Positions 1 to 64,000 of a stretch of DNA of 64,000 nucleotides are shown piece after piece. Source of the stretch: Streptomyces sp. NBC_00091 (GTDB lineage: Bacteria; Actinomycetota; Actinomycetes; Streptomycetales; Streptomycetaceae); assembly GCF_026343185.1 (NCBI RefSeq), contig NZ_JAPEMA010000001.1:5642001-5706000 (forward strand), in the 5' to 3' direction. Below the pieces are notes generated by a model. The model saw only the letters and a list, made by a program, of their open reading frames with translations. It was not told where the DNA came from and made no database searches. The stretch's first letter is position 1; every line of letters begins with the position of its first letter. A program made the position numbers and the translations under genes.

Positions 1-375
1 TCCGGCGGCGCAGAGCAGCACGAGGAACACGGCCCACCAGCCGGAACAGGCCCGGGCGGGCCGCTCGCTCACCTCGGAGTCGAGGACCGGGGGCAGGGAC
101 CGCGCCCCCGGGCGGGGCGCCGGCCGCGGTACCGCCGCAGGGGCGGCGGGGCGGGGTGTCACGGTGGGGGTGGGGGTGGTGTCCTCCTCGTCACGGAAGA
201 GGGGGCCCAGGACCAGGGGGTCCCGGTAGGGTCGCACGACCACACCGCCGCCCGCCGGTGCCGGGGCGCCGGGGGCTGGGGTGGGGGCGGATATTCGGCC
301 GACCGGTGCGGCCCCTTCACCTTCCCCCGGTTCTTCGGCCGGCTCTCCGGTCGTATTCGGCGACGCTTGCGACAA
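1..375 (-). CDS. Proline-rich membrane protein, N-terminal part (runs off the window)
   Basis: The reverse strand is open from 375 to the window edge with coding-like third-position GC. I chose the TTG at 375 because a GGGGTG-like ribosome site lies about 7 bases upstream; GTG codons at 381 and 390 are alternatives. The visible 125 residues start MSQASPNTTGEPAEEP, continue as a low-complexity Pro/Ala/Thr region that should be cytoplasmic and disordered, and end in a hydrophobic stretch (SGWWAVFLVLLCAAG) that looks like the first membrane helix. The family is not recognisable from this fragment. The gene diverges from the phosphatase at 597. Confidence 0.6.
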   Translation of the reverse strand, partial: MSQASPNTTGEPAEEPGEGEGAAPVGRISAPTPAPGAPAPAGGGVVVRPYRDPLVLGPLFRDEEDTTPTPTVTPRPAAPAAVPRPAPRPGARSLPPVLDSEVSERPARACSGWWAVFLVLLCAAG

Positions 376-596
376 AACCACACCCCACACAGCCGTGGGC
401 GTCAGGAACCCGCCGGAGCAAGGGTTCTGACGCCGCAAAAGAAGATCAAAACTGACCGATCTCGCGAAATGGTACAAGTGGGCTATTCAAGCGAAGACGC
501 GACATGCCGGTGTGTATGGATGTATGTCCTAGGAATGTGTGGAGTGGGGCCCCGGAGCGCATGCCGTGGAAGGGGGAAGAGTGAGACCCTGGCTGC

Positions 597-2681
597 ATGG
601 ACCAGCGGGGACGGCCCCCGGAGGTCGACTGGCCCGCGCGGCCCGACCTGAGCCTCGCGCTCAACCGCATGGGCACCTTCGACTGGGACCTCGACCGTGG
701 GCGCATGCATCTGGACGCCACCGCCCTCGAGGTCCTCGGGCTGCGCCCGGAGGAGTTCGACGGGACCCCCGCCGGGCTGCGGCGCCGTGTCCTGCCCGGC
801 GACGAGGCACGGCTGGACGCCCGCGTCGAGCAGGCGCTGAAGGACGGACGCAGCCACTACGGGGCCTACTTCCGCACCCTGCGCGAGCACGCCGAGCCGG
901 GCTGGACCCATGTCCAGGGGCACATCGTGCGGGACCCGCACGGCCACCCGTACCGGATCATCGGGATCCTCCGCGACGCCGCCCAGGACCCCGGCGAGCC
1001 CGGCGCCGGCGGGGAGCGGGACGAGGGGCGGCGCCGGATGACCGGGGTCGTCGAGCGGACCACGGCGATCCTCGCCCACGCCCGCACCGTCAACGACGTG
1101 ACCGACGTCCTCAAGGACCCCGAGGCCCTCGGCCACCTCGGCGCCGTCAGCGTCATGCTCGGCATCGTCGACGGCGGCCGGATCCACCTGGTCGCTGAAG
1201 GGCAGCTGGGCGCGTACGTCCCCGAGATCGAGTACACCCGGATCGACGCGGAACTGCCGATGAGCGAGGCCGTACGGAGCCTGCAGCCGGTCTTCCTCGC
1301 CTCGCGCGAGGAGTTCCAGCGGCGCTACCCGCAGCTGTGGCCGTACATCGAGCCGCTGTCCGTGCGCAGCGGGGTCTACCTGCCCCTGATCGCCCAGGGC
1401 CGGCCCGTCGGCGCGCTCGGACTGCTGTACACGCGTGACGGGGACTTCGACGGGGAGGAGCGGAACCTGCTGGTGGCGCTCGGCAGCGGCATCGCGCAGG
1501 GCCTCCAGCGGGCGATGCTCTTCGAGCAGGAGCACGACCTCGCCGAAGGCCTCCAGCGGGCCATGCTGCCCCGGGTGATCCCGGAGGTGCCGGGCGCGCG
1601 GATCGCCGTACGGTACCGGGCCGCCCGCATCGGGCGGGACATCGGCGGCGACTGGTACGACGTGGTCCCGCTCGGCGAAGGCCGGGTCGGGGTGACGATC
1701 GGCGACGTCGAGGGCCACGACACGGACGCGGCGGCCGTCATGGGCCAGCTGCGGATCGTGCTCCGCGCGTACGTCCTGGAGGGCCACACCCCCGGTACGG
1801 CGATGGCGCGGGCCTCCGCCTTCCTGCGCGATCTGGCGACGGAACGCTTCGCCACCTGCACCTACGCCGAGGTGGACCTGAACACCGGCATGCTGCACCT
1901 GGTGCGGGCCGGCCACCTCGACCCGGTCGTACGGCGCGGGGACGGCAGCTGCCACCGGATCCAGGTGGCGGGCGGGCTCCCGCTCGGCCTGCCCCCGCGC
2001 GAACACCAGGGCAGCGGCTCCGGCTACCCCGTCACCACCCTGGAGCTGCACCCCGGTGACACCCTGCTGCTGTGCACCGACGGGCTCGTCGAACGCCCCG
2101 GCGGCGACCCCGAGACCGGCATGCGGGAGTTCATGGAGGCCGCCGCGAACGGCCCGGCCGACGTCGAGGAACTCGCCGACGTGCTGTGCGACCTCGTCGG
2201 GGACGCGGGCGGCGGGGACGACATGGCCCTGCTCCTGCTCCGCCGGCGCGGCACCCCCGCACCCCGCGGCGGCGGTCCGCTGCGCCACCGCCTGGTCCCC
2301 GGCGATGCGGACGGCCCGGCGGTGGCCAGGCACCTGATCCGGGCGGCGGTGGCCGCCTGGGGGGCCTGGGACCGGGCCGACGAGATCGAGCTGGCCGCGG
2401 ACGAGCTGATGACCAACGCCCTCGTGCACACCGACGGCGGCGGCCAGGTCGCCGCCCGGCTCACCGCCGAGGGCCGGATCCGGATCGAGGTCGAGGACTC
2501 CAGCAGCGCCCTGCCCCGCCGCCGCGAGGCCGGGGACTGGGCGGTGTCGGGCCGCGGCCTGATGCTCGTGGACCGGCTCGCGGACGCGTGGGGCGTGGAG
2601 CCCCGGGGCGCCGGGAAGTGCGTGTGGTGCGAGTTCGCCGTCCCGGGACCCGGCCCCGGCCCCGGCCCGACGGGCGGCTGA
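597..2681 (+). CDS. PAS-GAF-SpoIIE protein phosphatase with C-terminal HATPase (RsbU/RsbW-like)
   Basis: This 694-residue cytosolic protein joins a phosphatase to an anti-sigma-factor-type kinase. A PAS-like region covers about residues 20-125 and a GAF domain about 150-305. The PP2C/SpoIIE phosphatase domain covers about 330-545, with the metal-binding DIGGDWYD starting at D348 and GDVEGH at 369-374. An HATPase_c domain covers about 565-690, with N-box DELMTNALVHT from D602 and a GRGL G-box. Streptomyces proteins of this type control anti-anti-sigma factors by dephosphorylation and probably respond to ligands or redox state through PAS/GAF. No sigma or anti-sigma partner gene is adjacent. 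The start has an AGGGGGA-like site rather far upstream (about 20 nt), so it is less certain than the domain call. Confidence 0.93.
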   Translation: MDQRGRPPEVDWPARPDLSLALNRMGTFDWDLDRGRMHLDATALEVLGLRPEEFDGTPAGLRRRVLPGDEARLDARVEQALKDGRSHYGAYFRTLREHAEPGWTHVQGHIVRDPHGHPYRIIGILRDAAQDPGEPGAGGERDEGRRRMTGVVERTTAILAHARTVNDVTDVLKDPEALGHLGAVSVMLGIVDGGRIHLVAEGQLGAYVPEIEYTRIDAELPMSEAVRSLQPVFLASREEFQRRYPQLWPYIEPLSVRSGVYLPLIAQGRPVGALGLLYTRDGDFDGEERNLLVALGSGIAQGLQRAMLFEQEHDLAEGLQRAMLPRVIPEVPGARIAVRYRAARIGRDIGGDWYDVVPLGEGRVGVTIGDVEGHDTDAAAVMGQLRIVLRAYVLEGHTPGTAMARASAFLRDLATERFATCTYAEVDLNTGMLHLVRAGHLDPVVRRGDGSCHRIQVAGGLPLGLPPREHQGSGSGYPVTTLELHPGDTLLLCTDGLVERPGGDPETGMREFMEAAANGPADVEELADVLCDLVGDAGGGDDMALLLLRRRGTPAPRGGGPLRHRLVPGDADGPAVARHLIRAAVAAWGAWDRADEIELAADELMTNALVHTDGGGQVAARLTAEGRIRIEVEDSSSALPRRREAGDWAVSGRGLMLVDRLADAWGVEPRGAGKCVWCEFAVPGPGPGPGPTGG

Positions 2682-2699
2682 GCGACGCGCGGCTCGGCG

Positions 2700-3593
2700 T
2701 CAGACGGCGGCGTACGGGCCCTGCGCGGCCTTCACGTTCTGCAGGGCGGTCAGCTTCCGGACGAACAGCACCGCGAGGACGGCCGCGGCGACCGTGGTCA
2801 GGTCGCACACGGCGCCGAACGCCGAGACGTCGCGCAGGCTCTCGGGGGTGTCGGCGCGCTCGTACAGCGGGCTGAAGATCCGGCCGAGGAGCGCCGACGC
2901 CACCCACACGATCCACCACGAGGTCAGCGGAACGCCGGAGACGTGGCGGTACGAGCCGTCCGGCGCGAGCTGGACGCTCGCATCCCAGGTCTGCTTCGCC
3001 ACCCGGTAGGGAAGGAAGAGGTTGCCCACGGGGATGAACCAGGCGCCGATCGCCCAGCCGCTGGACAGGGTGAAGGCGTCGGGGCGGAAGACCTGGCCGT
3101 TGGTGCGCACCCGGTGGAACCAGATGATGAAGACCACGCACGTGCCGAGCAGGGTCAGCATCTGGAGGGCTCCGGCGAGACCGGTCAGCATGTCGGCCCC
3201 GTCGAGCGTGTCGTCCGCGACCTGGGCGGGGTTCGCGATCACGTCACGCATCAGCGACCACGTGTACAGGTTCGTGGCGGCCGAGAAGAGGTTCACCACG
3301 CCCGCGACGGAGAGAAGCACGGTCAGCGCGGTCGAGAGGCCCTGCGGGGAGCGCAGCGCCTGGACGGGCGGCGGCGGGACGGGGTAGGGCTGCCCGCCGG
3401 GGTAGGGCTGACCGGGCACGGGCTGACCGGGCATCGGCTGCCCGGCGTAGGGGTGTCCGGGCATCGGCTGCCCCGGGTGGTGGTAGCCGGGCTGCGGCTG
3501 CGGCTGCGCCGGGTACGGGGCCGCGCCGTACGGCGGCTGCGGGCCGGGCCCCTGCGGCGGAGGCGGCGGCGATCCGGGCGCGCTGAAGGACAT
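2700..3593 (-). CDS. DUF4328 domain membrane protein
   Basis: The protein has 297 residues. The first 90 or so are Pro/Gly/Gln-rich with repeated PGQP motifs (GQPMPGHPYAGQPMPGQPVP), an unstructured cytosolic tail. After this come about six hydrophobic segments with the DUF4328 signature around WFHRVRTNGQVF and GWAIGAWFIPVGNLFLPY. DUF4328 proteins are common in Streptomyces and have no assigned biochemical role. I took the ATG at 3593, preceded by a GGGGGG run at about 12 nt, although the frame stays open further upstream. It converges on the phosphatase gene with only 18 bases between stops and diverges from the secreted protein at 3801. Confidence 0.88.
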   Translation of the reverse strand: MSFSAPGSPPPPPQGPGPQPPYGAAPYPAQPQPQPGYHHPGQPMPGHPYAGQPMPGQPVPGQPYPGGQPYPVPPPPVQALRSPQGLSTALTVLLSVAGVVNLFSAATNLYTWSLMRDVIANPAQVADDTLDGADMLTGLAGALQMLTLLGTCVVFIIWFHRVRTNGQVFRPDAFTLSSGWAIGAWFIPVGNLFLPYRVAKQTWDASVQLAPDGSYRHVSGVPLTSWWIVWVASALLGRIFSPLYERADTPESLRDVSAFGAVCDLTTVAAAVLAVLFVRKLTALQNVKAAQGPYAAV

Positions 3594-3800
3594 GGTGAAA
3601 GAACCCCCCACGGGAACATCTGGAATGTGCGGTGACATCCGAGGAGCCGGCCGGTCGAACACCGGTACCGGAAGCGCCGAACATATGCCAGCCCCGCCTC
3701 CGCCGTCCAAACGGTTTGCCGGGCCGCGTTCGGCCGAACCTGCCGGCCCCTGCGGCGCGGCCACGGAAGGGCCGCCGGCTCGTACGAGGATCCTTCCGGG

Positions 3801-4571
3801 GTGCCGCCCCTCCGCCCGCTGCTGCCCGCCCTGCTGACCGTCCTCCTCGCCGCGCCCGCGTACGCCCCCGCGCACGCCGCCGGGGTCCCCGCCGACGGGA
3901 TCGAGACCGCCCGCACCAGCCGGCAGGTCGCCCCCGGGGTCCGCCTGGAGTCGTACGACCGCCTGGAGGCCGACCGCTGGCTGCGGATCGACGAGCTGGT
4001 GGCCGACCTCGGCGCGGCCGGCGGGGTACGGGCCGAATACCTGGGCGGCGGCGCCGGCCCGGCCACCGTCGCCGAGGCCGCCGCCCGGCACCGCGCCGGG
4101 CCGGGCCGGCGGGTGGTCGCCGCCGTGAACGGCGACCTCTTCGACATCCGGGCCACCGGAGCCCCCCTCGGCCCCGCCGAAGGGGCCGGACCCGTGCTGA
4201 CCGGCGCCGAGCGGGAGCCCTTCGTCCACCGCGGCGTACGGTTCCTGCCGCTCGACACCCGTCGCCGCACCCTCGACGGGGGCGGCGGACTGCACCGGAT
4301 GCGGGCCCTGCGCCAAGCCCTGGAGGCGGCCGCCCGGGAACCGGACACCGTCGACCGTAAGGAGGCGGCCCTGCTGGCGCTGCGCCTCGCGGAGCTCCGG
4401 CGCGCGACCGGAAAGGGCGCGGCCGTCATCACCCTCGGCGCACCCGCCTTCGCCGCGGGCCGCTCCGAGGGCGTGCTGACCGTCGCGGCCGCCCGCACCG
4501 GCCGCACCCTCTTCGGCGTCGACCCCTTTCCCGCCCCGGGCCGCGACTGGCTCTGCGTCAGACCCGGCTGA
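3801..4571 (+). CDS. Secreted phosphodiester-glycosidase-like protein, apparently truncated or chimeric
   Basis: The 256-residue product begins with a clear Sec signal peptide (LLPALLTVLLAAP..., probable AHA-A cleavage near residue 27) behind a GAGGA site and GTG start. Residues about 35-120, including APGVRLESYDRLEADRW and VVAAVNGDLFDIRATGAPLG, match the N-terminal half of the phosphodiester glycosidase (NAGPA-like) family, from which the GDxFD motif is familiar. After residue about 125 I no longer recognise the family, yet codon usage stays normal to the stop. Full-length relatives are usually several hundred residues longer. The simplest reading is a deletion-derived chimera or a shortened paralogue, so activity is doubtful. 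Its 3' end overlaps the small reverse-strand gene 4558-4698 by 14 bases. Confidence 0.65.
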   Translation: MPPLRPLLPALLTVLLAAPAYAPAHAAGVPADGIETARTSRQVAPGVRLESYDRLEADRWLRIDELVADLGAAGGVRAEYLGGGAGPATVAEAAARHRAGPGRRVVAAVNGDLFDIRATGAPLGPAEGAGPVLTGAEREPFVHRGVRFLPLDTRRRTLDGGGGLHRMRALRQALEAAAREPDTVDRKEAALLALRLAELRRATGKGAAVITLGAPAFAAGRSEGVLTVAAARTGRTLFGVDPFPAPGRDWLCVRPG

Positions 4572-4698
4572 GAGGTCCGCCGGCCGGCGGCGCCGGTGCC
4601 GGGACGGCCGGTGTGGCCAGGGCGAACGCCAGAGCGCAGACCGCCCCGCTCGCCACCACTCCGCGCCGCAGCCACCGGAGTCGCGCCGTGAGGGACAT
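4558..4698 (-). CDS. Small secreted or membrane peptide, 46 residues, hypothetical
   Basis: A short frame reads MSLTARLRWLRRGVVASG and continues as a hydrophobic core (AVCALAFALATPAVPA), then stops after GGPLSRV. A GGAG site six bases before the ATG makes translation likely. The sequence has a basic n-region, a hydrophobic core and a small-residue c-region, so it is either a mature peptide of about 20 residues after cleavage or the surviving signal peptide of a gene whose body was lost. It lies between a truncated-looking secreted gene and a MITE, which fits local decay. No family is recognised. Confidence 0.5.
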   Translation of the reverse strand: MSLTARLRWLRRGVVASGAVCALAFALATPAVPAPAPPAGGPLSRV

Positions 4699-4798
4699 GG
4701 GAACTCCGTTCCCTCGGGAGACGGAAGAACTGTTCTCGTTGTCCCGCCGGGCGGTGATCCTGTCGAAACCGGGCCCGGCAGGATCCGGAAGGGGCGGC

Positions 4799-4992
4799 CT
4801 AGGCCCTGTCGTCAAAGTAGCGCCGGTAAGGCCCGCGGCGTCCGGTGCCGTGCATCGCAAGGCGGAGGAGCTCCCGAGTACTGGACGTACTTGGGTGCTC
4901 CGACAACGCGGCGAGGTGCGGTGCCGGGCGTCGCGGGCCTGGGGGCACCTCCCAGCGGTAGCTGGGGGAGGGACTTTGACGACAGGGCCTAG
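4799..4992. mobile_element. MITE-like element with perfect 20-bp terminal inverted repeats
   Basis: The left end ctaggccctgtcgtcaaagt (4799-4818) is the exact reverse complement of the right end actttgacgacagggcctag (4973-4992). The outermost CTAG at both ends could be a target-site duplication. The 194-bp interior has no transposase or credible gene and contains a hairpin (cctcccagc...gctgggggagg, about 4947-4971). Short elements with ends of this kind recur in Streptomyces genomes and are thought to be moved by IS transposases acting in trans; the parent IS cannot be named from here. The right end contains the stop codon of the neighbouring modBC gene (4989-4991). Confidence 0.8.
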
Positions 4993-6932
4993 AGCCGTAC
5001 CAGCGTGACCTCGGTGGCCTTCACGCTCGTCCACACCGTCGCGCCGTCGGCCAGGCGCAGTTCGGCGGCCGCTTCCGGGGTGATCTCCGCGACCAGGTCG
5101 GGGGCCTCGGCCGAGCCGACGAGCACGCGCAGCCGGCTGCCGGCCGAGGTGATCTCCCGTACGGTGCCGGGCCAGACGTTGCGGGGGCTGCCGCCCGGGC
5201 GGTCCCGGTGCACCGACACCGCCTCCGGGGCGATGATCGCCAGGGCCTGCGCCCCCTCGGGCAGCGTCTCCGCCACCACCAGCCGGCCGCCTCCCGCGAG
5301 GGAGAGCCCCTCGGCGGACGCGGTGCCGGGCCAGGCGTTGCGGCCCAGCATCCGGGCCACCCACGGCGAGCGCGGATGCCGGGTGACCTCGGCCGGCGGG
5401 GCGTCCTGGAGGGTGCGGCCGTCGGCCAGTACGAGGACCCGGTCGGCCAGCGACACCGCCTCGACGGGATCGTGCGTGACGATCAGGCAGACCCCGCCGA
5501 AGCCCGCCAGGTGCGTGCGCAGAGTGTGCCGCACCCGCGCCCGGGTGGTCTGGTCGAGGGCGGCGAGGGGCTCGTCGAGCAGCAGCAGCCGGGGCCGGGC
5601 GGCCAGCGCCCGCGCCAGGGCCACCCGCTGGGCCTGCCCGCCGGACAGCTGGGCGGGCCTGCGCTGGGCGAGGTGGCCCACGCCGAGCCGGTCCAGCCAC
5701 AGCTGCGCCTCGCGGCGGGCCTCGGCGCGCCCGACCCGGCGGGCCCGCAGCCCGTAGGCGGTGTTGGCCAGGGCGCTCAGGTGCGGGAACAGCGCGCCGT
5801 CCTGCGGGACCCAGGCCACCTGCCGCTTGTGCGGGGGCAGCGCGGTGACGTCGGTGTCCCCGAGCCGCAGGGCGGCGCGGGCGCGCGGCGTCAGGCCGAG
5901 CAGGGCGCGCAGCAGGGTGGTCTTGCCGGCGCCGTTCTCGCCGACCACGGCGATGGTGGTGCCGGGTGCGGCGTCGAGGGTCAGTTCGTTGAAGCCGGTG
6001 ACCTCGGCGTGCAGGGGCCAGCGACCGCCGTCATGGGGCGCCCCGGCTGCCGGGGCGGGCGCGGCAGGGTCCTCAGCGGCCGGGGTGTCCGGGGCGGCCG
6101 GGGTGTCCGGAGCGGCCTTGGGGGTCCTGGTGGCCACGGGGGTGCCGGTCCAGCGGCCGCGCAGGGCGATGAGCACGCCCATGGCGATGGCGAGCAGCAG
6201 CAGCGAGACCGAGGTGGCCGCCTCCGGCTGGTCCTGGAGCAGCAGGTAGACCTGGAGGGGCAGGGTCTGGGTGGTGCCCGGCAGGTTCCCGGCGAAGGTG
6301 ATGGTCGCCCCGAACTCGCCGAGCGCGCGGGCCCAGGTGAGGGCGGCGCCCGCGATCAGGCCCGGGGCCACCATGGGCATGGTCACCGTGAAGAACACCC
6401 GGACCGGCGAGGCGCCGAGGGAGGCGGCGGTCTCCTCGTAGCTCTGCTTCAGCCCGCCGAGCGCGCCCTCCAGGCTGATCACCAGGAACGGCATGGCGAC
6501 GAAGGTCGCGGCGACGACCGCCCCGGAGGTGTGGAAGGGGAGCGTGATGCCGAACGTGCCCTCCAGCCACGGCCCGAGCAGCCCGCGCCGCCCGAAGCCG
6601 AGCAGCAGCGCGACACCGCCGACGGTCGGCGGCAGCACCATCGGCAGCAGCACCAGCGAGCGGACGAAGGCCTTGCCCTTGAACTCCACCCGGGCCAGCA
6701 GCCAGGCGAGCGGTACGCCGAGGAGCAGCGAGAGGCCGAGTGCCCACAGGGACACCACCAGCGAGAGCTTCAGGGCCTCGACCACGCCGGGGCTGGTGAG
6801 GTGGGTGCCCAGCTCGCTCCACTGGGTGCGGGTGAGGATGCCGATGAGCGGCAGCAGCAGGAACGCGACGGCGAGCAGCGCGGGAAGCGCCAGTGTCACG
6901 GGGGGCCGGGTGCGGGTGCGGGGTCTGCTCAT
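4989..6932 (-). CDS. Molybdate ABC transporter, fused permease-ATPase (ModB-ModC)
   Basis: One 647-residue chain carries both membrane and ATPase functions of the molybdate importer. Residues about 10-260 form a ModB permease with roughly five to six helices and the EAA-type loop SYEETAASLGASPVRVFF. A Pro/Ala linker (about 265-300) leads to the ModC ATPase, with Walker A GENGAGKT at 331-338 (Lys337), signature LSGGQAQRVALARAL, Walker B LLLLDEPLAAL and switch His in VTHDP. A TOBE/Mop-like region (about 580-645) should bind oxyanion and regulate transport. Separate modB and modC genes are the usual form. It follows modA in the same direction. Its TAG stop lies inside the terminal repeat of the 4799-4992 element, so the last codons may have been altered by insertion. 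Confidence 0.93.
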   Translation of the reverse strand: MSRPRTRTRPPVTLALPALLAVAFLLLPLIGILTRTQWSELGTHLTSPGVVEALKLSLVVSLWALGLSLLLGVPLAWLLARVEFKGKAFVRSLVLLPMVLPPTVGGVALLLGFGRRGLLGPWLEGTFGITLPFHTSGAVVAATFVAMPFLVISLEGALGGLKQSYEETAASLGASPVRVFFTVTMPMVAPGLIAGAALTWARALGEFGATITFAGNLPGTTQTLPLQVYLLLQDQPEAATSVSLLLLAIAMGVLIALRGRWTGTPVATRTPKAAPDTPAAPDTPAAEDPAAPAPAAGAPHDGGRWPLHAEVTGFNELTLDAAPGTTIAVVGENGAGKTTLLRALLGLTPRARAALRLGDTDVTALPPHKRQVAWVPQDGALFPHLSALANTAYGLRARRVGRAEARREAQLWLDRLGVGHLAQRRPAQLSGGQAQRVALARALAARPRLLLLDEPLAALDQTTRARVRHTLRTHLAGFGGVCLIVTHDPVEAVSLADRVLVLADGRTLQDAPPAEVTRHPRSPWVARMLGRNAWPGTASAEGLSLAGGGRLVVAETLPEGAQALAIIAPEAVSVHRDRPGGSPRNVWPGTVREITSAGSRLRVLVGSAEAPDLVAEITPEAAAELRLADGATVWTSVKATEVTLVRL

Positions 6933-7034
6933 TGCGGGTTCGGGTTCCTCGTCGAAGCTGCGGAGGTGCGCGCGGTGCGGGGCAAGACCCTACGGGGCGT
7001 ACGGGCGCGGGCGCGGGCGCCGGACACGCCGAAA

Positions 7035-7067
7035 GGGGCTGCCCGTCCCCCCGGACCGGGCAGCCCC
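7035..7067 (-). terminator. Intercistronic stem-loop between modA and modBC
   Basis: Ggggctgcccg (7035-7045) pairs perfectly with cgggcagcccc (7057-7067), an 11-bp GC stem with an 11-nt loop. It lies 31 bases after the modA stop and about 100 bases before the modBC start. In an operon this would reduce downstream transcription or protect the modA message, giving more binding protein than transporter. Confidence 0.7.
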
Positions 7068-7098
7068 CTCGGGGTCTTGTGCGGCTGGGCCTTTGCGG

Positions 7099-7905
7099 CT
7101 AAGCCTTCTGGAAGCCGGCGTCCTGGAGGATCTTCTGCGCCTCCGGGGTGCTCAGCCACGCCACGAACGCGGCGGCGGCCTCGGCGTTCTTGGACTGCTT
7201 GAGGGTGGCGGCCGGGTAGGAGGCCACCGCGTTCTGGTCGTCCGGGATCTCCACGGTGACGACCTTGTCGCCGGACTTGGCGGAGTCGGTCTTGTAGACG
7301 AGGCCGGCGTCGGCCTCGCCCAGCTCGACCTTGCTCAGGACGGCGCGGACGTTGGGCTCCTGGGAGACCGGCTTCACCTCGATCTTCTGGGCGTCGAGGA
7401 TCTGCTTGCTGTAGCGGCCGACGGGGACCTCGGGCGCGGCGAGCACGACCTTGATCTTGGAGTCGGCCAGGTCCTTCAGCTCGTCGATCTTGAAGGGGTT
7501 GTCCTTGCCGGCGGCGATGACCAGGCGGTTCTTCGCGATGACCGAGGCGTCGTTGGTCTCGGCCTTGAGCCCGTCCATGGTCTTGGTGTCGGCGGTGACC
7601 AGCGCGTCGGCCGGGGCGCCCTGCTTGACCTGGGCGGCGAGCTCCTGCGAACCGGCGAAGGAGAAGGTCACCTTGGTGCCCGGGTGGGACTTCTCGTAGG
7701 CGGCGCCCGCCGCCTTGAAGACGTCGGTGAGGGAGGAGGCGGCGAGGACGGTGAGGTTCGCGCCCTTGGCCCCGGCGGAGGCGGACGGCGTGCTGCCGGC
7801 GTCGGCCTTCTTCTCGTCGTTGCCGCCGCAGGCGGACAGCGGGACGAGCAGGGCGGCGGTGAGCGCGGCGGCGGCCGCGCGGCGGCCGTTCCGGGTCGCG
7901 TACAT
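7099..7905 (-). CDS. modA: Molybdate-binding lipoprotein ModA
   Basis: This 268-residue protein is the extracytoplasmic substrate-binding component of the molybdate importer. The N-terminus is a lipoprotein signal with lipobox LSAC and acylated Cys26. Mature-protein motifs typical of ModA include LTVLAASSLTDVF (first oxyanion-binding Ser residues), FSFAGSQELAAQV and the C-terminal FVAWLSTPEAQKIL. The ATG at 7905 has an AAGGAG site 9 bases upstream, which decides it over longer open sequence. It lies between the HTH-TOBE regulator and the fused modBC gene, all read leftwards. Confidence 0.95.
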   Translation of the reverse strand: MYATRNGRRAAAAALTAALLVPLSACGGNDEKKADAGSTPSASAGAKGANLTVLAASSLTDVFKAAGAAYEKSHPGTKVTFSFAGSQELAAQVKQGAPADALVTADTKTMDGLKAETNDASVIAKNRLVIAAGKDNPFKIDELKDLADSKIKVVLAAPEVPVGRYSKQILDAQKIEVKPVSQEPNVRAVLSKVELGEADAGLVYKTDSAKSGDKVVTVEIPDDQNAVASYPAATLKQSKNAEAAAAFVAWLSTPEAQKILQDAGFQKA

Positions 7906-8068
7906 GGGCGGGTGCTCCTTGGTCGGGTCGGCGGGCCGGCGGGTGCCGGGACCGCGCGAGGGTGACCCGCGCCGTGACGGGCGGAGCGGGTGGGGACGAG
8001 CGGGCGGGCGAGAGCGGGCGGGGAAGGGCGGTGCGGCGGGCGGGCGGGGCGCTCGGCCCGGGCGGGGG

Positions 8069-8464
8069 TCAGGTGCGGTCGATGTGCACGCTGGTCGACT
8101 TGACACGGGCGGTGGCCTGCATGCCGACCTCCAGCCCGAGTTCCTCGACGGCCTCGCGGGTCAGCAGGGAGACCAGCCGGTGGGGACCGGCCTGGATCTC
8201 GACCTGGGCGGCGACGTCGCCGAGCTTGACGGCCGTGACGATGCCGGGGAAGGCGTTGCGCGCCGAGGTGTAGGGCTCGCCGTCCTCGTTGTGGGCACCC
8301 TGGCCCACCTCGACGGAGAAGGCCGCCAGGTCGCGGCCGTTGATCAGGCGACGGCCGCCCTCGTCGCGATGGGTCGCGACCCGGCCGGCGTCGGCCCAGC
8401 GGCGCGCGGTGTCCGGGCTGACGCCCAGCAGACGCGCCGCCTGTCCGATGGTGTAGGACTGCAT
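8069..8464 (-). CDS. HTH-TOBE molybdate-responsive regulator or molybdate-binding protein
   Basis: The 131-residue protein has an N-terminal MerR/excisionase-type helix-turn-helix (QSYTIGQAARLLGVSPDTARRW, residues about 2-24) and a C-terminal TOBE/molbindin-like domain (about 65-128, ARNAFPGIVTAVKLGDVAAQ). Proteins of this architecture head molybdate transport operons in actinobacteria and probably sense molybdate through the TOBE fold, replacing ModE. I chose the ATG at 8464; a TTG three codons upstream is possible and neither has a good ribosome site, so translation may be leaderless. The 163-bp gap to modA holds G-rich repeats of gcgggcg but no clear hairpin. Confidence 0.85.
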   Translation of the reverse strand: MQSYTIGQAARLLGVSPDTARRWADAGRVATHRDEGGRRLINGRDLAAFSVEVGQGAHNEDGEPYTSARNAFPGIVTAVKLGDVAAQVEIQAGPHRLVSLLTREAVEELGLEVGMQATARVKSTSVHIDRT

Positions 8465-8598
8465 GTGCGACAAGGTAGGCGCACCCGTCCCGCATGTGCA
8501 ATTCGTTTGGCGCGTTCTCTATCGCAGATGCCATGTCGATTGTGGTATCCGCCAAAATCCGTTCCGCTTCGTGCCTGCCGGATCGCTAGAGTCGGGGG

Positions 8599-9057
8599 AT
8601 GGCTGACGCAGGGACGGAGGGTCCGTTGACCGATACGAAGACCACGGGAACGGGTAACGGAGCCGGGGCGGCGCCGGCGGGCCCGCTCGAGACGGGCACG
8701 GCGCGGGTGGACGCCTGGATCTGGTCGGTCCGGCTCACCAAGACCCGCTCCGTCGCGGCGACCGCCTGCCGGGCGGGCCACGTGAAGGTCAACGGGGAGC
8801 GGGCGAAGCCCGCGCAGCAGGTGCGCGCGGGGGACGAGGTACGGCTCTTCCACGCGGGCCGCGAACGCATCGTCGTGGTCCGGCGTCCCGTGACCAAGCG
8901 GGTCGGGCCCCCGGTCGCCGCCGAGTGCTTCATCGACAACAGCCCGCCGCCGCCCACCCCCGTGGAGGCCGCGGTGGTCGGCATCCGCGACCGGGGCACG
9001 GGCCGCCCCACGAAGCGTGACCGCCGGGAGATCGAGGGCCTGCGCGGGCGCCCTTAG
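8599..9057 (+). CDS. S4-domain RNA-binding protein (Hsp15/HslR-like)
   Basis: The 152-residue protein has an S4 RNA-binding domain at about residues 36-100 (RVDAWIWSVRLTKTRS, then HVKVNGERAKPAQQVRAGD), the fold used by Hsp15 and ribosomal protein S4. The C-terminus is basic (RPTKRDRREIEGLRGRP), as in HslR relatives, which bind the 50S subunit with stalled nascent chains. A 35-residue Gly/Thr-rich leader is not part of the fold, so a later start cannot be excluded. The gene stands alone, divergent from the molybdate operon. Confidence 0.88.
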   Translation: MADAGTEGPLTDTKTTGTGNGAGAAPAGPLETGTARVDAWIWSVRLTKTRSVAATACRAGHVKVNGERAKPAQQVRAGDEVRLFHAGRERIVVVRRPVTKRVGPPVAAECFIDNSPPPPTPVEAAVVGIRDRGTGRPTKRDRREIEGLRGRP

Positions 9058-9225
9058 GGGGTGTCCGGCGGGCTCGTGGGTGCGGGTGCGGTACCTGTTG
9101 CTCCTGAGCCCCGCCAAGCCTCCCGGACACCGTACGGGGCCCCGGTGGCTCACGGCGTCGGCGGGGCTTCCGGGCGCCCCGGCCACCGGAAAGACGGGGG
9201 CTGGGGCGCCCGGGGTGCCGCCGCG
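9058..9225. terminator. Convergent intergenic region with terminator-like repeats
   Basis: This gap separates the convergent S4 gene and dhaM. A short GC hairpin (cggggc 9162-9167, gccccg 9176-9181) could terminate either gene. A 9-bp inverted repeat (ggtgtccgg 9060-9068, ccggacacc 9123-9131) brackets a 54-base segment and is of unknown meaning. No coding sequence is supported. Confidence 0.45.
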
Positions 9226-9633
9226 TCAGGCCTTGCGGTACGCGTACGCCTCCGCGGCGGCCGCCTCGACGGCCTCCAGCGGGGCCCCCGCCGAGGCGGC
9301 GACCACCGCCGCCACCGCGCCCTCCAGGAACGGCGCGTCCACCAGCCGGCACCCGTCCGGCAGTTCCCCGTCCTCCAGCAGGGCCTTCACGGTCAGCACC
9401 GAGCTGCCCAGGTCGGCGAGGAGCGCGACCCCGGCCCCCCGGTCCACCGCCGACACGGCGGCGGTGATCAGCTCCGCGCTCGTGCCCAGCCGGCCGTCGG
9501 CGGTGCCGCCCGCCGGGGCCACCGGAGCCACCGCCCCGCCCGCCGCGAGGCCCCGCGCCAGCTCCGCCACCGACTCCGCGACGCCGGCGCTGTGCGACAC
9601 CAGCACGATCCCGACGACCGGCCCGGGGCTCAC
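9226..9633 (-). CDS. dhaM: Dihydroxyacetone kinase phosphotransfer subunit DhaM (EIIA-like)
   Basis: The 135-residue protein is the phosphoryl donor of PTS-dependent dihydroxyacetone kinase. The motif GIVLVSHS places the phosphorylated His at residue 14, as in the EIIA-mannose fold. LLADLGSSVLTVKALLE (about 92-108) is the conserved second block. Only the EIIA-like domain is present; the HPr and EI-like extensions of some enterobacterial DhaM are absent, so phosphate must come from the general PTS. It is the last gene of dhaK-dhaL-dhaM and overlaps dhaL by four bases. Confidence 0.93.
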   Translation of the reverse strand: MSPGPVVGIVLVSHSAGVAESVAELARGLAAGGAVAPVAPAGGTADGRLGTSAELITAAVSAVDRGAGVALLADLGSSVLTVKALLEDGELPDGCRLVDAPFLEGAVAAVVAASAGAPLEAVEAAAAEAYAYRKA

Positions 9634-10244
9634 GCGGCCCCCGCCTCATCGGCCGCATCGGCCAGCGCGCCCAGCAGCAGGGCGGCCGAGGTGGCTCCCG
9701 GGTCCTGGTGCCCGATGCTGCGCTCCCCGAGGTAGCTGGCGCGGCCCTTGCGGGCCAGTATCGGAACCGTCGCCAGGGCCCCGCCCAACGCCGCGTCCCC
9801 GGCGGCACGGTAGGACGTACTCAGTGCCGCGACCCCCGGTACCAGCGCGTCCAGCATCGTCTTGTCGCCCGGTGCCGCCCCGCCCAGCTGGGCCACCGCG
9901 CCCACCCCCGCGTACAGGGCCTTGCGCAGCTCGTCGTCGGAGACCTCGGCGGCCTCGCCGAGCTCCTTGCCCGTGCGCCGCAGCAGCGTCCCGTACAGCG
10001 GTCCGGACGCGCCGCCCACCGTGGAGATCAGGGTGCGTCCGGCCAGTCGGAGCAGCACGCCGGGCCCGGTCGCCGGGTCGGCCGCGGCCAGCGCCGCCCG
10101 TACGGCCACGAAGCCCCGCAGCAGGTTCGACCCGTGATCGGCGTCCCCGATGGGGGAGTCCAGCTCGGTCAGCCGGTCCGCCTCCCGCTCCACCACCGCC
10201 GTGGTGGCCTCCATCCAGCGCCGGAAGAACTCCGCGTCACGCAT
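9630..10244 (-). CDS. dhaL: Dihydroxyacetone kinase ADP-binding subunit DhaL
   Basis: The 204-residue subunit holds the bound ADP that is rephosphorylated by DhaM and transfers phosphate to dihydroxyacetone on DhaK. The nucleotide and Mg-binding signature SPIGDADHGSN sits near residue 35, followed by GGASGPLYGTLLRR and GDKTMLDAL, all typical of DhaL. The ATG at 10244 has a GGAG site about 9 bases upstream. The 56-base gap to dhaK contains a perfect 12-bp palindrome (cgagtcgactcg, 10263-10274). Confidence 0.94.
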   Translation of the reverse strand: MRDAEFFRRWMEATTAVVEREADRLTELDSPIGDADHGSNLLRGFVAVRAALAAADPATGPGVLLRLAGRTLISTVGGASGPLYGTLLRRTGKELGEAAEVSDDELRKALYAGVGAVAQLGGAAPGDKTMLDALVPGVAALSTSYRAAGDAALGGALATVPILARKGRASYLGERSIGHQDPGATSAALLLGALADAADEAGAA

Positions 10245-10300
10245 CCGTGTCTCTCCTCGCCTCGAGTCGACTCGACCGCCGGGTACTTCTTCGACGCCGC

Positions 10301-11305
10301 TCAGCGGCCCCAGCGCAGGGCGGCCGTCTGCACCGGCGCGTCCCACAGGCGCAGCAGCTCGTCGTCCACCCGGCACAAGGTCACCGAACAGCCTGCCATG
10401 TCCAGGGAAGTGACGTAGTTTCCGACGAGCGCCCGCGCCACCGTCACGCCCCGCGCGGCCAGGACCGCGGACACCTCCGCGTGGAACCCGTACAGCTCCA
10501 GCAGCGGGGTCGCGCCCATCCCGTTGACCAGCAGCAGCACCGGCCCGTCCGCCGGGCCGTTCTCCGCGAGCCCCTCCAGTACGGCGCCGACCGCCACCTC
10601 GGCGATCTCCCGCGAGGTCATCATGGCGTGCCGCTCCCGGCCGGGTTCGCCATGGATTCCCACGCCCAACTCCAGCTCGCCGTCGGGGAGTTCGAAGGTC
10701 GGGCTGCCCTTCGCGGGGGTGGTGCAGGCGCTGAGCGCCACCCCGAAGCTGCGGGAGGAGTCGTTGACCCGGCGCGCGAGGCCGCCGACCCGCTCCAGCG
10801 GCGCCCCCTCCTCGGCGGCCGCCCCGGCGATCTTCTCCACGAACAGGGTGGCCCCGGTGCCCCGCCGGCCGGCGGTGTACAGGCTGTCGGTCACGGCGAC
10901 GTCGTCGTTGACGAGGACCCGCTCGACCCGCATGCCGTCCTCCTCGGCCAGCTCGGCGGCCATCTGGAAGTTCAGCACGTCCCCGGTGTAGTTCTTGACG
11001 ACGAACAGCACCCCCTGGCCGGCCTCCACGGCGCTCGCCGCGTGCAGCATCTGGTCGGGCACCGGTGAGGTGAACACCTCCCCGGGGCAGGCCGCCGAGA
11101 GCATCCCGTACCCCACGAAGCCGGCGTGCAGCGGCTCGTGCCCCGACCCGCCCCCGGACACCAGCCCGACCCGCCCGCCGGCCCGCGCGTCGCGCCGTAC
11201 GACGACCCGGCGCGCCACGTCCACGTCGAGGTCGGGGTGCGCGGCCGCCATGCCGCGCAGGGCGTCGGCGACCACGGTGTCAGCGGTGTTGATGAGCATC
11301 TTCAC
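10301..11305 (-). CDS. dhaK: Dihydroxyacetone kinase substrate-binding subunit DhaK
   Basis: The 334-residue subunit binds dihydroxyacetone covalently through a hemiaminal with His218 in GIHGEPG. Other family blocks are GLVSGGGSGHEPLH, VKNYTGDVLNF and VNGMGATPLLELY. The product, dihydroxyacetone phosphate, enters glycolysis, so the operon should serve glycerol or dihydroxyacetone use. Upstream of the start lies a loose dyad (ctgccct 11331-11337, agggcag 11357-11363) that could be a regulatory site. No glycerol dehydrogenase or dedicated regulator is adjacent. Confidence 0.95.
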   Translation of the reverse strand: MKMLINTADTVVADALRGMAAAHPDLDVDVARRVVVRRDARAGGRVGLVSGGGSGHEPLHAGFVGYGMLSAACPGEVFTSPVPDQMLHAASAVEAGQGVLFVVKNYTGDVLNFQMAAELAEEDGMRVERVLVNDDVAVTDSLYTAGRRGTGATLFVEKIAGAAAEEGAPLERVGGLARRVNDSSRSFGVALSACTTPAKGSPTFELPDGELELGVGIHGEPGRERHAMMTSREIAEVAVGAVLEGLAENGPADGPVLLLVNGMGATPLLELYGFHAEVSAVLAARGVTVARALVGNYVTSLDMAGCSVTLCRVDDELLRLWDAPVQTAALRWGR

Positions 11306-11406
11306 GGAAATCTCCCGGTGCGGTGGAGTCCTGCCCTGTGACCTGCTGCCGACGGTAGGGCAGACGGACGCGCCCCGGGGGCGGAACGCGGGCGCACCGG
11401 CCGCCG

Positions 11407-11871
11407 TCAGGCGCCCTGTTCGCGCAGCCGGCGGCTGACCTCTCCCAGGCCGTCGGCGAGCGCGTCCAGCTGCTCGGGCGTGAGCACGTCGACGAGGACC
11501 TCCCGGACGGTTGTCACATGGCCGGGGGCGGCCTCCTCCAGCCGGGCGTGGCCGGCGTCGGTGAGGACGGCGAAGATCCCGCGCACGTCGGAGGGGCAGC
11601 TGCGGCGGCGGACCAGGCCGGCCTTCTCCATCTGGGTGATCTGGTAGGTCAGGCCGCTCTTGGAGTTGATCAGCCCGTTGGCGAGTTCCGTCATGCGCAG
11701 CTCCCGGCCGGGCGCCGCGGCGAGCCGTACGAGGATCTCGTATTGCGGGTGGGAGAGTCCGGAATCATCCTTGAGCTGCTGGTCGAGACGCCGGTTCACC
11801 AGTGCGGAGGCGGCCAGGAAGCCCCTCCAGGCCCGCATCTCGCGCTCGTCGAGCCATCTCGTCCCGTCCAT
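11407..11871 (-). CDS. MarR family transcriptional regulator
   Basis: The protein has 154 residues from the ATG at 11871 (a GTG at 11886 would add five). A winged helix covers about residues 40-110, with LSHPQYEILVRLAA, LRMTELANGLINSKSGLTYQ as the recognition region and RRRSCPSDVRGIFAVLTDAG as the wing. It is transcribed divergently from a DoxX-type gene, and two copies of TTCGAATTTGAA lie between them. The likely role is local repression of both genes. The ligand is unknown; MarR proteins paired with DoxX often respond to quinones or oxidants. Confidence 0.9.
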   Translation of the reverse strand: MDGTRWLDEREMRAWRGFLAASALVNRRLDQQLKDDSGLSHPQYEILVRLAAAPGRELRMTELANGLINSKSGLTYQITQMEKAGLVRRRSCPSDVRGIFAVLTDAGHARLEEAAPGHVTTVREVLVDVLTPEQLDALADGLGEVSRRLREQGA

Positions 11872-11889
11872 GACGTCAGAGTACACAAG

Positions 11890-11918
11890 TTGTTCGAATT
11901 TGAATCAGTAGCTAGGCT
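11890..11918 (+). promoter_or_regulatory. Probable promoter of the DoxX gene
   Basis: TTGTTC (11890-11895) and TAGGCT (11913-11918) are separated by 17 bases and resemble vegetative -35 and -10 elements. The predicted start near 11925 is about 55 bases before the DoxX ATG. Both MarR-type boxes overlap or flank this promoter. Confidence 0.45.
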
Positions 11919-11942
11919 CGAAGTCGCCGGTTCGAATTTGAA
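11893..11942. promoter_or_regulatory. Two identical MarR operator boxes
   Basis: TTCGAATTTGAA occurs at 11893-11904 and 11931-11942 as direct repeats 38 bases apart. Each is a near-palindrome with half sites TTCGAA and TTTGAA. The first overlaps the predicted -35 and the second follows the predicted start, as expected for repression of doxX with autoregulation of the marR gene. Confidence 0.65.
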
Positions 11943-11979
11943 CTACTCCCCTCGGGCCGTCAGACCGGAAGGAATCCCC

Positions 11980-12546
11980 ATGACCCGCGCCTCCGCCACC
12001 ACGACGAAGGCCCCGGCCACCGCCCCGGCCGCCTCCGCCACCACCCCGGCCGACACCGCCGCCTACGACGCAGGCCTGCTCCTGCTGCGCGTCGTCCTCG
12101 GCCTCACCGTGGCCGCCCACGGAACCCAGAAGCTCTTCGGCTGGTTCGGCGGCGGTGGGATCAGCGGCACCGGCCGGTTCTTCACCGCCACCGGCTACCC
12201 GGCGGGCGACACCATGGCCGCCGTCGCCGGCCTCACCGAGACCCTCGGCGGCCTCGGTCTCGCCCTCGGCCTGCTCACCCCGCTCGCCGGGGCGGCCGTC
12301 GCCGGCACGATGATCAACGCCATGGCCGTCCACGGCGCCGGGGCCTTCTTCGCCCCCAAGGGCATGGAGTACGAACTCCTGCTCGCCACGGCCGCCGCCG
12401 CCCTCACCCTCACCGGCCCCGGCCGCCACGCCGTCGACCGCCTCCTGCCCGTCCCCGCCCTGCGCACGCACCGCCTGGCCATCGGCGCCCCGGCCCTCGC
12501 CCTCGGCGTGGCCCTCGCCGCCGTCACCCTCCTCGTCCGCGACTAG
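11980..12546 (+). CDS. DoxX family membrane protein
   Basis: The 188-residue protein has an Ala/Thr/Pro-rich leader of about 28 residues and then four hydrophobic segments. The DoxX signature GLTVAAHGTQKLFGWFGG is at about residues 42-60. DoxX proteins are small four-helix integral membrane proteins linked to oxidative-stress and thiol homeostasis, with biochemical function still unclear. GGAAGGA lies 6 bases before the ATG. Divergence from a MarR gene with shared operators suggests inducible expression. Confidence 0.9.
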   Translation: MTRASATTTKAPATAPAASATTPADTAAYDAGLLLLRVVLGLTVAAHGTQKLFGWFGGGGISGTGRFFTATGYPAGDTMAAVAGLTETLGGLGLALGLLTPLAGAAVAGTMINAMAVHGAGAFFAPKGMEYELLLATAAAALTLTGPGRHAVDRLLPVPALRTHRLAIGAPALALGVALAAVTLLVRD

Positions 12547-12566
12547 CGCGTCCCTCCGTCCGCTCT

Positions 12567-12583
12567 CGAGCCCGACGGGCTCG
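12567..12583 (+). terminator. Hairpin after the DoxX gene
   Basis: Cgagccc (12567-12573) and gggctcg (12577-12583) form a perfect 7-bp stem with a 3-base loop, 20 bases after the doxX stop. It separates doxX from the next MarR-like gene. Confidence 0.6.
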
Positions 12584-12607
12584 CACGCGCCGCCGCGAGG
12601 TAGCGTC

Positions 12608-13132
12608 GTGATCATGAACCCGTCGACCGACAGCACCACCGACCAGGCGCCCGCCGATCCGGCCGTCACCGACGACCTGCTGGCCACCCAGCCCATCGGC
12701 TACTGGAGCGGCCTGGCCCAGGAGGCCGTCGCCCGGCACCTGCGCGACGCCATGGCCCGGATCGACGTCACGCAGCCGCAGTACTGGGTGCTCAACCGGG
12801 TGAACGGCAGGCCGGGCGCTCCGGGCCGCGAGGAAGTGGTCACCCAGCTGACCCCCCTCGCGGACGGGCCGCACGAGATCGCCCGGGTCGTCGACCAGCT
12901 GCTCCACCGCGGCTGGCTCCGGACCGACGACCAGCGGCGCCTGCACCTCACCGGCGAGGGGGAGGCGGCCCGGCTCCGGCTGCGCGCGCTGGTGACCGAG
13001 CTGCGCGCCGTCGTCCACCAGGGCATCGACGACGAGGAGTACGTGGCCGCGCTCAAGGTGCTGCGCAGGATGATCGCCAATGTCGAGGGCGCCGCGGGAC
13101 CTCGGGGAGGCCGTGGCGCGCAGGCGGATTGA
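12608..13132 (+). CDS. MarR-like winged-helix regulator
   Basis: The product has 174 residues from the GTG at 12608, which has GAGG seven bases upstream; the ATG at 12614 is the alternative. Motifs such as DVTQPQYWVLNRV, then LADGPHEIARVVDQLLHRGWLRTDDQRRLHLT are a MarR-type winged helix with recognition helix and wing. An acidic-hydrophobic C-terminal helix (DDEEYVAALKVLRRMIANV) is typical of the dimer interface. It precedes the GH15 gene by 29 bases on the same strand, so they could be cotranscribed. Target and ligand are unknown. Confidence 0.82.
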   Translation: MIMNPSTDSTTDQAPADPAVTDDLLATQPIGYWSGLAQEAVARHLRDAMARIDVTQPQYWVLNRVNGRPGAPGREEVVTQLTPLADGPHEIARVVDQLLHRGWLRTDDQRRLHLTGEGEAARLRLRALVTELRAVVHQGIDDEEYVAALKVLRRMIANVEGAAGPRGGRGAQAD

Positions 13133-13161
13133 CCCCGGGCATTTGGGGGAACAGCGGATAA

Positions 13162-14955
13162 ATGACACAAGCCATCGAAGACTACGCACTCATCGGCGAC
13201 CTGATGACCAGCGCACTGGTCGGCCGCGACGGGTCCATCGACTGGCTGTGCCTGCCCCACTTCGACTCCGCCGCCTGCTTCGCCGCCCTCCTCGGGAACA
13301 AGGAGAACGGCCACTGGCGCATCGCCCCGGCCGAGGCCGGGGAGGGCCGGCGCTGCACGCGCCGGGCCTACGCCGACGGCTCGCTGGTCCTGGAGTCCTA
13401 CTGGGAGACCGACGACGGCACCGTCAAGGTCGTCGACTTCATGCCGCAGCGCGACAGCGCGCCCGACCTGATGCGGATCGTCGAAGGGGTCTCCGGCCGG
13501 GTCACCGTCCGCAGCACCCTGCGGCTGCGCTTCGACTACGGCCACGTCGTCCCCTGGGTCCGGCGCAGCGAGGGCGACCGGGTCGCGGTCGCCGGACCCG
13601 ACTCGGTGTGGTTCCGCAGCGAGCCGCCCGTGCGGACCTGGGGCGAGGACCGCAGCACCCGCTCGGAGTTCACCGTCGGCGCCGGGGAGAAGGTCGCCTT
13701 CGTGCTGACCTGGCACCCCTCGCACGAGACCCGCCCCGAGCGCGCCGACCCGTACGAGGCGCTGGAGCAGAGCCTCGCCGACTGGCGGGAGTGGAGCGCC
13801 CAATGCCGTTACGAGGGCCCGTACCGGGAGGCCGTGACCCGCTCCCTGATCACCCTCAAGGCCCTCACCTTCGCCCCGACCGGCGGGATCGTCGCCGCCG
13901 CCACCACCTCCCTGCCCGAGGAGCTCGGCGGCGTCCGCAACTGGGACTACCGCTACTGCTGGCTGCGCGACTCCACCCTGACCCTGGGCGCGCTCGTGTC
14001 CACCGGCTTCCTCGACGAGGCCCGCGCCTGGCGGGCCTGGCTGCTGCGCGCGGTCGCGGGCGACCCGGCGGACCTCCAGATCATGTACGGGATCGCCGGC
14101 GAACGCCGCATCCCCGAGACCGAACTGCCCTGGCTGCGCGGCTACGCCTCCTCCGCGCCGGTCCGTACCGGGAACGCCGCCGTGGACCAGCTCCAGCTGG
14201 ACGTGTACGGAGAGGTCCTCGACTCCCTCCACCTGGCGCGGGCCTGCGGTCTGGCCTCGGAGCGGCACGCCTGGAAGATCCAGCTCGCCCTCCTCGACTT
14301 CCTGGAGCGCAACTGGCACCGCCCCGACGAGGGCCTGTGGGAGGTGCGCGGCCCGCGGCGCCACTTCACGCACTCCAAGGTGATGGCCTGGGTCGCCGCC
14401 GACCGGGCCGTGCGGACCCTGGAGGGCGCCCCCCACCTGCCGGGCGACGTGCAGCGCTGGCGGGCCATGCGGGACGAGGTGCACCGCGACGTCTGCGACA
14501 AGGGCTACGACCCCGAGCGGGGCACCTTCACCCAGTACTACGGCTCGCGCGAGCTCGACGCGGCGACCCTGCTGATCCCCCGGGTCGGCTTCCTGCCGCC
14601 CGACGACCCCCGCGTCATCGGCACCGTCGACGCCGTACGGGCGGAACTGGGCAGCAGCGGCCTGGTCCGCCGCTACAGCACCGAAGGCCCCTCCGTCGAC
14701 GGGCTGCCCGGCGACGAAGGGGCCTTCCTGGCCTGCTCGTTCTGGCTGGCGGACGCCCTGCACATGACGGGCCGCGGCAAGGAGGCCCGGGAACTCTTCG
14801 AGCGGCTGCTGGCCGTACGCAACGACGTCGGCCTGCTGGCCGAGGAGTACGACCCCCGCACCGGACGCCAGCTCGGCAACTTCCCGCAGGCGTTCAGCCA
14901 CGTCGGCCTGGTGAACACCGCGATCGCCCTGTCCGCTCCGGACCCCGCGCACTGA
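13162..14955 (+). CDS. GH15 family glycoside hydrolase (trehalase- or glucoamylase-like)
   Basis: The 597-residue protein has no signal peptide and so should act in the cytosol. The N-terminal IEDYALIGDLMTSALVGRDG and DWLCLPHFDS match the beta-sandwich region of actinobacterial GH15. The (alpha/alpha)6 barrel carries ELGGVRNWDYRYCWLRD, around the first acid region, and the C-terminal EEYDPRTGRQLGNFPQAFSH, with the catalytic base Glu. Characterised mycobacterial relatives are trehalases; others are alpha-glucosidases, so substrate cannot be fixed here. The stop is duplicated in a perfect 13-bp tandem repeat (14943-14968). Confidence 0.93.
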   Translation: MTQAIEDYALIGDLMTSALVGRDGSIDWLCLPHFDSAACFAALLGNKENGHWRIAPAEAGEGRRCTRRAYADGSLVLESYWETDDGTVKVVDFMPQRDSAPDLMRIVEGVSGRVTVRSTLRLRFDYGHVVPWVRRSEGDRVAVAGPDSVWFRSEPPVRTWGEDRSTRSEFTVGAGEKVAFVLTWHPSHETRPERADPYEALEQSLADWREWSAQCRYEGPYREAVTRSLITLKALTFAPTGGIVAAATTSLPEELGGVRNWDYRYCWLRDSTLTLGALVSTGFLDEARAWRAWLLRAVAGDPADLQIMYGIAGERRIPETELPWLRGYASSAPVRTGNAAVDQLQLDVYGEVLDSLHLARACGLASERHAWKIQLALLDFLERNWHRPDEGLWEVRGPRRHFTHSKVMAWVAADRAVRTLEGAPHLPGDVQRWRAMRDEVHRDVCDKGYDPERGTFTQYYGSRELDAATLLIPRVGFLPPDDPRVIGTVDAVRAELGSSGLVRRYSTEGPSVDGLPGDEGAFLACSFWLADALHMTGRGKEARELFERLLAVRNDVGLLAEEYDPRTGRQLGNFPQAFSHVGLVNTAIALSAPDPAH

Positions 14956-14982
14956 CCCCGCGCACTGACCCCGGCCACGGCA

Positions 14983-15013
14983 GCGGGGCCGCCGCGATAC
15001 GCGACGGCCCCGC
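14983..15013. terminator. Bidirectional terminator between GH15 and permease genes
   Basis: Gcggggccg (14983-14991) pairs with cggccccgc (15005-15013), a 9-bp GC stem with a 13-base loop, between two convergent genes. Confidence 0.65.
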
Positions 15014-15025
15014 GGTGCGCGGCGG

Positions 15026-16432
15026 CTACGCCGCCTGCGCTTCCTCCGTGTCCGGGATGGTGACCAGCCAGCGCGAGTCCTTGTGCGGCCGCAGGTACAG
15101 CGCCCAGTACAGGGTGGCCACGGCGGTGATGCCACCGGTCCACAGCAGGTACTGGGTCTCCTGCTGGGTCAGGATGTACGCGAACACCAGGATCAGTGCG
15201 ATCGGCACGGCCGGCCACAGCGGCATCCGCCAGGCGGCGCTGTCGCGGTGCGCCCCGCGCCGGCTGAACAGCGCGGCCACCGCCACCAGCAGGTACATGC
15301 CGGTCACCGACACGCCGGTCACCCCGTACAGGGTGTCGAGGTTGACGAAGCACATCGCCGCGCCCGGGAGGCCGACCAGAAGGGTGGCCACCCACGGGGA
15401 GCCGAAGCGGCCCAGCCGCGACAGAGCGCGGTTGACGGGCTCGGGCCAGGCCTTGTCGCGGGCGGAGGCGAACAGCACCCGGGAGTTCTGGATGACCATC
15501 ACGATGCCGGCGTTGACGATGGCCAGGGCCACGCAGAGGCTGACGAAGGTGCCGACGGCCGAGTTCGACCAGGCCGTCACCATCGCGCCGAGGTCTCCGG
15601 AGGCCAGTGCCTCCAGGTCCGGGGCGCCCATGGTGATCGCGATGACCGGGACCAGGATGACGGCGGCGGAGATGGCGAGGGTCGCGAGCACGGTCCGCGG
15701 GACGTTGCGGCGCGGCTGCTCCAGCTCCTCGGAGAGGTAGACGGCGGTCGAGAAGCCCTGGGTGACGAAGAGTGCGATCGCCAGCCCGGAGACCACCATC
15801 ATGGCGGTCACCGTGGAGACGCCGCCGCCCTCGGCGGCCACCGAACCGTGCACCAGGGCGTCGGCGCCCCGCTCGCTGTGCGCGAAGCCGAGCACGGCGA
15901 CCAGCGCGGCGGCGACCACCTCGAGGACGAGGAAGACGCCCGTGATCCACGCGTTGGCCCGCAGGTCCAGCAGACCGGCGAGGGTGGCGAGCAGCATCAC
16001 GCCGCCGCCGGCCACCGGGGCCGGTATGTCGATCACCGGGGCGAGGTAGTCGGCCGTACCCATCGCGATCACCGGCGGCACGATCATCACCACCAGCAGG
16101 GACAGTACGAAGACCAGCCAGCCGGCGAGCCGGCCCGCGAGGGTGGAGACCATGGCGTACTCGCCGCCCGCGCTGGGGATGAGCGTGCCCAGCTCCGAGT
16201 AGCAGAACGCCACGCCGATGCACAGCAGCGAACCGATGGCGATGGTGAGCGCGGTCCAGGTACCGAGGCCCGCGAAGAGGTCGGGCACGACGACGAAGAG
16301 GGTCGAGGCGGGCGTCACGCACGACAGCGTGAGCAGGGTGCCGCCCACGACGCCGATGGAGCGCTTGAGCTTCTGCGGGGTGGGCCCGGTGGCGGGGGCG
16401 AGGGCCTGTGGTGCGCTGATCGTGTCAGTCAT
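15026..16432 (-). CDS. APC family amino acid permease
   Basis: The 468-residue protein has about 12 hydrophobic segments. The first helices carry GVVGGTLLTLSCVTPAS, an equivalent of the glycine-rich unwound substrate site of APC transporters, and a later conserved block is SELGTLIPSAGGEYAMVS. It should be a cytoplasmic membrane amino-acid or polyamine symporter; substrate cannot be told. The ATG at 16432 lacks a strong ribosome site. Upstream lies a long intergenic region with a 9-bp dyad. Confidence 0.9.
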   Translation of the reverse strand: MTDTISAPQALAPATGPTPQKLKRSIGVVGGTLLTLSCVTPASTLFVVVPDLFAGLGTWTALTIAIGSLLCIGVAFCYSELGTLIPSAGGEYAMVSTLAGRLAGWLVFVLSLLVVMIVPPVIAMGTADYLAPVIDIPAPVAGGGVMLLATLAGLLDLRANAWITGVFLVLEVVAAALVAVLGFAHSERGADALVHGSVAAEGGGVSTVTAMMVVSGLAIALFVTQGFSTAVYLSEELEQPRRNVPRTVLATLAISAAVILVPVIAITMGAPDLEALASGDLGAMVTAWSNSAVGTFVSLCVALAIVNAGIVMVIQNSRVLFASARDKAWPEPVNRALSRLGRFGSPWVATLLVGLPGAAMCFVNLDTLYGVTGVSVTGMYLLVAVAALFSRRGAHRDSAAWRMPLWPAVPIALILVFAYILTQQETQYLLWTGGITAVATLYWALYLRPHKDSRWLVTIPDTEEAQAA

Positions 16433-16881
16433 CGGTGCGGTGTTTCCGATCGGCAGATGCGGTGAAGGAGTGCGGGAGCGGTATCGCCTCCGGGGCGGTG
16501 GTGGGCACTTCGTTCGCTGGCTCCCGGGCCGCTATGCAAGCTCCACGAGATCCGCAGGTCAATAGCTGTTCACCTGCGGAATCCATCGTGGATCACCCCT
16601 CTGATCGACTGATCCGGGTGTTAAGGCCGCGTAAATATTGACCGGTCGGGGGGTGCGGGAACCGCAGCGAGATCCAATGAATTTCCCTCCGCTTTGCCCG
16701 GGCGCAGGAGATTTCCCGAGACGGCCGGGTGGGAGTTGTGGAGGGGCCTGGGGGCCTATGCCGCATGAGCCGGGATCGTCCCCTGGGCCGATGGGCACGG
16801 GGCGGCGGGCCGCGAGAATTCCTGGCACAAGATCGCTTGGCGGCCCCTGACCGGCCGCCGCACGGACTCGGGGAGATCCAC
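16433..16881. promoter_or_regulatory. Divergent 449-bp intergenic region with a 9-bp dyad
   Basis: This region separates the permease from the serine hydrolase. The one strong element is tccgcaggt (16551-16559) and acctgcgga (16572-16580), a perfect 9-bp inverted repeat with a 12-base spacer, about 120 bases upstream of the permease start. It is a candidate operator. AT-richer sequence (taaatattgacc, about 16631) may be promoter DNA. I see no credible gene; the open frame through 16729 lacks coding-like composition. Confidence 0.5.
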
Positions 16882-18201
16882 GTGGCACGCGTACAGCAGC
16901 ACGGGCGGGGCCGTTTACGGAGCGCGGCGGCCGTCGCCGTCGGCCTGGCCATCCTGGCCGGAACGGCCCCGGCGCAGGCCGCGGCGGACCCGCAGGCCGG
17001 CGGCGGCATCGACGGCAGGGCCCTCGCCCAGCGGCTCGACGCCGTGCGCGCGGCCGGCATGTACGGGGCGTACGGCTCGGTCCGCGACGGCCACGCCCGG
17101 TGGAACGGGGCCACCGGCCTCGCCGACACCGCCACCGGCCGGCCCACCACCCCCGGCATGCGGCACCGGGTCGGCAGCGTCACCAAGACCTTCACCGCCG
17201 TCGCCGTGCTCCGGCAGAACGCCGAGGGGCGCATCGGACTCGACCGGCCCGTCGCCGACTACGTACCCGAGCTCGTCCCGGGGGAGCGCGGCACGAAGGT
17301 CACCGTACGGATGCTGCTCAACCACACCAGCGGCATCGCGGACTACATAGCCGAGGCCTTCCCCTCCCTGAAGGCGGGCTCCACGCGGAGCCTGGACGAC
17401 TTCCGCCACCGCACCGTCGCCCCGCGGCAGCTCATCGGGCTCGGCACGGCCGAGCCCCAGCTGTTCGAACCGGGCGGCGGCTGGTCGTACTCGAACACCA
17501 ACTACCTGCTGCTGGGCGAGGTGCTGCGCAAGGTCACCGGACGGGATCCGGAGGAGGTCATCACCCGGGACGTGATCCGCAGGGCCGGGCTGCGCGACAC
17601 CTACTTCCCCGGCACCGACCCGCGGATCAAGGGCCCGCACGCCCGGATGTACGAGTCCTTCTTCGGGCTGATCGACCCGCCGCGCGACTACAGCGACTAC
17701 GACATGACCTTCGCCGGCACGGCCGGGGCGCTGGTCTCCACCACCGCCGACCTCACCACCTTCTTCCGCGCCCTGTTCCAAGGCGGGCTGCTGCCGGCCG
17801 AGCAGCTGCGCCAGATGCGCACGACGGTCCCGGCCGAGGACGACGGCACCGGCCACCCCACCCGCTGGGGCCTGGGGCTCCTCGTCACGGACACCCCCTG
17901 CGGGCCGGTCTGGGGCCACGGCGGGACCGTCTTCGGCGCGGGCACGATGGCGCTGACCAGCGACGACGGCCAAAGGCAGTACGCGGTGGGCTTCAACCTC
18001 CAGAAGTACCAGCGCATGGACGCCGACGGCCGGCCCCTCCCGCACCCCGTCGACACGGCCCTCGGCGAACTCCAGGCCCAGGCCCTGTGCCCGACCGCCG
18101 GTGGGGCCCGTATCACCGCTCCCGTGCCGGTAGCGGAACCGCAGGAAGCCCTCCTCCTCAAGGAGGTCCGGCGGGCGGCATCGGCCCAGCGGCCGGACTA
18201 G
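16882..18201 (+). CDS. Secreted beta-lactamase-family serine hydrolase (D-Ala-D-Ala carboxypeptidase-like)
   Basis: The 439-residue protein starts at a GTG with GGGAG 7 bases upstream and has a Sec signal (VAVGLAILAGTAPAQAAA). It has the class C beta-lactamase / DD-peptidase fold: nucleophile motif SVTK in RVGSVTKTFTAVAVL (about residue 100), YSNTNYLLLGEVL as the Y-x-N motif and WGHGGTVFG as the KTG-equivalent HxG motif. The predicted role is extracellular peptidoglycan peptide cleavage or ester hydrolysis. Its last 44 bases overlap the 3' end of the convergent SpoIIE gene. Confidence 0.92.
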   Translation: MARVQQHGRGRLRSAAAVAVGLAILAGTAPAQAAADPQAGGGIDGRALAQRLDAVRAAGMYGAYGSVRDGHARWNGATGLADTATGRPTTPGMRHRVGSVTKTFTAVAVLRQNAEGRIGLDRPVADYVPELVPGERGTKVTVRMLLNHTSGIADYIAEAFPSLKAGSTRSLDDFRHRTVAPRQLIGLGTAEPQLFEPGGGWSYSNTNYLLLGEVLRKVTGRDPEEVITRDVIRRAGLRDTYFPGTDPRIKGPHARMYESFFGLIDPPRDYSDYDMTFAGTAGALVSTTADLTTFFRALFQGGLLPAEQLRQMRTTVPAEDDGTGHPTRWGLGLLVTDTPCGPVWGHGGTVFGAGTMALTSDDGQRQYAVGFNLQKYQRMDADGRPLPHPVDTALGELQAQALCPTAGGARITAPVPVAEPQEALLLKEVRRAASAQRPD

Positions 18202-20383
18202 TCTCGCGGGCCTCGCGGGACGCCAGCAGCAGGGCGATGTCGTCCGGCCGGTCGGCGGTGCGGCCCGCCTCGGCGATCAGGCGGTCGGCCGTCTCCGTCA
18301 GCGGGGACGGCCCGGCCGCGGCCAGCGCCGCGCGCAGCCGCTCCACGCCCTCGTCGATGTCCGTGCCCGGCGTCTCCACCAGCCCGTCGGTGTACAGGGC
18401 GAGCACCGCGCCGGGCGCCAGCAGCAGCTCCGTCACCGGGTACTGGGCCCCGGGGTCGATGCCCAGCACCACCCCGCCGGCCAGGTCGAGCACCTCGGTC
18501 CGCCCGTCGGCGTGCCGCAGCAGCGGCTGCGGATGCCCCGCGCGGGCGGCCAGGGCCCGGCCCGTCCCCGGGTCCAGCAGGACGTAGCAGCAGCTGGCGA
18601 ACTGGCCCGGGTCCAGGTCGATCAGCAGCTGGTTCGTCCCCCGCACCACCTGGTCCGGGGCGTTGCCGCTGAGCGCGAAGGCCCGTACCGCGCTGCGCAG
18701 TTGGCCCATGGTCGCGGCGGCCGCCACCCCGTGGCCCTGGACGTCCCCGATGACCAGCGCCAGCGGGCCCGCGCCCGTCTCGATGACGTCGTACCAGTCG
18801 CCGCCGACGTCCATCCCGACCGTCCCGGGCAGGTACCGGCCCACGGTGGCCACCTGCTCCAGCACCGGCAGCCGGTGCGGCAGCAGCGCCGCCTGGAGCC
18901 CCCGGGCCAGCGCCGCCTCGCTGTCGTAGCGCCGCGCCCGCTCCAGGGCCTGCGCGATCAGGCCGGCCAGCGCCGTGAGGACCGTACGCTCCTCCGGGCT
19001 GAAGCCGCGCGGCCGGTCGAAGCCGAGGATGCAGGAGCCCACCGGGCGGCCGGAGGCGATCAGCGGCAGGAAGGCGCGGGCCCCGACGTCGGCGTCCAGC
19101 GGGATCCCCGGATAGGCCGCCGCCAGGTGCTGCATCGACTCGAAGAACATCGGCCGGCCCGAGGTCAGGGTCTCCACGCCCGGCAACCGCACGTCCAGCG
19201 AGACCCCGTCGAAGCGGTCCAGGAACCCCCGGGGGAAACCGGTCTCCCAGGCGAGGTACAGATGCCGCTCGTCGAGCAGGTAGATGGCCAGCTGGCGGCC
19301 GCCGAACGCGGGCAGCAGCTCCTCGGTGACCACGACCGACACCTGGCGCGCGGTGACCGCCTCGGTCAGCGCGATGGCCAGGGCCACCGGCCGGTACAGG
19401 GCGGCGGCCCGGTCCGCCGGCGAACCGAGGCCGGCGCCCGGCCGGGCCACCGACCCGGGCGCGTAGAGGGGCGTCTCGACGGCCTCGAGGGTCACCGTCA
19501 CCCCCGAGCGCCCCGGATACAGCCCCACCGCCAGCCACTGCGGGTCTGGACGCGCGTCCCGCAGGGCCTTGAAGTGCACGGGCTCGGCGGACAGGAACAC
19601 GCCCCGGAAGTGGTCCTCGTAGGCGGGGCCGCCGAGCCAGGGCAGCGCCTCCCAGAGCACGCTCCCGTACAACCGGGACGCGGTGAGCCCGAGCAGCTTC
19701 TCGGCGGCGGTGTTGACGAAGCCGATCCCGCCCTGCCGGTCCAGGGACAGCACCGCCTGCCCGAGCCGGTCCACGGCCTCCCGGGCCTCCCGGGCCTCGC
19801 CGGCCTCCCGGGCCTCCCCGGCCTTCCCGGCCTTCCCGGCGGCGGGGGAGGGCGCGGGTACGCACAGCGGGTCCGCGTCCCAGAGCACCGGGTCCCCGGC
19901 GGCGCTCAGCGCGGCCAGCTCCCGCGCCAGCCCGGCCGCCGCCTCCCGCAGCCGCTCCCGGTCGCCGGCCCCGATCGTGTCCCCGGCCTCCGCCGGGCGC
20001 AGCACCATGAGCACCCCGAACCGCTCGCCCCCGGCGACGACCGGCTCGTAGAAGGAACCGAACGGGAACGGCAGCCCGGCCATGATCTGCGGGAAGCGCC
20101 GCATCGCGGCCTCCCCGTCCGGCAGGTGCACGGACTGCCCGGTGCGGTACGCCTCGGCGACCGGGTACGGCCGGTTCACCTGCACCCGCCACCAGGGCCG
20201 GAACAGCGGCCCCGGCAGGCCCGTGACCACGGCCATCCGGAGCAGCCCCTGGGTGCCCGAGCGCAGGTAGACCCCGCCCGCGTGCCCGCCGACGGCCGCC
20301 ACGGCACTCACCGCCGCCCGCGCGAGCGCCTGGCCCGTGGCGACGGGGGCTGGGCCGCCGCCGCTGTCCGGTCTCGCCGTCAC
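18158..20383 (-). CDS. GAF-PAS-GAF-SpoIIE protein phosphatase
   Basis: The 741-residue protein has a first GAF-like region (about 10-190), a PAS domain (about 235-345, DRLGQAVLSLDRQGGIGFVN), a second GAF (about 375-505, AFLPLIASGRPVGSCILGF) and a C-terminal PP2C/SpoIIE domain (about 510-730) with DVGGDWYD from D525 and GDVQGHG about 20 residues later. Unlike the phosphatase at 597 it has no HATPase domain. The linker before the PAS is a run of Ala/Glu/Arg/Gly triplets from a 9-bp-type DNA repeat (19773-19845). I chose the GTG at 20383, four bases after the MFS stop, implying coupled translation. It probably dephosphorylates an anti-anti-sigma factor, not encoded nearby. Confidence 0.9.
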   Translation of the reverse strand: MTARPDSGGGPAPVATGQALARAAVSAVAAVGGHAGGVYLRSGTQGLLRMAVVTGLPGPLFRPWWRVQVNRPYPVAEAYRTGQSVHLPDGEAAMRRFPQIMAGLPFPFGSFYEPVVAGGERFGVLMVLRPAEAGDTIGAGDRERLREAAAGLARELAALSAAGDPVLWDADPLCVPAPSPAAGKAGKAGEAREAGEAREAREAVDRLGQAVLSLDRQGGIGFVNTAAEKLLGLTASRLYGSVLWEALPWLGGPAYEDHFRGVFLSAEPVHFKALRDARPDPQWLAVGLYPGRSGVTVTLEAVETPLYAPGSVARPGAGLGSPADRAAALYRPVALAIALTEAVTARQVSVVVTEELLPAFGGRQLAIYLLDERHLYLAWETGFPRGFLDRFDGVSLDVRLPGVETLTSGRPMFFESMQHLAAAYPGIPLDADVGARAFLPLIASGRPVGSCILGFDRPRGFSPEERTVLTALAGLIAQALERARRYDSEAALARGLQAALLPHRLPVLEQVATVGRYLPGTVGMDVGGDWYDVIETGAGPLALVIGDVQGHGVAAAATMGQLRSAVRAFALSGNAPDQVVRGTNQLLIDLDPGQFASCCYVLLDPGTGRALAARAGHPQPLLRHADGRTEVLDLAGGVVLGIDPGAQYPVTELLLAPGAVLALYTDGLVETPGTDIDEGVERLRAALAAAGPSPLTETADRLIAEAGRTADRPDDIALLLASREARETSPAAGPMPPAGPP

Positions 20384-20387
20384 ACAG

Positions 20388-21875
20388 TCAGCATGCGCCC
20401 TCGCCCCCGGCGGCTGCACTCCGGCGCCCCGCACGCTTCCCGGTCGTGCCCCGGTACCCCCGGACCACCACCGCCGAGGCGACGAGCAGTACGGCCGCCA
20501 CCGAGCGCAGCGCCACCCCCATGGCGTCGGTGAAGGCACCCGCCTGCGCGGGATCCGCCGGGTTTCCGTGGAAGCGGGAGGCCAGCACGGTGCCGACCAC
20601 CGCCACCCCCAGGGCCGCGCCGATCTCCCGGGCGGCGGTGTTCAGCCCGGAACCCAGCCCCGCCTGGTGCGGCGGCAGCTCCGAGACCACCGTCAGGGTC
20701 AGCGAGGGCGCGCACAGCCCGGTCCCCGCGGACAGCACCAGCAGGTACACCGCGTACAGGGCGTAGGGGGTGCCCGCGTCGACGGTGGACACCAGCAGCA
20801 GACCGGCCCCGATCAGGAGCAGCCCGGCCCCCACCGGCAACCGGGGCCCGGTCCGCTCCTGGAGCCGCGCGCCCAGCCTGGGCACCACCGCCATGCCGAT
20901 GGTGAGCGGGACGATCGCGAGGCCGGTCAGGGCGGGGGAGAAGCCCTTGGCGTACTGGAGGTACTGGGCGTTGACGAAGAACAGGGCGAACAGCCCGAAG
21001 AAGGCGGCCCCGATGCCGAGCGCCCCCGCGCGCAGCCTGCCGGAGGCGAAGATCCGCGGGTCCAGGAGGGGGCGGGCGGTACGCAGCGCATGGCCGGCGA
21101 AGGCGGCCAGCAGCACGGCCCCGGCCCCGAAGGAGCCCAGGACGCGGGCCGAGGACCAGCCGTGCGCGGGCCCCTCGATGATCCCGTGGACCACCGCGAA
21201 CAGCGCCCCCGCCAGCACCAGGGCCCCGACCGGGTCGACGGCCGCGTCCGCGCGGGAAGGCGTACGCGGCACCGTGCGGGCCACCGCGAGGGCGAGCAGC
21301 GCGCCCAGCGGGACCACCGCCCAGAACAGGGCGCGCCAGGTCAGGAACTCCCCGGCCAGGCCACCGCCCACGTTGCCCGCCAGGCCCCCGAGGCCGGCGG
21401 CCAGCGTCCAGGTGGCGAGCGCCTGGCCGCGCCGCTCGGGCGGGCTCAGGTGGACCAGCACGGACATGGTGGCGGGCATGATCAGCGCCGCCCCGGCCCC
21501 GCACAGCCCGCGTCCGGCGATCAGCGTGGCCGGGTCCCGGGCGAGCGCGCTGAGCGCCCCGCCCGCGGCGAACAGCCCGAGCCCGGCCAGTAGGGCCCCC
21601 TTGCGGCCGTACCGGTCGCCGAGGGCTCCGGCGGGGATCAGCAGCGCGGCGAAGACGATCACGTACGCGTCGACCGCCCACAGCAGCTGCCCCGGGCTCG
21701 GGCGCAGGGTGGAGGCGGCGAGCTGCGGGATCAGCAGGTTGACGGCGGCGACCATCCCCTGGGCGACGAGCACGCAGGCGCACAGGACGAGCAGGGCGGG
21801 GCGGGAAAGACCGGGTGCGGGTGCGGGGGCGTCGTCCGCTCGCGCGGCGGCCGGTGTGCGGGCATGGCGGAGCAC
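20388..21875 (-). CDS. MFS drug-resistance transporter (DHA2/EmrB-QacA type)
   Basis: The 495-residue protein has about 14 hydrophobic segments. The loop 2-3 signature GALGDRYGRKGALLAGLGLF and the motif C region GAGAALIMPATMSVLVHLSP identify a proton-coupled multidrug exporter of the 14-helix family. The GTG at 21875 has a perfect AGGAGG. It is read with the SpoIIE gene downstream and diverges from the LysR gene at 21998, the likely regulator. Substrate is unknown. Confidence 0.93.
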   Translation of the reverse strand: MLRHARTPAAARADDAPAPAPGLSRPALLVLCACVLVAQGMVAAVNLLIPQLAASTLRPSPGQLLWAVDAYVIVFAALLIPAGALGDRYGRKGALLAGLGLFAAGGALSALARDPATLIAGRGLCGAGAALIMPATMSVLVHLSPPERRGQALATWTLAAGLGGLAGNVGGGLAGEFLTWRALFWAVVPLGALLALAVARTVPRTPSRADAAVDPVGALVLAGALFAVVHGIIEGPAHGWSSARVLGSFGAGAVLLAAFAGHALRTARPLLDPRIFASGRLRAGALGIGAAFFGLFALFFVNAQYLQYAKGFSPALTGLAIVPLTIGMAVVPRLGARLQERTGPRLPVGAGLLLIGAGLLLVSTVDAGTPYALYAVYLLVLSAGTGLCAPSLTLTVVSELPPHQAGLGSGLNTAAREIGAALGVAVVGTVLASRFHGNPADPAQAGAFTDAMGVALRSVAAVLLVASAVVVRGYRGTTGKRAGRRSAAAGGEGAC

Positions 21876-21997
21876 GGCTCCTCCTGGGAGTCGGTGGGCG
21901 GTGGAGGGGGTGCGGAAGGCCGGTCGGGCTCAATCACCCCGCAATCACCGTAGAGTTGGCGTGACCTGCTTTCCAGTGCAAGTTCTGCAAGGGATGA

Positions 21998-22906
21998 ATG
22001 CGTGTGACGCAATCCGGATCCGGGCTGGACCTGAACCTGCTCGTCGCCCTCGACGTCCTCCTGGAGGAGTCGAGCGTGTCCGGGGCCGCCGCCCGCCTGC
22101 ACCTCTCCGAGCCCGCCATGAGCCGCACCCTGGGCCGGATCCGCAAGGCCCTCGGCGACCCCGTGCTGGTCCGGGCCGGGCGGACGATGGTCCCCACCCC
22201 GCACGCGCTGTCCGTCCAGGGCGAGGTCCGGGCCGTGGTGGAACGGGCCCGCGCCCTGTTCCTCACCGGCGGCCAGGTCGACCTGGAGACCCTGACCCGC
22301 ACCTTCACCGTCCTGGCCCACGACTCCTTCGCCGCCACCTTCGGGGCCGCCCTCTTCCGCCGGATGGCCCGCGAGGCTCCCGGGGTGCGGCTGCGGTTCC
22401 TGTCCGAGAGCCACGTCGACGTGCCGGCGCTGCGCGAAGGGGTCGCGGATCTGGAACTCGGCGTCATCGACAGCCGTTCACCCGAGGTACGGACCGAGCA
22501 CCTCTTCGACGACCGGATGCTGGGCGTCGTACGGTCCGGGCATCCGCTGCTCCGCGGCCGGATCACCGCCCGCCGGTTCGCCGCCGGGGAGCACCTGACC
22601 GTCTCCCGGCGCGGCCGGCTGGAGGGGCCGGTCGACGCCGCCCTCGCGGAACGGGGCCTGTCCCGGCGCGTGGTGGGCAGCACCGGCTCTTCCCCCGCCT
22701 CCCTGTTCGTGCTGCGCGAGACCGACCTGATCGGCCTGATCGCCTCCCGGACCGTCGCCCAGGCCGACGCCCTGGGCCTGGTCACCTTCGAAGTCCCCCT
22801 CGAGCTGCCACCGCTGCCCATTGGGATCGCCTGGCACCCCCGCCACGACGCCGACCCGGCGCACCTCTGGCTGCGCGCCTGCTCCCGCGAGCTGCTGCCC
22901 GCCTGA
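21998..22906 (+). CDS. LysR family transcriptional regulator
   Basis: The 302-residue protein has an N-terminal winged helix (LDLNLLVALDVLLEESSVSG, then AARLHLSEPAMSRTLGRIRKA) and a periplasmic-binding-type effector domain from about residue 95. Its start is ATG 21998 or GTG 22004; AAGGG is better spaced for the GTG. It diverges from the MFS exporter over 122 bases. The upstream sequence tgcaagttctgca (about 21978-21990) is a small dyad that could be a LysR site. Confidence 0.92.
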   Translation: MRVTQSGSGLDLNLLVALDVLLEESSVSGAAARLHLSEPAMSRTLGRIRKALGDPVLVRAGRTMVPTPHALSVQGEVRAVVERARALFLTGGQVDLETLTRTFTVLAHDSFAATFGAALFRRMAREAPGVRLRFLSESHVDVPALREGVADLELGVIDSRSPEVRTEHLFDDRMLGVVRSGHPLLRGRITARRFAAGEHLTVSRRGRLEGPVDAALAERGLSRRVVGSTGSSPASLFVLRETDLIGLIASRTVAQADALGLVTFEVPLELPPLPIGIAWHPRHDADPAHLWLRACSRELLPA

Positions 22907-23005
22907 CGCGCGGTCCGGGGCGCGATGCGCCGAACGCCTCCCCCGAAGGGGGGACACGGCGGCGCGCACGCCGTCACCCGCGCCTCCGCCGGGGAAGCAT
23001 CCGGC

Positions 23006-23719
23006 ATGCAACAGCTGTACGACACGCACCCGGCTCCCCGCGCGGCCTTCACGGCGGCCGACGCCTTCACGCTCCGCACCGCGCTCGACGCCCTCGGCGG
23101 GGTCCGCGACCTCGACACCCTCGACGTGGCCTGCGGACACGGCGGCACCGCCGCACTGCTGGCGAGCGGCGGGGCACGGCGGACCGTCGGCGTCGACAGC
23201 TGCCCGGACCGGGTCCGCCGGGCCCGCGCGTCCGCGCCGGCCTCAGCCCCCGTCGAGTACGTGCTCGCGGACGCCGCCGACATGCCGCAGCTCGGCCCCT
23301 TCGACCTGGCCACCGCCGTCTACCTGTTCAGCCACGCCCCCGACCGCGCCGCCCTGCACGCCATGTTCCGCGGCATCCGCGCCAACCTGCGCCCCGGCGG
23401 GCGGCTGCTGTCGCTCGTACGCAACCCCGGCGGCTACCCGCGCGTGGACTGGTCCCCGTACGGGATGCGCATCCTCGACCGGCTGCCGGACGGAGACGCG
23501 CCGCTGCTGAAGGCCCAGTTCCTCACCGAACCCCCGCTGCACTTCGAGTACCGCGAATGGGCGCACGCCGACTTCGCCGAAGCCGCCGTCGACGCGGGCT
23601 TCAGCACCGTCGGCTGGCAGCCCGCCCGCACCCCGCCCGCCGACGCCTCGCGCGACGAGGCGTACTGGACGGCGTACCGCGCCTGGCCGGTCAGCTCGCT
23701 CATGACGTGCACCGCCTAA
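23006..23719 (+). CDS. Class I SAM-dependent methyltransferase
   Basis: The 237-residue protein has a Rossmann methyltransferase core: motif I LDVACGHGGTAALLA (about 33-47), acidic loop VGVDSCPDRVRRA, then DLATAVYLFSHAPD and LRPGGRLLSLVRNPG. The overall shape resembles small-molecule methyltransferases. I chose the internal ATG at 23006, after a GGGGA site about 10 bases upstream, because the upstream extension does not look coding. Its stop overlaps that of the convergent esterase by three bases. Substrate is unknown. Confidence 0.85.
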   Translation: MQQLYDTHPAPRAAFTAADAFTLRTALDALGGVRDLDTLDVACGHGGTAALLASGGARRTVGVDSCPDRVRRARASAPASAPVEYVLADAADMPQLGPFDLATAVYLFSHAPDRAALHAMFRGIRANLRPGGRLLSLVRNPGGYPRVDWSPYGMRILDRLPDGDAPLLKAQFLTEPPLHFEYREWAHADFAEAAVDAGFSTVGWQPARTPPADASRDEAYWTAYRAWPVSSLMTCTA

Positions 23720-24627
23720 GAACGGTCGGCGGTCTCACCGATCAGCTCGACGATCCGGTCCCGGGCCGCCCGCCCCTCCGGGACCGGCAGCAGCGGGTAC
23801 GCGTGCGGCAGGCCCACCTCCTCGTGCCACTCCACCTCCGTCCCGGCGGCGCCGGCCAGGCGCAGCAGCTCCCGGCTGTCGGTGCTCAGCACGTCCCGGG
23901 TACCGGTGAACACCGTCAGCGGCGCCAGCCCCTCGAAGGACCCGTGCAGCGGGCTCACCCGGGGATCGTCCGCCGCGAGGGTCCCCGCGTACAGCCGGCC
24001 CGCCTCGGCCAGCCCCGGCCGGGCCAGCACCGGGTCGGCCGGCTCGATCGCCGCCTGGCCCGGGTGGCTCATGCTCAGGTCGAGCCAGGGCGAGATCAGG
24101 ATTATCCGGGACGGCTGCGCGCCGGTGCGCTCCCGCAGCCGCTGCGCGGCGGCCAGCGCCAGCCCGGCTCCCGCGGAGTCGCCGATCAGTACCGTCCCGC
24201 CCGCGCCGCCGCTCTCGATCAGGCCGCTGAGCAGGTCGGTCGCCACGGGGACGGTCCGGTCGGCCGTCCCGCGCGGGGCGAGCACGTACGCCGGGACGAC
24301 GACCCGGGCCCGCGCCCGGGTGACCAGCGTCCGGATCAGCGACCAGTGCGGCCGGACCAGCTCGTTGATGTACGCGCCACCGTGTACGTACAGCACCCGT
24401 GCCACGGGCTCCTGCCCGCGCGGCGAGGCGTCGTACACCGGCCAGGCGCCGACGAAGGTCCGCGACAGTTCGGCGACCCGCCCCAGCGAGCGCGGCGGCA
24501 GGTGCGATGCGGGCCTGCGGGCCGACTCCGCCACCCGGGCCCGTACCGCCTCGGCGGTCGCGAACCGTCTTCGCCGCCCGGTCGCGACCAGTGCGGCCGA
24601 AAGCGCCCTGCTGCGCAGACTCGGCAC
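23716..24627 (-). CDS. Alpha/beta hydrolase, hormone-sensitive-lipase-type esterase
   Basis: The 303-residue protein shows the HGGAY oxyanion motif (in [13 protein letters not shown]), the nucleophile elbow GDSAGAG and downstream [12 protein letters not shown] and [10 protein letters not shown] for the catalytic Asp and His. These mark the HSL/carboxylesterase family acting on short-chain esters. The GTG at 24627 has GGGGAGG 9 bases upstream, which rules out the longer frame. No signal peptide is evident, so it is probably cytosolic. Confidence 0.9.
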
Positions 24628-24854
24628 GCCCCTCACCTCCCCTTTTCCCCGGTGCGGGATCGTACCTGCGGATCCTGCTCCCGGCCCCTTCCCCGTCAAG
24701 GGAGGAGCATAGGCGTGAAGCTGCGCTGTCGACCCGCTTAAGAAAGTCTCGATGGACTGATCACCACGCCGATCGGCAGATTGGTGCACGTCACCCACGC
24801 CACCCGTACACCAGCGGGCTCGGCGACCCCTTTCGTATGCCTGGAGCCACCCCC

Positions 24855-25883
24855 ATGAAGGCACTCGTCAAGCACAAGGCCGAGCCCGGGCTGTGGCTCA
24901 TGGACGTCCCCGAGCCCGAGTACGGCCCCGGCGACGTGCTGATCAAGGTGCTGCGCACCGGCATCTGCGGCACGGACCTGCACATCCGCGCCTGGGACGG
25001 CTGGGCGCAGGGCGCGGTCAAGACCCCGCTCGTCCTGGGCCACGAGTTCGTCGGCGAGGTCGCGGCGGTCGGCGCGGACGTCCAGGACATCGAGACCGGC
25101 GCCCTGGTCAGCGGCGAGGGTCACCTGGTGTGCGGCAAGTGCCGCAACTGCCTGGCCGGCCGCCGCCACCTGTGCCGCTCGACGATCGGGCTGGGCGTCG
25201 GACGCGACGGGGCCTTCGCCGAGTACGTGGTGCTGCCCGCGCAGAACGTGTGGGTGCACCGCACCGCCGTGGACCTGGACGTGGCGGCCATCTTCGACCC
25301 CTTCGGCAACGCCGTGCACACCGCGCTGTCCTTCCCGCTGGTCGGCGAGGACGTGCTGATCACCGGCGCGGGCCCGATCGGCATCATGGCGGCGGCCGTG
25401 GCCAAGCACGCCGGCGCGCGCAACGTGGTCATCACCGACGTCAGCCCCGAGCGCCTGGAGATCGCCCGCAAGGCGGGCGCCACGCTCGCGGTGAACGTCG
25501 CCGAGTCCTCCATCGCCGAGGCGCAGACGCGGCTGGGGCTGCGCGAGGGCTTTGACATCGGCCTGGAGATGTCCGGCCGCGGCGAGGCGATGCGCGACAT
25601 GATCGACAACATGACGCACGGCGGCCGCATCGCGATGCTCGGCCTGCCGGCCCAGGAGTTCCCCGTGGACTGGGCGAAGGTCGTCACCTCGATGATCACC
25701 ATCAAGGGGATCTACGGCCGCGAGATGTTTGAGACCTGGTACGCGATGACCGTGCTGCTGGAGGGCGGGCTCGACCTGTCCCCGGTCATCACCGGCCGCT
25801 ACTCGCACCGCGACTTCCAGGCCGCCTTCGACGAGGCCGCCACCGCCCGCAGCGGCAAGATCATCCTGGACTGGACGGCCTAG
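24855..25883 (+). CDS. tdh: L-threonine 3-dehydrogenase
   Basis: The 342-residue zinc alcohol dehydrogenase-type enzyme oxidises L-threonine to 2-amino-3-ketobutyrate with NAD. Catalytic-zinc residues lie in TGICGTDLH and GHEFVGEV; the structural-zinc Cys cluster is [15 protein letters not shown] (about 93-107). The nucleotide motif is [15 protein letters not shown]. The C-terminal [18 protein letters not shown] is specific to Tdh. GGAG sits about 9 bases before the ATG. It is followed by kbl, giving the complete two-step route from threonine to glycine and acetyl-CoA. Confidence 0.96.
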
Positions 25884-25930
25884 GCCTCCGGCGGCCGCGC
25901 CGGGTTAGGCCTCCGGCGGTCGCGCCGGGC
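25881..25930. repeat. 25-bp tandem duplication starting at the tdh stop codon
   Basis: Two 25-bp units (25881-25905 and 25906-25930) differ at two positions. Each begins taggcctccggcgg, so the tdh TAG is duplicated. It resembles replication slippage just after a gene. Confidence 0.8.
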
Positions 25931-26009
25931 AAGGGCTCCCGGGCCGGGGCGGCCCGCCCGGCGGGGGCACCGGCCGGGCGTACGCCACCACAAGACCATC
26001 TCCCTCGGG

Positions 26010-26046
26010 CCGGGCCCCGCACACCCTCCCCCTCCGCGGGGCCCGG
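26010..26046 (+). terminator. Intercistronic hairpin between tdh and kbl
   Basis: Ccgggccccgc (26010-26020) pairs perfectly with gcggggcccgg (26036-26046), an 11-bp stem with a 15-base loop, 67 bases before kbl. It may be a partial terminator, RNA stabiliser or attenuator in the tdh-kbl unit. Confidence 0.6.
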
Positions 26047-26113
26047 TCCCACCCTCCCCGTCCGCCGGAGGCACCCGCCGGACGGCACACCGCACAAGGA
26101 GAATCCGAAGCCC

Positions 26114-27322
26114 ATGTTCGAGTCCGTACGCGAAGACCTCCGCACCACCCTCGACGAGATCCGCGCAGCGGGCCTGCACAAGCCCGAGCGCGTCATCGGC
26201 ACCCCGCAGAACGCCGCCGTCGCCGTCACCGCGGGCGGCGCCCCCGGCGAGGTGCTGAACTTCTGCGCGAACAACTACCTCGGACTGGCCGACCACCCCG
26301 AGGTGGTCGCCGCCGCGAAGGACGCGCTGGACCGCTGGGGCTACGGCATGGCCTCGGTCCGCTTCATCTGCGGCACCCAGGAGGTGCACAAGGAGCTGGA
26401 GGCCCGGCTGTCGGCCTTCCTCGGCCAGGAGGACACGATCCTCTACTCCTCCTGCTTCGACGCCAACGGCGGCGTCTTCGAGACCCTCCTCGGCGCCGAG
26501 GACGCGGTGATCTCCGACGCCCTCAACCACGCCTCGATCATCGACGGCATCCGCCTGTCCAAGGCCCGCCGCTTCCGCTACGCCAACCGCGACATGGCCG
26601 AGCTGGAGACCCGGCTCAAGGAGGCCACCGAGGGCGGCGCCCGCCGCAAGCTCATCGTCACCGACGGCGTCTTCTCCATGGACGGCTACGTCGCCCCGCT
26701 CGCCGAGATCTGCGACCTGGCCGACCGCTACGACGCCATGGTCATGGTCGACGACTCGCACGCCGTCGGCTTCGTCGGCCCCGGCGGCCGCGGCACCCCC
26801 GAACTGCACGGGGTCATGGACCGCGTCGACATCATCACCGGCACCCTCGGCAAGGCCCTCGGCGGCGCCTCCGGCGGCTACGTCGCCGCCCGCGCCGAGA
26901 TCGTCGAGCTGCTGCGCCAGCGCTCGCGCCCGTACCTCTTCTCCAACTCCCTCGCCCCGGTCATCGCCGCCGCCTCCCTGAAGGTCCTCGACCTGCTGGA
27001 GTCCGCCGGCGACCTGCGCGAGCGGCTCGCGGCCAACACGGCCCTCTTCCGCTCGAAGATGACCGAGGCCGGCTTCGAGATCCTGCCCGGCGACCACGCC
27101 ATCGCCCCCGTCATGATCGGCGACGCCGCCGAGGCGGGCCGGATGGCGGAGCTGCTCCTGGAGCGCGGGGTGTACGTGATCGGCTTCTCGTACCCGGTCG
27201 TTCCGCTGGGCGCCGCCCGTATCCGCGTCCAGCTCTCGGCGGCCCACTCGACGGCCGACGTGGAGCGCGCGGTGGCCGCCTTCGTGGACGCCCGCGCGGC
27301 TTTCGCCGCAGCTCAGGGCTGA
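26114..27322 (+). CDS. kbl: Glycine C-acetyltransferase (2-amino-3-ketobutyrate CoA ligase)
   Basis: The 402-residue PLP enzyme splits 2-amino-3-ketobutyrate with CoA into glycine and acetyl-CoA. Alpha-oxoamine synthase motifs are [30 protein letters not shown] (His stacking on PLP) and the Schiff-base lysine in [15 protein letters not shown] (about residue 247). AAGGAG precedes the ATG by about 12 bases. It works directly after Tdh. Confidence 0.97.
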
Positions 27323-27334
27323 CATCATGGAGGG

Positions 27335-28249
27335 GTGATCGACCCCCGCCGGCTGCGCATCCTGCGGGCCGTGGCGGACCACCGTACGGTGACCGCCGCG
27401 GCCGCAGCCCTGTACCTCACCCCCTCCGCCGTCTCCCAGCAGCTCGCCGCGCTGGAACAGGAGACCGGCCACGCGCTGCTGACCCGCAGCGGCCGGGGCG
27501 TACGGCTCACCGCGGCCGGGGAGATCCTGCTGGGCCACGCCCACGAGGTACTGGCCCAGCTGGAGCGCGCCGAGGCGGAACTCGCCGCCTACGCGGGCGG
27601 CTCCGCGGGCGAGGTCACGGTGGCCGCCTTCGCGACCGGTATCGCCGAGGTGCTGGCCCCCGCCATCGCCCGCCTCGCGCTGGAGCACCCGGGCATCAGG
27701 CTCCGCGTCCGGGACGCGGAGGGCGACCAGAGCCTGCCGCTGCTGCTCGACGGGGAGGCGGACCTGGCCCTGGCGGTGGAGTACCGGGGCGCGCCGGGCG
27801 CCGACGACGGCCGCCTGTCGGTCCTCCCGCTGTACGCGGAACCCTTCGACGCGGTGCTGCCCTCGGGGCACCCGCTCGCCGGTCTGCCCGCCGTGGCGCT
27901 GGCGGACCTCTCCGACGCGGACTGGGTCGGCCAGTACCCGGGCAACCCGTGCTACGACGTGACCCTGCTGGCGTGCGAACTGGCGGGCTTCCAGCCGCGC
28001 TTCGTGCACTCCTCCGACGACTTCCGGGCGGTGACGGCCCTGGTCGGCGCGGGCGCGGGGGTGGCGCTGGTGCCGCGTTCGGCGCTGCGCGGCATGGACC
28101 TCAAGGAGGTCCGGGTGCGCCCGGTCGCCGGCCCGGCCGCCACCCGCCGCGTCTTCGCCGCCACCCGCCGCGGCGCCGAGACCCACCCGCTGATCGCCCC
28201 GGTGCTGGCGGCCCTGTCCCGCGAGGCCCGGCGGGTCCCGACGCACTGA
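27335..28249 (+). CDS. LysR family regulator downstream of kbl
   Basis: The 304-residue protein has a winged helix at residues 1-60 (AAAALYLTPSAVSQQLAALE) and a LysR substrate-binding domain (GEVTVAAFATGIAEVLAP onward). The GTG at 27335 starts 12 bases after the kbl stop, so it is likely cotranscribed with tdh-kbl, which may be its target. Ligand unknown; an amino acid is plausible from context. Confidence 0.92.
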   Translation: MIDPRRLRILRAVADHRTVTAAAAALYLTPSAVSQQLAALEQETGHALLTRSGRGVRLTAAGEILLGHAHEVLAQLERAEAELAAYAGGSAGEVTVAAFATGIAEVLAPAIARLALEHPGIRLRVRDAEGDQSLPLLLDGEADLALAVEYRGAPGADDGRLSVLPLYAEPFDAVLPSGHPLAGLPAVALADLSDADWVGQYPGNPCYDVTLLACELAGFQPRFVHSSDDFRAVTALVGAGAGVALVPRSALRGMDLKEVRVRPVAGPAATRRVFAATRRGAETHPLIAPVLAALSREARRVPTH

Positions 28250-28373
28250 TCCCGATCCGTGGCCGGCGTTCGGATGTGACTCCTTTCGTCTGGTGCGGTG
28301 ACCGGCTCGATCTCCGTCACAGGTGTGTCAGGAGGCCGGGACGCTCAACCCCCGTGCGGCGGATCATGGTTCA

Positions 28374-30428
28374 ATGCCGAGCGTGACAGAGTTCATAGGC
28401 CCTGGCGGAACCCGGAGTTCCACAGTCGAGCCGCTGCGCCCTGGTGATCCGAGGACCGTCGGTCCCTACCGCCTTGAGGGACGGCTGGGCGCGGGCGGCA
28501 TGGGGCAGGTCTTCCTCGGTACGTCCGCGAGCGGTCGCCGGGTCGCGGTGAAGCTGATCCGGCCGGAGCTGGCCGGCACCGCGCGGTTCCGGGAGCGGTT
28601 CGCGCGGGAGGCCGCCGCCGCGCGGCAGGTCGGCGGGTTCCACACGGCGCAGGTCGTGGAGGCCGATCCGGCGGCGGAACCGCCGTGGCTGGCCACCGCG
28701 TTCGTACCGGGTCCGACGCTGCAACAGCTGGTCGACGCCGGCGGGCCCCGCGACCCGGCGGCCGTGCTGCGGCTCGGCGCCGGGATCGCCGAAGGGCTGG
28801 CCGCGATCCACCGGTGCGGGCTCGTGCACCGGGATCTCAAGCCCGGCAACGTGATCGTGGCCGAGGACGGACCGCGCATCATCGACTTCGGGATCGCGCA
28901 CGAGCCGGGCGCGGACGCGATGACCCGGACCGGATCGGTCATCGGGACGTACGCCTACATGTCACCGGAGCAGGTACGGGGCGAGGCGCTCTCGCCCGCC
29001 GGCGACGTGTTCGCCTTCGGCTCGGTGCTCGTGTTCGCGGCGACCGGCCGCAGCCCGTTCGACGCGACGACCGTGCCGGCCATCGTGCACCGGGTCGTCA
29101 GCGAGCCGCCCCGACTCGACGGACTGGCCGCCCCCCTGCGCGAGCTGGTCGGGGCGTGCCTCGCCAAGGATCCCGCCCAGCGCCCCGGCATGGACGAGGT
29201 GCTGGCCCGGCTCTCGGTCACCGGGCCGGGCGCGGTGCCGCCCGCCGCGCCCGCCGCGCCCGGTGCGGCGTTCCATGCCCTGCCGACGCAACCGGCCGCG
29301 GCACCACCGGCCCCGCCCGGCCCGGCCGGTGCGCCCACCGCACCCGCGCCCGCCGGGGCCTTGTCCCGCCGTACGCTGCTCCTCGGCGGGGTGGGCGCCG
29401 CAGCGGCGGCCGCCGCCGTACCCGCCTATCTGTTCCGGGACTCCTGGCTGGGATCGGGGTCGGAGCAGGACCGGACCCGGCCCGTGGCCCGGCTCGAAGG
29501 GCACCCCCAGTCGCTGGTGGCTCTCGCCTTCAGCCCGGACGGCCGGACCCTGGCCGCCGGCGGGTCCGGCGGTGAGCTGTGGCTGTGGGACACCGTCACC
29601 CGCCGCACGATCACCAAGTTCGGGGGAGAGCCCCCGCGCGTCTTCGGCCTGGCCTTCAGCCCGGACGGCTGGACGCTGGTGGGCAGTTGCCAGGACGGAA
29701 CGCTGCGGCGCTGGGACGTGCGGACCCGGACGGCGCTGCCCGCGCTCTCCGGGTTCGAGACGCTCTCGGTTCCGACCCCGTACTCCCTCGCGGTCAGTCC
29801 GGACGGCGCGGTCCTCGCCGCGGCCGGCGGAGGCACGCTCCAGCTCTTCGACCTGACGAGCGGACGCCGCCTGAAGAAGATCGAAGCGGGCGAGCCGTCC
29901 GGCGTGCTGTTCACCCCGGACGGCAAGGGGGTGGCCACCGCTTCCCGGGAGCGGGTGTTGCTCTGGGACGTCGACGGCGGGGAACAACCCAGGACGTTCA
30001 CCGACGACTCCGCCGACTCCCCCTTCTACAGGGTGCTGATCAGCCCGGACGGAAAGACCATCGGCGGTGCGGGGCCCGGCGTCCATCTGTGGGACCTGGC
30101 GACCGGGCGGCCCACCGCCACCCTCACCTCGCCGCACCGGCGCCTCGAGGAGGCCGCGTACCGGCCCGGCCACCCGATGATCGCGGGCGGCGGCTTCGGG
30201 CTCGGTCCGGACGACGACGTCAAGGACGAGGCCAGAGCCGCCACGGGCGGCACGGTCAGCCTGTGGGACCTGAAGACCGGGCGGGTCGCCCGGACCCTCA
30301 CGGCCGACCTCGAGGAGTCGGCCGGGGCTCCCTTGCTCTCCGCCCTGGCGTTCAGTCCGGACGGCAAGACCCTCGCGGCGGCCTTCAGTCCGTCGGACAG
30401 CACGATCCAGCTCTGGCAGCTCGCCTGA
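28374..30428 (+). CDS. Ser/Thr protein kinase with C-terminal WD40-like sensor (paralogue 1)
   Basis: The 684-residue protein has a Hanks-type kinase domain at about 25-280: GRLGAGGMGQVFLG as the P-loop, catalytic Lys60 in VAVKLI, H152-R-D154 with LKPGN and D171-FG. A Pro/Ala linker (about 285-330) leads to one predicted helix, LLLGGVGAAAAAAAVPAYLF. The rest (about 370-684) has at least six repeats ending in SPDG...LWD, a WD40-type propeller that should be extracytoplasmic. ATG 28374 is chosen; GTG 28383 is possible. The next gene is a close paralogue. Confidence 0.92.
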   Translation: MPSVTEFIGPGGTRSSTVEPLRPGDPRTVGPYRLEGRLGAGGMGQVFLGTSASGRRVAVKLIRPELAGTARFRERFAREAAAARQVGGFHTAQVVEADPAAEPPWLATAFVPGPTLQQLVDAGGPRDPAAVLRLGAGIAEGLAAIHRCGLVHRDLKPGNVIVAEDGPRIIDFGIAHEPGADAMTRTGSVIGTYAYMSPEQVRGEALSPAGDVFAFGSVLVFAATGRSPFDATTVPAIVHRVVSEPPRLDGLAAPLRELVGACLAKDPAQRPGMDEVLARLSVTGPGAVPPAAPAAPGAAFHALPTQPAAAPPAPPGPAGAPTAPAPAGALSRRTLLLGGVGAAAAAAAVPAYLFRDSWLGSGSEQDRTRPVARLEGHPQSLVALAFSPDGRTLAAGGSGGELWLWDTVTRRTITKFGGEPPRVFGLAFSPDGWTLVGSCQDGTLRRWDVRTRTALPALSGFETLSVPTPYSLAVSPDGAVLAAAGGGTLQLFDLTSGRRLKKIEAGEPSGVLFTPDGKGVATASRERVLLWDVDGGEQPRTFTDDSADSPFYRVLISPDGKTIGGAGPGVHLWDLATGRPTATLTSPHRRLEEAAYRPGHPMIAGGGFGLGPDDDVKDEARAATGGTVSLWDLKTGRVARTLTADLEESAGAPLLSALAFSPDGKTLAAAFSPSDSTIQLWQLA

Positions 30429-30465
30429 CCGGCTGCCTCCCTCTTCATCTCAACGGACGGTACTC

Positions 30466-32541
30466 ATGGACGCGTTGTTGCCCCACGATCCGCGGTGGGT
30501 CGGCCCCTACCGCCTCGAGGGACGGCTGGGCGAGGGCGGCATGGGCCAGGTCTTCCTCGGTACGTCGCCGGGCGGCCGCCCGGTCGCGGTGAAGCTGATC
30601 CGCGCGGAGCTGGCCGGCACCACGCAGTTCCGGGAGCGGTTCGCGCGGGAGGTGGAGGCCGCGCGGCAGGTCGGCGGGTTCCACACGGCGCAGGTCGTGG
30701 ACGCGGACCCGGCGGCCGAATCCCCGTGGCTGGTCACCGCGTTCATCCCGGGCCCCACCCTCCACCGGGCGGTGACCGAGCACGGGCCGGTCGATCCGGC
30801 GGGGGCGCTGCGGCTCGGGGCGGGGCTCGCCGAAGGGCTCGCGGCGATCCACCGGTGCGGCCTGGTCCACCGGGATCTCAAGCCGGGCAACGTGATCCTG
30901 GCCGAGGACGGGCCGCGCGTCATCGACTTCGGCATCGCGCGGGCCGTGGACGCCAGTTCGCTGACCGCGACCGGATCGGTCATCGGGACCTACGCCTACA
31001 TGTCGCCGGAGCAGATCCGCGCCGACCGGGCCGGGCCCGCCAGCGACGTGTTCGCCCTCGGCTCGGTGGTCGCCTTCGCCGCGACGGGCCGTGGCCCGTT
31101 CGACGCGCCCTCCCTGGTGGCCGTGGTCCAGCGGATCCTGGACGAACCGCCCGCCCTCGACGGGATCGACGGCGAGCTCCGGGCCATCCTCACCGACTGC
31201 CTGGCCAAGGACCCGGCCGACCGTCCCGCCGTCGAGGGCCTGCCCGCCCGGTTCGCGGCTGCCCTCGCGGGGGCGGCGCGGGTCCACCCGCCGCGCCACG
31301 AACCGACCGTGGCGGCGGCCCCGTCCGTACGGACCCCACAGACCCCGCAGCCGCCGCCCACGGAGCGGGCCCAGGCGGTGAGCCCGGGACCGGCCGTGAG
31401 CCCGGGACCGGCTGCGGGCGGTCAGGACCCGCGCGCCCTGGCCGCCGCGGCGACGCGGACCTACGCGCCGCCGGCGGGCCCCGCGGCGCCGGGCCCCGGC
31501 GCCGCCGTACCCGGCCCCGGCAGCCCGGTACCCGGGCGGCCGACCGCCCCCGTACCCGGTCCGGCCCGCCGGGGGCCCTCGCGGCGCGCGCTGCTCATCG
31601 GCGGCGCCTCGGTCGCCGCGGCCGCCGCGATCGGGGTCCCCGCCTACCTGCTGCTGCGCAAGAGCGACGCCCTCGAGGGCCCGAAGAGCGCGTACGAGCT
31701 CGCCTTCAGTCCCGACGGGAAGACGCTGGCCGCCGCCGGAGGGGGCGGGGAGATCTGGCGCTGGTCGCTGCCCGGCAAGGAGAGCAGCTCCACCCGGATC
31801 AGCATCGCCAAGTACATCCAGCCGCACGTCTTCAGCCGGGACCTCAAGACGCTCTACCGGGCGGAGGAGCACAAGATCCTGAAGTGGGACGTCGCCACGG
31901 GCCGCACGGTCGGGACGTTCACCGGAGAGACCACGGGCGAGCCCCAGAACGGGTTCGTGCACGAGCTGGGGCTCAGCCCCGACGGGAAGACGCTGGCCGC
32001 CAGCAGCGGCCGGGGCCTGTACCTGTGGGACACCGGTTCCGGATCCCGGCTCGCCCTGCGCCAGGACGTCAAGAACGGCCCGGCCGTCTACAGCGCGGAC
32101 GGGGCGATGCTGGCCACCGGATCGCCGGTCCAGCTGCGGAACGGCTCGGCCGATGCCGTCCTGGCCACCCTCGACGCCACGGTCGCGACCAGCGCGGTCT
32201 TCAGCCCCGACGGCCAGCTCCTGGCCTTCGGCGACCAGGCCGAGGAGGTGCGCCTGTGGAACACCGCCACCCGGCAGGACGTCGCCGTCCTGGAGGGCCA
32301 CGACTCCCCGGTCCTGGCGGTCGCCTTCCACCCGGACGGGAGCGCGCTGGCCAGTGGTGACCGGGACGGCAAGGTGGTCGTCTGGTCCACCGCCTCCGCC
32401 ACCTCCACCGCGACCTACGAGCCCGGCGCCTCCGTCGAGGCGCTGGCCTTCAGCCCGGACGGGAAGTCGCTGGCCGCGGGGTGCAGCAGCGGCACGAGCG
32501 TCGGGAGCAATGACACGGTGTGGCTGTGGGAGCTCGGGTGA
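30466..32541 (+). CDS. Ser/Thr protein kinase with C-terminal WD40-like sensor (paralogue 2)
   Basis: The 691-residue protein repeats the layout of the preceding gene: kinase domain about 12-270 with Lys43, H135-R-D137 and D154-FG; a long Pro-rich linker containing VSPGPAVSPGPA; one helix (about residue 375); and a WD40-like region with [16 protein letters not shown] and SPDGKSLAAGCSSG. Kinase-domain DNA is nearly identical to the first copy over long stretches, for example around 28540-28690 and 30580-30730, whereas linkers and propellers differ. The genes are 37 bases apart and probably cotranscribed. Confidence 0.92.
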   Translation: MDALLPHDPRWVGPYRLEGRLGEGGMGQVFLGTSPGGRPVAVKLIRAELAGTTQFRERFAREVEAARQVGGFHTAQVVDADPAAESPWLVTAFIPGPTLHRAVTEHGPVDPAGALRLGAGLAEGLAAIHRCGLVHRDLKPGNVILAEDGPRVIDFGIARAVDASSLTATGSVIGTYAYMSPEQIRADRAGPASDVFALGSVVAFAATGRGPFDAPSLVAVVQRILDEPPALDGIDGELRAILTDCLAKDPADRPAVEGLPARFAAALAGAARVHPPRHEPTVAAAPSVRTPQTPQPPPTERAQAVSPGPAVSPGPAAGGQDPRALAAAATRTYAPPAGPAAPGPGAAVPGPGSPVPGRPTAPVPGPARRGPSRRALLIGGASVAAAAAIGVPAYLLLRKSDALEGPKSAYELAFSPDGKTLAAAGGGGEIWRWSLPGKESSSTRISIAKYIQPHVFSRDLKTLYRAEEHKILKWDVATGRTVGTFTGETTGEPQNGFVHELGLSPDGKTLAASSGRGLYLWDTGSGSRLALRQDVKNGPAVYSADGAMLATGSPVQLRNGSADAVLATLDATVATSAVFSPDGQLLAFGDQAEEVRLWNTATRQDVAVLEGHDSPVLAVAFHPDGSALASGDRDGKVVVWSTASATSTATYEPGASVEALAFSPDGKSLAAGCSSGTSVGSNDTVWLWELG

Positions 32542-32593
32542 GGGGGATCCGGGATCTCCGCCTCGGCTCCCTGAACAGCACCACGGGGTGTCC

Positions 32594-33382
32594 TCAGACC
32601 CGCACGACCTCCACGCCCGCCGCGCGGAAGGGGCGGGCGGCGGAGTCCGAGAGGGCGGTGTCCGTCACCAGGACGTCGACGGCGGAGGTGGCGCAGATAC
32701 GGGCGAAGGCGCGCACGCCCAGCTTCGTGGAGTCCGCCGCGATGACCAGGCGGCGGGCGCGTGCGCACAACAGGCTGTTGACGGCGGCCTCGTCCTCGTG
32801 GCGGGTGGCCGCGCCGTCGGCCGGGTCGAAGGCGTCGACCCCGACCACGGCCGTGTCCACGGTGAGCTGAGCGAGCGTCTGCTGGGCCAAGGGGCCGGTC
32901 AGTTCGTACGACTGCGGGCGGGCGACCCCGCCCGTGAGGACGATCTTGAACTGGGGCCGGATCACCAGTTCGCCCGCGATGTTCAGGGCGTTGGTGACCA
33001 CGGTGAGCGCGGGGGAGCCGGCGGTGGGCGCGGCGAGGTCCGCGCGGGCCGCCAGGGCCCGGGCCACCTCCGTCGTCGTGGTGCCGCCCGTCAGCCCGAC
33101 GACCTCGCCCGGGGCGATCAGGGCGGCCACGGCCTCGCTGATCCGGCGCTTCTCGTCGGCCCGGCGGGAGGTGCGGTAGCGCAGGGGGAGTTCGTACGAG
33201 ACCCCGTGCGGCACCGCCCCGCCGCGCGTGCGGACCAGCAGCTGCTGCTCGGCGAGCTGGTCCAGATCGCGGCGGATGGTCGCGGCGGACACGCCGAGGA
33301 TCTCGGCGGCCGGCTCCACCTCCACCCCGCCCCGCTCCACCAGCAGGTCCAGCAGTCTCTGCCAGCGTTCCTTGCGGGTCAT
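32594..33382 (-). CDS. DeoR/AgaR-type transcriptional regulator
   Basis: The 262-residue protein has an N-terminal DeoR winged helix (RWQRLLDLLVERGGV, AAEILGVSAATIRRDLDQLA) and a sugar-phosphate sensor domain with GLTGGTTTTEVARAL and DTAVVGVDAFDP. GGGAGGGG 8 bases upstream sets the ATG at 33382. It diverges from a SIS isomerase and a class II aldolase, the normal setting of AgaR-type repressors of amino-sugar catabolism. Confidence 0.93.
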   Translation of the reverse strand: MTRKERWQRLLDLLVERGGVEVEPAAEILGVSAATIRRDLDQLAEQQLLVRTRGGAVPHGVSYELPLRYRTSRRADEKRRISEAVAALIAPGEVVGLTGGTTTTEVARALAARADLAAPTAGSPALTVVTNALNIAGELVIRPQFKIVLTGGVARPQSYELTGPLAQQTLAQLTVDTAVVGVDAFDPADGAATRHEDEAAVNSLLCARARRLVIAADSTKLGVRAFARICATSAVDVLVTDTALSDSAARPFRAAGVEVVRV

Positions 33383-33547
33383 GGCGCCCCTCCCGTGTGG
33401 TCCCCGGGCCTCCTGCCCGGCCCCGCCGTCGAGATTAACCCAGCCGATCACTCCGTAGATGCTTGAAGTTGCGCGAAACGGCCCGCTACCTTGCAGGAAC
33501 ACGCAGGGAAGTCCCGTAAGTACGCATCAAAAGCGCAAGGAGCCCGC

Positions 33548-34450
33548 ATGAGTCACGTCGCGCACGAGTTGGGCACGCAGCCCGAATGCTGGGAACGGGC
33601 CGCCGAACTGGCCCCCGCCCACCGGGCGGTGCTGCCGAGGCCCGGCGAGCGTACCGCGATCGTCGGGTGCGGGACCTCGTACTACATGGCCCAGGCCGCC
33701 GCGGCCCTGCGGGAGGAGGCCGGACAGGGGGAGACCGACGCCTTCCCCGCCTCGGAGTTCCCGCACCGCCGACGCTACGACCGGGTGGTCGCCCTGACCC
33801 GGTCCGGGACCACCACCGAGGTGCTGCACCTCCTCGCCGGGCTGCGGGAGGCCGGGATCCCGGCCACCGCCGTCGTTGGGGACCCGCACACCCCGGTGAT
33901 GACCCTCGCGGACGAACTCGTCGTCCTGGATTTCGCCGACGAGCGGTCCGTCGTCCAGACCCGCTTCGCCACCACCGCCCTCACCCTCCTGCGTGCCCAC
34001 GTCGGCGCCCACACCCCCGCCGTGATCGCCGACGCCCGCGCCGCCCTCGAACAGCCGCTGCCGGCAGGGCTGGAGGCGCGCGGCCAGTTCACCTTCCTCG
34101 GGCGGGGCTGGAGCGTCGGCCTCGCCCAGGAGGCGGCCCTGAAGATGCGCGAGGCCTCGCTGTCGTGGGCCGAGGCCTACCCCGCGATGGAGTACCGGCA
34201 CGGCCCCGTCAGCGTCACCGGACCGGGCTCGGTGACCTGGTCGCTGGGCGGCACCCCCGAAGGGATCGCCGAACAGGTCCTCGGGACCGGCGCGCAATGG
34301 GTGGACGGCGCACTCGACCCGCTGGCCGAGCTGGTCCGGGTGCACCGCCTCGCCGTCGCCGTCGCCGCGCACCGCGAGCTCGACCCCGACGCGCCCCGCA
34401 ACCTCACCCGCTCGGTCATCCTCACCGCGGGCGAGGGGGCGGTCCGATGA
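33548..34450 (+). CDS. SIS-domain sugar-phosphate isomerase/deaminase (AgaS-like)
   Basis: The 300-residue protein has two SIS domains. The first begins TAIVGCGTSYYMAQAAAALR and VVALTRSGTTTEVLHLLAG; the second begins FTFLGRGWSVGLAQEAALKM with EAYPAMEYRHGPVS, typical of AgaS and GlmS isomerase domains. The glutaminase domain of GlmS is absent, so it should isomerise or deaminate an amino-sugar phosphate. AAGGAG lies 7 bases before the ATG. It overlaps the aldolase by four bases. Confidence 0.9.
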   Translation: MSHVAHELGTQPECWERAAELAPAHRAVLPRPGERTAIVGCGTSYYMAQAAAALREEAGQGETDAFPASEFPHRRRYDRVVALTRSGTTTEVLHLLAGLREAGIPATAVVGDPHTPVMTLADELVVLDFADERSVVQTRFATTALTLLRAHVGAHTPAVIADARAALEQPLPAGLEARGQFTFLGRGWSVGLAQEAALKMREASLSWAEAYPAMEYRHGPVSVTGPGSVTWSLGGTPEGIAEQVLGTGAQWVDGALDPLAELVRVHRLAVAVAAHRELDPDAPRNLTRSVILTAGEGAVR

Positions 34451-35289
34451 GCCTGGCCCCCTCCGGGACCCTCGTCGCCGAGGCGGCCGCCGCCGGCCGC
34501 GCCGTCGCCGCCTTCAACATCATCACCCTGGAGCACGCCGAAGCCGTGATCGAGGGCGCCGAACGGACCGGGCTGCCCGTCATCCTGCAACTCAGCGAGA
34601 ACGCCGTGAAGTTCCGCGGCGGAGCCCTGCTTCCCATCACCCGGGCCGCCGCCGCCTGCGCCGAGGCCGCCCGGGTGCCCGTCGGCCTCCACCTCGACCA
34701 CGTCAAGAGCCCCGACCTGCTGCGGCAGGCCGCCGACGCCGGCTTCGGGTCCGTGATGTACGACGCCGCGCACCTGCCCTACGCCGAGAACCTCGAGTCC
34801 ACCCGGTCCGCCGCCGACTGGGCCCACGCCAACGGGCTGTGGATCGAAGCGGAGCTGGGCGAGGTCGGCGGCAAGGACGGGGCCGCGCCGCTCGACCCGC
34901 ACGCGCCGGGCGCCCGTACCGACCCGGACGAGGCGCGGCGGTTCGTCGCCGACTCCGGGGTGGACGCCCTGGCCGTGGCCATCGGCAGCAGCCACGCCAT
35001 GACCAGCCGGACCGCCGCCCTCGACCACGCCCTGCTGGCGCGGCTGGCCAAGACGCTGGACGTACCGCTGGTCCTGCACGGCTCCTCCGGCCTGCCGGAC
35101 GGGGAACTGGCGTCCGCGGTGGCCGGCGGCATCCGCAAGGTCAACATCGGCACCGCCCTCAACCTGGCCATGACCGAGGCCATCCGCACCCACCTGACCC
35201 CGGCCGACCCCCGCCCGTACCTCACCGCCGCCCGCGCGGCGATGGCGGCGACGGCCGAGGCCATGATCCGGGTCCTCGACCGGCCCTGA
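34447..35289 (+). CDS. Class II ketose-bisphosphate aldolase (KbaY/GatY-like)
   Basis: The 280-residue protein is a metal-dependent TIM-barrel aldolase. GLHLDHVKSPDLLRQAADAGF holds the proton-relay Asp and first zinc His, EAELGEVGGKDG is the conserved Glu block, AVAIGSSHAM and LVLHGSSGLPD hold the other metal His residues, and IRKVNIGTALN binds phosphate. Coupling (ATGA) to an AgaS-like gene and a divergent DeoR repressor favours tagatose-bisphosphate or a related substrate over general glycolysis. No kinase or transporter for the pathway is in view. Confidence 0.9.
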   Translation: MSLAPSGTLVAEAAAAGRAVAAFNIITLEHAEAVIEGAERTGLPVILQLSENAVKFRGGALLPITRAAAACAEAARVPVGLHLDHVKSPDLLRQAADAGFGSVMYDAAHLPYAENLESTRSAADWAHANGLWIEAELGEVGGKDGAAPLDPHAPGARTDPDEARRFVADSGVDALAVAIGSSHAMTSRTAALDHALLARLAKTLDVPLVLHGSSGLPDGELASAVAGGIRKVNIGTALNLAMTEAIRTHLTPADPRPYLTAARAAMAATAEAMIRVLDRP

Positions 35290-35398
35290 AAGAAACCCCA
35301 CCGGCGCCTCGGTGACCGGCCCGCTGTCCGCCGGGGGCGCCCCCGCACACCGGACAGTGCCGCCGGGCCTGACCGGGGGAGCCGCGCAACGGACGGAG

Positions 35399-35434
35399 AA
35401 GGGCCGGGAGTTCCCCACCGAACTCCCGGCCCTT
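35399..35434. terminator. Strong terminator after the aldolase gene
   Basis: Aagggccgggagttc (35399-35413) pairs perfectly with gaactcccggccctt (35420-35434), a 15-bp stem with a 6-base loop, about 110 bases after the aldolase stop. It isolates the sugar module from the acyl-CoA dehydrogenase promoter. Confidence 0.85.
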
Positions 35435-35443
35435 CCCAATTCC

Positions 35444-35457
35444 TGTAACGGGTTCTA
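35444..35457. promoter_or_regulatory. KstR-type operator upstream of the acyl-CoA dehydrogenase
   Basis: TGTAACGGGTTCTA fits the KstR consensus TnnAACnnGTTnnA exactly and lies 55 bases before the start at 35512. KstR is the TetR-family repressor of actinobacterial steroid and fatty-acid genes. A second match lies at 60016-60029. Confidence 0.6.
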
Positions 35458-35511
35458 CTCTGGCCGCCGCCACCACAGCGACCGCAGGACCGCGAGACTC
35501 CCGGAGGGGCC

Positions 35512-36702
35512 GTGCACCTCGAATACACGCCTGAGCAGCAGCAGTTGCGCACCGAGCTGCGCGCCTACTTCGCCCGGCTGATCCCTGAGGACGTCCACGC
35601 CCGTTACGAGGACCCCGCCGCGCAGAAGCGCTTCTACCGGGAGACCATCCGCCGGCTCGGCGCCGACGGCTGGCTCGGGGTCGGCTGGCCCGAGGAGTAC
35701 GGCGGGCGCGGCATGTCCCCGATGGACCAGTTCATCTTCTTCGACGAGGCCGCGCAGGCCGTCGTTCCGCTGCCGCTGATGGCGCTCAACACCGTGGGCC
35801 CGACCATCATGCAGTTCGGCACCGACGAGCAGAAGGCGTACTTCCTCCCCAAGATCCTCGCCGGTGAGATCGACTTCGCCATCGGCTACAGCGAGCCGGA
35901 CGCCGGCACCGACCTGGCCGCCCTCAAGTGCAAGGCGGTCCGCGAGGGCGACGAGGAGAGCGGCACCTACGTCGTCAACGGCCAGAAGATCTGGACCACC
36001 AACGGCGACACCGCCGACTGGGTCTGGCTCGCCGTCCGCACCGACCCGCAGGCCCCCGCGCACAAGGGCATCACCATGCTCCTCGTGCCGACCTCCGACC
36101 CCGGCTACTCCTGCACCCTCATCAACACCCTCGCCTCGCACGACACCACCGCCAGCTACTACGAGAACATCCGCGTCCCCGCGAGCCGCCGCGTCGGGCA
36201 GGAGAACAAGGGCTGGCGCCTGATCACCAACCAGCTCAACCACGAGCGCGTCACCCTCGCCGCCCACGGCACGATGGCCATCCGCGCCCTGCACGACGTC
36301 CAGCGCTGGGCCGCCGGGACGAAACTCGCCGACGGCCGCCGCGTCATCGACCTCACCTGGGTCCGCGGCCGCCTCGCCCGCACCCACGCCCGGCTCGACG
36401 CGATGAAACTGCTCAACTGGCAGATGGTCAACGCCGTCCAGTCGGGCACCCTCACCCCGCAGGACGCCTCCGCCGTCAAGGTCTACGGCTCCGAGGCGCG
36501 CAGGGACGCGTACGCCTGGCTCATGGAGATCGTCGGCGCGGCGGGCTCCCTCAAGGACGGCTCGGCGGGCGCGGTCCTGCACGGCGAACTGGAACGCGGC
36601 TACCGCAGCGCCGTGATCTTCACCTTCGGCGGCGGCAACAACGAGATCCAGCGCGAGATCATCTCCTGGATCGGCCTCGGCATGCCAAGGGTCCGCCGCT
36701 GA
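35512..36702 (+). CDS. Acyl-CoA dehydrogenase
   Basis: The 396-residue flavoenzyme has the full fold: N-terminal helical domain (EYTPEQQQLRTELRAYFARL), FAIGYSEPDAGTDLAALKC and KIWTTNGDTADWVWLAVR around the FAD/substrate site, and C-terminal FTFGGGNNEIQREIISWIGL. It should introduce the alpha-beta double bond into an acyl-CoA. The last block and NHERVTLAAHG recall actinobacterial steroid-type dehydrogenases (FadE26/28 group), which often work as heteromers; no second subunit is adjacent. The GTG start has GGAGG seven bases upstream. The upstream KstR-type box suggests lipid or steroid induction. Confidence 0.92.
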   Translation: MHLEYTPEQQQLRTELRAYFARLIPEDVHARYEDPAAQKRFYRETIRRLGADGWLGVGWPEEYGGRGMSPMDQFIFFDEAAQAVVPLPLMALNTVGPTIMQFGTDEQKAYFLPKILAGEIDFAIGYSEPDAGTDLAALKCKAVREGDEESGTYVVNGQKIWTTNGDTADWVWLAVRTDPQAPAHKGITMLLVPTSDPGYSCTLINTLASHDTTASYYENIRVPASRRVGQENKGWRLITNQLNHERVTLAAHGTMAIRALHDVQRWAAGTKLADGRRVIDLTWVRGRLARTHARLDAMKLLNWQMVNAVQSGTLTPQDASAVKVYGSEARRDAYAWLMEIVGAAGSLKDGSAGAVLHGELERGYRSAVIFTFGGGNNEIQREIISWIGLGMPRVRR

Positions 36703-36725
36703 CCGTGCCGTGCTGGTCGGCCCGG

Positions 36726-38066
36726 TCAGCAGCCGCCGATGGTGAGGCCGGCCGGAGCGGCGCAGCACCCGCCCCCGGCCTCCTCGGCGGCTTCGGGCTG
36801 GTCGAAGAGGCCGGCGCCGCCGCAGACTCCGGTCTCGGGGAGGGTGAGCTCGACGCGCTCGGCGGCTTCCTGGTCGCCGGCGAGGTGGGCGGCGATGGAG
36901 CGGACCTGCTCGTATCCGGTCATGGCGAGGAAGGTGGGGGCGCGGCCGTAGGACTTCATGCCGACGAGGTAGACGTCCTTCTCCGGGTGGGAGAGCTCGT
37001 TCGCTCCGTGCGGGTAGACGGTGCCGCAGGAGTGCTGGTTGGGGTCGATCAGCGGGGCCAGGTCGGTGGGTGCCTGGAGGCGCTCGTCGAGGCCGAGGCG
37101 GAGCTCGTCCAGGAAGGTGAGGTCGGGGCGGAAGCCGGTCAGGACGATGGCCTCGTCGACCGGGTCCAGGCGGCGGCCGTCCTCGCTGACGAGGACCAGG
37201 CGGCCGTCGGTGTCGCGCTCGACGGCTTCGGTGCGGAAGCCGGTGACGGCGTCCGCGTAGCCGCCGTCCACGGCGGCTTTCGCGGCGAGACCGAGGGCGC
37301 CGCGGGCGGGCAGCTGGTCGGCTTCGCCGCCTCCGAAGGTGGAACCGGAGATGCCGCGTCGCAGGATCCAGGCCGCGTGGGTGCCCTGTTCGTCCTTCGC
37401 GAGGTCGGCGAGGTGGGCGAGGGCGGTGAACGCGGAGGCTCCGGAGCCGATCACGGCGGTGCGCTTGCCGGCGTAACGGGCGCGGACGGCCGGGTCCTTG
37501 AGGTCGGGGACGCGGTAGGTGACGCGGTCGGCTGCGCTCTTCTCGCCGAGGGCGGTGAGGCCGCTGGCGCCGGCCGGGCCGGGGGTGGACCAGGTGCCGG
37601 AGGCGTCGATGACGGCGCGGGCGAAGACGCGGGCCTCGCTGCCGTCGGCGGCGGTGTAGTGGATGACGAAGGGCTGGGCGTCGCGGTCGGCGTCGGCGAT
37701 GCGGTCGCGGCCGGTGCGGGAGACCCCGGTGACGGTCGCGTCGTAGCGGACCCGCCGGCCCAGGACTTCGGCCAGCGGCTCGAGGTAGCGCTCGGCCCAG
37801 TCCCCGCCGGAGGGGTAGGTGGCCGGGTCGGGCTCGACCCAGCCGGTGGGCGCGAGGAGCTTCTCGGCTGCCGGGTCCACGACCTCGCCCCAGGTGGAGA
37901 ACAGGCGTACATGCGACCACTCGCGGACGGCGGTGCCGGCGATCGGTCCGGCCTCCAGGACCAGCGGTTCGATGCCGCGTTCGACCAGGTGGGCTGCGGC
38001 CGCAAGACCGATGGGGCCGGCTCCGATGACGACGACGGGCAGGTCGGTGGTGGCAGGCGCGTTCAC
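36726..38066 (-). CDS. FAD-dependent monooxygenase/oxidoreductase, ArsO-like
   Basis: The 446-residue protein has an N-terminal FAD Rossmann motif (VIGAGPIGLAAAAHL, Gly15 onward), a second nucleotide site AVIGSGASAFTAL, and a Cys-rich tail (CGGAGLF, then GGGCCAAPAGLTIGGC) that could bind thiophilic metalloids. Flavin monooxygenases of this kind are found in actinobacterial ars clusters as ArsO. The GTG at 38066 has GAGGAG 7 bases upstream. It diverges from arsR across two 32-bp operators. The substrate is inferred from context only. Confidence 0.85.
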   Translation of the reverse strand: MNAPATTDLPVVVIGAGPIGLAAAAHLVERGIEPLVLEAGPIAGTAVREWSHVRLFSTWGEVVDPAAEKLLAPTGWVEPDPATYPSGGDWAERYLEPLAEVLGRRVRYDATVTGVSRTGRDRIADADRDAQPFVIHYTAADGSEARVFARAVIDASGTWSTPGPAGASGLTALGEKSAADRVTYRVPDLKDPAVRARYAGKRTAVIGSGASAFTALAHLADLAKDEQGTHAAWILRRGISGSTFGGGEADQLPARGALGLAAKAAVDGGYADAVTGFRTEAVERDTDGRLVLVSEDGRRLDPVDEAIVLTGFRPDLTFLDELRLGLDERLQAPTDLAPLIDPNQHSCGTVYPHGANELSHPEKDVYLVGMKSYGRAPTFLAMTGYEQVRSIAAHLAGDQEAAERVELTLPETGVCGGAGLFDQPEAAEEAGGGCCAAPAGLTIGGC

Positions 38067-38126
38067 GGCGGGCTCCTCGTTGCTTCGACGTCTGTCGATG
38101 GCTTGCCCGATCAGCATCGCCCTTGT

Positions 38127-38211
38127 TTCGATGAACGTCAACATAGACACACGTCGAATTCAGACCTTGGTCATCCTGCTTCGACATGTGTCAACATAGA
38201 TGCATGTCGAA
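38127..38211. promoter_or_regulatory. Two 32-bp ArsR-type operators
   Basis: Two imperfect palindromes, 38127-38158 and 38180-38211, each begin TTCGA, share a central GTCAACATAGA and end GTCGAA. They are direct repeats with a period of 53 bases. The right one covers the arsR start codon at 38204, the left one lies upstream of the divergent monooxygenase. The surrounding 120 bases are AT-richer than the rest of the window. Confidence 0.75.
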
Positions 38212-38575
38212 TGCGAAGGTTCTGCCGCTCCTGGAAGCCGATCGGGCCGTCGCGCCGTGCTGCCCGCCGCTGGACGAGCGCCCCATGTCCGCGGACGAGG
38301 CGGAGGCCACGGCGAAGATGTTCAAGGCCCTCGGCGACCCGGTCCGCCTGCGCCTGTTTTCCTCCGTCGCCTCGCACGAGGGCGGGGAGGCGTGCGTGTG
38401 CGACATCTCCGACGTCGGCGTCTCCCAGCCCACCGTCTCCCACCACCTGAAGAAGCTGAAGGAAGCCGGGCTGTTGACGTCCGAACGGCGTGGGACCTGG
38501 GTGTACTACCGCGTCGAGTCCTCCGTGCTCGCCGCCATGAGCGCCCTCCTGGCCGGTGCGGCGAAGACGGGGTGA
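38204..38575 (+). CDS. arsR: ArsR family metalloid-responsive repressor
   Basis: The 123-residue protein has a winged helix (KALGDPVRLRLFSSVAS, VSQPTVSHHLKKLKEAGLL, RRGTWVYYRVE). CVCD (Cys64, Cys66) is the alpha-3 thiolate site of classic ArsR, and an extra CC pair lies at 19-20. As(III) or Sb(III) binding should release it from DNA. No ribosome site precedes ATG 38204; the operator and a CATAGA-like -10 lie directly upstream, suggesting leaderless mRNA. An in-frame ATG at 38186 is less likely. Confidence 0.92.
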   Translation: MSNAKVLPLLEADRAVAPCCPPLDERPMSADEAEATAKMFKALGDPVRLRLFSSVASHEGGEACVCDISDVGVSQPTVSHHLKKLKEAGLLTSERRGTWVYYRVESSVLAAMSALLAGAAKTG

Positions 38576-38580
38576 AGGGG

Positions 38581-39069
38581 ATGCGCATCACCGCACTGCT
38601 GCCCGCGCACGCCGACGCGGCACTGGCGATCTATCAGGCCGGGATCGACGAGGGCGACGCCACCTTTGAGACCACCGCCCCGACCTGGGAGGCGTTCGAC
38701 GCCGCCAAACTGCCGGACCACCGCTTCGCCGCGGTGGACGAGGACGGCAAGGTCCTCGGCTGGGTCGCCGCTACCGCGGTGTCGGACCGATGCGCGTACG
38801 CGGGCGTCGTCGAGCACTCCGTGTACGTCGCCCCGGCGGCGCGGGGCCGGGGCGTAGCCCGCGCCCTGCTGGAGGCGTTGATAGCCTCGACCGAAGAGGC
38901 CGGCATCTGGACGATCCAGTCAGGGGTCTTCCCGGAGAACACCGCCAGCCTCGCCCTCCACGAGCGTGCGGGCTTCCGGATCATCGGCACCCGCGAGCGC
39001 ATCGGCCGTCACCACGGGCAGTGGCGCGACGTCGTCCTGCTGGAGCGCCGCAGCCCCCGAGTCGACTAG
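38581..39069 (+). CDS. GNAT acetyltransferase, ArsN/PAT-like
   Basis: The 162-residue protein matches the phosphinothricin N-acetyltransferase group: AIYQAGIDEGDATFET (substrate loop), VEHSVYVAPAARGRGVARAL (acetyl-CoA P-loop) and SGVFPENTASLALHERAGF. In ars operons such enzymes (ArsN) acetylate arsinothricin or glufosinate-like compounds. It starts five bases after arsR and should be cotranscribed. Herbicide-type or methionine-sulfoximine acetylation is an alternative activity. Confidence 0.88.
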   Translation: MRITALLPAHADAALAIYQAGIDEGDATFETTAPTWEAFDAAKLPDHRFAAVDEDGKVLGWVAATAVSDRCAYAGVVEHSVYVAPAARGRGVARALLEALIASTEEAGIWTIQSGVFPENTASLALHERAGFRIIGTRERIGRHHGQWRDVVLLERRSPRVD

Positions 39070-39161
39070 CGAGGCCGGGGGTTGCGGTCGTAGCGGTCCG
39101 GTCCCGACCGTGCGGCTGAGCGTTGCCCGAGCGGGGTAGGTTCCCCGGCGGGAGGCCGACG

Positions 39162-40094
39162 ATGAGGATCGAGGACGCCGACCCGGGGCTCTACGGCCCC
39201 GGGTCCGTCACCTGGCAGTGCCACGGCGACCCGGTCATGTGGATCGCCGGGATCCGCGCGCTCTACCTCCAGGCCCTGCACCCGCGCGCCGTCCGCGCGG
39301 TCATGGAGAACTCCGACTTTCAGACAGACGCGTGGGGCCGGCTGCTGCGCACCGCCGACTTCGTCGGCACCGTCACCTACGGCACCACCGACGCCGCCGA
39401 GCGGGCCGGAGCCCGGGTCCGCGCGATCCACCGGCGACTCTCCGCCACCGACCCGGACACCGGGGAGCCCTTCCCCGTCGACGACCCCGAACTCCTGCTG
39501 TGGGTGCACTGCGCCCAGATCGACAGCTTCCTTCACATACTGCGCCGATCGGGTGTTCCCCTCACCCCAGCCCAGGCCGACAGCTATGTGGACGAGAACC
39601 GGGTGAGCGCCCGCCTCGTCGGCCTAGACCCGGCCGCCGTGCCCGCCGACGCCGCCGCCCTGGCCGCGTACTTCGAGGAGGTCCGCCCCCGCCTGGCCGC
39701 CGGGGCCGACGCCCGCGCCGTCGACGACTTCCTGCGCGCCCCGCCGATCTCCCCGCTCCTCGTCCCTGGCCGAAATCTGCTGTGGCGCCCGCTCGTTGGG
39801 CTCGCCTACGGAACCCTCCCCGGCTGGGCGCACCAGCTGTACGGCCGCCCCGCACCACCCCCGCGCGCGGTCACCCGTCGCCTGCGCCTCACCGGCCGCG
39901 TGCTGCGCAGCATTCCCGCAGGTCTACGCTGGCAGCTGCCTCCAGGTCACATCTTGAAAGCGATGCGCCGGCTGGGCCCCGGGAGCCGCCCCTCCGCGTA
40001 CACACTGCGAAAACCAGCGGCCATACTGGACCGGCCGGGGAGGGCTCAGCACGACGACGGGGGCGGCTTTAAGACATGGCGGAGTCCAGACTGA
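39162..40094 (+). CDS. Oxygenase MpaB/DUF2236 family protein
   Basis: The 310-residue protein starts with GLYGPGSVTWQCHGDPVMWIAGI, then LQALHPRAVRAVMENS and LLRTADFVGTVTYGTT, the DUF2236 (ER-bound oxygenase MpaB/rubber oxygenase Lcp-related) signature with conserved His residues likely to bind heme. No signal peptide is seen. GGGAGG sits 8 bases before ATG 39162. Its 3' end overlaps the next kinase gene by 19 bases, which implies coupled expression. Confidence 0.87.
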   Translation: MRIEDADPGLYGPGSVTWQCHGDPVMWIAGIRALYLQALHPRAVRAVMENSDFQTDAWGRLLRTADFVGTVTYGTTDAAERAGARVRAIHRRLSATDPDTGEPFPVDDPELLLWVHCAQIDSFLHILRRSGVPLTPAQADSYVDENRVSARLVGLDPAAVPADAAALAAYFEEVRPRLAAGADARAVDDFLRAPPISPLLVPGRNLLWRPLVGLAYGTLPGWAHQLYGRPAPPPRAVTRRLRLTGRVLRSIPAGLRWQLPPGHILKAMRRLGPGSRPSAYTLRKPAAILDRPGRAQHDDGGGFKTWRSPD

Positions 40095-42139
40095 TCCAGG
40101 GCCGGTACCGGTCACTCGATCTGATCGGGCGCGGCGGCATGGGCGAGGTGTGGCGCGCCCGCGACGAGTCGCTGGGCCGGCAGGTCGCCGTGAAGTGCCT
40201 CAAGCCGCTCGGCCCCGAGCAGGACGCCCACTTCACCCAGGTACTGCGCGAGCGCTTCCGCCGCGAGGCGCGGGTCGCCGCATCCCTCCAGCACCGGGGC
40301 GTCACCGTCGTGCACGACTTCGGCGACGACAGCGCGGCCGGCGGCCCCCTCTACCTGGTCATGGAACTCCTCGAGGGCCGCAACCTCAGCCAGCTCATGG
40401 AGGAGAACGAGGCGCGCCCGCTCCCCGTCGACGTGGTCCTCGACATCGCCGAGCAGATGGCCGCCGCCCTCGGCTACACCCACGACCAGGGCGTGGTCCA
40501 CCGCGACCTCAAGCCCGCCAACATCATGCGCCTCACCGACGGCACGGTGAAGATCTGCGACTTCGGCATCGCCCGCCTGGCCCACGACATCGGCTTCACC
40601 GCCAAGCTCACCGGCGGCGGCATGGCCATGGGCACCCCGCACTACATGTCGCCCGAGCAGATCGCGGGCGGCGAGGTCGACCACCGCAGCGACCTGTACT
40701 CCCTCGGCTGCGTCCTCTACGAGATCGCCACCGGAGCCCCGCCCTTCGACCTCGGCGACTCCTGGTCCGTGCTCGTCGGCCACCGCGACACCACGCCCGT
40801 GCCGCCCCGCGAGCACCGGCCCGAGCTGCCCGGCTACTTCGAGCAGCTCGTGCTGGACCTGCTGGCCAAGCGCCCCGAAGACCGCCCCGGCGACGCCCGC
40901 CACCTGCACCGGCGCCTGGTCGAGGCCCGCTTCGGCCCCGGCGGACCGCCCGCCGCCCAGCCCCCGCTGCCCGCGTGGGCCGAGGGGATGACCGCCGGGC
41001 GCAAGGCCGGCATCGACGCCCGCCCCGCCAGCGGGGAGTGGGCCGTGCTCACCGGCTCCTGGACGGCGGCCCGCCCCGCCGCCACCTCCGGCGAGCACCG
41101 GATCACCCGGCCCGCCCCCGCCGAGGACCCCCGGCTCACCGCCGCGTACGGGCTCACCCGCACCCCCGCCGCCGGGGAGCCCGACGCGCTCGCCGCCGGG
41201 CACACCCGCGCGTTCGCCCTCAGCCGGGCCGGCCGGCCCGAAGAGGCCCTGGCCGTGTACGCGGCCGTGGCCCAGGGCCGGGCGAGGGTGCTCGGCCCCG
41301 ACCACGCCGACACCCTCGCCGCCCGCCAGGAGGAGGCGTACGAACTGGGCCGGCTCGGCCGCCACGGCGAGGCGTACGAGATGTACCGCGAGGTGCTCGC
41401 CGTCCGCGTCCGCACCACGGGCCCGAGCCACCCCGACACCCTGCGCTGCCGCCACAACCTGGCCTGCGTCCTGGGCGCCCTCGGCCGGCACGCCGAGGCC
41501 CACGCCGCCGCCGCCGAGGTGGCCGCCGACCGCGCCGCCGTGCTCGGCGCCGAGCACGCCGACACCCTCCAGACCCGCTACGAGGCCGCCTACGCCCTCG
41601 GCCGGCTCGGCCGCTGGCAGGAGGCCCTCACCGGCTTCCGCCAGGTCGCCGCCGTACGGGAACGCGTACTCGGCCGGGACCACCCCGACGCCCTCGCCGC
41701 GCGCTACGAGACCGGCATCGCCCTGGGCCGCACCGGGCGCGCCGCCGAGGCCCTCGACCTGTTCCGGGCCCTGGTCCGCGACCGCACCCGGGCCTACGGC
41801 GCGGCCGACCCGGAGACCCTGCGGGCCCGGCACGTCCTCGGGGTCAACCTGGGCCGCCTCGACCGATGGGAGGAGGCCGTCGCCGAGGCCCGCGAGGTGG
41901 GCGCGGCGCGCGCCGCCGCGCTGGGCGCGGAACACCCGGACACCCTGGTCAGCCGCAGGGAACTCGCCGTCGGACTGGGCCGGCTCGGCCGCTGGGACGA
42001 GGCGCTGCCCATATACCGGGACCTGTCCGGCATCCGCGAACGCTCCCTCGGCGACGAGCATCCCGACACCGTCCTGGCCCACGCCGACGAGGCGCACTGC
42101 CTGGAGCGGCTCGGCCAGGTGTGCTACCAAGAGCCATGA
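40076..42139 (+). CDS. Ser/Thr protein kinase with C-terminal TPR array
   Basis: The 687-residue protein has a Hanks kinase domain at about 10-280 (GRGGMGEVWRARD, Lys40 in VAVKCL, H142-R-D144 with LKPAN, D162-FG, GTPHYMSPEQ). After a Pro/Ala linker come about seven 42-residue TPR units (about 390-680), each with a core like LGRLGRWEEALP followed by GxxHPDTL, the kinesin-light-chain form. No membrane helix is predicted, so it is a cytosolic kinase with a protein-interaction tail. It overlaps both neighbours (19 and 4 bases). Confidence 0.92.
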   Translation: MAESRLIQGRYRSLDLIGRGGMGEVWRARDESLGRQVAVKCLKPLGPEQDAHFTQVLRERFRREARVAASLQHRGVTVVHDFGDDSAAGGPLYLVMELLEGRNLSQLMEENEARPLPVDVVLDIAEQMAAALGYTHDQGVVHRDLKPANIMRLTDGTVKICDFGIARLAHDIGFTAKLTGGGMAMGTPHYMSPEQIAGGEVDHRSDLYSLGCVLYEIATGAPPFDLGDSWSVLVGHRDTTPVPPREHRPELPGYFEQLVLDLLAKRPEDRPGDARHLHRRLVEARFGPGGPPAAQPPLPAWAEGMTAGRKAGIDARPASGEWAVLTGSWTAARPAATSGEHRITRPAPAEDPRLTAAYGLTRTPAAGEPDALAAGHTRAFALSRAGRPEEALAVYAAVAQGRARVLGPDHADTLAARQEEAYELGRLGRHGEAYEMYREVLAVRVRTTGPSHPDTLRCRHNLACVLGALGRHAEAHAAAAEVAADRAAVLGAEHADTLQTRYEAAYALGRLGRWQEALTGFRQVAAVRERVLGRDHPDALAARYETGIALGRTGRAAEALDLFRALVRDRTRAYGAADPETLRARHVLGVNLGRLDRWEEAVAEAREVGAARAAALGAEHPDTLVSRRELAVGLGRLGRWDEALPIYRDLSGIRERSLGDEHPDTVLAHADEAHCLERLGQVCYQEP

Positions 42140-43734
42140 CCGCCAACGCAGGCTCCCGGGGTTTCGCGCAGGACGTGTACGACGCGGTGATCGTGGGCGG
42201 CGGCCACAACGGCCTGGTCGCCGCCGCCTACCTGGCCCGCGCCGGCCGCTCGGTCCTGGTCCTGGAACGGCTCGGGCACACCGGCGGGGCCGCCGTCTCC
42301 ACCCGCCCCTTCGCCGGGGTCGACGCCCGCCTCTCGCGCTACTCCTACCTCGTCTCGCTGCTTCCCGCGAAGATCGTCCGCGACCTGGGGCTGCGGTTCC
42401 AGGTGCGGCGGCGCACGGTCTCCTCGTACACCCCCTTCGAGCGGGGCGGCCGCCCGGGCGGACTCCTCGTCGGCGGCGGCGAGGCCCGCACCCGGGAGTC
42501 GTTCGCCAAGCTCACCGGCTCCGAGCGCGAGTACGAGGCCTGGCAGGCCTTCTACGGGACCACGGGGCGCCTCGCGCAGAAGGTCTTCCCCACCCTCACC
42601 GAACCGCTGCCCACCCGCGAGGAACTACGGGCCCGGATCGACGACGAGGCGGCCTGGCGGATGCTGTTCGAGGAGCCCCTCGGCCGGGCGGTGGAGGAGC
42701 GCTTCGCCGACGACCTGGTCCGGGGCGTGGTCCTCACCGACGGCCTGATCGGCACCTTCGCCGACGCCGACGACCCCTCGCTCGTCCAGAACCGCTGCTT
42801 CCTCTACCACGTCATCGGCGGCGGAACCGGCGACTGGGACGTGCCCGTCGGCGGCATGGGCGCCCTCACCGACGCGCTGGCCGGGGCCGCCCGGGCGGGC
42901 GGCGCGGAGATCGCCACCGGGCACGAGGCGCTGCGCATCCACACGGACGGCACCAGCCCGGCCGAGGTCACCTTCCGCACGGCGGCGGGCGAGGGCACCG
43001 TCGTCGGACGCACCGTCCTGGTCAACGCCTCCCCGCGGGCCCTGGCCGAACTCCTCGGCGAGAGCCCGGACGCCGCGGCCCCGCCCCCCGAGGGAGCCCA
43101 GTTCAAGGTCAACATGCTGCTGAGCCGGCTGCCCCGGCTGCGCGACACCTCGGTGGACCCCCGCGAGGCCTTCGGCGGCACCTTCCACATCGCCGAGGGC
43201 TACGAGGAGCTGCGGCGCGCCCACGCCGAGGCGGCCGCCGGGGAACTGCCGTCCGTACCGCCCTCGGAGATCTACTGCCACTCGCTGGCCGACGCCTCGA
43301 TCCTCGGACCCGAACTCGCGGAGCAGGGCTTCCAGACGCTGACCCTCTTCGGCCTGCACACTCCGGCCCGGCTGTTCGAGAAGGACAACCGGCAGACCCG
43401 TGAGGTGCTGCTGACCGCCACCCTGGCCCAGCTGGACGCGCACCTGGCCGAGCCGCTCACCGACTGCCTGGCCTTCGACGACGACGGCCGGCCCTGCATC
43501 GAGGCCAAGACCCCGCCCGACCTGGAACGCGAACTGCGGCTGCCCGGCGGGCACATCTTCCACCGGGACCTGTCCTGGCCGTACGGGGGCGGGGACGGGG
43601 ACCCGGACGCCGGGCGCTGGGGCGTGGAGACCGCGCACCGCAACGTCCTGCTGTGCGGTGCGGGGGCGGTCCGCGGCGGCGGGGTGAGCGGCATCCCGGG
43701 CCACAACGCGGCGATGGCGGTGCTGGAGCGCTGA
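42136..43734 (+). CDS. Phytoene-desaturase-like FAD oxidoreductase (CrtI/PYROXD2 family)
   Basis: The 532-residue protein has an N-terminal FAD motif (VIVGGGHNGLVAAAYLARAG) with ERLGHTGGAAVS and ends in a CrtI-like motif (LLCGAGAVRGGGVSGIPGHN). Family members desaturate or isomerise carotenoids, but the PYROXD2 branch has other, poorly known roles. No carotenoid genes are adjacent. Its ATG overlaps the TGA of the kinase-TPR gene. An 11-bp tandem repeat spans its stop (43728-43749). Confidence 0.88.
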   Translation: MTANAGSRGFAQDVYDAVIVGGGHNGLVAAAYLARAGRSVLVLERLGHTGGAAVSTRPFAGVDARLSRYSYLVSLLPAKIVRDLGLRFQVRRRTVSSYTPFERGGRPGGLLVGGGEARTRESFAKLTGSEREYEAWQAFYGTTGRLAQKVFPTLTEPLPTREELRARIDDEAAWRMLFEEPLGRAVEERFADDLVRGVVLTDGLIGTFADADDPSLVQNRCFLYHVIGGGTGDWDVPVGGMGALTDALAGAARAGGAEIATGHEALRIHTDGTSPAEVTFRTAAGEGTVVGRTVLVNASPRALAELLGESPDAAAPPPEGAQFKVNMLLSRLPRLRDTSVDPREAFGGTFHIAEGYEELRRAHAEAAAGELPSVPPSEIYCHSLADASILGPELAEQGFQTLTLFGLHTPARLFEKDNRQTREVLLTATLAQLDAHLAEPLTDCLAFDDDGRPCIEAKTPPDLERELRLPGGHIFHRDLSWPYGGGDGDPDAGRWGVETAHRNVLLCGAGAVRGGGVSGIPGHNAAMAVLER

Positions 43735-43752
43735 GGCAGCGCTGAGGCAGCG

Positions 43753-43773
43753 GCCCGCGGCCGCACCGCGGGC
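43753..43773. terminator. Bidirectional terminator between convergent oxidoreductase genes
   Basis: Gcccgcg (43753-43759) pairs with cgcgggc (43767-43773) over a 7-base loop. It fills the space between the CrtI-like gene and the FAD monooxygenase, ending directly at the latter's stop codon. Confidence 0.55.
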
Positions 43774-44934
43774 TCACTCCCCCGGGAGGCGGAAGCCGTC
43801 GAACAGGTCGTCCAGGGCGCGCAGCGAGGCGCGCGCCGGGACGGCCCGCAGGGCGAGGTCGCGCGCGGCCACGGCCAGCGGGTGGGAGAGGGCGGCCACC
43901 CGTCCCATGCGGCGGGCCCGGATCCGTACGGCGTCGGTACGGGCGAGCCGGGCCCGGGTGTAGGCGGCGAGGGCGGCCGGTACGTCCGGGCCGCCGAGCA
44001 GGTGGGCCAGCACGACGGCGTCCTCGACGGCCTGGCAGCCGCCCTGGCCGAGGTTGGGGGTCATGGCGTGCGCGGCGTCCCCGATCCAGGCGGTGCGGCC
44101 GTCGTGCAGCCGGGGGAGCGGCGCGGCCAGGTCGTACAGGTCGTGCTGGAGCACCGCCCCCGGGTCGATCCGCTCCAGCAGGGCGGGGATCGGGTCGTGC
44201 CAGGTGCCGTAGCGCCGCAGCAGCTCGGCGCGGACGTCCGCGGGCCGGTATCCCTCGGGGACGACGGCGGTGGCGTAGAGGTAGACCCGCCCGTCGGCGA
44301 GCGGGGCCGTCCCGAAGCGTTCGCCCCGGCCCCAGGTCTCGGCGGCTTCGGCGGCCGGGCCGGCCGGCAGCACGGTCCGCCAGGCGGTCTCCCCGCTGTA
44401 GCGCAGGCCGGGGTGGTCCGGGAAGTGGCGGCGGCGCAGCGGGCTGTGGATGCCGTCGGCGGCGATCACGGCGTCGGCGGTGAGGTTCCCGGAGGCGGTA
44501 CGGACCACCGCGCGGCCCCCGGCGCCGGCGGCCCCGTCCACGGCGGTGACGGCGGTCCCGTACGCCAGGGCGCCCTCGGGCAGGGCCGCGGCCAGCGCGG
44601 AGGTGAGGGCCGTGCGGTGGACGGCGAGCGGGGGCCGGCCGTAGCGGGCGGTCAGCGCCGCGGTGTCGGTGCGGCCGAGCCGGCCCCCGCCGGGGCGGCG
44701 CAGTCCCATCGAGGCCGGGACGGCGCGGCCGGCCGCGCGGGTGGCGTCGAAGCCGATGGCGTCGTACGCGCGCAGGGCGTTGGGGGCCAGGACGATCCCC
44801 GCCCCGACGGCGGCCGGTCCGGCGGCCCGCTCGCACACAGTGATCCGCCAGCCCTGGCGGTGCAGGGCCAGGGCGGCGGTGAGGCCGCCGATCCCGGCAC
44901 CGGCGATGACGGCGTGGCGCTTGGGTTCGGGCAT
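43774..44934 (-). CDS. FAD-dependent aromatic-hydroxylase-type monooxygenase
   Basis: The 386-residue protein has the class A flavoprotein monooxygenase motifs: GAGIGGLTAALALHRQGW (FAD), the DG motif in VIAADGIHSPLRR, and GDAAHAMTPNLGQGGCQA for the FAD ribityl chain. It resembles salicylate / 3-hydroxybenzoate hydroxylases. AGGAGG 8 bases upstream sets ATG 44934. It diverges from a TetR gene with two CTCTAC...GTAGAG palindromes in the gap. Substrate is unknown. Confidence 0.92.
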   Translation of the reverse strand: MPEPKRHAVIAGAGIGGLTAALALHRQGWRITVCERAAGPAAVGAGIVLAPNALRAYDAIGFDATRAAGRAVPASMGLRRPGGGRLGRTDTAALTARYGRPPLAVHRTALTSALAAALPEGALAYGTAVTAVDGAAGAGGRAVVRTASGNLTADAVIAADGIHSPLRRRHFPDHPGLRYSGETAWRTVLPAGPAAEAAETWGRGERFGTAPLADGRVYLYATAVVPEGYRPADVRAELLRRYGTWHDPIPALLERIDPGAVLQHDLYDLAAPLPRLHDGRTAWIGDAAHAMTPNLGQGGCQAVEDAVVLAHLLGGPDVPAALAAYTRARLARTDAVRIRARRMGRVAALSHPLAVAARDLALRAVPARASLRALDDLFDGFRLPGE

Positions 44935-44958
44935 GGCACGGCCTCCTGCCGCTCGATC

Positions 44959-45005
44959 CTCTACATACGTAGAGGGCTTGGTCCGCACTCTACAGCTGTA
45001 GAGTG
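44959..45005. promoter_or_regulatory. Two TetR operator palindromes
   Basis: CTCTACATACGTAGAG (44959-44974) and CACTCTACAGCTGTAGAGTG (44986-45005) share the perfect CTCTAC-GTAGAG core and are 29 bases apart. The second ends 5 bases before the TetR ATG. They should control the divergent monooxygenase and regulator. Confidence 0.75.
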
Positions 45006-45010
45006 CCCTC

Positions 45011-45652
45011 ATGTCCACCCCCGATTCCCTGCCACCCGCCCCGGACCGCCGGACGCTGATCGCGGACACGGCCATCGCCCTCGTCGCCGCCGCCGGCCTG
45101 CGGGGCCTGACGCACCGCGCCGTCGACGGAGCCGCCGCGCTCCCGGCGGGCAGCACCTCGTACTACTTCCGCACCCGGACCGCGCTCATCGGCGCCTGCT
45201 ACCGGCGCCTGGCCGAGCTGGACCTCGCCGACCTGGACGGCGACGGCCGCGACGGCGACGGCCTGGACCGGGGCGGCCCGCCGCAGGCCCCGGCGGACCG
45301 GGAGGCGGCCGCGCGGATGCTCGGGGCGCTGCTGCACCGGTGGCTGACCGAGGGGCGCGAGCGCCAGCTGGCCCGCTTCGAGCTGAGCCTTGAGGCCGCC
45401 CGGAACCGGGAACTGGAGCCGGCGCTCCGTCAGGCCGGCCTCGCCGCCCGCGCCCGCGGGGCCGGCGTCCTCACGGCTCTCGGCGCGCGGCGGCCCGGGG
45501 AGGCCGCCGAACTCCTGGCCGCCTGGACCGACGGGCTGCTCTACGACCGCCTCGCGGGCGCCCTCGCCCACTCCCGCCCCGCCCCGGACCCGGCCGAACT
45601 GACCGCCACCGCCCGCCGGATGATCGACGCCGCGCTCGCGGACACCCCTTAG
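45011..45652 (+). CDS. TetR family regulator
   Basis: The 213-residue protein has an N-terminal TetR DNA-binding domain (LIADTAIALVAAAGLRGLTH, AVDGAAALPAGSTSYYFRTR) and a ligand domain with LLHRWLTEGRERQLARFELS. It very probably represses the adjacent FAD monooxygenase through the CTCTAC palindromes. The operator sits close to the ATG, so the transcript leader is very short. The VOC gene follows 10 bases later. Confidence 0.92.
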   Translation: MSTPDSLPPAPDRRTLIADTAIALVAAAGLRGLTHRAVDGAAALPAGSTSYYFRTRTALIGACYRRLAELDLADLDGDGRDGDGLDRGGPPQAPADREAAARMLGALLHRWLTEGRERQLARFELSLEAARNRELEPALRQAGLAARARGAGVLTALGARRPGEAAELLAAWTDGLLYDRLAGALAHSRPAPDPAELTATARRMIDAALADTP

Positions 45653-45662
45653 GATCCCGGTC

Positions 45663-46040
45663 ATGATCGCTGAACTGCAGTGCGTGGTGCTCGACTGTCC
45701 CGACCCGCTCAAGCTCGCCGAGTTCTACGGGGCGTTGCTCGGCGGGGACGTCAACCGGCCCGACCGGCGCTGGAGTCTGGACGCCCACTGGGCCACCCTG
45801 CACACCCCCTCCGGGGGCGTCCTCGCCTTCCAGCAGGTCCTCGACCACCAGCCGCCGCGATGGCCGGACCCGGCCCGGCCCCAGCAGGCCCACCTGGACC
45901 TGGCCGTCGCCGACCTCGACCGCGCCCAGGAAGAGGTCCTCGCCCTCGGCGCCACCCTCCTCGACGACACCCCCGACGCCCGGGGCTGGCGGGTCTACGC
46001 GGACCCGGCAGGGCACCCGTTCTGCCTGATCCGGGACTGA
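45663..46040 (+). CDS. VOC (glyoxalase/bleomycin-resistance fold) protein
   Basis: The 125-residue protein has two beta-alpha-beta-beta-beta units: CVVLDCPDPLKLAEFYGALL and QQAHLDLAVADLDRAQEEVL, ending DPAGHPFCLIRD. The His, Glu-type metal positions of this family are partly present. It may be a lyase, dioxygenase relative or sequestering protein. The gene probably shares the TetR transcript. Confidence 0.88.
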   Translation: MIAELQCVVLDCPDPLKLAEFYGALLGGDVNRPDRRWSLDAHWATLHTPSGGVLAFQQVLDHQPPRWPDPARPQQAHLDLAVADLDRAQEEVLALGATLLDDTPDARGWRVYADPAGHPFCLIRD

Positions 46041-46087
46041 TCCGCGGCTGGTCCGCGCTGCTGATCCACCCGGCTGATCCGCGCGGC

Positions 46088-48025
46088 TCAGTCCGCCGAG
46101 CGCGTCCAGCCCGCGGACTCGACGCGGGAGGCGTCCGCCGGGCGGTCCTCGGAGAAGAGGAGCCGGGCCGGTTCGGCCACCCGCAGCACGTCCACGTAGA
46201 CCCCGCGCCCCACGTAGCGGCCGGTCGACGCGTGACGGAAGCGGAGCCGGACCTCGCGGCCCGCCCAGCCGGGCAGCGGGGCTTCGAGCCGGTGCCAGAT
46301 GCGGCCCGACCAGCCGCCGGCCGAGCCCGTCGGCCACTGCTCGGGGGCGCCGCCCGTGCTGCGCACCGTGCTGAAGGGGAGGGGCTCCCAGGCGACCCCG
46401 TCCGCGGAGGCCTCCAGGTGGAAGGCCCCCGCGCCGGGCACCGTGTCCCACCACACCGCGCAGCGCAGGCGGGCCCGCGCCGTCGCGGGGGTGAGGGGCG
46501 GGAGGGTGAGGGTGCCCGAGCCGCCGGTCTCCATGCCCGAGAACCAGGCCGGGCCGCCGTGCCTCGTACGGACCGGCACGGCCCGGGCGAAGCGGTTGCC
46601 GGTCGCGACCCGGGGCGCGCTGCCGGCCCGCCAGGTCCGCACGGGGTGGACGGAGTTGCCCAGCAGGATCAGGAAGGAGTCGGTGGAGGGGTCCAGGACC
46701 AGCGAGGTACCGGTGAAGCCGGTGTGCCCGGCGGAGTGCGGGGTGGCCAGGGCGCCCATGTACCAGTGCTGGTAGAGCTCGAAGCCGAGGCCGTGGTCGT
46801 CGCCGGGGAAGGCGGTGTTGTAGTCGGTGAAGAGCAGTTCGACGGAGGCGGGGCGCAGGATGCGCTTGCCCGCGTAGACCCCGCCGTCGAGCAGGGCGCG
46901 GGAGAGGACCGCGAGGTCCCAGGCGGTGCCGAAGACCCCCGCGTGGCCGGCGACCCCGCCGAGCGCGTACGCGTTCTCGTCGTGCACCTCGCCCCACACC
47001 AGCCCCCGGTCCAGGCCCGACCAGGGCGGGCGCTGCACCTCGGTGGCGGCGGTGACCCGGCGCCACGAGAGCGGCGGGTTGTACCGCGTGCGGTGCATCC
47101 CGAGCGGAGCGGTGATCTCGTCGTGGAGCAGGACATCCAAAGTGCGGCCGGTGATCCGTTCCAGGAGCAGCTGGAGCGCGATCAGGTTCAGGTCGGAGTA
47201 CCGGTACACCGTCCCCGGGGTCTCCTGCGGCCGCACCGACCACAGCAGCCTCAACTGCCCCTCGCGGGTGGCCTCCTGGTAGAAGGGCGCCCATGAGCGC
47301 AGGCCCGAGGTGTGCGTGAGCAGCTGACGGACCGTGATCGCCTCCTTGCCGCCCCCGGTGGCTGCGTCTTTACAAAACTCCGGCAGGTACCGGTCCACCC
47401 GGGCCTCCAGCTCCAGCCGGCCCCGCTCCATCTGCTGCACGGCCAGGATGGAGGTGAACAGCTTGCTCAGCGAGGCCAGGTCGAAGACGGTGTCCTCGGC
47501 CATCGCGATCCGCTCGGCCGCCGGGAACTCCGCCGGCCGGTCGGTGCGGCCGTCGTAGTCCGCGTACCGCACCGCGTCGCCCATCGCCCGGTGCAGGGCG
47601 ATGGTGCGGCCGCGCCCCGCGAGGACCACGGCTCCGGCGTAGTACGGGTGCTCGGGGGAGGGGCCCAGGAAGCGCCGGGCCTCCTCCGCGACGCCCTCCA
47701 GGTGCCGCTCCAGCAGCCCGGCCTGCCGGGCGGATCCGTACCGAAGCCGCAGGCCCTGGAGGGCCCGCCGCTCGGCCGCCCCGCCCGCCGCTCCGGCCGA
47801 CGCCCCCGGCAGCGCCGCGTGCAGTACGAGCACCCCGCCCAGCGCCAGCAGCCGCGCCCCGAGGCGCCGACGGGACAACCCCCGGTCCACCCCGCCCCCG
47901 CCCCGGCCGCCCCCGCCCCCGGTCCCCGTGCCGCGCCCGGTCCCCGTGCCGCCCCCGGGCTCCGGCACGCGTGGCGCCTGTGCGTGCGGGTCCCCCGTGG
48001 TGCCGGCCCCCGTGACTCCCACCAT
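46088..48025 (-). CDS. Secreted beta-lactamase-family serine hydrolase with C-terminal sandwich domain
   Basis: The 645-residue protein has a Gly/Thr-rich leader and then a signal-like segment (LSRRRLGARLLALGGVLVL). The hydrolase domain (about 100-430) carries DLASLSKLFTSILAVQQ (nucleophile Ser in SLSK), YRYSDLNLIALQLL and SAGHTGFTGTSLVLD, as in Bacillus AmiE/YbbE-type N-acetylmuramyl hydrolases. A further ~190 residues resemble a beta-sandwich (WEPLPFSTV, GREVRLRFRHAST), perhaps for wall or glycan binding. AGGAGGG precedes the ATG by 8. Confidence 0.85.
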   Translation of the reverse strand: MVGVTGAGTTGDPHAQAPRVPEPGGGTGTGRGTGTGGGGGRGGGGVDRGLSRRRLGARLLALGGVLVLHAALPGASAGAAGGAAERRALQGLRLRYGSARQAGLLERHLEGVAEEARRFLGPSPEHPYYAGAVVLAGRGRTIALHRAMGDAVRYADYDGRTDRPAEFPAAERIAMAEDTVFDLASLSKLFTSILAVQQMERGRLELEARVDRYLPEFCKDAATGGGKEAITVRQLLTHTSGLRSWAPFYQEATREGQLRLLWSVRPQETPGTVYRYSDLNLIALQLLLERITGRTLDVLLHDEITAPLGMHRTRYNPPLSWRRVTAATEVQRPPWSGLDRGLVWGEVHDENAYALGGVAGHAGVFGTAWDLAVLSRALLDGGVYAGKRILRPASVELLFTDYNTAFPGDDHGLGFELYQHWYMGALATPHSAGHTGFTGTSLVLDPSTDSFLILLGNSVHPVRTWRAGSAPRVATGNRFARAVPVRTRHGGPAWFSGMETGGSGTLTLPPLTPATARARLRCAVWWDTVPGAGAFHLEASADGVAWEPLPFSTVRSTGGAPEQWPTGSAGGWSGRIWHRLEAPLPGWAGREVRLRFRHASTGRYVGRGVYVDVLRVAEPARLLFSEDRPADASRVESAGWTRSAD

Positions 48026-48233
48026 GATCGGCCCTCCTGTCCGCTCCGAACTGCCCGCCGCTCGCGGCTCGTCGCCCGCTGCCCGCCGTACACCGTCCGC
48101 GCCGGGCCTCGCCATCCCGTGCTCCCGGCCCGGGGGGACCCCCGGATCCGCCGGGCTCGCCGCAGGCGTTCCGCACGCTACTGGGTATCTGCCCGCCCGC
48201 CGCGCACCCTCCGCACCGGCCGACGCCCAAGAA

Positions 48234-48250
48234 TCTGACACTGCATCAGA
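48234..48250. promoter_or_regulatory. TCTGAC palindrome upstream of the flavoprotein gene
   Basis: TCTGACACTGCATCAGA (17 bases) has perfect TCTGA/TCAGA arms, 44 bases before the ATG at 48294. The reverse complement of a second site at 59972-59988 matches it at 14 of 17 positions, suggesting one repressor for both. Confidence 0.6.
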
Positions 48251-48293
48251 AAATCTCTTCCCTCGGCCGCCGCGCTGCGGCATCCTCACGCCC

Positions 48294-49400
48294 ATGGAGA
48301 CGGAGCTGAGCAAGAAACTGGGAGTCGAGCACGCCATCTTCGGTTTCACGCCCTTCCCGGCGGTCGCCGCGGCCATCACCCGCGCAGGCGGATTCGGCGT
48401 ACTCGGCGCGGTCCGCTACACCGCTCCCGGCGACCTCAAACGCGACCTCGACTGGATGCAGGCGCACACCGACGGCAAGCCCTACGGCCTCGACGTCGTG
48501 ATGCCCGCCAAGAAGGCCGTCGACGGCATCAGCGAGGCCGACATCGAGGCGATGATCCCGGCCGGACACCGCGCCTTCGTCCGCGACACCCTCGCCAAGC
48601 ACCACGTGCCCGAGCTCGCCGAGGGCGAGGCCTCCGGCTGGCGGATCACCGGCTGGATGGAGCAGGTCGCCCGGAGCCAGCTCGACGTCGCCTTCGACTA
48701 CCCCATCAAACTCCTGGCGAACGCGCTGGGTTCCCCGCCCGCCGACGTCATCGCCCGCGCCCACGAGAACGGCGTCCTCGTCGCCGCCCTCGCCGGGACC
48801 GCCAAGCACGCCCGCCGCCACGCCGAAGCCGGCATCGACATCGTCGTCGCCCAGGGCTACGAGGCCGGCGGCCACACCGGGGACATCGCCACCATGGTCC
48901 TGGTCCCCGAGATCGCCGAGGCCGTCGCCCCGCTCCCGGTCCTCGCCGCCGGCGGCATCGGCAGCGGCGAGCAGATCGCCGCCGGCCTCGCCCTCGGCGC
49001 CCAGGGCGTCTGGCTCGGCTCCCTCTGGCTCACCACCACCGAGGCCGACCTGCACTCCCGCGCCCTCACGGAGAAGCTCCTCGCCGCCGGCTCCGGCGAC
49101 ACCGTCCGCTCCCGCGCCCTCACCGGCAAACCCGCCCGCCAGCTGCGCACCGAGTGGACCGACGCCTGGGACGACCCCGACGGGCCCGGGGCCCTGCCCA
49201 TGCCGCTCCAGGGCCTGCTGGTCGCCGAGGCCGTCTCCCGGATCCAGAAGTACGAGGTCCAGCCGCTGCTCGGCACCCCCGTGGGCCAGATCGTCGGCCG
49301 GATGAACAGCGAACGCAGCGTCCAGGCCGTCTTCGACGAGCTCACCGGCGGCTTCGAGCGCGCCATCGACCGCATCACCCGTATCGCCGGCCGGTCCTGA
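48294..49400 (+). CDS. Nitronate-monooxygenase-family FMN oxidoreductase (Rv1533-like)
   Basis: The 368-residue TIM-barrel flavoprotein starts LGVEHAIFGFTPFPAVAAAI and GGFGVLGAVRY and has AQGYEAGGHTGDIATMVLVP (FMN phosphate and catalytic His region) and VLAAGGIGSGEQIAAGLALG. The match in pattern is to mycobacterial Rv1533. Members oxidise alkyl nitronates or act as reductases; a role on CoA-linked substrates is suggested by the acyl-CoA synthetase starting 13 bases after its stop. Confidence 0.9.
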   Translation: METELSKKLGVEHAIFGFTPFPAVAAAITRAGGFGVLGAVRYTAPGDLKRDLDWMQAHTDGKPYGLDVVMPAKKAVDGISEADIEAMIPAGHRAFVRDTLAKHHVPELAEGEASGWRITGWMEQVARSQLDVAFDYPIKLLANALGSPPADVIARAHENGVLVAALAGTAKHARRHAEAGIDIVVAQGYEAGGHTGDIATMVLVPEIAEAVAPLPVLAAGGIGSGEQIAAGLALGAQGVWLGSLWLTTTEADLHSRALTEKLLAAGSGDTVRSRALTGKPARQLRTEWTDAWDDPDGPGALPMPLQGLLVAEAVSRIQKYEVQPLLGTPVGQIVGRMNSERSVQAVFDELTGGFERAIDRITRIAGRS

Positions 49401-49412
49401 GGAGTGACGAGC

Positions 49413-50969
49413 ATGACCGACACACAGCTTCCCAGGGGATTCTGGGCGCAGGCCGCCGCCGACCCCGCCCGCACCGTCCTGATCACCCCCGAAGGCGAGG
49501 AGTGGTCCGCCGGCCGGCTGCACGCCGACGTCAACCGCCTCGTCCACGGCCTGCGCGCCGCCGGACTGGAGCGGGGCGACGCCTTCGCGGTCGTCCTGCC
49601 CAACGGCGTCGAGTTCTTCACCGCCTACCTCGCCGCCTCCCAGGCCGGCTTCTACCTGGTCCCCGTCAACCACCACCTCGTCGGCCCCGAGATCGCCTGG
49701 ATCGTCTCCGACTCCGGGGCCAAGGTCCTCATCGCCCACGAGCGCTTCGCCGAGGCCGCCACCGCCGCCGCCGAAGAGGCCGCACTCGCGCCCGGCCGCC
49801 GCTACGCCGTCGGAGCGGTCCCGGGCTTCAGGCCGTACGCCGAACTCCTCGACGGGCAGAGCGGCGAGCCCCCCGCCGACCGCACGCTGGGCTGGGTCAT
49901 GAACTACACCTCCGGCACCACCGGCCGCCCCCGCGGCATCCGCCGCCCGCTGCCCGGCAAGCTCCCGGAGGAGACGTACCTCGGCGGATTCCTCGGCATC
50001 TTCGGCATCCGCCCCTCCGACGGCAACGTCCACCTCGTCTGCTCACCGCTCTACCACACCGCCGTGCTCCAGTTCGCGGGCGCGTCCCTGCACATCGGGC
50101 ACCCGCTGGTCCTGATGGACAAGTGGAGCCCCGAGGAGATGCTGCGCCTGATCGACCGTCACGCCTGTACGCACACCCACATGGTCCCCACCCAGTTCCA
50201 CCGCCTCCTCGCGCTGCCGCAGCAGACGAAGGACGCCTACGACGTCTCCTCCATGCGGCACGCCATCCACGGCGCCGCCCCCTGCCCCGACCACGTCAAA
50301 CGGGCGATGATCGACTGGTGGGGCCGGTGCGTCGAGGAGTACTACGCGGCCAGCGAGGGCGGCGGAGCCTTTGCCACCGCCGAGGACTGGCTGAAGAAGC
50401 CGGGAACCGTGGGCAAGGCCTGGCCGATCAGCGAACTGGCCGTCTTCGACGACGACGGCAACCGGCTGCCCGCCGGCGAACTCGGCACCGTCTACATCAA
50501 GATGAACACGGGCGGCTTCAGCTACCACAAGGACGAGGGCAAGACCCGCCAGAACCGCATCGGGGACTTCTTCACCGTCGGCGACCTCGGCCTGCTGGAC
50601 GAGGAGGGCTACCTCTTCCTCCGAGACCGGAAGATCGACATGATCATCTCGGGCGGGGTGAACATCTACCCGGCCGAGATCGAGTCCGCCCTGCTCACCC
50701 ACCCGGCCGTCGCCGACGCCGCCGCCTTCGGCATCCCGCACGAGTCCTGGGGCGAGGAGGTCAAGGCCGTCGTCGAACCCGCCGAGGGCTTCGAGGCGGG
50801 CGACGCGCTGGCCACCGAGATCCTCCACCACTGCGAACGGCAGCTGGCCGGCTACAAGCGACCGAAGTCGGTCGACTTCATCGAGGCGATGCCGCGCGAC
50901 CCGAACGGCAAGCTCTACAAGCGCCGGCTGCGCGACCCCTACTGGGAGGGCCGCGAACGCGCCGTGTGA
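49413..50969 (+). CDS. Acyl-CoA synthetase (AMP-forming)
   Basis: The 518-residue ANL enzyme has the A3 loop MNYTSGTTGRPRGIRRP, A5-type YYAASEGGG, A7 GDLGLLDEEGYLFLRDR and the catalytic A10 Lys in MPRDPNGKLYKRRLRD. It activates a carboxylic acid to the acyl-CoA via an adenylate. GAGG 9 bases before ATG 49413 favours it over the GTG at 49404. It should share the TCTGAC-controlled transcript with the upstream flavoprotein. Confidence 0.92.
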   Translation: MTDTQLPRGFWAQAAADPARTVLITPEGEEWSAGRLHADVNRLVHGLRAAGLERGDAFAVVLPNGVEFFTAYLAASQAGFYLVPVNHHLVGPEIAWIVSDSGAKVLIAHERFAEAATAAAEEAALAPGRRYAVGAVPGFRPYAELLDGQSGEPPADRTLGWVMNYTSGTTGRPRGIRRPLPGKLPEETYLGGFLGIFGIRPSDGNVHLVCSPLYHTAVLQFAGASLHIGHPLVLMDKWSPEEMLRLIDRHACTHTHMVPTQFHRLLALPQQTKDAYDVSSMRHAIHGAAPCPDHVKRAMIDWWGRCVEEYYAASEGGGAFATAEDWLKKPGTVGKAWPISELAVFDDDGNRLPAGELGTVYIKMNTGGFSYHKDEGKTRQNRIGDFFTVGDLGLLDEEGYLFLRDRKIDMIISGGVNIYPAEIESALLTHPAVADAAAFGIPHESWGEEVKAVVEPAEGFEAGDALATEILHHCERQLAGYKRPKSVDFIEAMPRDPNGKLYKRRLRDPYWEGRERAV

Positions 50970-51082
50970 CCGCGCCGCCTCACACCCCGACGGCCCCGTC
51001 GATCCGCTCGCGCAGCAGATCGGCGGCCCCGGAGGCGCGCCGTGCGCCGCGCCGGGGCGGCGGTTCTGGCAACTTGGCCGGC

Positions 51083-52198
51083 ATGAGTACGGCGACGCGC
51101 AGATCACCCCTGACCGACTGGACCCTCGTGGTCCCCGTGGTGGCGCTCGTGGCGCTCGTCTTCAGCTGGGGACGCGACCTGCCCTCCCTCGCCGTGGGCC
51201 TGGTCGCCCTCTGCCTCGCGGGCGCGGTGCTGGCGGCCGTGCACCACGCCGAGGTCGTCGCCCACCGGGTCGGCGAGCCCTTCGGCTCCCTCGTCCTGGC
51301 CGTCGCCGTCACCGTCATCGAAGTGGCCCTGATCGTCACCCTGATGGCCGACGGCGGCGACAAGACGGCCTCCCTGGCCCGCGACACCGTCTTCGCCGCC
51401 GTGATGATCACCTGCAACGGCATCGTCGGCCTGTCCCTGCTCGTGGGCGCCCTGCGCAACCGGGTCGCCGTGTTCAACGCCGAGGGCTCCGGCGCGGCCC
51501 TGGCCACCGTCGCGACCCTCGCCGTGCTGAGCCTGGTCCTGCCGACCTTCACCACCAGCAAGCCCGGCCCCGAGTTCTCGACGGCCCAGCTGGCCTTCGC
51601 GGCGGTCGCCTCCCTGGCCCTCTACGGGCTGTTCGTCGCCGTCCAGACCGTCCGCCACCGGGACTACTTCCTGCCCGTGGACACCGGAGCCACCGGCACC
51701 GGCACAGGCGACGGCGACGAGCACCACGCCGAACCGCCCACCGCCCGCGCCGCCCTGATCAGCCTCGGCCTGCTGTTCGTCGCCCTCGTCGCGGTCGTCG
51801 GCAACGCCAAGGCGGTCTCCCCGACCATCGAGAAGGGAGTCTCCGACGCCGGACTGCCCCACGCCGTCGTCGGTGTGATCATCGCCCTGCTCGTCCTGCT
51901 CCCCGAGACCCTCGCCGCCGTCCGGGCCGCCCGCCGAGACCGCGTCCAGACCAGCCTCAACCTGGCCTACGGCTCCGCCATCGCCAGCATCGGCCTGACC
52001 ATCCCGGCCATCGCCCTCGCCTCCGTCTGGCTCACCGGGCCGCTGCTGCTGGGCCTCGGACCGGTCCACATGGTGCTGCTGGCCCTGACCGTGGTCGTCG
52101 GCGCCCTGACGATCGTCCCCGGCCGCGCCACCCTGCTCCAGGGCGGGGTGCACCTCGTCCTGCTGGCCGCCTACCTCTTCCTCGCCGTCAGCCCGTGA
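51083..52198 (+). CDS. CaCA-family ionic transporter (ChaA/y4hA-like)
   Basis: The 371-residue membrane protein has about 11 helices with two alpha-repeat motifs, GSLVLAVAVTVIEVALIVTL and HAVVGVIIALLVLLPETLAA, the cation-binding acidic helices of Ca/H and Na/H antiporters. A His/Asp-rich cytosolic loop (GDGDEHHAEPP) separates the halves. It should exchange cations for protons. No functional link to the acyl-CoA neighbours is apparent. Confidence 0.9.
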   Translation: MSTATRRSPLTDWTLVVPVVALVALVFSWGRDLPSLAVGLVALCLAGAVLAAVHHAEVVAHRVGEPFGSLVLAVAVTVIEVALIVTLMADGGDKTASLARDTVFAAVMITCNGIVGLSLLVGALRNRVAVFNAEGSGAALATVATLAVLSLVLPTFTTSKPGPEFSTAQLAFAAVASLALYGLFVAVQTVRHRDYFLPVDTGATGTGTGDGDEHHAEPPTARAALISLGLLFVALVAVVGNAKAVSPTIEKGVSDAGLPHAVVGVIIALLVLLPETLAAVRAARRDRVQTSLNLAYGSAIASIGLTIPAIALASVWLTGPLLLGLGPVHMVLLALTVVVGALTIVPGRATLLQGGVHLVLLAAYLFLAVSP

Positions 52199-52265
52199 CC
52201 GGACCGGTCCCCGGCCGGCGCACCGATATTGACCTTGGAGCAACGGCCGGGCGAGGATCACGCCC

Positions 52266-53765
52266 ATGACGCCAGTACGGCACCACACGGTCGACGGACT
52301 CGTACGGGACAGCGCGCGGCGGACCCCGGGCCGGACCGCCGTCCGCTACCGGGAGCGGACCTGGACGTACGCGGAACTGGACGCGGCGGTCTCCACCGGC
52401 GCCGCCGTGCTCCGGGAACGGTACGGGCTCGCCCCCGGCGACCGGGTCGCGGCCTTCGCCCACAACAGCGACGCCTACCTCATCGCCTTCCTCGCCTGCG
52501 CCCGCGCCGGGCTCACCCACGTCCCGGTCAACCAGAACCTCACCGGCGAGGACCTCGCGCACATCCTCGGCGACTGCGCGGGCGCCCTGGTCCTGGCGGA
52601 CCCGGACCTGATGGCCCGGGTCCCCGACGGGCACACCGTACGGGCGCTGCGCGGCGCGCCCGGGTCCTTCCTGTCGGAGCTGGCCGAACCGCGCCCGTTC
52701 GAGGCCTCGGGGGACCCGTCCGCGGTGGTCCAGCTGCTGTACACCTCGGGGACCACGGCCCTGCCCAAGGGCGCGATGATGACCCACCGGGCGCTGGCCC
52801 ACGAGTACGAGAGCGCGATCGCGGCCCTGGACCTGGGGGAGGCCGACCGCCCCGTCCACTCGCTGCCCCTCTACCACTCGGCGCAGATGCACGTCTTCCT
52901 GCTGCCGTACCTGGCGGTGGGCGCGCACAACACCATCCTGGACGCGCCGGTGGCCGAGGAGATCTTCGACCTGGTGGAGGCCGGCGGGGCCGACAGCCTC
53001 TTCGCACCGCCCACGGTGTGGATCGCGCTGGCCAACCACCCGCAGTTCGGGCAGCGGGAACTCGGCGCCCTGCGCAAGGCGTACTACGGGGCCTCGATCA
53101 TGCCGGTCCCGGTACTGGAACGGCTGCGGGCCCGGCTGCCGGGGCTGGGCTTCTACAACTGCTTCGGGCAGAGCGAGATCGGCCCGCTCGCCACGGTGCT
53201 GGGGCCGGGGGAGCACGAGGGCCGGATGGACTCGTGCGGGCGGCCGGTGCGCCATGTCGAGGCCAGGGTGGTCGACGAGGACGGCGCGGACGTCCCGGAC
53301 GGCACGGCGGGGGAGGTCGTCTACCGCTCCCCGCAGCTGTGCCTGGGCTACTGGAACGACGCCGGGGCCACGGAGAAGGCCTTCCGGGACGGCTGGTTCC
53401 GCTCCGGGGACCTCGCGGTACGGGACGCGGACGGGTACTTCACGGTGGTCGACCGGGTGAAGGACGTCATCAACTCGGGCGGGGTCCTCGTGGCCTCACG
53501 GCAGGTCGAGGACGTGCTGTACACCCACCCCGGGGTGGCGGAGACGGCGGTGGTGGGACTGCCCGACGAGCGGTGGATCGAGGCCGTCACGGCGGTGGTC
53601 GTACCCCGCGGGGAGGCCACGGAGGCGGAGCTGATGGCCTACGCGCGCGAGCGGCTCGCCCACTTCAAGGCCCCCAAGCGCGTGCTGTTCGTGGACGCCC
53701 TCCCGCGCAACGCCAGCGGCAAGATCCTCAAGCGCGAACTCCGCGACCGCTTCACCGACCGCTGA
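52266..53765 (+). CDS. Acyl-CoA synthetase (FadD-type)
   Basis: The 499-residue ANL enzyme shows LLYTSGTTALPKGAMMTH (A3), YYGASIMPVPVLERL, FGQSEIGPLATVLGP (A5), SGDLAVRDADGYFTVVDRVK (A7/A8) and C-terminal LPRNASGKILKREL (catalytic Lys). The substrate is probably a medium or long-chain or cyclic acid. GAGGA precedes ATG 52266 by about 10. It stands as a single gene with its own terminator. Confidence 0.93.
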   Translation: MTPVRHHTVDGLVRDSARRTPGRTAVRYRERTWTYAELDAAVSTGAAVLRERYGLAPGDRVAAFAHNSDAYLIAFLACARAGLTHVPVNQNLTGEDLAHILGDCAGALVLADPDLMARVPDGHTVRALRGAPGSFLSELAEPRPFEASGDPSAVVQLLYTSGTTALPKGAMMTHRALAHEYESAIAALDLGEADRPVHSLPLYHSAQMHVFLLPYLAVGAHNTILDAPVAEEIFDLVEAGGADSLFAPPTVWIALANHPQFGQRELGALRKAYYGASIMPVPVLERLRARLPGLGFYNCFGQSEIGPLATVLGPGEHEGRMDSCGRPVRHVEARVVDEDGADVPDGTAGEVVYRSPQLCLGYWNDAGATEKAFRDGWFRSGDLAVRDADGYFTVVDRVKDVINSGGVLVASRQVEDVLYTHPGVAETAVVGLPDERWIEAVTAVVVPRGEATEAELMAYARERLAHFKAPKRVLFVDALPRNASGKILKRELRDRFTDR

Positions 53766-53792
53766 GCCAGTACGCGGCCCCCGGCCCCCGGC

Positions 53793-53817
53793 CCCCGGCC
53801 GACCGCCGGAGCCGGGG
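53793..53817. terminator. Terminator between acyl-CoA synthetase and SDR genes
   Basis: Ccccggc (53793-53799) pairs with gccgggg (53811-53817) over an 11-base loop, between convergent genes. Three tandem copies of the heptamer cccccgg precede it. Confidence 0.5.
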
Positions 53818-53840
53818 TGGTGCCCATGGTGTCCGACGGG

Positions 53841-54701
53841 TCAGGCGTCGAAGTCCGTGCCGCGGGAGACGGGCTCCCAGCTGCCGGCTTCCGCGCGGGC
53901 CGCTTGCGCGTGGGCGAGGATCGCGTCGAGCGCGTCGTTGGCCAGCACGAGCCGCAGCGGGGTGTGCTCGGCGTCCAGGGCGGCCAGGATCGCGGCGGCC
54001 GCCTTGACCGGGTCGCCGGGCTGCTTGCCGTCGCTGTCGGGCAGTGCGGCGCGCACCGCGCCGACGGTGTCCGCGTAGACGGGCAGCACGGAGGCCGACT
54101 GCTGAAGCGCGGACCCGCCCGCGAACCCCGTACGGAAGGACCCGGGCTCGACGATCAGCGCCTTGATGCCGAAGGCCGCGACCTCGCCCGCGAGCGCCTC
54201 CGTGAGGCCCTCCAGGGCGAACTTCGTCGCCGAGTAGGCCCCGACGCCCGGGAAGGACAGCCGTCCGCCCATGCTGCTCATCTGGACGACCGCCCCGGAC
54301 TTCTGCGCCCGCATGTGCGGCAGCACGGCGCGGGTCAGCGCGGCCGGGCCGAAGAAGTGCAGCTCCATCAGGTCGCGCAGCTCGGCGTCGGAGGTCTCTT
54401 CCACCGCGCCGATCAGGCCCCGGCCGGCGTTGTTGACGAGGACGTCGATCCGGCCGAACCGGTCCACGGCCTCGGCGACGAGCTCCTGCGCCCGCGCCGT
54501 GTCCGTCACGTCCGCGGCGACCGGTACGAGCCGCTGGGGGTGGGCGGCCGCCAGGTCCTCGAGGGCGGCGGGCCGGCGGGCGGCGGCGACGACCGTGTCC
54601 CCGGCCGCGAGCGCGGCCTCCGCCAGCGTCCGGCCGAAGCCCGACGAAGCCCCGGTGATCAGCCATACCCGTCCGGTGGCGCGGTTCTGCTCAGACGTCA
54701 A
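53841..54701 (-). CDS. Short-chain dehydrogenase/reductase
   Basis: The 286-residue classical SDR has the cofactor motif LITGASSGFGRTLAEA, NNAGRGL, catalytic Ser in VQMSSMGGRLSFPG and YSATK. The absence of an acidic residue after the second strand (VVAAARRP) favours NADP. The start is a TTG with only a poorly spaced GGGG, so the N-terminus is less certain. It probably acts on a hydroxy or keto group of a lipid-like substrate. Confidence 0.9.
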   Translation of the reverse strand: MTSEQNRATGRVWLITGASSGFGRTLAEAALAAGDTVVAAARRPAALEDLAAAHPQRLVPVAADVTDTARAQELVAEAVDRFGRIDVLVNNAGRGLIGAVEETSDAELRDLMELHFFGPAALTRAVLPHMRAQKSGAVVQMSSMGGRLSFPGVGAYSATKFALEGLTEALAGEVAAFGIKALIVEPGSFRTGFAGGSALQQSASVLPVYADTVGAVRAALPDSDGKQPGDPVKAAAAILAALDAEHTPLRLVLANDALDAILAHAQAARAEAGSWEPVSRGTDFDA

Positions 54702-54767
54702 TCCCCAGTGTGCGAACGGTGTTGTGCGCAGCCCAGGGCGATCCTGCCGCGCACCCCGCCCCTCCCG

Positions 54768-55622
54768 TCACTCCCGTCCCGGATCGTGAGAAGGGAACTC
54801 CTCGGCGCCCAGGACTCCGCTGGTCCGCAGCCGGCGCAGGGTGAGGTGCTCGTGGACGAGCCGGCCGACCAGGGCCCCGCCGTAGACCACGAAGCCGACG
54901 CCGACCAGCCAGGACTGGACGACGAGCAGCGTGCCGAAGGGGCCGTACGTGACCGCGTTCGAGGCGATCAGCGGGCTGAACACCAGCTGGGAGAAGACCC
55001 TGAGGCCCAGCAGCCCGAGGCTCGTCGCCACCGCGCCGGGGAGCAGCGCCCGCCAGCGGACCCGGCCGCCCAGCAGGAGCCGCCCGGAACTCCAGAAGAA
55101 CAGGCAGGTGCCGGCCATGTCGCCGGCGGTGCCCATCAGGGTGCCCACCGCGTCGTCGGAGGGGGCGGGGATTTCCACGAGCAGCGCGAGGTAGCAGACC
55201 AGCAGCGCCAGCCAGACGACGTGCCGCCACATGGTGTGCCATCGGGCCGTCGGCAGGTCCCAGACCTTCTCGTAGCCGGTCTGGACGGCGGAGCCGAAGG
55301 TCAGGCCGAAGACCGCGAGGGCCGCCAGCCCGAAGGCGGTGGTCCGCTCCAGCGCGAGGTCCGCCGCCCCGAAGAGCATCTCGACCCGGGCCCGCGAGGA
55401 GGCCGTCACCCCGAGCGCCTGGCCCAGCCAGCGGCCGAAGCCGGAGCCGCTGCCCGGCGCGGCCGCCGCCACGACCACCAGCAGCGGCACGAGGGTGAGG
55501 AACCCGAGGGCGGCGAAGCCCATCGCCCGGTGCATCAGCTCGATCTCCCGGCCCCGGCTCCACGCCAGCCCGGCCGGGGAGCCCTGGAGCCGGTCGTGGA
55601 GCCGCCGGAGGGTCGAGGTCAC
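54768..55622 (-). CDS. YihY/BrkB family membrane protein
   Basis: The 284-residue protein has about six hydrophobic segments with IELMHRAMGFAALGFLTLVP and QTGYEKVWDLPTARWHTMWR. This is the YihY (formerly RNase BN) family, integral membrane proteins of unknown transport role. GTG start at 55622. The pronounced helices are FGLAALAVFGLTFGSAV and WLALLVCYLALLVEI. Confidence 0.85.
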   Translation of the reverse strand: MTSTLRRLHDRLQGSPAGLAWSRGREIELMHRAMGFAALGFLTLVPLLVVVAAAAPGSGSGFGRWLGQALGVTASSRARVEMLFGAADLALERTTAFGLAALAVFGLTFGSAVQTGYEKVWDLPTARWHTMWRHVVWLALLVCYLALLVEIPAPSDDAVGTLMGTAGDMAGTCLFFWSSGRLLLGGRVRWRALLPGAVATSLGLLGLRVFSQLVFSPLIASNAVTYGPFGTLLVVQSWLVGVGFVVYGGALVGRLVHEHLTLRRLRTSGVLGAEEFPSHDPGRE

Positions 55623-55693
55623 ACCTGATCCCCTACCCGGGCAGGCCCGGCCGCTCCCGGAAGCGGCGCCGAAGTGGGCCCGAACGGGTGGTT

Positions 55694-57058
55694 TCAGCCG
55701 CCCGCCGGTATGCCCCGGCCCTCCCCGGAGTCGCCCGGGTCCCGGAGGTCCTTCACCCGCTTGATCTTGCCCACCGAGCGCTCCAGGCTCTCCGGCTCCA
55801 CCACCTCGACGGCGACGGACACCCCCACGGACTCCTTGACGGCCCGCACCAGCTCCCCGGCCGCCGCCCGTCGCCTCCCGGCATCGGCCTCCCGGCGCGC
55901 CTCCACCCGCACGGTCAGGGCGTCCAGCCGGCCCTCCCGGGTCAGCCGCAGCTGGAAGTGCGGGGCGAGCCCGGGGATCCGCAGGAGTATCTCCTCGATC
56001 TGGGTCGGGTAGAGGTTCACCCCCCGCAGGATGATCATGTCATCGCTGCGGCCGGTCACCTTCTCCATCCGGCGGAAGGCGGGCCGGGCGGTCCCCGGCA
56101 GCAGCCTCGTCAGGTCCCGGGTGCGGTAGCGGACGACCGGCATGGCCTCCTTGGTGAGGGAGGTGAACACCAGCTCCCCGGGCTCCCCGTCCGGCAGCAC
56201 CGCCCCGGTCAGCGGATCGATCACCTCGGGGTAGAAGTGGTCCTCCCAGATGTGCAGGCCGTCCTTGTGCGAGGCGAACTCCTGGGCCACGCCCGGTCCG
56301 ATCACCTCGGACAGGCCGTATATGTCCACGGCGTCGATGCCCAGCCGGTCCTCGATCTCCCGGCGCATCTCCTCGGTCCAGGGCTCGGCGCCGAAGATCC
56401 CGGTGCGCAGCGAGGTGCCGCGCGGGTCGATGCCCTGGCGCTCCATCTCGTCCAGCAGCGTGAGCATGTAGGAGGGGGTCACCATGATCACCTCCGGGCG
56501 GAAGTCCTGGATCAGTCTGACCTGGCGGTCCGTCATGCCCCCGGAGGCCGGGACGACCGTGCACCCCAGGCGCTCCGCGCCGTAGTGGGCGCCCAGACCC
56601 CCGGTGAACAGGCCGTACCCGTACGCGATGTGCACGATCTGCCCCGGCCGGCCGCCCGCCGCGCGCAGCGACCGGGCGACGACATCGGCCCAGGTGGCCA
56701 GATCCCCGTCGGTGTAGCCCACCACCGTGGGGCGGCCGGTGGTGCCGCTGGAGGCGTGGATGCGGCGCACCTCGGTGCGGGGGACGGCGAACATTCCGAA
56801 GGGGTACTGCTCGCGCAGGTCGGCCTTGGTGGTGAGGGGGAAGAGGGAGAGGTCCGCGAGCGAGCGGCAGTCGTCGGGATGCACCCCCGCCTTGTCGAAG
56901 GCCTGCCGGTAGAAGGCGACGCGGTCGTACGCCCGGTGCAGGGTGGCCCGCAGCCGCCGCAGCTGGAGCGCCGCCAGCTCGTCGGGGCTCAGCCGCTCGC
57001 CTTCGTCGTGGAAATCCTCGGGGTCGCCGAGACCCGTACGCGCCGTCATTGCCGTCAT
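55694..57058 (-). CDS. paaK: Phenylacetate-CoA ligase-type enzyme (PaaK)
   Basis: The 454-residue ANL ligase has the PaaK signatures RIHASSGTTGRPTVVGYT (P-loop), AYGYGLFTGGLGAHYGAERL, YGLSEVIGPGVAQEF and ILRGVNLYPTQIEEILL. It converts phenylacetate or another aryl acid to the CoA thioester. I start at ATG 57058 after GAGG spaced 8; the ATG-ACG-GC triplets are a 9-bp tandem repeat. The other paa genes (paaABCDE) are not in view. An ACCGAA-TTCGGT operator precedes it. Confidence 0.92.
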   Translation of the reverse strand: MTAMTARTGLGDPEDFHDEGERLSPDELAALQLRRLRATLHRAYDRVAFYRQAFDKAGVHPDDCRSLADLSLFPLTTKADLREQYPFGMFAVPRTEVRRIHASSGTTGRPTVVGYTDGDLATWADVVARSLRAAGGRPGQIVHIAYGYGLFTGGLGAHYGAERLGCTVVPASGGMTDRQVRLIQDFRPEVIMVTPSYMLTLLDEMERQGIDPRGTSLRTGIFGAEPWTEEMRREIEDRLGIDAVDIYGLSEVIGPGVAQEFASHKDGLHIWEDHFYPEVIDPLTGAVLPDGEPGELVFTSLTKEAMPVVRYRTRDLTRLLPGTARPAFRRMEKVTGRSDDMIILRGVNLYPTQIEEILLRIPGLAPHFQLRLTREGRLDALTVRVEARREADAGRRRAAAGELVRAVKESVGVSVAVEVVEPESLERSVGKIKRVKDLRDPGDSGEGRGIPAGG

Positions 57059-57099
57059 TGCCGTCACCTCATCGTCGAGAGTCGGACCACCAGAAGCCA

Positions 57100-57160
57100 A
57101 CCGAACGTTCATTCGGTAGATTGCCGGACCCCGCCGGGTAAATCAATGACTCGAACGAGT
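57100..57160. promoter_or_regulatory. Operators in the paaK-hydrolase divergent promoter
   Basis: ACCGAACGTTCATTCGGT (57100-57117) is a palindrome with 6-bp perfect arms, of the type bound by TetR-family PaaR-like regulators. ACTCGAACGAGT (57149-57160) is a second short palindrome, 14 bases before the hydrolase ATG. The regulator gene is not in this window. Confidence 0.6.
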
Positions 57161-57174
57161 GATCGTCTGATCTG

Positions 57175-58032
57175 ATGGCGCCCATGCCTGCATTCACCAC
57201 CTATGACGGAACCGAACTCGCCTACCACGTCAGGGGGGAGGGCGAGCCGCTCGTCTGCCTCCCCGGCGGGGCCATGCGGGCCTCCCGGTACCTGGGCGAC
57301 CTCGGCGGACTCGCCTCCGGGCGCCGGCTCGTCCTGCTCGACCTGCGCGGCACGGGGGACTCCGCGATACCCGCGGACGAGTCCACGTACCGCGTCGACC
57401 ACCAGGTCGCCGACATCGAGGCGCTGCGGCTGCACCTGGGCCTGGATCGCGTGGACCTCCTGGCCCACTCGGCCGCCGGCAACCTGGTCATGCTGTACGC
57501 CGCGGCGCACCCCGAGCGGCTCGGCCGGATCGCCCTGGTCACCCCCACCGCCTGGGCGGTGGACCTCCCCAGCACCCCGGAACAGCGCCTGGAGGGGGCC
57601 CGCCGCCGGGCCGGCACCGAGCTGTACGACACGGCCATCGAGGCCTACGCGCGGATCCTCGCCGGCTCCGACACGGACGAGAACTGGGACCGCGCCGCCC
57701 CGCTCTTCTACGGCCGCTGGGACGAGGCCGCGCGGGCCGACTTCGCGGCGGGCGAGGACGAGCAGAACGAGAAGGCGGCCGCGGCCTTCGCCGGCCCGGG
57801 AGCCTTCGACCCGCCCGCCACCCGCGCCGCCCTGCGCCGGCTCACCGCGGAGGTGCTGGTCCTGGCGGGCGAGCTGGACTTCAACCCCGGCCCCGCCCTC
57901 GCGGCGCGCATCGCCCGGCTGTTCCCCCGCGCGGTCGTCGACGTCCAGCCCGCGACCGGGCACTTCCCCTGGCTGGACGACCCGGCCCGGTTCACCTCCC
58001 GAGTGGAGCGCTTCCTGGCCACAGGAGCCTGA
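57175..58032 (+). CDS. Alpha/beta hydrolase
   Basis: The 285-residue protein has the fold landmarks GEPLVCLPGGAMRASRYL (oxyanion), VDLLAHSAAGNLVMLYAA with nucleophile Ser in HSAAG, LAGELDFNPG (acid) and ATGHFPWLDDP (His). It resembles proline-iminopeptidase/esterase enzymes. No ribosome site is evident before the ATG, so the message may be leaderless. Divergence from paaK with shared operators suggests aryl-ester or thioester metabolism. Confidence 0.88.
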   Translation: MAPMPAFTTYDGTELAYHVRGEGEPLVCLPGGAMRASRYLGDLGGLASGRRLVLLDLRGTGDSAIPADESTYRVDHQVADIEALRLHLGLDRVDLLAHSAAGNLVMLYAAAHPERLGRIALVTPTAWAVDLPSTPEQRLEGARRRAGTELYDTAIEAYARILAGSDTDENWDRAAPLFYGRWDEAARADFAAGEDEQNEKAAAAFAGPGAFDPPATRAALRRLTAEVLVLAGELDFNPGPALAARIARLFPRAVVDVQPATGHFPWLDDPARFTSRVERFLATGA

Positions 58033-58086
58033 GCCCTCCGCCCCGCCCGACGGCCGGGCCGAAGCCCTCGAAATGCTCCGGGGTGC

Positions 58087-58218
58087 CTCGGCATCGCCGT
58101 TCACCACGCCAATACCGCGCTGACCGCCGAGGGCACGCTCGTCGGCACCCTGGGGTACACAGCGCCGGAACGGGTGCGGGGTGCCGACGCGGGCGGGGCC
58201 GGCGACCTGTTCTCCCTG
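58087..58218 (+). pseudogene. Remnant of a Ser/Thr kinase activation segment
   Basis: One frame reads LGIAVHHANTALTAEG, then TLVGTLGYTAPERVRG and AGDLFSL. These are the DFG-equivalent, the activation loop with T-x-G-Y-x-A-P-E and the following D-LFSLG of Hanks kinases. No start, P-loop, HRD or C-lobe surround it, and homology stops abruptly on both sides. It is a roughly 44-codon relic, not a gene. Confidence 0.75.
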
Positions 58219-58221
58219 AGG

Positions 58222-58239
58222 GCCGGCCCGGAGGCCGGC
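58222..58239 (-). terminator. Terminator after the acyl-CoA synthetase gene
   Basis: Gccggcc (58222-58228) and ggccggc (58233-58239) form a 7-bp stem with a 4-base loop, 7 bases past the stop of the reverse-strand gene. Confidence 0.6.
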
Positions 58240-58246
58240 AGGTCCT

Positions 58247-59878
58247 TCAGCGTGCGGCGTCCGCCTCCGTGGCCACCGCCTTCGCCCAGCGGTAGTCCGC
58301 CTTGCCGCTCGGGGAGCGCTGGACGGCCGGCGTGATCACCAGCTGGCGCGGGATCTTGTAGCCGGCCAGCCGGGTCCGGCAGTGGCGCTGGATCTCCTCC
58401 AGCGTCGGCTCCGGCGCCCCGTCCCGTACCTGGACCACCGCGGCCACATGGCTGCCCCACGTCGGGTCCGGGACACCCGCCACCAGGGCGTCGTACACGT
58501 CCGGATGCGACTTCAGCGCCTGCTCGACCTCCTCCGGATAGACCTTCTCGCCACCGGTGTTGATGCACTGCGAGCCGCGCCCCAGCACGGTGACGATGCC
58601 CTGCTCGTCGACCGTCGCCATGTCGCCGAGCAGGACCCAGCGCTCCGTGCCCTTCTGGAAGAAGGTCTCCGCCGTCTTCACCGGGTCGTTGTAGTAGCCG
58701 AGCGGGACGTGCCCGCGCTGCGCGAGCCGCCCGGGCACGCCGACCGGCACCGGCTCGTGCGACACCGGGTCCACCACCTGCGTACGGTCGTTGACCTGGA
58801 GGCGGAAGCCCTTCTCCGGGCCGGAGTCGTCCGTCGCCCTGCCGTTGGACCCGGACTCGGAGGACCCGAAGTTGTTCAGGAGCACCACGTGCGGCACCAG
58901 GCGCTGGAACTCGGCGCGGACGGTCTCCGACATGATCGCCCCGGACGAGGAGACGCTGAACAGCGAGGACAGGTCCGTCCCCTTCAGCGGGCCGTTCAGG
59001 GCGTCGATGAGCGGCCGGAGCATCGCGTCGCCCACCAGCGACACGCTCGACACCTTCTCCTTCTCGATGGTGCGGAGCACTTCCTCGGGCGCGTACTTGC
59101 GGTGGATGACCACCCGCTGGCCGTAGTTGAAGGCGATGAACGAGGTCAGCGTCGAGGTGCCGTGCATCAGCGGGGGCGCCGGGAAGAAGGTGAGCCCCGC
59201 GCCGCGCGCCGCGACCCGCTCGGCCAGCTCCTCCGGCCGCTTCACCGGCTCGCCCGAGGGCTCCCCGCCGAACAGCCCCGCGAAGAACAGGTCTTCGGCC
59301 CGCCACATGACGCCCTTGGGCATACCGGTGGTGCCGCCGGTGTAGATGATGAACAGGTCGTCCGCGCTGCGCGGCGGGAAGCCGCGCCCCGGGGACCCGG
59401 CCGCCTCCGCGTCCTCGTACGCGACTGGCGCGATCGCCGGCTCCGGAGCGCCCTCGGGCGCCGGCCCGACCCGGATCAGGTGCCGCAGCTTCGTCGTCTG
59501 CGGCAGCGCGGCCGCCACCCGCTCCGTGAACTCGCCCTCGAAGACGAGCGCGGCGAGGTCGGCGTCGTCGTAGAGGTAGACCAGCTCCTCCTCCACGTAC
59601 CGGTAGTTGACGTTCACCGGTACCAGGCGGGCCTTGAGGCAGGCCAGTACGGTCTGCAGGTACTCGATCCCGTTGTAGAGGTGCAGCCCCAGGTGTTCGC
59701 CGGGCCTCAGTCCGCTGTCCAGCAGGTGGTGCGCGACGCGGTTCGCCGCCGCGTCCAGCTCCGCGTACGTGAGGCGGCGCTCGGCGCCGGTCCCGGGGTG
59801 GTCCACGTACACCAGCGCCTCGCGGTCCGGGACCACGTCCACGACCGACTCGAACAGGTCGGCAAGGTTGTACTCCAC
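58247..59878 (-). CDS. Acyl-CoA synthetase, FadD19-like
   Basis: The 543-residue ANL enzyme has LFIIYTGGTTGMPKGVMWR; the TGG and PKGVMWR variant is characteristic of mycobacterial FadD19-type ligases, which activate the C26/C24 side chain of sterols. Other motifs are LNNFGSSESGSNGR, LLGDMATVDEQGIVTVLGRG and SPSGKADYRWAK (catalytic Lys). The GTG at 59878 has AGGAGG at five bases. As in M. tuberculosis, it diverges from an EchA19-like crotonase, with KstR-type and TCTGAC sites between. Side-chain fatty acids are an alternative substrate. Confidence 0.88.
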   Translation of the reverse strand: MEYNLADLFESVVDVVPDREALVYVDHPGTGAERRLTYAELDAAANRVAHHLLDSGLRPGEHLGLHLYNGIEYLQTVLACLKARLVPVNVNYRYVEEELVYLYDDADLAALVFEGEFTERVAAALPQTTKLRHLIRVGPAPEGAPEPAIAPVAYEDAEAAGSPGRGFPPRSADDLFIIYTGGTTGMPKGVMWRAEDLFFAGLFGGEPSGEPVKRPEELAERVAARGAGLTFFPAPPLMHGTSTLTSFIAFNYGQRVVIHRKYAPEEVLRTIEKEKVSSVSLVGDAMLRPLIDALNGPLKGTDLSSLFSVSSSGAIMSETVRAEFQRLVPHVVLLNNFGSSESGSNGRATDDSGPEKGFRLQVNDRTQVVDPVSHEPVPVGVPGRLAQRGHVPLGYYNDPVKTAETFFQKGTERWVLLGDMATVDEQGIVTVLGRGSQCINTGGEKVYPEEVEQALKSHPDVYDALVAGVPDPTWGSHVAAVVQVRDGAPEPTLEEIQRHCRTRLAGYKIPRQLVITPAVQRSPSGKADYRWAKAVATEADAAR

Positions 59879-59971
59879 CGTTCCTCCTGACCCGAAAAAC
59901 CTCATGGCTGGGCTGCTCGGCGGTCATTAGAGCGCCGCCCGGTCCAACTGGGAAGGGCGCACGCGAAGAAA

Positions 59972-59988
59972 TCTGACTGAGTGTCAGA
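59972..59988. promoter_or_regulatory. TCTGAC palindrome in the fadD19/echA19-like promoter
   Basis: TCTGACTGAGTGTCAGA has perfect 6-bp arms (TCTGAC/GTCAGA) and a 5-base centre, 65 bases before the crotonase ATG. Its reverse complement resembles the site at 48234-48250. Confidence 0.65.
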
Positions 59989-60015
59989 AAACTATTGAAC
60001 TGCACCCGGCCCTCC

Positions 60016-60029
60016 TGCAACCTGTTCTA
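60016..60029. promoter_or_regulatory. KstR-type operator in the fadD19/echA19-like promoter
   Basis: TGCAACCTGTTCTA fits TnnAACnnGTTnnA. It lies 24 bases before the crotonase start, a repressing position. In mycobacteria the equivalent fadD19-echA19 promoter is KstR-controlled. Confidence 0.65.
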
Positions 60030-60052
60030 GGTCTTGAGACGGGAGGACGGCA

Positions 60053-60853
60053 ATGGGTGGGACCGAACACCTGACCGCGGAGCGCCGCGGCGCCACGCTG
60101 GTGCTCACCATGAACAGGCCCGAAGCGAAGAACGCGCTCTCGCTTCCCCTGTTGGTGGGCCTGTACGACGGCTGGCTGGAGGCGGACGCGGACGACACGG
60201 TCCGCTCGGTGGTCCTGACGGGCGCGGGCGGCGACTTCTGCGCCGGGATGGACCTCAAGGCGCTCGCGGGCAAGGGCATGGCGGGCGACCAGTACCGGGA
60301 CCGGCTCAAGGCCGACCCCGACCTGCACTGGAAGGCGATGCTCCGTCACCACCGGCCGCGCAAGCCGGTGATCGCCGCGGTGGAGGGGTACTGCGTCGCG
60401 GGCGGCACCGAGATCCTCCAGGGCACCGACATCCGGGTCGCCGGGGCCGGGGCCACGTTCGGGCTGTTCGAGGTCAAGCGGGGGCTGTTCCCGATCGGCG
60501 GCTCCACGGTGCGGCTGCCGCGGCAGGTGCCGCGCACGCACGCGCTGGAGATGCTGCTGACCGGCCGCCCGTACTCGGCCGAGGAGGCGGCGCGGATCGG
60601 GCTCGTGGGGCGGGTGGTGCCCGACGGGACGGCGCTGGAGGCGGCGCTGGAGACCGCCGAGCTGATCAACGCGTGCGGGCCGCTGGCCGTCGAGGCGGTG
60701 AAGGCGTCCGTCTACGAGGCCGCCGAGCTGACGGAGACGGAGGGGCTCGCGGCCGAACTGGTGCGGGGCTGGCCGGTCTTCGACACGGCCGACGCGAAGG
60801 AGGGGGCGCGGGCCTTCGCGGAGAAGCGCCGCCCGCTCTACCGCCGAGCCTAG
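60053..60853 (+). CDS. Enoyl-CoA hydratase/isomerase family protein, EchA19-like
   Basis: The 266-residue crotonase has oxyanion motifs GAGGDFCAGMDLKAL and EGYCVAGGTEILQGTDIRVA, plus GLFEVKRGLFPIGGSTVRL and C-terminal DAKEGARAFAEKRRP. GGTEILQGTDIRVA and the tail correspond closely to M. tuberculosis EchA19, a sterol side-chain enoyl-CoA hydratase. I see the expected catalytic-glutamate region in GTEILQG. GGGAGG 8-9 bases upstream supports ATG 60053. Confidence 0.9.
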   Translation: MGGTEHLTAERRGATLVLTMNRPEAKNALSLPLLVGLYDGWLEADADDTVRSVVLTGAGGDFCAGMDLKALAGKGMAGDQYRDRLKADPDLHWKAMLRHHRPRKPVIAAVEGYCVAGGTEILQGTDIRVAGAGATFGLFEVKRGLFPIGGSTVRLPRQVPRTHALEMLLTGRPYSAEEAARIGLVGRVVPDGTALEAALETAELINACGPLAVEAVKASVYEAAELTETEGLAAELVRGWPVFDTADAKEGARAFAEKRRPLYRRA

Positions 60854-61014
60854 GCGCTGGCCGCAGGTGCACCAGCCCCCCCCCGCCGCGCCCCGGGCCT
60901 GCGGCCCTGCCCCGGGCGCGTCCGGGTCCGCCGTGGTCCGCGTGGGCCGGTTGGGAATCCGGCGGTCCCGCCGCACCTCCTCCGCGCGGCAGAACGGCAT
61001 CACGGCACAGCCGG

Positions 61015-61290
61015 GGAACGGCACCACCGCGCCCGCCGCCGCGCGGCAGATCCGAACCACCGCGCCCGCCGCCGCACGGCAGATCCGAACCACCGCGGCC
61101 GCCGCCGCACGGCAGATCCGAACCACCGCCCCCGCCGCCGCACGGCAGATCCGAACCACCGCGCCCGCCGCCGCACGGCAGATCCGAACCACCGCGCCCG
61201 CCGCCGCACGGCAGATCCGAACCACCGCCCCCGCCGCCGCACGGCACAACCGAACCACCGCCCCCACCGCCGCGCAGCGGAACGGCACCG
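61015..61290. repeat. 33-bp minisatellite array
   Basis: A 33-bp unit repeats with exact period: the word agatccgaaccaccgc starts at 61048, 61081, 61114, 61147, 61180 and 61213, with degenerate units at about 61015, 61246 and 61279. Units differ at a few C/G positions. The period is divisible by three, so several frames stay open (11-residue repeats such as TTAPAAARQIR or HGRSEPPRPPP). The flanks 60854-61014 and 61291-61359 hold nothing else I can identify except a ribosome site for the next gene. Confidence 0.9.
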
Positions 61291-61359
61291 CGTGAGCCAC
61301 CCACCGCACCGCCGTCCGTCGGCCAACCCGCCCCCTCACGGAGAATCGGAGACCCGCCC

Positions 61360-62322
61360 ATGACAGCCGCGTCCCCGCCCGAGGTGCTGCGTGCGCCTCT
61401 CGTCGTCGAGTTCCCCTTCACCCGCTCCCTCGGACCCGTCCAGAGCGCCTTCCTCACGGGCCTCCGCGAAGGCGTCGTGCTCGGCGTCAAGACCTCCGAC
61501 GGCCGCGTCATGGTGCCGCCCGCCGAGTACGACCCCGTCACCGCCGAGGAGATCCGGGAGCTCGTCGAGGTCGCCCCCACCGGCACCGTCACCACCTGGG
61601 CCTGGAACGGGGAGCCCCGCCCCCACCAGCCCCTCGCCGCTCCCTTCGCCTGGGTCCTCGTACGCCTCGACGGCGCGGACACCGCGATCCTGCACGCCCT
61701 CGACGCTCCCGGCCCCGAGGCGGTGTCCACCGGGATGCGGGTACGGGTCCGCTGGGCCCCCGAACGCACCGGGGCCATCACCGACATCGCCTGCTTCGAG
61801 CCGTACGGGGGCGAGGAGACGGGAGGGGCGGCCACCCCGCACGACGGGGTCTTCGCCGAGCCCGTCACCGGCATCGTCGCCGAGGCCCGCCTGGACTACA
61901 CCTACAGCCCCGGCCGCGCCCAGACCGCCTACATCAACGCGCTCTCCGAGCGGCGCACCGTCGGCGAGCGCTGCCCCTCCTGCCACAAGGTCTACGTCCC
62001 CCCGCGCGGCGCCTGCCCCACCTGCGGCGTGGCCACCACCGACCGGGTCGAGGTCGGCCCGGCCGGGACCGTCACCACCTACTGCATCGTCAACATCAAG
62101 GCGCGGAACCTCGACATCGAGGTCCCCTACGTCTACGCCCACATCGCCCTCGACGGCGCCGGCCTCGCCCTCCACGGCCGGATCGGCGGCATCCCGTACG
62201 ACCAGGTCCGCATGGGCCTGCGCGTCGAACCGGTGTGGACCGACGGCGGCCGCCACCCCGACCACTACCGCCCCACCGGCGAACCGGACGCGGACTACGA
62301 CGCGTACAAGGAGCTCATCTGA
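61360..62322 (+). CDS. Tandem DUF35 OB-fold / Zn-ribbon protein (Rv3521-like)
   Basis: The 320-residue protein has an N-terminal OB-like domain (about 40-150) without Zn ligands and a C-terminal domain with the rubredoxin-type Zn ribbon RCPSCHKVYVPPRGACPTCG (about 205-225) and OB fold. DUF35 proteins act as partners and gatekeepers of thiolase-like acyl-CoA enzymes. Here the gene overlaps (ATGA-type) the next thiolase-fold gene, as Rv3521 precedes ltp4 in mycobacteria. GGAG lies about 10 bases before the ATG; upstream repeats are in the same open frame but I infer they are untranslated. Confidence 0.88.
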   Translation: MTAASPPEVLRAPLVVEFPFTRSLGPVQSAFLTGLREGVVLGVKTSDGRVMVPPAEYDPVTAEEIRELVEVAPTGTVTTWAWNGEPRPHQPLAAPFAWVLVRLDGADTAILHALDAPGPEAVSTGMRVRVRWAPERTGAITDIACFEPYGGEETGGAATPHDGVFAEPVTGIVAEARLDYTYSPGRAQTAYINALSERRTVGERCPSCHKVYVPPRGACPTCGVATTDRVEVGPAGTVTTYCIVNIKARNLDIEVPYVYAHIALDGAGLALHGRIGGIPYDQVRMGLRVEPVWTDGGRHPDHYRPTGEPDADYDAYKELI

Positions 62323-63401
62323 TGGCCAGGACGAGCAGGCACGCACGCGACGTGGCCGTCGTCGCCTTCGCCCAGAGCGACCACCTGCGCCGCACCGACG
62401 AACTCAGCGAAGTCGAGATGGTGATGCCGGTCCTGCACCAGGTCCTGGCCGCCACCGGCCTCAAGGCGGGCGAGATCGGCTTCACCTGCTCCGGCTCCAG
62501 CGACTACCTGGCCGGCCGGGCCTTCTCCTTCACCATGACCCTCGACGGGGTCGGCGCCTGGCCGCCGATCTCCGAGTCGCACGTCGAGATGGACGGCGCG
62601 TGGGCGCTCTACGAGGCCTGGGTCAAGATCCAGACCGGCGAGGCCGACACCGCGCTCGTCTACGCGTACGGGAAGTCCTCCCCGGGCTCCGTGCGCGACG
62701 TCCTCACCCGGCAGCTCGACCCGTACTACCTCGCCCCCCTGTGGCCCGACTCGGTGGCCCTGGCCGCCCTCCAGGCGCAGGCGCTGATCGACGCGGGGGA
62801 GACCGACGAGCGCGCGCTGGCCGCCATCGGCGCCCGCAGCCGGGCCGCCGCCGAGGGCAACCCGCACGCCCAGCTCAGCGGAGCCGTCCCGCAGGGCGGC
62901 TACCAGGTGCGGCCCCTGCGTACGGGCGACTGCCCGCCCGTCGGGGACGGCGCGGCCGCCGTCGTGCTGGCCGCGGGCGACCTCGCGCGGCGGCTGTGCG
63001 AACGGCCCGCCTGGATCACCGGCATCGACCACCGCATCGAGGCCCACGGCCTGGGCCTGCGCGACCTGACCGACTCCCCGTCCACCCGGATCGCCGCCGA
63101 GCACGCCGGGGTCTTCGAAGGCCCCGTCGACACGGCGGAACTGCACGCGCCGTTCTCCTCCCAGGAGGTCGTGCTCCGCAAGGCCCTCGGACTCGGCGAA
63201 GGCGAAGGCGACGCGGTGGCCGTCAACCCCTCCGGCGGGGCCCTCGCCGCCAACCCCGTCATGGCCGCCGGCCTGATCCGGATCGGCGAGGCGGCCGCCC
63301 GCATCCACCGCGGCGAGTCCCACCGGGCCGTCGCCCACGCCACCTCCGGCCCCTGCCTCCAGCAGAACCTGGTCGCCGTCCTGGAAGGGGACCCGGCATG
63401 A
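62322..63401 (+). CDS. Thiolase-fold acyl-CoA protein, Ltp4-like
   Basis: The 359-residue protein follows the thiolase fold with GFTCSGSSDYLAGRAFSFT, VEMDGAWALYEAW, PPVGDGAAAVVLA, NPSGGALAANPVMAAGL and SGPCLQQNLVAVLEG. The usual nucleophile motif (CASG) is replaced by DGAWAL, so it is not a normal Claisen thiolase; Ltp2-type members are retro-aldolases on steroid side-chain CoA esters and need a DUF35 partner. It overlaps both neighbours by 1-4 bases, indicating a stoichiometric complex. Confidence 0.88.
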   Translation: MARTSRHARDVAVVAFAQSDHLRRTDELSEVEMVMPVLHQVLAATGLKAGEIGFTCSGSSDYLAGRAFSFTMTLDGVGAWPPISESHVEMDGAWALYEAWVKIQTGEADTALVYAYGKSSPGSVRDVLTRQLDPYYLAPLWPDSVALAALQAQALIDAGETDERALAAIGARSRAAAEGNPHAQLSGAVPQGGYQVRPLRTGDCPPVGDGAAAVVLAAGDLARRLCERPAWITGIDHRIEAHGLGLRDLTDSPSTRIAAEHAGVFEGPVDTAELHAPFSSQEVVLRKALGLGEGEGDAVAVNPSGGALAANPVMAAGLIRIGEAAARIHRGESHRAVAHATSGPCLQQNLVAVLEGDPA

Positions 63402-64000
63402 GCACACAGGGCAAGGAGCCCGTAGCCGTCGTCGGCATCGGCCAGACCAAGCACGTCGCCGCCCGCCGCGACGTCTCCCTCGCCGGCCTGGTCCGCGAGG
63501 CCGCCGCCCGCGCCCTCGCCGACGCCGAGCTGACCTGGGCGGACATCGACGCGGTCGTCATCGGCAAGGCCCCCGACTTCTTCGAGGGCGTGATGATGCC
63601 GGAGCTCTACCTGGCGGACGCCCTCGGCGCGGTCGGCAAACCGATGCTCCGCGTCCACACGGCGGGGTCCGTCGGCGGGTCCACCGCCCTGGTCGCCGCC
63701 AACCTGGTCGCGGCCCGCGTCCACCGCACCGTCCTGACCCTCGCCTTCGAGAAGCAGTCCGAGTCCAACGCCATGTGGGGGCTCTCGCTCCCCGTCCCCT
63801 TCCAGCAGCCGCTGCTGGCGGGCGCGGGCGGCTTCTTCGCCCCGCACGTGCGCGCGTACATGCGGCGCACCGGCGCGCCCGACACGGTGGGCTCGCTCGT
63901 CGCCTACAAGGACCGGCGCAACGCGCTGAAGAACCCGTACGCGCACCTTCACGAGCACGACATCACCCTGGAGAAGGTCCAGGCGTCGCCGATGCTCTGG
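63398..64000 (+). CDS. Thiolase-fold protein, Ltp3-like, N-terminal part (runs off the window)
   Basis: The first 201 residues are visible. VAVVGIGQTKHVAARRDVSL, AGLVREAAARALADAELTW and RVHTAGSVGGSTALVAANLV are the lipid-transfer/thiolase type; the position of the thiolase Cys has Ser or Gly in AGSVGG. MWGLSLPVPFQQP and LLAGAGGFFAPHVRAYM follow. The ATG overlaps the stop of the upstream gene. The order DUF35 - ltp4 - ltp3 equals the mycobacterial one. Confidence 0.85.
   Translation, partial: MSTQGKEPVAVVGIGQTKHVAARRDVSLAGLVREAAARALADAELTWADIDAVVIGKAPDFFEGVMMPELYLADALGAVGKPMLRVHTAGSVGGSTALVAANLVAARVHRTVLTLAFEKQSESNAMWGLSLPVPFQQPLLAGAGGFFAPHVRAYMRRTGAPDTVGSLVAYKDRRNALKNPYAHLHEHDITLEKVQASPMLW

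Follow-up and report, generated by a model that had tools for sequence, protein, structure and literature searches.

The best-described relative of the locus analysed here is the KstR regulon of Mycobacterium, in which M. tuberculosis carries KstR boxes at Rv3515c/Rv3516 and at Rv3520c/Rv3521 (Kendall 2007, PMC1995591). In Rhodococcus rhodochrous, an Ltp3-Ltp4 aldol-lyase cleaves C24 branches (reviewed in PMC6678751), and within Streptomyces, the CYP125 enzyme of S. peucetius (CYP125A13) hydroxylates cholesterol at C27 (PMC9728343). Comparative genomics had placed the genus almost outside the sterol degraders: according to the accessible part of Bergstrand 2016 (PMC4810484), the steroid pathway was not found in 55 of 57 Streptomyces. 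In a literature search that covered papers available without subscription, no report of a Streptomyces KstR-type side-chain regulon was among the matches listed, and SCO2319 was mentioned only in the accessible text of Kendall 2007 (PMC1995591).

The 64-kb stretch of Streptomyces DNA examined in this study (the window) ends in fadD19-like and echA19-like genes followed by genes for a DUF35 protein, Ltp4 and Ltp3. The first-pass annotation had proposed that these five genes reproduce the order and orientation of a mycobacterial sterol side-chain block, and this interpretation is supported by family matches, by a two-way search with FadD19 and by synteny. The fadD19-like gene (58247..59905, minus strand, start ATG at 59905 or GTG at 59878) encodes a predicted steroid-side-chain CoA ligase that scores 731 bits against the NCBIfam model PRK07798 (cut-off 543) and carries the anticipated PKGVMWR loop. 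The enoyl-CoA hydratase gene (60053..60853, plus strand) encodes a protein with the equally anticipated GGTEILQGTDIRVA and a PRK07799 score of 405 bits (cut-off 316), and its top PDB matches are both EchA19 (6wyi, 252 bits; 4f47, 249 bits; next match, 205 bits). We call it EchA19-like because it reaches 363 bits against the EchA19 equivalog NF051848, below the cut-off of 400.

The remaining three genes lie on the plus strand and overlap, by 1 nt between the DUF35 and ltp4 genes and by 4 nt between ltp4 and ltp3, as had been noted. The Rv3521-like protein (61360..62322) has no NCBIfam match, and Pfam confirms its C-terminal zinc-ribbon/OB-fold (ChsH2 DUF35) module as zf-ChsH2 (PF12172) plus OB_ChsH2_C (PF01796). 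It is encoded beside two thiolase-fold aldolase subunits, as is characteristic of Ltp2-ChsH2-type systems. The first of these, the ltp4-like gene product (62322..63401), scores 561 bits against PRK07937 (NF005924; cut-off 419). The ltp3-like gene (63398..64000) is cut by the window end, and its incomplete product scores 348 bits against PRK08313 (NF006180; cut-off 514). Both proteins appear to lack the nucleophilic cysteine of thiolases, as first claimed, since inspection by eye rather than by alignment finds VEMDGAW in Ltp4 and TAGSVGG in Ltp3 at the corresponding segment. A 33-bp tandem repeat of 7.6 copies (61023..61273) occupies part of the gap between echA19 and the DUF35 gene; no tandem repeat was found in this gap in the relative L002, and the element is probably incidental. 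In the one relative read beyond ltp3 (L110), the following gene encodes a 79-aa protein of another kind.

Six mycobacterial-type genomes that share this gene layout served as substitutes for M. tuberculosis and Rhodococcus. In all six, the best match to the window FadD19 is the FadD19 that adjoins EchA19. The reverse search, started from a single genome (G190), ranks the block's fadD19 first in six of six Streptomyces (443-451 bits), with the next-best match overall at 175 bits, so the reciprocal-best-match check that had been suggested was passed for FadD19, the only protein compared in both directions. One-way comparisons of the other four proteins with one G190 locus give identities of 45-69%, including 45% between the DUF35 protein and the product of the gene preceding ltp4, 56% for Ltp4 and 69% for Ltp3. 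The fadD19 and echA19 genes are divergent in 6/6 mycobacterial-type genomes, with a strict box between them in four. All five genes were matched in 75 of the best 80 relatives; in the remaining five, the locus begins at a contig edge. Orthology, the divergent fadD19-echA19 pair and the DUF35-ltp4-ltp3 tandem all place the locus with the FadD19/EchA19/Rv3521/Ltp4/Ltp3 block.

Two KstR-type boxes matching TNNAACNNGTTNNA, the operator expected at promoters of a KstR regulon, are present in the window (0.03 expected). One, TGCAACCTGTTCTA (60016..60029), is located upstream of echA19, and the other, TGTAACGGGTTCTA (35444..35457), precedes a fadE26-like gene. The first reading of the window did not include these boxes. 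Among 76 fadD19-echA19 intergenic regions, the core CTGCAACCTGTT occurs in 75 and the strict motif in 39, and 35 of the echA19 boxes outside the strict motif end in CTCG. Among relatives, a box precedes hsd4B in 29 of 30 loci and fadE26 also in 29 of 30 (28 of them strict), and no strict box was found before the DUF35 gene in the relatives' loci.

The same intergenic region contains a second operator-like palindrome, TCTGACTGAGTGTCAGA (CTGACN5GTCAG, 59972..59988), which occurs once in the window (0.08 expected). Chance was rejected as the origin of both elements. The palindrome is found in 76 of 76 fadD19-echA19 intergenic regions, the window included, and the distance from its end to the echA19 box is exactly 28 bp in 75/75. 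This fixed spacing, together with near-invariant operator columns, implies purifying selection. Copies also occur at hsd4B, fadE34 and a gene of the Rv3520c family, and the palindrome may be the site of a putative second DNA-binding regulator. On the minus strand, it is also picked up as a terminator-like hairpin. Our literature search found no paper on CTGACN5GTCAG, and the stretches read in mycobacterial-type genomes contained no copy of it. A putative −35 element, TTGAAC (59995..60000, plus strand), is proposed from conservation of the TTGaA columns over 80 upstream sequences and sits 17 nt before CAACCT (60018-60023), which is inside the box. A sigma-70 consensus scan of 59850-60100 found no promoter.

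No kstR gene lies within the window. In relatives, a KstR-like TetR protein scores 197 bits against the KstR model NF033703 (next family, 48 bits) and about 139 bits against PDB KstR chains, and shares 43% identity with the KstR of G190, whose gene and fadE34 are transcribed divergently from either side of a box. A box also precedes the KstR-like gene itself in 29 of 30 relatives' loci. Genomes were counted as carrying this protein only at E≤1.3e-38, because 13 of the 14 control genomes gave a signal at E≤0.001; at the stricter threshold it is present in 140 of 150 genomes of the genus.

Further candidate members of the regulon were identified. The product of the fadE26 (ChsE4)-like acyl-CoA dehydrogenase gene (35512..36702, plus strand) matches 4x28_A (448 bits) and Tcur3483 (6wy8, 414 bits) far ahead of the next PDB entry (139 bits), and its identity to the protein at the G190 fadE26 position is 53%, versus 49% to another G190 acyl-CoA dehydrogenase. 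A nitronate-monooxygenase-like gene (48294..49400, plus strand) is a candidate from its similarity to a gene beside fadD19 in G190 (54% identity, 353 bits); the window scan found no KstR-type box before it. Boxed genes in relatives include a FadE27-like gene (4x28_D, 185 bits) and a cholesterol oxidase (765 bits to 1coy, 605 bits to a 1b4v/1mxt chain). The clade of this oxidase, at ~71% identity or more and present in 14 of 41 genomes searched, has a strict box within 150 bp in 10 of 14 loci; a looser pattern within 220 bp is found in 15/15, which is weaker evidence than the strict motif. The notion that all Streptomyces cholesterol oxidases are boxed is unsupported, as none of the 16 loci in a clade at ~51-55% identity has a strict box inside the 150-bp limit. 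For P450 genes, NCBIfam naming is blind to CYP125, because the P450 at the CYP125 position of G190 lacks that family name, as do two in the Streptomyces genome G016; the one adjoining fadE26 in G016 is best matched by a cyclodipeptide-synthase-associated family (368 bits, cut-off 500).

Many Streptomyces carry mycobacterial sterol side-chain genes, apparently under the same kind of repressor. An ltp4 match over the cut-off is present in 104 of 150 genomes, namely 103 of the 140 with the KstR-like protein versus 1 of the 10 without it (Fisher p = 1e-4, uncorrected for kinship). The 37 KstR-like genomes that lack it include G132, where ltp4 is in two pieces.

We consider it likely that the block is part of a KstR-type, mostly side-chain-only regulon for C24-branched sterols that receives a second regulatory input. 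A KstR-like repressor of the TetR family, with its gene at another genomic location, would bind TNNAACNNGTTNNA boxes over promoters and leave them as sterol side-chain CoA thioesters build up. FadD19 would then form a C26-oyl-CoA, to be desaturated by FadE26 with a FadE27-like partner. EchA19 presumably hydrates the resulting CoA thioester, after which a predicted DUF35/Ltp4/Ltp3 complex would remove the branch by retro-aldol cleavage of the C24-C25 bond. Hsd4B, Hsd4A, FadE34 and an SCP2-type thiolase could continue β-oxidation, and a second regulator may act at the CTGACN5GTCAG sites that precede some of the regulon's genes. Because few Streptomyces carry ring-opening markers, the end products in most strains are likely acetyl-CoA, propionyl-CoA and a truncated steroid. 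Only tentatively do we extend this scheme to a genus-wide, two-input regulon that strips plant and fungal C24-branched sterols and releases a C19 or C22 steroid.

The ligand of the repressor may differ from that of KstR, because none of the 150 genomes reaches the NF033703 cut-off of 280 (best score 204 bits, compared with 334 for the KstR of G190). The same genes and kind of repressor could accordingly serve a non-sterol polycyclic or isoprenoid acid, with its acyl-CoA sensed and its branch removed. Such a substrate would fit the presence of strong KshA and HsaC-like matches together in only 9 of 150 genomes, and also the survey of 57 Streptomyces cited above (PMC4810484). Nevertheless, we regard it as unlikely: one cholesterol oxidase clade is boxed, the side-chain orthologue set includes FadE26, FadE34, hsd4A and hsd4B, and S. 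peucetius CYP125A13 acts on cholesterol (PMC9728343). The first-pass annotation suggested a different branched or cyclic acid as a possible substrate; with a cholesterol oxidase and the FadE26 orthologue in the shared regulon, a sterol is more likely.

Ordinary complete sterol mineralisation, with the ring genes of the window strain elsewhere in its genome, is a poorer fit still. All nine genomes with both strong markers carry ltp4, and in one (G016) the KshA gene is ~46 kb from ltp4, though the HsaC-like gene is far away. However, both strong markers together are missing from 95 of the 104 ltp4 genomes, among which G018, G072 and G095 have an HsaC relative at 230-236 bits, and the KshA-HsaC combination of complete 9,10-seco degradation was not general among the 150 genomes of the genus surveyed. 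The idea that the regulon takes in ring genes in those genomes that have them also failed, as the two ring clusters read (G016 and G074) have no intergenic KstR box and a single degenerate match inside a gene. Both clusters have an IclR-type regulator gene nearby. That the genes and boxes are unused relics of a sterol-degrading ancestor is highly improbable despite the mostly missing ring markers, the 46 of 150 genomes without ltp4 over the cut-off and the fragmented ltp4 of G062, G064 and G132, given the purifying selection on operators and the lack of internal stops in the listed over-cut-off ltp4 matches.

Industry mutates mycobacteria to a side-chain-only state to obtain C19 and C22 steroids. 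If the side-chain-only regulon proposed here is correct, much of the genus Streptomyces would have inducible sterol side-chain removal without a ring pathway. If, in addition, the ring skeleton is released as tentatively suggested, soil strains would supply androgen-like or pregnane-like steroids. The CTGACN5GTCAG palindrome would likewise offer a handle on a new regulator, open to direct testing in harmless strains.

In comparison with the parts of the Mycobacterium KstR regulon described in the accessible text of PMC1995591 (Rv3515c/Rv3516, Rv3521-Rv3523, Rv3504 and Rv3573c/Rv3574), the Streptomyces system has orthologous genes, a box of the same 14-bp consensus between divergent fadD19 and echA19, and boxes at fadE26 and in the promoter of the repressor gene. 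Unlike in Mycobacterium, the genes are dispersed, the kstR-like gene in the loci read is divergent from a glycosyltransferase gene rather than fadE34, echA19 is contiguous with DUF35-ltp4-ltp3, whose first gene lacks a strict box, ring-opening markers are usually missing, and the second palindrome, which the mycobacterial-type stretches examined did not show, is present. The available account of CYP125A13 (PMC9728343) shares side-chain oxidation chemistry within the genus, and describes a single enzyme rather than a regulon. As in R. rhodochrous Ltp3-Ltp4 (PMC6678751), there are two tandem thiolase-fold proteins, here known from their genes, with a DUF35 protein encoded upstream in the Streptomyces block. 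This protein resembles the Ltp2-ChsH2 (DUF35) aldolase (PDB 6ok1) in pairing a zinc-ribbon/OB module (44 bits) with thiolase-fold subunits, although it is distant in sequence and, at 320 aa, has an extra N-terminal half.

The five genes at the window end (58247..64000) have the order and orientation proposed in the first-pass annotation: fadD19 on the reverse strand, followed on the forward strand by echA19, a DUF35 gene, ltp4 and ltp3, the last cut by the window end. The signature motifs quoted there are found in these genes, as are the overlaps within the last three (1 nt between the DUF35 gene and ltp4, 4 nt between ltp4 and ltp3). In NCBIfam, the models PRK07798, PRK07799 and PRK07937 all score above cut-off for block proteins. 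EchA19 falls below its equivalog cut-off (363 bits versus 400), and the Ltp3 fragment reaches 348 bits against a cut-off of 514. The DUF35 protein has no NCBIfam match and carries both ChsH2 domains in Pfam, and the closest solved structures in the PDB for the echA19 product are two EchA19 entries. A 33-bp tandem repeat (61023-61273; 7.6 copies, 95% matches, one open frame) lies between echA19 and the DUF35 gene; in the same gap, the related locus L001 has repeats of another, looser kind and none were found in locus L002.

Reciprocal searches with FadD19 support the proposed match to the Mycobacterium tuberculosis sterol side-chain block. The comparison used the six mycobacterial-type genomes, among 246 in the phylum sample, whose EchA19 exceeds the equivalog cut-off; M. 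tuberculosis is outside this set, and its gene numbers are those in Kendall 2007 (PMC1995591) and the first-pass annotation. In all six, fadD19 is divergent from echA19, with a strict KstR box between them in four, and the best match to the window FadD19 is the FadD19 adjoining echA19. In the reverse direction, a search with FadD19 of one of these genomes, G190, gives this block's fadD19 as the top match in six of six Streptomyces (443-451 bits), with the next-best match overall at 175 bits. Seven window genes are matched in G190, within two adjoining stretches: those for FadE26 (53% identity, with a second G190 gene at 49%), FadD19 (44%), EchA19 (53%), the DUF35 protein (45%), Ltp4 (56%) and Ltp3 (69%), and a nitronate-monooxygenase-like gene (48294-49400; 54%) whose G190 counterpart directly adjoins fadD19. 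In the window, the nitronate-monooxygenase-like gene has an acyl-CoA ligase gene behind it. Elsewhere, two adjoining serine/threonine-kinase-like genes (28500-32541) have similar N-terminal parts and appear by eye to be a tandem duplication.

The top Ltp4 relatives are Streptomyces proteins with 93-94% identity, which places the source in this genus or very near it. A scan of named genomes was used to collect the best 80 loci, which were picked by Ltp4 likeness and thus are uninformative on how frequent the block is; 79 are titled Streptomyces and one 'Actinobacteria bacterium'. DUF35, ltp4 and ltp3 genes occur in all 80, echA19 in 76 and fadD19 in 75. All five are present in 75, and the remaining five loci start at a contig edge. 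Three S. clavuligerus plasmid records (NZ_CP065260.1, NZ_CP065243.1 and NZ_CP065257.1) carry the echA19-to-ltp4 stretch at 81% identity.

The new part of this analysis is the control of the block. The KstR consensus given in Kendall 2007 (PMC1995591), TNNAACNNGTTNNA, occurs twice in the window (GC content 74%), where 0.03 copies are expected. One box (60016..60029) ends 23 bp upstream of the echA19 start, and the other (35444..35457) precedes an acyl-CoA dehydrogenase gene whose product best matches 4x28_A (448 bits), then Tcur3483 (414), then a protein at 139. We take 4x28 to be ChsE4-ChsE5 (FadE26-FadE27) of M. tuberculosis, and Rv3504 to be fadE26. Of 76 fadD19-echA19 intergenic regions (that of the window and those of 75 loci), 75 retain the core CTGCAACCTGTT and 39 the full 14-bp consensus, with CTGCAACCTGTTCTCG in 35 of the remainder. 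TTGAAC lies 17 nt upstream of a CAACCT inside the echA19 box, a spacing that suggests the box overlies a putative −10 element; a plain sigma-70 scan called no promoter in the box region.

Tracing the box pattern in four Streptomyces genomes led to further regulon members. Boxes precede a TetR gene, fadE26 and a cholesterol oxidase gene, as well as an hsd4B-like gene, which has alcohol dehydrogenase and hsd4A-like genes behind it, and a FadE34-like gene, after which comes an SCP2-type thiolase gene. Several matches look like chance, such as one that in all four genomes lies inside what appears by eye to be a succinate dehydrogenase subunit gene. The closest family to the TetR protein is KstR (197 bits; next family 48), and it is 43% identical to KstR of G190, which exceeds the curated cut-off (334 bits versus 280); in G190, a box lies between the divergently oriented kstR and fadE34 genes. 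Because the TetR protein falls under this cut-off in every genome, we call it KstR-like. Reading the best 30 loci per search, in 41 genomes, revealed a box before the kstR-like gene, fadE26 (one copy a base off the strict motif) and hsd4B in 29 of 30 loci each. The cholesterol oxidase box is present in 10 of 14 loci in one clade and none of 16 in the other. The fadE34 box is found in all three loci with the upstream read, and eight further copies were seen in a reading unable to show box-less copies. In genome G003, a FadE27-like gene with its own box lies directly behind a paa operon (locus L087, 1501-2704), far from fadE26. The window encodes a phenylacetate-CoA ligase, PaaK (55694-57112; TIGR02155, 701 bits versus cut-off 646), with no adjoining paa gene noticed.

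A second palindrome, CTGACN5GTCAG (59972..59988), is present in all 76 intergenic regions and ends exactly 28 bp upstream of the box in 75 of 75. In a slightly larger promoter set, it occurs at echA19 (81/82), hsd4B (28/33) and fadE34 (3/3), and is absent at fadE26 (0/32), kstR-like (0/37) and cholesterol oxidase (0/15) promoters. Within 338 kb around kstR-like and hsd4B in 11 genomes of the genus, a Markov model predicts 0.6 copies and 28 are observed, compared with 30 strict KstR boxes versus 0.23 expected. These 28 lie at hsd4B (10), fadE34 (8), an LLM oxidoreductase gene (8), the SCP2-type thiolase gene of genome G027 (one, its own site, L289 822) and beside a box where no fadE34 was called (one). 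The LLM oxidoreductase belongs to the Rv3520c family (448 bits versus cut-off 335) and matches, at 50%, the G190 LLM gene adjoining the DUF35 gene. No copy was found in the eight G190 stretches or the six mycobacterial-type fadD19-echA19 loci, and no paper in the literature searched contains it in any of the spellings tried. Read on the minus strand, the echA19 copy scores as a short hairpin of terminator type as well, but its recurrence at unlinked promoters argues against this as its main role.

Distribution was surveyed in an even sample of 150 genomes from the genus to which G004, the genome of the S. goshikiensis locus L014, belongs. A KstR-like protein is present at E≤1.3e-38 in 140 (partial in G149), with only weak matches in the other 10, and ltp4 exceeds its cut-off in 104. 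These comprise 103 of the 140 and one of the 10 (Fisher p = 1e-4, uncorrected for kinship). Ring-opening markers are rarer. KshA_C exceeds 280 bits in nine genomes; some match occurs in 39, 38 of them above Pfam's low cut-off of 23.3, and all beyond the nine are at or below 101 bits. The HsaC query, a ring-cluster gene of genome G074, is HsaC-like and below the curated cut-offs (338 versus 450 for HsaC, 354 versus 366 for biphenyl-diol dioxygenase). Relatives at E≤1e-40 occur in 27 genomes; the top scores, 249-693 bits, belong to the same nine genomes, followed by three others at 230-236. All nine have ltp4, leaving 95 of 104 ltp4 genomes without the strong pair. This scarcity fits the report of 55 of 57 Streptomyces without a steroid pathway in Bergstrand 2016 (PMC4810484). 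The two ring clusters read, in G016 (L209-L210) and G074 (L214-L215), have no intergenic KstR box, and IclR-type regulator genes lie near both.

Side-chain proteins encoded in the window are FadD19, FadE26, EchA19, DUF35, Ltp4 and Ltp3. As reviewed in PMC6678751, FadD19 forms the C26 CoA ester, which FadE26-FadE27 then desaturates; after carboxylation and hydration, branched side chains are cut at C24-C25 by Ltp3-Ltp4, and the route ends at AD. The present analysis establishes which genes and operators are there and how they are distributed; repressor binding, inducer, substrate and products for the regulon we infer. CYP125-type C27 hydroxylation, as of cholesterol by CYP125A13 of S. peucetius (PMC9728343), could supply the acid, and a truncated steroid would be the end product in most strains, since ring-opening markers are rare. 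A DUF35 partner, together with what by eye looks like loss of the thiolase cysteine, would fit a DUF35-Ltp4-Ltp3 aldolase complex, by analogy with Ltp2-ChsH2 (6ok1), which likewise has a DUF35 partner, although its sequence match to the window protein is weak. In the M. tuberculosis KstR regulon as described in Kendall 2007 (PMC1995591), KstR-bound boxes at Rv3515c/Rv3516 and Rv3503c/Rv3504 occupy the same two places as the two boxes in the window.
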